Below are positions 1 through 15,566 of a stretch of DNA of 15,566 nt, in pieces. This stretch comes from a candidate division KSB1 bacterium (GTDB lineage: Bacteria > Zhuqueibacterota > JdFR-76 > DREG01): positions 1 through 15,566 of the forward strand of contig JADFJB010000042.1 of NCBI GenBank assembly GCA_022566355.1. The letters run 5' to 3'. Positions within the stretch are counted from its first letter, which is position 1, and every line of letters begins with the position of its first letter. Both the position numbers and the translations under genes were made by a program. A model generated the notes under the pieces. The model was given only the letters and a program-made list of their open reading frames with translations. It was not told the DNA's origin and made no database searches.

Positions 1-34
1 CATTTATTATTTATATTTCGTACTAATTATCGCC

Positions 35-67
35 AAAAAAAATGGTAAGCCAAAGTTCGGCATTGGC
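35..67 (-). terminator. Possible weak terminator after sucD
   Basis: On the minus strand just after the sucD stop, GCCAA (67-63 region) can pair with TTGGC (53-49), a 5-bp stem with a loop of about 9 bases. Six bases later comes a run of eight T (42-35). The stem is short and the T-run is offset, so this is only a weak candidate for the end of the operon. Confidence 0.3.
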
Positions 68-72
68 AATTA

Positions 73-945
73 TCAATTTAAAATTGATTTCATTGTTGAA
101 CCTATTTCTGCCGGACTTTCAACAACATGAATATTGGCTGCTTCAAGCGCTGCCATTTTTTCACTTGCTGTGCCTTTACCACCGGATATTATAGCGCCTG
201 CATGACCCATCCTGCGTCCCGGTGGGGCTGTCCTCCCTGCGATAAAGCCAACCACCGGCTTAGTCATATGTTGCTTTACATACTCGGCAGCTTCTTCTTC
301 AGCGGTTCCGCCAATTTCACCAATCATCACAACAGCTTTTGTGTTTTCATCTTGCTGAAATAGCTTGAGTGCATCAACAAAATTAGTCCCGATAATCGGG
401 TCTCCCCCAATTCCAAGACAGGTTGATTGTCCGATACCTAAGATAGTAAGTTGGTGAACAGTTTCATATGTTAAGGTACCACTTCTTGACACAACACCAA
501 CTTCACCGGGAGTATGGATAAATCCCGGCATGATCCCAATCTTACATTCACCAGGAGTAATAACTCCCGGACAATTTGGCCCAACTAATCTGGTTGCTCT
601 TGATGCCAAATATTGTTTGGTCCTGGCCATATCTAAAGTTGGTATGCCTTCTGTAATACAAACGATCAATCGAATTCCTGCATCTGCCGCTTCCATAATT
701 GCATCCCCGGCAAAAGCAGGAGGAACAAATATTATGGACGTATTTGCAGCCTCATTCTCAACCGCTTCAGTAACCGTATTATAAACTGGAATTTTTTCTT
801 GAAAAAGTTGCCCCCCTTTACCTGGCGTTACGCCGGCAACTACATTGGTTCCATATTCAACCATTTGGCTTGTGTGATAAGAACCTTCGCCGCCGGTAAT
901 TCCTTGCACAACGACTCTTGTTGATTTATTCACCAGAATACTCAA
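73..945 (-). CDS. sucD: Succinyl-CoA synthetase (ADP/GDP-forming) alpha subunit
   Basis: SucD, 290 residues, binds CoA and carries the phosphohistidine in the reversible reaction succinyl-CoA + Pi + NDP = succinate + CoA + NTP in the cytoplasmic TCA cycle. It aligns over its whole length with the E. coli SucD family by eye. The N-terminal Rossmann-type CoA-binding part contains VTPGKGG (about residues 39-45), the middle has [16 protein letters not shown] and [10 protein letters not shown], and the catalytic histidine lies in GHAGAII (His248). The start is TTG, chosen because GGAGG lies 7 bases upstream and the protein then begins MSIL as in the family. It follows sucC by 54 bases, so the two subunits are probably co-transcribed, with the carbamate kinase gene ahead of them. 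The TTG start may tune its level against sucC, which is inference. Confidence 0.97.
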
Positions 946-999
946 TTTATTGCCTCCGAAGATCTTTTATCATTATTAAATAAATACATGTTTCTAGAA

Positions 1000-2157
1000 T
1001 TAGCCTATGGCTGCAACTACCTTTTCTGCCGCATCCTTAAAATCATTTGCCACGATAAATTCAAATTCCGACTGATTTAAAATATCTTCTGCCTCCTTTG
1101 CATTTGTACCCTGCAACCGAACCACAACCGGTACATTGATTTCAACATTTCTGGAAGCTTGGATTACACCTTTTGCGACTCTGTCACAACGCACGATTCC
1201 GCCAAAAATGTTAATTAATACAGCTTTTACATTTGAATCAGCCAGTAAAATTTTGTAGCCATTTTCAACCGTTTCCGCACTTGCACCGCCACCCACATCT
1301 AAGAAATTAGCAGGTGATGAACCCGCTAATTTTATTATGTCCATTGTCGCCATAGCCAAGCCAGCCCCGTTAACCATGCAAGCTACTTCACCATCAAGTT
1401 TTATATAATTGAGATCATATTTTCTCGCTTCAACCTCCAGGGATTCTTCCTCATAAATATCCCTCATCTCCGCCAAATCCGGGTGCCGATAAAGTGCATT
1501 ATCATCAAAATCAATTTTTGCATCGAGCGCTAAAACTCTACCGTCTTTGGTTACTACCAATGGATTTATTTCTGCAAGAGAAGCATCTACTATTGATACT
1601 GCTTTATAAAGACCGGAAATAAACCGAAAGGAATTTTTAAACTGGCTACCCGTTAATCCTAGTCCAAATGCGATCTTCCTGGTTTGATAGGGCTGAAGAC
1701 CTAATGCAGGATCGATATATTCTTTTAGGATCTTTTCCGGTGTCTCTTCAGCAACCTTTTCAATTTCAACTCCTCCTTCAGTACTGGCCATGAAAACAAA
1801 CTTTGAAACGGAACGATCTAATACAATCCCTGCGTAAAACTCACGTTCAATTTCCATTGCTTCTTCGACCAATATTTTACGAACCTTTTTACCTTCGGGG
1901 CCGGTTTGATGTGTGATTAAGGTTTTCCCAAGAATTTCAGAGGCAATTTTTTCCGCTTCTTGGGGAGATTTAGCCAGTTTTACACCTCCTGCTTTTCCAC
2001 GGCCGCCTGCATGGATCTGAGCTTTTATGACGACTTTTCCGCCAAGTTCTTCAGCAATAGCTTTTGCTTCTGAAGCAGTAAAGGCGACCCTTCCCCTGGG
2101 AACTTCTACTCCATATCTTTTCAATACTTCTTTAGCTTGATATTCATGAATTTTCAC
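1000..2157 (-). CDS. sucC: Succinyl-CoA synthetase (ADP/GDP-forming) beta subunit
   Basis: SucC, 385 residues, is the ATP-grasp, nucleotide-binding subunit that pairs with SucD. Seen in the sequence: MKIHEYQAKE at the N-terminus, the nucleotide-loop motif AQIHAGGRGKAGGVKL (residues 46-61), AEINPL (195-200), the Mg-binding region DAKIDFDDNALYRH (212-225), NGAGLAMATMD (263-273), NIFGGIVRCD (316-325) and GTNAKEA (350-356). Length is normal for the family. The start is GTG with GGAGG 6 bases upstream. It begins 29 bases after the carbamate kinase stop and ends 54 bases before sucD. Whether ATP or GTP is preferred cannot be told from the sequence by eye. The family call is secure. Confidence 0.97.
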   Translation of the reverse strand: MKIHEYQAKEVLKRYGVEVPRGRVAFTASEAKAIAEELGGKVVIKAQIHAGGRGKAGGVKLAKSPQEAEKIASEILGKTLITHQTGPEGKKVRKILVEEAMEIEREFYAGIVLDRSVSKFVFMASTEGGVEIEKVAEETPEKILKEYIDPALGLQPYQTRKIAFGLGLTGSQFKNSFRFISGLYKAVSIVDASLAEINPLVVTKDGRVLALDAKIDFDDNALYRHPDLAEMRDIYEEESLEVEARKYDLNYIKLDGEVACMVNGAGLAMATMDIIKLAGSSPANFLDVGGGASAETVENGYKILLADSNVKAVLINIFGGIVRCDRVAKGVIQASRNVEINVPVVVRLQGTNAKEAEDILNQSEFEFIVANDFKDAAEKVVAAIG

Positions 2158-2186
2158 GAATAGCCTCCATATTAATGATATTAATC

Positions 2187-3131
2187 CTAGTTATGAATTG
2201 TAGTTCCTGTTCTTCCTTCTAAAGCGGCTAAATGCTTTTCGACCGAAGTGATAATCACTTTTTTCCCTCCGGATTCTAGAAAATTAATCGCGGAATATAT
2301 TTTGGGTCCCATGCTTCCTTTAGGAAATTGACATTCATTCAAATATATTTTTGCTTCCTCAACGGTAAGCGAATCTAAATATTCTTGTCTTGGAGTACCG
2401 AAATTCAATGCTACTTTCTCAACTGCTGTTAGAAGGTGCAATTCATCTGCTTCGAGTTCTTTAGCTAACACAGCCGAAGACAAATCTTTGTCGATAACTG
2501 CATCAACCCCTTCATAGGTTTTTTCTTCGGTAATGTAAACCGGTATACCGCCTCCCCCAACTGTAACAACGATCACTCCCCTATCAAAAAGATCTTTTAT
2601 TATTTCTTTTTCGACAATTGAAATCGGCATCGGTGAAGGGACTACCCGGCGCCACCCTCTACCGGTGTCTTCTTTCATAGTCCAGTTTCGTTCTTTTTGA
2701 ATCTTCTTTGCTTGCTCCTCTTTATAAAAACTACCAACAAATTTGGTGGGATTCAGAATTGAAGGATCATTTTTGTCAACAATAACCTGGGCTGGAATTG
2801 TAGTAACTTCTCTAGCTATATTTTGCACAATTAACTTATTTTGTAGGGATTGGGTAATCATATATCCCATACCGCCACATAAATCCGCAACCATAACACC
2901 AAGGGGAATTGGTGTCACCTTGTCTCTTGTCGCTTCAACTCTTATTAAATAATTACCAACTTGGGGACCATTACCATGTGTAAGCGCCAGTATGCTTCCA
3001 TCTTTAATTATTTCAGTAATACCTATAAGACTTCTGCGTGTATTAGCAAATTGCTGAGCAATATTGCCATCTTCAAATTCCCGTGTAATTGCATTACCCC
3101 CTAATGCAACAACGATCCGCTTTTGAGTCAT
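2187..3131 (-). CDS. arcC: Carbamate kinase
   Basis: A 314-residue amino-acid-kinase-fold protein predicted to catalyse carbamoyl phosphate + ADP = carbamate + ATP. Seen: RIVVALGGNAI at the N-terminus, THGNGPQVGN, VVPSPMP followed by IVE, VTVGGGGIPV, VDAVIDKDL and GSMGPKI near the C-terminus, all family hallmarks in the usual order. I chose ATG at 3131, with GGA 6 bases upstream, because it gives the standard length and N-terminus. An in-frame GTG at 3170 lies inside a terminator-like hairpin and has no ribosome binding site. No arginine deiminase or ornithine carbamoyltransferase gene is next to it. Instead it heads an apparent operon with sucCD. Its leader contains a promoter and a candidate attenuator. 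The carbamate kinase call is strong, but the source of carbamoyl phosphate is unknown. Confidence 0.93.
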   Translation of the reverse strand: MTQKRIVVALGGNAITREFEDGNIAQQFANTRRSLIGITEIIKDGSILALTHGNGPQVGNYLIRVEATRDKVTPIPLGVMVADLCGGMGYMITQSLQNKLIVQNIAREVTTIPAQVIVDKNDPSILNPTKFVGSFYKEEQAKKIQKERNWTMKEDTGRGWRRVVPSPMPISIVEKEIIKDLFDRGVIVVTVGGGGIPVYITEEKTYEGVDAVIDKDLSSAVLAKELEADELHLLTAVEKVALNFGTPRQEYLDSLTVEEAKIYLNECQFPKGSMGPKIYSAINFLESGGKKVIITSVEKHLAALEGRTGTTIHN

Positions 3132-3153
3132 TATCTTTCCAAATTGAGTATCA

Positions 3154-3206
3154 ACAAAAAAAGCATCCACCTAAACCAGGATGCTTAAAACAAATTTTTT
3201 TAAGCA
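3154..3206 (-). promoter_or_regulatory. Candidate attenuator (antiterminator/terminator) in carbamate kinase leader
   Basis: Read on the minus strand, a perfect 9-bp hairpin TGCTTAAAA/TTTTAAGCA (3206-3198 with 3190-3182, 7-base loop) overlaps a second hairpin AAGCATCC/GGATGCTT (3186-3179 with 3168-3161, 10-base loop). The second is followed directly by a T-run (to 3156) and is a typical intrinsic terminator. The two share bases 3182-3186, so they cannot form together. In addition, the loop of the second hairpin (3171-3176) is complementary over 6 bases to the predicted 5' end of the leader (3223-3228). The layout, promoter then alternative hairpins then gene, is that of a transcription attenuator. 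The regulator or ligand is unknown and I match no known riboswitch family. Confidence 0.5.
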
Positions 3207-3234
3207 ATACCAAAGTGTATCTGTTTAGCAAAAA

Positions 3235-3263
3235 ATAATACCATTAACACCATAATTCATCAA
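3235..3263 (-). promoter_or_regulatory. Sigma-70-type promoter for carbamate kinase-sucCD
   Basis: On the minus strand TTGATG (3263-3258) and TATTAT (3240-3235) are separated by exactly 17 bases, and TGG immediately before the -10 makes an extended -10. Transcription would start near 3228 and run through the hairpins into the carbamate kinase gene. It is the best promoter-like match I see in the window. No comparably good rightward promoter for rpmB was found in this AT-rich region. Confidence 0.55.
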
Positions 3264-3357
3264 TAATTCTATACTCTTTGAAGTGACTAAACTTTTCTTG
3301 ATTTTCACAAAGCCTTATATTATTTTTACTGCCGATTTAGTAAATAAGGAAATTAAC

Positions 3358-3549
3358 ATGGCAAGAAGATGTGATATTTGTGGCAAAGGCCCTTTAACAG
3401 GTAACCATGTAAGCCATGCTCACAATTTAACAAAAAGAAGATGGTTACCAAATCTACAAAAAGTTCGTGCTAATATCGAAGGTAAAGTCAAAAAATTAAC
3501 TGTTTGTACTTCTTGTATTCGTTCCGGGAAAGTACAAAAGGCAGCATAA
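3358..3549 (+). CDS. rpmB: 50S ribosomal protein L28
   Basis: L28, 63 residues, is a small basic protein of the large ribosomal subunit. Seen: [12 protein letters not shown] at the N-terminus, the conserved [16 protein letters not shown] region, and two CxxC pairs (Cys5/Cys8 and Cys50/Cys53). The pairs mark it as the zinc-binding (C+) form. The start at 3358 has AAGGA 8 bases upstream and gives the normal length. The longer in-frame extension to 3283 has no family similarity and is rejected. It is the only rightward gene, standing alone between two leftward operons, without its frequent partner rpmG beside it. A strong hairpin terminator follows 15 bases after the stop. Confidence 0.96.
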
Positions 3550-3563
3550 CAATTTTTAGCATG

Positions 3564-3597
3564 CAAAAAAAAAGCGGATTTCTCCGCTTTTTTTTTG
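3564..3597. terminator. Bidirectional intrinsic terminator between rpmB and ftsZ
   Basis: Nine A, then GCGGA, loop TTTC, TCCGC, then nine T (3565-3596) form a perfect 14-bp stem, extendable by the C-G pair at 3564/3597. Because the arm ends are A-runs and T-runs, it works as a terminator on both strands. It sits between the convergent ends of rpmB (3549) and ftsZ (3683), so it probably ends both transcription units. Confidence 0.9.
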
Positions 3598-3682
3598 TAC
3601 TTCTTGCAATATCCCATCATTGTGATTAATTAAGCTTTGTTTTGATAAAATTTCCTTTTAAAAATATTCAAAACAAATATCA

Positions 3683-4918
3683 TTAGGATGTTTCGCCCAT
3701 TTTCCTTTTGCGCAAATATGCCGGAATATCATAGACATCTACTTCATCGCCACCGTTATTAGAAATCTCTTCTTCAAATACTTTTGCCTCTTTTCGTTTA
3801 AAAGCGGGAATATCTAAGACTTTACGCCTTGCGCCAATAATATCTTGAAAAGGATTTTGATTCTCAGAATAATTCTTATTTAGCTCATCATCCAATCCTG
3901 TTGCAATCACAGTTACATGAATTTCATCTTTGATTTTTTCATCTATGATTGCTCCAAAGAATATATTTGCTTCAGAGCCTGCGGATTCGGATATAACAGA
4001 TGCTGCATTTTTTATGTCGTCCAAAGTAAGGTCTAAGCCACCGGTGATATTAATCAAAAGACCCTTCGCGCCTTCCATAGAAATATCCTCAAGAAGTGGA
4101 CTGGCAATAGCGATAGTAGCAGCTTCTTGTGCCCGGTCTGGTCCTGATGCTTGTCCGGTACCCATCAAAGCAGAACCCATTTCAGCCATTACGGTTTTAA
4201 CATCTGCAAAATCCAAATTTATCAATCCCGGCACTGTTATGAGATCAGATATTCCTTGGGTTGCATGTAATAAAATATCATCAGCTATTTTAAAGGCTTC
4301 AAGAAGCGTGGTGCCTTTTGGCACAATTGAGAACAGTCGTTGATTAGGAATAGTAATTAACGTATCAATTTTTTCTCTTAGTTTAGCTATTCCTTCTAAT
4401 GCTCGTTTCGCTCGTTTTACACCTTCAAACTGAAACGGCTTGGTAACAATCGCCACTGTTAAGGCTCCCATTTCCTTCGCTATTTCAGCAACCACAGGGG
4501 CAGCCCCGGTTCCTGTACCGCCACCCATTCCGGCGGTAATAAAGACCATGTCGGTGTCTGCAATTATTGCAGCTAAAGACTCACGATCTTCTTCGACCGC
4601 TAGCCGGCCAATTTCAGGATCAGCACCGGCTCCCAACCCTTTCGTCAGCTTTTTACCAATCTGAATTTTATGGGCAGCATGACTTGATTCCAAAGCTTGA
4701 GTATCCGTATTTATTGCGATAAAGTCAACTCCTTGCAACTGAGCTTCTATCATTCGATTTAATGCATTTCCCCCGGCGCCGCCGACCCCGATAACTTTCA
4801 TCCTGGCTTTTGCTTCAATTTCTTGATCGTAATCTATTGCTATAGACATTGTATTTCCTTCCGCTAAGTTTGCGAGTTTATTATTTTCAAGTTTCCAACC
4901 AAAAGATAATTGGTCCAT
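3683..4918 (-). CDS. ftsZ: Cell division protein FtsZ
   Basis: FtsZ, 411 residues, is the tubulin-like GTPase that forms the cytokinetic ring. Seen: [15 protein letters not shown] (about 42-56), the GTP-binding signature GGGTGTG (132-138), and the T7 loop NLDFADV with Asp236 and Asp239 that completes the GTPase site. The globular part ends near residue 345. The tail is short and holds two C-terminal-peptide-like motifs, [10 protein letters not shown] (367-376) and [12 protein letters not shown] (395-406). The ATG at 4918 has an excellent GAGGTGAT ribosome binding site, giving 23 residues more than usual ahead of a second ATG at 4849, which also has GGAAGGA upstream and gives a typical N-terminus. 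Either or both may be used. It follows ftsA by 37 bases and is last in the cluster. Confidence 0.98.
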
Positions 4919-4955
4919 TTATCACCTCTTTATTTATTAAGCCAATTTAAAATTA

Positions 4956-6329
4956 CTAAAATAAATCCTTCACTAATCTTTTCATCCAGCTTAGTATTGA
5001 TTGGAAATTCTCAGACTCATCACCCTCATCAAGTTGCATATCTTCATTTTTATATGTGAGTCCATAATGAATGAGACCTATTCCGGTTGCATGGATAGGT
5101 GATCTGGCAAGACCTACCAAACCTCCGAATCCCTGGGGGATGCCTAGCTTTACCGGTGTATCAAAAATTTGTTCGGCTAACTCTCCAATAGATTCCAACA
5201 TTGAACCCCCACCTGTTAAAACAATACCGGCGTTTAAAAAATCTGCATATTCAGACCTTTGAATTTCTCTTTTTGCTAGCATTAGTATTTCTTCGATTCT
5301 TGGTTGAATAATTTCAGTTAATACTGATTTGGGGACCATGGTTGAAGAGCGACCTCCGACACCCGGAACTTCAATAGTTTCACCATTCATTTGCTTACAG
5401 GATAAAGCGCAACCATATTTCAATTTAATTTCTTCCGCCCTGTCAATCGGAGTTCGAAGTCCCTGGGCAATATCATTCGTGACATTTTTTCCGCCAAGAC
5501 CGATGACTGCAGTATGTCGAATGCTACCTTCGAAAATTAATGCGATATCGGTTGTTCCACCGCCCAAATCGAGTAAACCAATGCCTATTTCTTTTTCATC
5601 ATCACCTAATACAGCAAAGCTCGAGGCCAGGGGCTCTAACACCAGGCTCCGGGCTTTCAAACCGGTTCTCTGGACACAGCGATAAATATTTTGAGCCGAA
5701 GTTACTGCACCGGTTACAATATGAACTTCCGCCTCTAACCGAACGCCTGAAAACCCTACTGGATTTTTAATACCACTTTGATCATCTACAATAAATTCCT
5801 GGGGAATGACATGAATAATTTCGCGATCAATCGGCAATGATACCGCTTTAGCTGCATCGATGACTCTTTGAACGTCATCTTCGCTGATTTCACGATTCCC
5901 GCCGGATACTGCAACCACTCCCCTGCTGTTAATACTTCGAATATGGTCACCTGCAATACCAACATAGACCGATTCAATTTCAATACCAGACATCAACTCA
6001 GCTTCTTTAACTGACTTTTCAATTGATTGAACTGTTTTATCCAGGTTGACCACAACCCCTCTTCGCAATCCTTCTGAAGGGGAAACTCCAACACCGATGA
6101 TTTTCATGCCTTCTATTTCATCGATTTCTGCAACAATTACTGCAATCTTATTTGTACCAATATCCAAACCCACAATGATTTCTCCCAATTCCCGGTCTTT
6201 CCGCAAAGGCTTTCCAGTAGTTGATTGCCTCCATGCATCAGGGTAGGCAGACCGACGATTTCCATTGGATTTTTCCAACGTACTATTGAATAAATCTAAA
6301 GAATCGTTAATAAATGTTTTCCTAGTCAT
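4956..6329 (-). CDS. ftsA: Cell division protein FtsA
   Basis: FtsA, 457 residues, is the actin-like ATPase that tethers FtsZ filaments to the membrane and recruits later division proteins. Seen: phosphate-1 loop GLDIGTNK (54-61), the FtsA-specific 1C subdomain (about 130-205), phosphate-2 loop LDLGGGTTD (253-261), adenosine motif VLTGGGSML (370-378), and an amphipathic C-terminal helix rich in Trp, Leu, Lys and Phe (442-457) suited to membrane targeting. The protein has about 50 residues before the actin fold, which most FtsA lack. The ATG at 6329 is favoured by AAGGA 7 bases upstream, although an internal TTG close to the fold is possible. It starts 33 bases after ftsQ and is followed by ftsZ, the usual order. 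Confidence 0.97.
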   Translation of the reverse strand: MTRKTFINDSLDLFNSTLEKSNGNRRSAYPDAWRQSTTGKPLRKDRELGEIIVGLDIGTNKIAVIVAEIDEIEGMKIIGVGVSPSEGLRRGVVVNLDKTVQSIEKSVKEAELMSGIEIESVYVGIAGDHIRSINSRGVVAVSGGNREISEDDVQRVIDAAKAVSLPIDREIIHVIPQEFIVDDQSGIKNPVGFSGVRLEAEVHIVTGAVTSAQNIYRCVQRTGLKARSLVLEPLASSFAVLGDDEKEIGIGLLDLGGGTTDIALIFEGSIRHTAVIGLGGKNVTNDIAQGLRTPIDRAEEIKLKYGCALSCKQMNGETIEVPGVGGRSSTMVPKSVLTEIIQPRIEEILMLAKREIQRSEYADFLNAGIVLTGGGSMLESIGELAEQIFDTPVKLGIPQGFGGLVGLARSPIHATGIGLIHYGLTYKNEDMQLDEGDESENFQSILSWMKRLVKDLF

Positions 6330-6362
6330 ATCAAAGTCCTTTTTGGTATTGATTAGTTTATT

Positions 6363-7115
6363 TCAATTAAAATTAGCAACAACTTGATCTTCGAAACGAA
6401 GATCCACATAAGAAAGTTTATTATACCTGTTTTCACTTTTAATTTTATTTATGAAAATAAAATTTTTTTCTGCTTTTTTAGAGAAGTTTTCGCGGCCAAA
6501 TAAAACAGGAAATCGTCCATCATTGAAGTATAAAACATATCCTGTTTTTGGATCATAATGAACCTCAGAAAAACTTTGATAATAGGCAGTGCTTATCTTT
6601 TGATTTGACATCAGCAAATCAATTGCTTTAGTTACACGATCGCTTTTTATGAGTTTTCCTACGTCGTTTGGGAGATCTTCAATCCCAGTAATTACAGGCA
6701 AACTTCCCAATAAAATTCCTGTTCCTAAAGGAAGCAGCGTGCCTTCTCTATCTGTGGCAGAAAGTGGCTTGCCGCTTTGTGAGATATATGCGACCGGTTT
6801 CCTTTCGATAATATCAATTTGAAGTGATGAAGGTAAACGTCTGGAAACCAATGCCGCTTTAACATAGGGGTGCTTCTCAATAGATTGTTGGATTTTAGCT
6901 AGGTTTAGATTTGTAACATTAACCCCATTATCCAAATTAAATTGACCTAATATATCTTCAGTTTTGATAAGCCGGTTACCATTCACTTCTATCGCTTGTA
7001 AAGAAAAAGTATCACTAATCGCAACCCAATTATTAATTTGCAAAACAATAAACACCATCCCGATAATTACGACTACCAATGTAGCCCCACGGATTAACTT
7101 AATCTTTTTCTTCAT
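6363..7115 (-). CDS. ftsQ: Cell division protein FtsQ (POTRA domain)
   Basis: FtsQ, 250 residues, is a bitopic inner-membrane divisome protein that bridges the FtsL/FtsB-type complex and early division proteins. Seen: a short Lys-rich cytoplasmic tail (MKKKIKLIRG), one membrane helix (about 9-28), a POTRA domain (about 37-107) with the typical IEVNGN and RRLPSSLQIDIIERKPVAYI segments, and a beta-rich FtsQ/DivIB domain to the C-terminus. The start has a strong AAGGAG 7 bases upstream. It begins 16 bases after murB and precedes ftsA, which is the standard position. Sequence similarity in this family is low, so the call leans on POTRA pattern, topology and position together. Confidence 0.93.
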   Translation of the reverse strand: MKKKIKLIRGATLVVVIIGMVFIVLQINNWVAISDTFSLQAIEVNGNRLIKTEDILGQFNLDNGVNVTNLNLAKIQQSIEKHPYVKAALVSRRLPSSLQIDIIERKPVAYISQSGKPLSATDREGTLLPLGTGILLGSLPVITGIEDLPNDVGKLIKSDRVTKAIDLLMSNQKISTAYYQSFSEVHYDPKTGYVLYFNDGRFPVLFGRENFSKKAEKNFIFINKIKSENRYNKLSYVDLRFEDQVVANFN

Positions 7116-7131
7116 GATAAAACTCCTTGAT

Positions 7132-8082
7132 TTAATCTAAATTCTTTAATAAACCACGATCACTCCAGCCCACCAATTGGTTTTCCAAATCAAGTTTGAC
7201 ACCAAATTTTTTATAGACTTTTTCGCGAATAATCTGAATCAGATCATATATATTTTGTGCAGTCGACCTTCCTTTGTTGAGAATGAAATTTGCATGTTTT
7301 GTAGAGACGACCGCGTCACCAACCCGTATTCCTTTTAGCCCTGTTTGTTCGATTAATACACCGGCATATTTCCCTGGCGGTCTTTTGAATACACTACCTG
7401 CAGATGGATATGACAATGGTTGTTTACTTTTTCTTCGCTGCCAAATTTCATCCATAGTTCTGCTTATGCTATGGCAATCATCCGGTTTCAGTAATAATTC
7501 TATTCCAAGTGTAATCTTCTCTGGATCGGTAAATCCTTTGCGATAACCAAATAGGATCTCTTCCTTTCGCAAAGTGTCTGTTTTTCCGTTTAAATCCATG
7601 ACATCCACAGAAATTAGGCAATCTGAAATTTCACTTCCAAAAGCTCCTGCATTCATGTATACTGCTCCGCCTATCGTCCCGGGAATTCCAATCAATCTCT
7701 CCAATCCTCCCAAACACTTCTTTTTCATTTCAATGAGGAAATCCCAAAGAATCATTCCAGTGCCAACTTTTACTGTAAGATTGTCGATGATCAATTCTTT
7801 GAATCCCTTTTGCAAATTAACGACAACACCTCTAAAACCTGCGTCACTAATAAGGAGATTAGCGCCTTTACCTATAATGAAAAATGGAATATTTTTTTTT
7901 GACACATAATTCATAAAAATACTTAAATCCTCACAACCAGACGGTTCGAAATAAATATCTGCAAGACCACCGACTTTATATGTTGTATATCTTTGCAATG
8001 ACCGATCTTTCACCAACAGTCCGCGAACCATTCTTCTTAAATCATGAAAAGCAGGATCACGGCGCCATTGATTGGTTTTCAT
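7132..8082 (-). CDS. murB: UDP-N-acetylenolpyruvoylglucosamine reductase (MurB)
   Basis: MurB, 316 residues, is the FAD enzyme that reduces UDP-GlcNAc-enolpyruvate to UDP-MurNAc with NADPH in the cytoplasm. Seen: YTTYKVGG (32-39), FAD-binding GKGANLLISD (71-80) and IPGTIGGAVYMNAG (133-146), the catalytic serine in SAGSVFKRP (Ser230), and a C-terminal catalytic glutamate in LENQLVG (Glu300). It is of the compact class II type. The start is uncertain: ATG at 8082 has no clear ribosome binding site, and ATG at 8031 is also possible without harming the FAD domain. It lies 25 bases after murG. In many bacteria murC stands between or is fused here, but there is no trace of it. Confidence 0.96.
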   Translation of the reverse strand: MKTNQWRRDPAFHDLRRMVRGLLVKDRSLQRYTTYKVGGLADIYFEPSGCEDLSIFMNYVSKKNIPFFIIGKGANLLISDAGFRGVVVNLQKGFKELIIDNLTVKVGTGMILWDFLIEMKKKCLGGLERLIGIPGTIGGAVYMNAGAFGSEISDCLISVDVMDLNGKTDTLRKEEILFGYRKGFTDPEKITLGIELLLKPDDCHSISRTMDEIWQRRKSKQPLSYPSAGSVFKRPPGKYAGVLIEQTGLKGIRVGDAVVSTKHANFILNKGRSTAQNIYDLIQIIREKVYKKFGVKLDLENQLVGWSDRGLLKNLD

Positions 8083-8107
8083 TCTGCGAATTTATATTTC
8101 AATCTGA

Positions 8108-9217
8108 TCAATTAAATAAGAGAGTATTGCATAGATCAGAAACAATGTCATGAGCAGCATTTGGCCTCGCTAAACTTTTCATATTCATCTTCATTTTTGA
8201 AAGTTTTGCATCATCATTGATTGTCTCTTTAATTGTTTGGAACAGTTTGTCTGCATCAAGATCGCCTTCCAACAGACAAATTGCTGCGCCTTTGGATTCC
8301 AAATCTCGTGCGTTGTATTCTTGATGACCGGCAGTTGCATAGGGGAATGGAATTAAAATCGCCGGGACTTCCAAATAAGTTAATTCAGCAATTGTTGTAG
8401 CTCCTGCCCGGCAAATACAGAGATTGCAGGCAGCATAAGCGGAATAAATTCGATGAATAAATGGGAAGAGCTTAATCCCGGATTGATCACCAAAAGTTTC
8501 CACGATTTTCTTATAATGATTTGAACCGGTTGCCCAGATAATTTGAATGCCACATTCTTGGATTATTTGAGGTGCAATTTCAATCATTAACTCATTGATT
8601 TTTAAAGCACCTTGACTTCCTCCAAAAATAAACAAAGTCTTTTTACTTGAATCAAAAGCGAATTCTTGTAATGCTACAAACGGATCTACTGATGAATCAA
8701 TCTGTCTAACGGGATTACCGAAAACTTTTATTTTTTCTTTGTGCTTAAAATATTTCTCCGAAGATCCATAAGTCAAGTAAATCCTCTTTGCCCATTTGCC
8801 TAATAATCGTGTAGAGGCTCCTGGAAAGCTATTCTGCTCATGAATTGCAGTCGGAATTCTTAAAGTAACTGCCGAAGATACAACCGGGAGGCTAACGTAG
8901 CCTCCGGAACCTACAACCAAATCCGGTCGTTTCCTCAAGAATTGAAATAATAAATTTATAACTGAAGCCATAAACTCGAGTGGAATTAGCAAATTTTCAA
9001 GTGTCAAGTTACGCTTAAATCCTCTGATTCTAATGAAATTAAGCCGATATCCTAGTTGATCTTTCAATCTGTATTCGATGCCTTTTTTGGTGCCCCAAAA
9101 TGCTATTTCGCAATTTGGGAAACGATTTCTAAATTCTTTTGCGATTGCTAAAGCCGGATATAAATGTCCTGCTGTTCCACCTCCGGCAAAATGAATTCGA
9201 ATCGGTTTATCTTCCAA
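8108..9217 (-). CDS. murG: UDP-GlcNAc:lipid I GlcNAc transferase (MurG)
   Basis: MurG, 369 residues, is a GT-B glycosyltransferase on the inner face of the membrane that adds GlcNAc to lipid I, making lipid II. Seen: GGGTAGHLYPALAIA (12-26), the membrane-associating hydrophobic stretch around 77-95, HEQN (126-129), GGSQGA (199-204), the UDP-GlcNAc-binding RAGATTIAEL (270-279), and HQEYNA (298-303). The start is TTG with GAGG 7 bases upstream, and it overlaps the end of ftsW by 11 bases, which suggests translational coupling. The length is normal. The murB gene follows after 25 bases. Confidence 0.97.
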   Translation of the reverse strand: MEDKPIRIHFAGGGTAGHLYPALAIAKEFRNRFPNCEIAFWGTKKGIEYRLKDQLGYRLNFIRIRGFKRNLTLENLLIPLEFMASVINLLFQFLRKRPDLVVGSGGYVSLPVVSSAVTLRIPTAIHEQNSFPGASTRLLGKWAKRIYLTYGSSEKYFKHKEKIKVFGNPVRQIDSSVDPFVALQEFAFDSSKKTLFIFGGSQGALKINELMIEIAPQIIQECGIQIIWATGSNHYKKIVETFGDQSGIKLFPFIHRIYSAYAACNLCICRAGATTIAELTYLEVPAILIPFPYATAGHQEYNARDLESKGAAICLLEGDLDADKLFQTIKETINDDAKLSKMKMNMKSLARPNAAHDIVSDLCNTLLFN

Positions 9218-10361
9218 CCCATCGCCTCGATCTTCTCATAGTATTTGCATGGCTACTCCTGCGCACCAATGACGATTCGTTGTATTGAGAGATGTTTAAC
9301 AAAATTCCAACACCTGCCAGAGTAGTGATCATAAATGATCCTCCATAACTTATAAAAGGCATGGGAAGTCCTTTTGTCGGCAAAAGATTGCTCACGACAC
9401 CTGCGTTCACAAATGCGTAAATTCCGATACTTGTTGTGATGCCAACAGCCAGTAATGCACCCGCCTCATCCGGGCAACGACGGGCAATCTTAAATCCTTC
9501 CAGGATCAACAATAAAAATAAAAATAAAACCACGGAAGTACCCACAAATCCAAATTCTTCACCAACAATCGAGAAAATAAAATCAGTAAACGGTTCCGGG
9601 AGAAATTCTAATTTCTGAGTACTGTTATCTAATCCTTTCCCCCAAAAGCCGCCACTGCCAAGGCTGATTATTGATTGGTTAACCTGGTATGGTAGGGACT
9701 TACCATTTATTACTGAATCTAAAAAATCTTTTATGCGAACAATATGGTAATCATGCTTCATCAAAAAAATCGGCACAGTGAGTAAAGCAACGAAACTAAG
9801 ATGAAGCAAACTTACACCTGCGGTTATAAAGATCACAACACTAATCGCCAGTAAAATAACTACGGAGCCCATATCCGGCTGTTTGATCAACAAAAAAGAG
9901 ATCAATCCAAGTATGAACAATTGGGGTAATAATCCTTCCTTCCACTTTCTCAGGTATTCATGCTTCCGAATCATTGCATCGCAAAGATAAAAGATCAGCG
10001 CCATCCTGAGGACATCAACCGGTTGAAAACGAAAAGAATAAATTTCAATCCATCGTTGTGCATTTCTTTCCTTAATTCCTAAGATTAACACAGCAATCAA
10101 TAGTCCGATACCTATAAGCAACCAAATTCTAGCACTCTTCAGCCAAAAATTGTATGGAATAATGGCAGCAATAATCAACGCAAACAATCCGATTAAAATC
10201 CGGTAAAAATGAAATCGAAAATAAATGGAATCGCTTCCCAATTTTTTATATGCAACATGATGGCTGGCGCTATATACCATTACTAATCCGATGCAAAGCA
10301 ATAGGAATACCAAGGCAAATAAAAAATAGTTATACCGATTTTCTGTTGCTTGATCTAGCAT
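9207..10361 (-). CDS. ftsW: Septal peptidoglycan polymerase FtsW (SEDS family)
   Basis: FtsW, 384 residues, is a SEDS-family membrane glycosyltransferase that polymerises lipid II at the septum together with FtsI. About ten hydrophobic segments span the sequence. Seen: GLVMVYSAS near the first helix, RWIEI then RFQPVD (111-116), the large extracellular loop region KLEFLPEPFTDFIF with the conserved catalytic aspartate, GEEFGF, and the C-terminal LPTKGLPMPFISYGGS, which is typical of FtsW rather than RodA. The usual QPSE motif reads QPVD here, a conservative Glu-to-Asp change at 116. The ATG overlaps the mraY stop by one base (TAATG), with AAGG upstream. The tail is short and arginine-rich. The murD gene that normally precedes it is absent. 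Confidence 0.97.
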   Translation of the reverse strand: MLDQATENRYNYFLFALVFLLLCIGLVMVYSASHHVAYKKLGSDSIYFRFHFYRILIGLFALIIAAIIPYNFWLKSARIWLLIGIGLLIAVLILGIKERNAQRWIEIYSFRFQPVDVLRMALIFYLCDAMIRKHEYLRKWKEGLLPQLFILGLISFLLIKQPDMGSVVILLAISVVIFITAGVSLLHLSFVALLTVPIFLMKHDYHIVRIKDFLDSVINGKSLPYQVNQSIISLGSGGFWGKGLDNSTQKLEFLPEPFTDFIFSIVGEEFGFVGTSVVLFLFLLLILEGFKIARRCPDEAGALLAVGITTSIGIYAFVNAGVVSNLLPTKGLPMPFISYGGSFMITTLAGVGILLNISQYNESSLVRRSSHANTMRRSRRWVGR

Positions 10362-11449
10362 TATCTGACCTTAAACAATCCCAAACTAAATAGTAAAAGT
10401 AAAATCCCAATGATCCAGAACCTGACAACAATTTTATTTTCCGGGATTCCCATGAGTTCAAAATGGTGATGCAGTGGCGCCATTTTAAAGATTCTTTTCC
10501 CTCCGCGATACTTGAATGACATGACTTGCAAAATGACTGATAAAGTTTCGGCAACAAAGATTCCACCGATAAAGAGCAATAAAACCTCTTTTTTGAGTAG
10601 GATCGCCATTGTACCCAAAGCTGCACCAAGGCTTAAGCTGCCAACGTCACCCATAAAAATTTGAGCAGGATGAGAATTAAACCACAGAAAACCCAGGCAG
10701 GCGCCCAGCAGGGCCGCACAAAAGATAGTAAGTTCACCTGCGCCTTTCAGATACATCAGATTAAGGTATTCACTATAATCAACTCTTCCGCTGATATAAC
10801 TTATGGCGCCCCAAGCCAAACCTGATATTCCAACAAGTCCAACTGCAAGCCCATCTAATCCGTCAGTCAAATTCACGGAATTTGAAGTTGAAATTAAAAC
10901 AAATACAGAAAGGGGAATGATGATTATTCCTAGGTTAATGATAGAGTCTTTTAAGAATGGGATAAATGTGAGAGAGTGAATCCCTTCATAAACCGGGGAG
11001 AACCAAATTACCAAACCCACGAATAAACCTGCAATTAATTGTCCGGCCAATTTATATTTGGCGACTAACCCTTTAGGATATTTTTTAATGACTTTGAGAT
11101 AGTCATCCAGAAAACCGATGGCACCCATAAAAATAGTTACCAACAAAATCACTTTAATAAACATATTGTCTAATCTAGCAAACAAAATAGTCGGTACAAT
11201 AATTGAGATCAAAATAATGATACCGCCAAATGTTGGAGTACCGGTTTTGGCCTGGTGGCGTTCAGGAGCTCCTGAATAAATCTCCTCACCAATTTGTTTC
11301 TTTTGCATATAAGCGATCACTTTTGGACCAATATAAAAACTGATCAATAAAGCTAAAATTGAGGCTGATGCTGAGCGAAAAGTAATGTAACGAAACAAGT
11401 TGAAACCGAAGAAAAATTCTCTCAGCGGGAATAGTAGGTGATATAGCAT
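10361..11449 (-). CDS. mraY: Phospho-MurNAc-pentapeptide transferase (MraY)
   Basis: MraY, 362 residues, is an integral membrane enzyme that transfers phospho-MurNAc-pentapeptide from UDP to undecaprenyl phosphate, giving lipid I. Seen: HQAKTGTPTFGG (65-76), the Asp pair in FLDDYLKV (Asp115/Asp116), NLTDGLDGL (193-201), MGDVGSL (266-272) and the histidine-rich loop PLHHHFE (325-331), with about ten hydrophobic helices. The ATG has GGAG 8 bases upstream and starts 21 bases after murF. Its stop overlaps the ftsW start. Order murF-mraY is standard, but mraY is then joined directly to ftsW without murD. Confidence 0.98.
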   Translation of the reverse strand: MLYHLLFPLREFFFGFNLFRYITFRSASASILALLISFYIGPKVIAYMQKKQIGEEIYSGAPERHQAKTGTPTFGGIIILISIIVPTILFARLDNMFIKVILLVTIFMGAIGFLDDYLKVIKKYPKGLVAKYKLAGQLIAGLFVGLVIWFSPVYEGIHSLTFIPFLKDSIINLGIIIIPLSVFVLISTSNSVNLTDGLDGLAVGLVGISGLAWGAISYISGRVDYSEYLNLMYLKGAGELTIFCAALLGACLGFLWFNSHPAQIFMGDVGSLSLGAALGTMAILLKKEVLLLFIGGIFVAETLSVILQVMSFKYRGGKRIFKMAPLHHHFELMGIPENKIVVRFWIIGILLLLFSLGLFKVR

Positions 11450-11470
11450 TATCCGGGCTCCACGTATGTC

Positions 11471-12871
11471 TCAACTTCTTAAGGTTTCATCTAAATTTTG
11501 CAATTCTTGCCATACTTCTTCCATTTGCATCCCTCTTGATCCTTTTATTAAGAGCACATCGTTTTCACGAAGTATTTTTGAAACATAGGATGCTAACTCT
11601 CTTTTATCATCAAAATGGAAGGCTGTTTTTTCACCAGCCTCTTTAAAACTCTCCAAGGTATATTTAGATTCAGGTCCAAATAGGAATAAAGCTTCGATAC
11701 CGTGCTCTACTGCTGTTTTCCCGGCACTTTCATGCTCGATTTTACTTTGGTTTCCAAGCTCCAGCATATCTCCCAGAACTGCCAAAGCCCTACCTTTTCT
11801 TCTGTGCGCTAAATAACTTAGTGTTTCAAATGCGGGTATCAGAGAATCAGGATTTGAATTGTAAGCATCCAGAATGACTAAACTCGATCCGAATTCAATC
11901 AACTCCAAGCGTTTTGAAATACAGGTAAATTGCTTTAAGGCTTCGGCAATATCGAACTCTGAGATTCCAAAATGCATTCCAACTGCGCAAGCCGCCAAAG
12001 CATTGTGTAATTGGTGACGACCCGGAACATGCAATTGAACATTTACCCTATTTTGTAATTTAAATTTTCCAAAGCCATTGTGATCCGTTTCCAAGTCTGT
12101 GCCGAAAATATCCGTTTCAGTTGAGAACCCATAAGTTATTTTATGTTTAACAATTTCTGATTCTCGTACAACCCTGGGATCATCGGCATTGACAAACGCG
12201 GTACCGCGCTCCGGTAAAGCGTGGAATAATTCTCCTTTAGCTTGTGCTATTTCTTCAATATCAGAAAAATACCCTAAATGGCCAGCACCAATATTTGTTA
12301 TCAGTCCAAAATCAGGAGCAGCAAATTCACAAAGCCGGGCAATTTCACCGGCGTGATTCATACCCATTTCAATAATTGCGATATCAGTGTTTTTATCGAT
12401 TTGGAGCAAGGACAAAGGCGTTCCTATTTGATTGTTCAAATTTCCAATTGTTTTTGTTACTTGATACTTTGATCCCAATACTGCAGCTATCATTTCTTTT
12501 GTTGTTGTTTTACCATTTGTTCCTGTAAGACCTAAAACAGGTATTGAGAATTTTCGCCTGTAATTTTTTGCAAGAACTTGTAATGATTCCAAAGGTTCAT
12601 CACATCGAACGATGATGTTTTGGTCAGATATTTTCCAATCCGGCTCCCAGCCTTCTCTGGCTACACAAGCTATTGCTCCTGCCTCGAAAGCCGGATTGAT
12701 AAAATTGTGTCCATCAAAATTGTCACCGTTAATTGCAAAATAAATATCTCCGGGTTGTAGCGTCCTTGTGTCTATTGAAACCGAGCTTACGTTGCGATTG
12801 GGATAATTACCCTCCACTCTTACATTGGGGCCTAACAGAATGACCCAAGTTTCAAATGACATAAAATCCAA
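11471..12871 (-). CDS. murF: UDP-MurNAc-tripeptide D-Ala-D-Ala ligase (MurF)
   Basis: MurF, 466 residues, is the cytoplasmic ATP-dependent ligase that adds D-Ala-D-Ala to the UDP-MurNAc-tripeptide. Seen: SIDTRTLQPGDIYFAI near the N-terminus (32-47), P-loop GTNGKTTT (117-124), IEMGMNHAGEI (167-177) and ITNIGAGHLG (191-200). These favour MurF over MurE. The three-domain Mur ligase layout is complete and the length is normal. The start is either TTG at 12871 (AGGA about 10 bases upstream) or ATG at 12862, a difference of three codons. It lies only 7 bases after ftsI, where murE would usually be. It is the only amino-acid-adding Mur ligase in the window. Confidence 0.96.
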   Translation of the reverse strand: MDFMSFETWVILLGPNVRVEGNYPNRNVSSVSIDTRTLQPGDIYFAINGDNFDGHNFINPAFEAGAIACVAREGWEPDWKISDQNIIVRCDEPLESLQVLAKNYRRKFSIPVLGLTGTNGKTTTKEMIAAVLGSKYQVTKTIGNLNNQIGTPLSLLQIDKNTDIAIIEMGMNHAGEIARLCEFAAPDFGLITNIGAGHLGYFSDIEEIAQAKGELFHALPERGTAFVNADDPRVVRESEIVKHKITYGFSTETDIFGTDLETDHNGFGKFKLQNRVNVQLHVPGRHQLHNALAACAVGMHFGISEFDIAEALKQFTCISKRLELIEFGSSLVILDAYNSNPDSLIPAFETLSYLAHRRKGRALAVLGDMLELGNQSKIEHESAGKTAVEHGIEALFLFGPESKYTLESFKEAGEKTAFHFDDKRELASYVSKILRENDVLLIKGSRGMQMEEVWQELQNLDETLRS

Positions 12872-12878
12872 GTAGATC

Positions 12879-14954
12879 TTATCCTGATTTTGGACGACAA
12901 ATTATCTTACACTCAATTTTATTAGTCTTGGAATTAGCTGTAGGTGATTGAGAAACAACAATTCCACTGCCAATTACCAATGGATTAAATCCTGCCTGCG
13001 TTAATATTAAGGCTGCCTCTCTTAAGCTTTTACCACGAACATCAGGCATCCTTTTATTTGAATCATCCAATCTCTTTTTATTTCCCAGGTTCAATTTCAC
13101 TAACTCTCCGGATAACATTAACGTATTCGGCGCAGGATACTGTGATAGTACATAGTTGCCTTCACCTTCAATTCTTGTTTCAAATCCATAATCTTGTAGA
13201 ATTGAGGTAGCAATGTCAGTTGATAATTCTGTTATGTCCGGAACCATGATCTTGGATTTTGTATTTTCAACCAGGACAGCATCCGAATCGTCTGACATTA
13301 ACCCGAGAATCCTTCGCAAAATTCGAGAAAAAATCGGAGCAGAACTCTGGCCTCCGTATATATATGGATACTTCGGTTCATCTAACATTACCAGGCACAC
13401 AAGTTTGGGATGTTCAACAGGTGCAAAACCAACAAATGAGGCAATGTATTTTGTATCGGAGTATCTATTTGTTTCGGAATTAAACTTTTTGGTAGTACCT
13501 GTTTTACCTGCGATATCAATTCCCTCAATGGCAGCTTTTTTACCCGTACCATTTTCAACTACATCTCGCATAAATGATTTCAGCACGGCAACCGTTTCCA
13601 GTTTTAAAACCTGACGAATTGTATCTATTTTTGTTTCTTGCAGATCTCTTGGATGATTTGACTCTTGGATTGCTTTTATTAACCTTGGCTTGAGTAAATA
13701 TCCACCATTCGCAACGGTCGCATAAGCGTTTGTCATTTGAATACTGGTGGCCATTACACCATATCCGATTGATACTCTTACAGCATCGCTGTTACTCCAT
13801 TTCACGTATTTGGTTAATTTACCCTGATCCTCACCCATCAGATCGACACCGGTAACCCCTCCAAATCCAAATGACCGGCTATATTCGTAAATCCATTTTT
13901 TACCAACCTTTTGAGATATTTTAGCAATACCTATATTACTGGAATTAGAATACACTTTTTTAAAGGAAAGATTTCCATATGGCTTATGGTCAGTTATCCA
14001 ACCACCAGGAAATTTAGATTTGCCATTTTCACAAAATATGATGTCAGTTGGTTTATAAATTCCTTTTTCCAATGCCGCCGATACGGTAACTAATTTGTAT
14101 GTTGAACCTGGTTCATAAGGATCGACAACCACTCTATTCCTTCGTTCATAAGGTTGAAAACTGGGAAAACTATTTGGATTGAAGTTTGGATAACAGGCCA
14201 GGCTTAAGACTTCACCCGTAAATGGATTCATTAAAACCAACATCCCAGCCTTAGCTTTGTATTTTTCAATCCCTCTTTTTAATTCCTCTTCCACAATTCT
14301 TTGATAATTGATATCAATGGTTAGGATAACATTCTTTCCATTTACAGGTTCAAGTTCCGGCTTTCCAAGTGTCGGAACCGATCTACCTTTTCCGTCAAAA
14401 TTGATTGTTTTGAATCCCTTCTCCCCTTGCAGTATTTCGTCATAGCTTTTCTCGATACCTGCCAGGCCTTTATGGTCGATGTTTGTGAAACCAAGTATAT
14501 GTGATGCAGTTCGTTGATAGGGATAATACCGGCCAATAGTTTTCTCTTTAACTACCGAATTATCCGGGCTTAGCTTTATCTTATTCGCTGTTTGTAAATC
14601 AATACCCCTGCCAAGCCATAAAAAACGATCTCTTTTAAATAATTTTAAATAATGATCGATAGAATTGTCAGTAATGTTTGTAAATATTTGAGCTAATTTC
14701 TTAGGATTTTTTACATACTTCGGATTAACCCCAAAAGAATATTGTTCAACATCAATTGCAAGCTGATTAAAATTTCGATCATAAATAATTCCCCTTTTCG
14801 CCGGCACCTCTACAATTCCTTGCGATTGGCTTTCTGCACGCTTACGATACTCATTGCTATTGAGTACCTGAATGGTGAAATATCGTGCTACAAGTACCAG
14901 GTAGGCTATGATTGCCAATATCGACCAAAATGTTAATAACCAACGCCGAATCAC
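12879..14954 (-). CDS. ftsI: Septal transpeptidase FtsI/PBP2B-like with two PASTA domains
   Basis: A class B penicillin-binding protein of 691 residues that cross-links septal peptidoglycan outside the inner membrane. Seen: N-terminal signal-anchor helix (about 5-24), PBP dimerisation domain (about 45-200) with PAKRGIIYDRN, then the transpeptidase domain with the active-site motifs STYK (Ser284/Lys287), SSN (338-340) and KTG (484-486). Two PASTA domains follow (about 568-625 and 634-690), beginning VPDITELS and MPDVRGKS. It therefore resembles SpoVD/PBP2B-type proteins more than E. coli FtsI. The start is GTG, overlapping the ftsL stop by four bases (GTGA), with GGAG 7 bases upstream. FtsW in the same operon is its expected partner. 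Confidence 0.96.
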   Translation of the reverse strand: MIRRWLLTFWSILAIIAYLVLVARYFTIQVLNSNEYRKRAESQSQGIVEVPAKRGIIYDRNFNQLAIDVEQYSFGVNPKYVKNPKKLAQIFTNITDNSIDHYLKLFKRDRFLWLGRGIDLQTANKIKLSPDNSVVKEKTIGRYYPYQRTASHILGFTNIDHKGLAGIEKSYDEILQGEKGFKTINFDGKGRSVPTLGKPELEPVNGKNVILTIDINYQRIVEEELKRGIEKYKAKAGMLVLMNPFTGEVLSLACYPNFNPNSFPSFQPYERRNRVVVDPYEPGSTYKLVTVSAALEKGIYKPTDIIFCENGKSKFPGGWITDHKPYGNLSFKKVYSNSSNIGIAKISQKVGKKWIYEYSRSFGFGGVTGVDLMGEDQGKLTKYVKWSNSDAVRVSIGYGVMATSIQMTNAYATVANGGYLLKPRLIKAIQESNHPRDLQETKIDTIRQVLKLETVAVLKSFMRDVVENGTGKKAAIEGIDIAGKTGTTKKFNSETNRYSDTKYIASFVGFAPVEHPKLVCLVMLDEPKYPYIYGGQSSAPIFSRILRRILGLMSDDSDAVLVENTKSKIMVPDITELSTDIATSILQDYGFETRIEGEGNYVLSQYPAPNTLMLSGELVKLNLGNKKRLDDSNKRMPDVRGKSLREAALILTQAGFNPLVIGSGIVVSQSPTANSKTNKIECKIICRPKSG

Positions 14955-15388
14955 TCGATTACTCCATATTTTTTCTCCTGAACCCGCGAATATAAATTCA
15001 ATAATTCTTCTCGAGATTTATCTTTAGTTAAAAGCTTTTCTCCTGTATTCTCCTTCATCTCCGGAATCTTGTCATATTTCAAAACTGTTGGACTGGAAGA
15101 TGCATCTATCATTTTGAGCTTTTTCTCTGCGATGTCCCTAATGTATTCCGCGGATGTATATCTCGTCGAATCTATCCGCCATAACGCGTTTTCCTGGACC
15201 AACCGGTTATTCAACTCCCCAATTTTCTCAGCGGTTGTTAATGTTTTGCGAATGTTAACCCTCATTAAAATTTGAAAGATCGCTATGATCGTCAAAAGAC
15301 CAACTACCAGAATGAAGTTTTTATTCTTTCTCGGCTTGATAATCTTTATGGACCTACGTTGTGGATATTTTTTTGATGATTTTAACAT
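14951..15388 (-). CDS. ftsL: FtsL-like septum formation protein
   Basis: A 145-residue bitopic membrane protein, probably FtsL. It has a basic cytoplasmic tail (1-23, many Lys and Arg), one membrane helix (24-43), and a polar, probably coiled-coil stretch (about 45-92) in which Leu, Ile and Val recur among charged residues (KIGELNNRL, then YIRDIAEKKLKM). This is the FtsL/DivIC pattern. A further tail of about 50 charged residues makes it longer than most FtsL. The gene lies between rsmH, 3 bases upstream, and ftsI, 4-base overlap, the classic ftsL position. Similarity alone would not prove it, so the call rests on topology plus context. Confidence 0.85.
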   Translation of the reverse strand: MLKSSKKYPQRRSIKIIKPRKNKNFILVVGLLTIIAIFQILMRVNIRKTLTTAEKIGELNNRLVQENALWRIDSTRYTSAEYIRDIAEKKLKMIDASSSPTVLKYDKIPEMKENTGEKLLTKDKSREELLNLYSRVQEKKYGVIE

Positions 15389-15391
15389 TGT

Positions 15392-15566
15392 CTAAATTCT
15401 TTCGACAACTCGCAGTTTTGCGCTGCGAGACCTTGGGTTTTGTAAGATTTCTTCTTTCCCGGGACTGATGGGTTTTTTTGTTAAAATTTTTGCGCTTCCT
15501 TTTTTTGCTAATTCATTAAAAAATGTTTTTGTAATTCGGTCTTCAATTCTAGGAAATGAGATAATT
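15392..15566 (-). CDS. rsmH: 16S rRNA m4C1402 methyltransferase RsmH, C-terminal part
   Basis: The last 57 codons of rsmH (mraW), whose start lies beyond the right edge of the window. The readable part begins IISFPRIEDRI and ends with NPRSRSAKLRVVERI before a TAG stop. These match the conserved C-terminus of RsmH, where the SFHSLEDR-type segment follows the catalytic region and the closing NPRARSAKLR signature is nearly invariant. The enzyme N4-methylates cytidine 1402 of 16S rRNA using S-adenosylmethionine. It stands directly before ftsL (3 bases between), the usual head of a dcw cluster. mraZ and the operon promoter, if present, are outside the window. Confidence 0.95.
   Translation of the reverse strand, partial: IISFPRIEDRITKTFFNELAKKGSAKILTKKPISPGKEEILQNPRSRSAKLRVVERI

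Follow-up and report, generated by a model that had tools for sequence, protein, structure and literature searches.

The stretch analysed here, the window, is 15,566 nucleotides long (G000:C42:1-15566) and comes from a candidate division KSB1 genome of 4.62 Mb in 213 contigs, 98.5% complete. Its dcw cluster raises a simple question. MurC, MurD and MurE are drug targets, and to our knowledge they are considered indispensable in every bacterium that makes peptidoglycan. How might a cell build its wall when all three genes are absent from the cluster where they usually lie?

The dcw cluster of the window

The genes of the window, placed by open reading frames and NCBIfam profile scans (Table 1), run in the order ftsL-ftsI-murF-mraY-ftsW-murG-murB-ftsQ-ftsA-ftsZ, with mraW and mraZ coming next on the same contig. 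Relative to the canonical dcw cluster all other genes keep their order and strand, but murE, murD and murC are not in place, and the ORF coordinates bear out the first-pass annotation, which had described three ligases missing from three sites and had put the joints at 7 bases, a one-base overlap and 25 bases. The full order ftsI-murE-murF-mraY-murD-ftsW-murG-murC-murB is found in two genomes of the same phylum (G010, G012). An assembly error at the joints, one explanation considered in that annotation, can be set aside, as the same three genes are missing from the dcw clusters of G002, G005, G006, G013, G015 and G040; since relatives within the phylum show both states of the cluster, the joints are inherited. 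The mraW reading frame (L011:750-1814) contains four X residues from an N gap in the contig, away from the joints of the window, and sucD-like, sucC-like and carbamate kinase-like genes adjoin the dcw cluster at window positions 73-3170.

Table 1. Genes and joints of the dcw cluster, in window coordinates
Feature	Position	Strand	Basis
ftsL-like	14951..15388	-	ORF, position and size
ftsI-type transpeptidase, PASTA-like tail	12879..14954	-	ORF and NCBIfam scan
Joint ftsI/murF, 7 bases	12872..12878		murE site in G010, G012
murF, D-Ala-D-Ala adding ligase, retained	11471..12871	-	TIGR01143, 410.6 bits
mraY	10361..11449	-	TIGR00445, 375.7 bits
Joint mraY/ftsW, 1-base overlap	10361..10361		murD site in G010, G012
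ftsW	9207..10361	-	TIGR02614, 337.1 bits, slightly below cut-off 337.5
murG	8108..9217	-	TIGR01133, 298.1 bits
Joint murG/murB, 25 bases	8083..8107		murC site in G010, G012
murB	7132..8082	-	NF010480, 324.3 bits
ftsQ/divIB-like	6363..7115	-	NCBIfam scan
ftsA	4956..6329	-	ORF, by sequence
ftsZ	3683..4918	-	ORF, by sequence

Mur ligases in the genome and across the phylum

Searches of the whole 98.5%-complete genome with the Mur_ligase_M, Mur_ligase_C and Mur_ligase models returned no murC, murD or murE elsewhere, and only four Mur-ligase proteins in all: MurF, a 494-residue protein on contig C40, and two proteins on contig C52 that NCBIfam assigns to cyanophycin synthetase or similar. The C40 protein passes the cut-off for Mpl (TIGR01081, 422 bits against 388.7) and fails the murC model (282 bits against 335.1). 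It contains the exact motif SAFFDKRSK, (S/T)AFFDKRSK being specific to Mpl and absent from other Mur ligases (PMC3060825); in other families the motif varies, for instance as SAFFDKAAK. The C40 protein also has FEPRTNT at the place of the MurC FQPH. In a tree of Mpl and MurC, split with 100/100 support, it falls on the Mpl side beside the Mpl proteins of G002, G006 and G005. The C40 protein thus belongs to the Mpl family, not to MurC, and is predicted from its sequence to ligate tripeptide, joining L-Ala-gamma-D-Glu-mDAP to UDP-MurNAc in one step as known Mpl does (PMC3060825). Because this single step equals the three carried out by MurC, MurD and MurE, the genes lost are exactly those that Mpl bypasses, and what is retained, from MurF onward, is what the Mpl product needs.

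The C52 proteins, CphA and CphA', were considered as ligase substitutes and rejected on their cphB-cphA-cphA' gene order, their clear cyanophycin scores and their location on a contig apart from the cell-wall genes; with a cyanophycinase-like gene they stand in a row (G000:C52, L013:1501-6915), an ordinary cyanophycin cluster. The first-pass annotation was right in holding that peptidoglycan synthesis continues and that something has taken the place of the lost ligases; its suggestions of a separately regulated ligase operon or of a ligase fusion find no counterpart among MurF, Mpl, CphA and CphA', and the unusual stem peptide that it proposed is not needed if Mpl adds the ordinary tripeptide.

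Among relatives, the pattern extends well beyond the window genome. All genomes compared are MAG-like drafts, and the murC model identifies true MurC in 14 of 82 phylum genomes (413-556 bits), with one further partial match at a contig end. An Mpl-type ligase is present in 62 of the 68 MurC-less genomes; the six with neither comprise five that are 56-88% complete and one, G042, at 93%. The mpl model scored above its cut-off in 27 of the 30 genomes checked with it, the exceptions being fragments in G047 and G049 and no Mpl-level match in G042. The Mpl of G049 is split into two overlapping reading frames (L079:9361-10768), a frameshift of the gene or of the assembly. Glutamate racemase follows MurC: the MurI model is above its cut-off in 12 of 59 genomes searched, every one of them MurC-bearing, and in that search neither the MurC-bearing G003 and G005 nor the window genome has a match above it. 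As the MurC-bearing and MurC-less groups are related families, the pattern reflects few independent events. The idea that relatives carry ordinary murC, murD and murE elsewhere, which would reduce the observation to a simple rearrangement, fails for most of them. G005 does combine Mpl with a separate murE-murD-murC operon outside the dcw cluster, and in G003 such an operon is spread over two contigs. A stand-alone MurE persists in some Mpl-only relatives (in G002 its score, 554 bits, is that of a true MurE), and G058 keeps a MurD-like protein. The MurE gene in G039 and G043, and the MurD gene in G058, lie upstream of aspartokinase, MurA and MurB (L165, L166, L172).

Supply of UDP-MurNAc and the source of the tripeptide

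An Mpl route would also depend on UDP-MurNAc, which the window genome can in principle make de novo, as it encodes both MurA (contig C107, 563 bits) and MurB. MurA is found at 457-589 bits in 12 of the 20 genomes searched, the window genome included; G002, G009, G015, G017, G024, G037, G038 and G044 have only an EPSP-synthase-level match, so that MurA is absent from 8 of the 17 MurC-less genomes checked, and G002 and G015 also have no murB in their dcw clusters. In all eight MurA-less genomes an AmgK-like kinase and a MurU-like nucleotidyltransferase lie next to each other and to a RapZ C-terminal domain, which is either separate or fused, AmgK and MurU being the best-matching models for those parts with scores below the curated cut-offs. 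In the window genome the best match to the MurU model, at 79 bits, is not MurU-like. Judged from its gene content, the amgK-rapZC-murU operon could make UDP-MurNAc from salvaged MurNAc in the MurA-less relatives, as AmgK and MurU are thought to stand in for MurA and MurB in T. forsythia (PMC7670621). The RapZ C-terminal domain, which is fused to or lies between the kinase and the transferase at L317, L320, L322, L326, L328, L329, L342 and L347-L357, is possibly a sensor in MurNAc salvage. MurU-like, AmgK-like and Mpl genes also lie near one another at L204:639-4959, in a record titled Deltaproteobacteria.

Overall, we think it probable that in this lineage the MurC, MurD and MurE steps of precursor synthesis have given way to the one recycling reaction of Mpl, with a tripeptide that is most likely salvaged. 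UDP-MurNAc would be supplied by MurA and MurB in the window genome, or by AmgK and MurU in some relatives; Mpl would add L-Ala-gamma-D-Glu-mDAP, and MurF would then add D-Ala-D-Ala to the product; MraY and MurG would convert this to lipid II, which FtsW and FtsI would use to finish the wall. On this proposal murE, murD and murC would have been cleanly dropped from the dcw cluster as MurC, MurD, MurE and MurI went, and the tripeptide would come most likely from the peptidoglycan of other cells, plus the cell's own turnover, with MurNAc most likely salvaged through AmgK and MurU in the MurA-less relatives. The gene losses, the family identity of Mpl, the genes kept and the amgK-rapZC-murU operons are observed; from them we infer that wall synthesis runs through Mpl, with a tripeptide taken up from outside on which the cell relies to grow. 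Salvage is favoured by the loss of MurA, by the AmgK-MurU operons, and by the NlpC/P60 and epimerase-family genes that sit together in relatives, and CAZymes that could act on peptidoglycan have been mentioned for KSB1 (PMC9012183). Our best reading is that peptidoglycan is made from salvaged murein parts, partly in the window genome and wholly in several relatives. More tentatively, much of the phylum might consist of obligate murein scavengers or predators, taking tripeptide through Mpl in nearly all cases and MurNAc through AmgK and MurU where MurA is missing. There are counterpoints: the true MurE of some Mpl-only relatives, such as G002, is unneeded in a pure tripeptide-salvage scheme, the MurD-like protein of G058 and the six genomes with neither MurC nor Mpl also speak against it, and net growth on salvage alone must have a rich external source. 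At L143, L144, L145 and L146 an NlpC/P60 gene with an SH3-like domain adjoins the epimerase-family gene, and L143, L144 and L146 also have a diaminopimelate decarboxylase-like gene.

The strongest alternative, one we consider unlikely but worth taking seriously, is that the tripeptide is made de novo before Mpl loads it: other ligases would form L-Ala-L-Glu, an epimerase-family enzyme would convert this to L-Ala-D-Glu, and MurE in some lineages, or another ligase, would add mDAP. MurI would not be needed in such a scheme, since the L-Ala-D/L-Glu epimerase-family enzyme would supply the D-Glu, and the window genome does encode an enolase-superfamily protein (L133:9602-10633) with L-Ala-D/L-Glu epimerases among its best NCBIfam models. 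Similar proteins occur in most MurCDE-less genomes, where MurI is gone, and a subset of relatives keeps true MurE. However, the epimerase assignment lies below curated cut-offs, and in some relatives the gene stands beside NlpC/P60 and LysA-like genes, a setting that looks catabolic; the window genome yielded neither MurE nor another candidate enzyme for linking D-Glu to mDAP; and within the one ATP-grasp family searched, ATP-grasp_4, no protein is shared throughout the tested MurCDE-less genomes, two of which, G002 and G013, have none. An adjacent Ddl-like pair was considered as a loss-linked ligase and rejected, being present also in the MurCDE-bearing G022. Two adjoining Ddl-like ATP-grasp genes occur at L266, L268, L272 and L277, some with a nearby acetyltransferase or lysine 2,3-aminomutase-like gene.

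A gap in assembly or binning that hides an operon of murE, murD and murC, such as G005 has, seems to us very improbable: the genome is in 213 contigs and such operons do occur in two genomes of its order, G005 and G003, but its completeness is high, MurI is absent as well, and MurC is missing in most of the phylum, including G015, G017, G023, G024 and G049, which are 96-100% complete in only 5 to 30 contigs. Least probable of all is an Mpl broadened to MurC-like action on L-Ala, with D-Glu and mDAP attached to the nucleotide by unrelated enzymes, for although a thermosensitive murC mutant is complemented when E. coli mpl is supplied on a multicopy plasmid, the turnover of PaMpl is 0.7 per min with L-Ala against 260 with the tripeptide (PMC3060825), the Mpl-specific motif of the C40 protein is intact, and the window genome lacks MurD and MurE.

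Implications and comparison with known systems

If salvage through Mpl is indeed the route, a phylum-wide bypass of this kind would mean that a recycling enzyme can turn into the main route of wall synthesis. It would also predict reliance on the murein fragments of other cells, which may help explain the lack of cultures, and would suggest that cultivation be attempted with murein tripeptide and MurNAc supplied.

Elsewhere, Mpl alone is not the rule, since Mpl-bearing named genomes of other phyla mostly have true MurC. The murC model was applied to the 18 genomes from which the named Mpl loci come (G099 being the same record as G023). In 13 of them it gave an unambiguous true MurC; the MurC of G087 is partial, that of G095 is an end fragment, and G091 has no separate MurC, yet MurD, MurE and MurF are present. 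G088 (L174, Verrucomicrobiia VER1) shows Mpl and MurF only, with no MurC, MurD or MurE among its murC-model matches. A literature search limited to open-licence papers found no published Mpl-only wall.

Xanthomonas has an alternative pathway whose enzymes are reportedly MurD2 and MurL. In that pathway (PMC8788868), D-Glu likewise does not come from the usual racemase; it uses MurD-type chemistry on the nucleotide, however, and the window genome has no MurD. The MurA-less relatives can be compared with the MurNAc auxotroph Tannerella forsythia, which has no MurA or MurB: these relatives likewise have amgK and murU and would depend on outside MurNAc, but they lose the peptide route too, whereas for T. 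forsythia the description concerns the sugar alone, with Mpl and MurC unmentioned (PMC7670621). The window genome itself is not an auxotroph of this type, as it keeps MurA and MurB and has no AmgK/MurU pair. A further parallel is the recycling Mpl of E. coli and Psychrobacter arcticus (3HN7), which shares family and motif with the C40 protein and would be expected to share its reaction. In E. coli, however, Mpl is dispensable, a side route that runs alongside MurC to MurE, whereas in the window genome it is the sole ligase found that would be able to join peptide to UDP-MurNAc.
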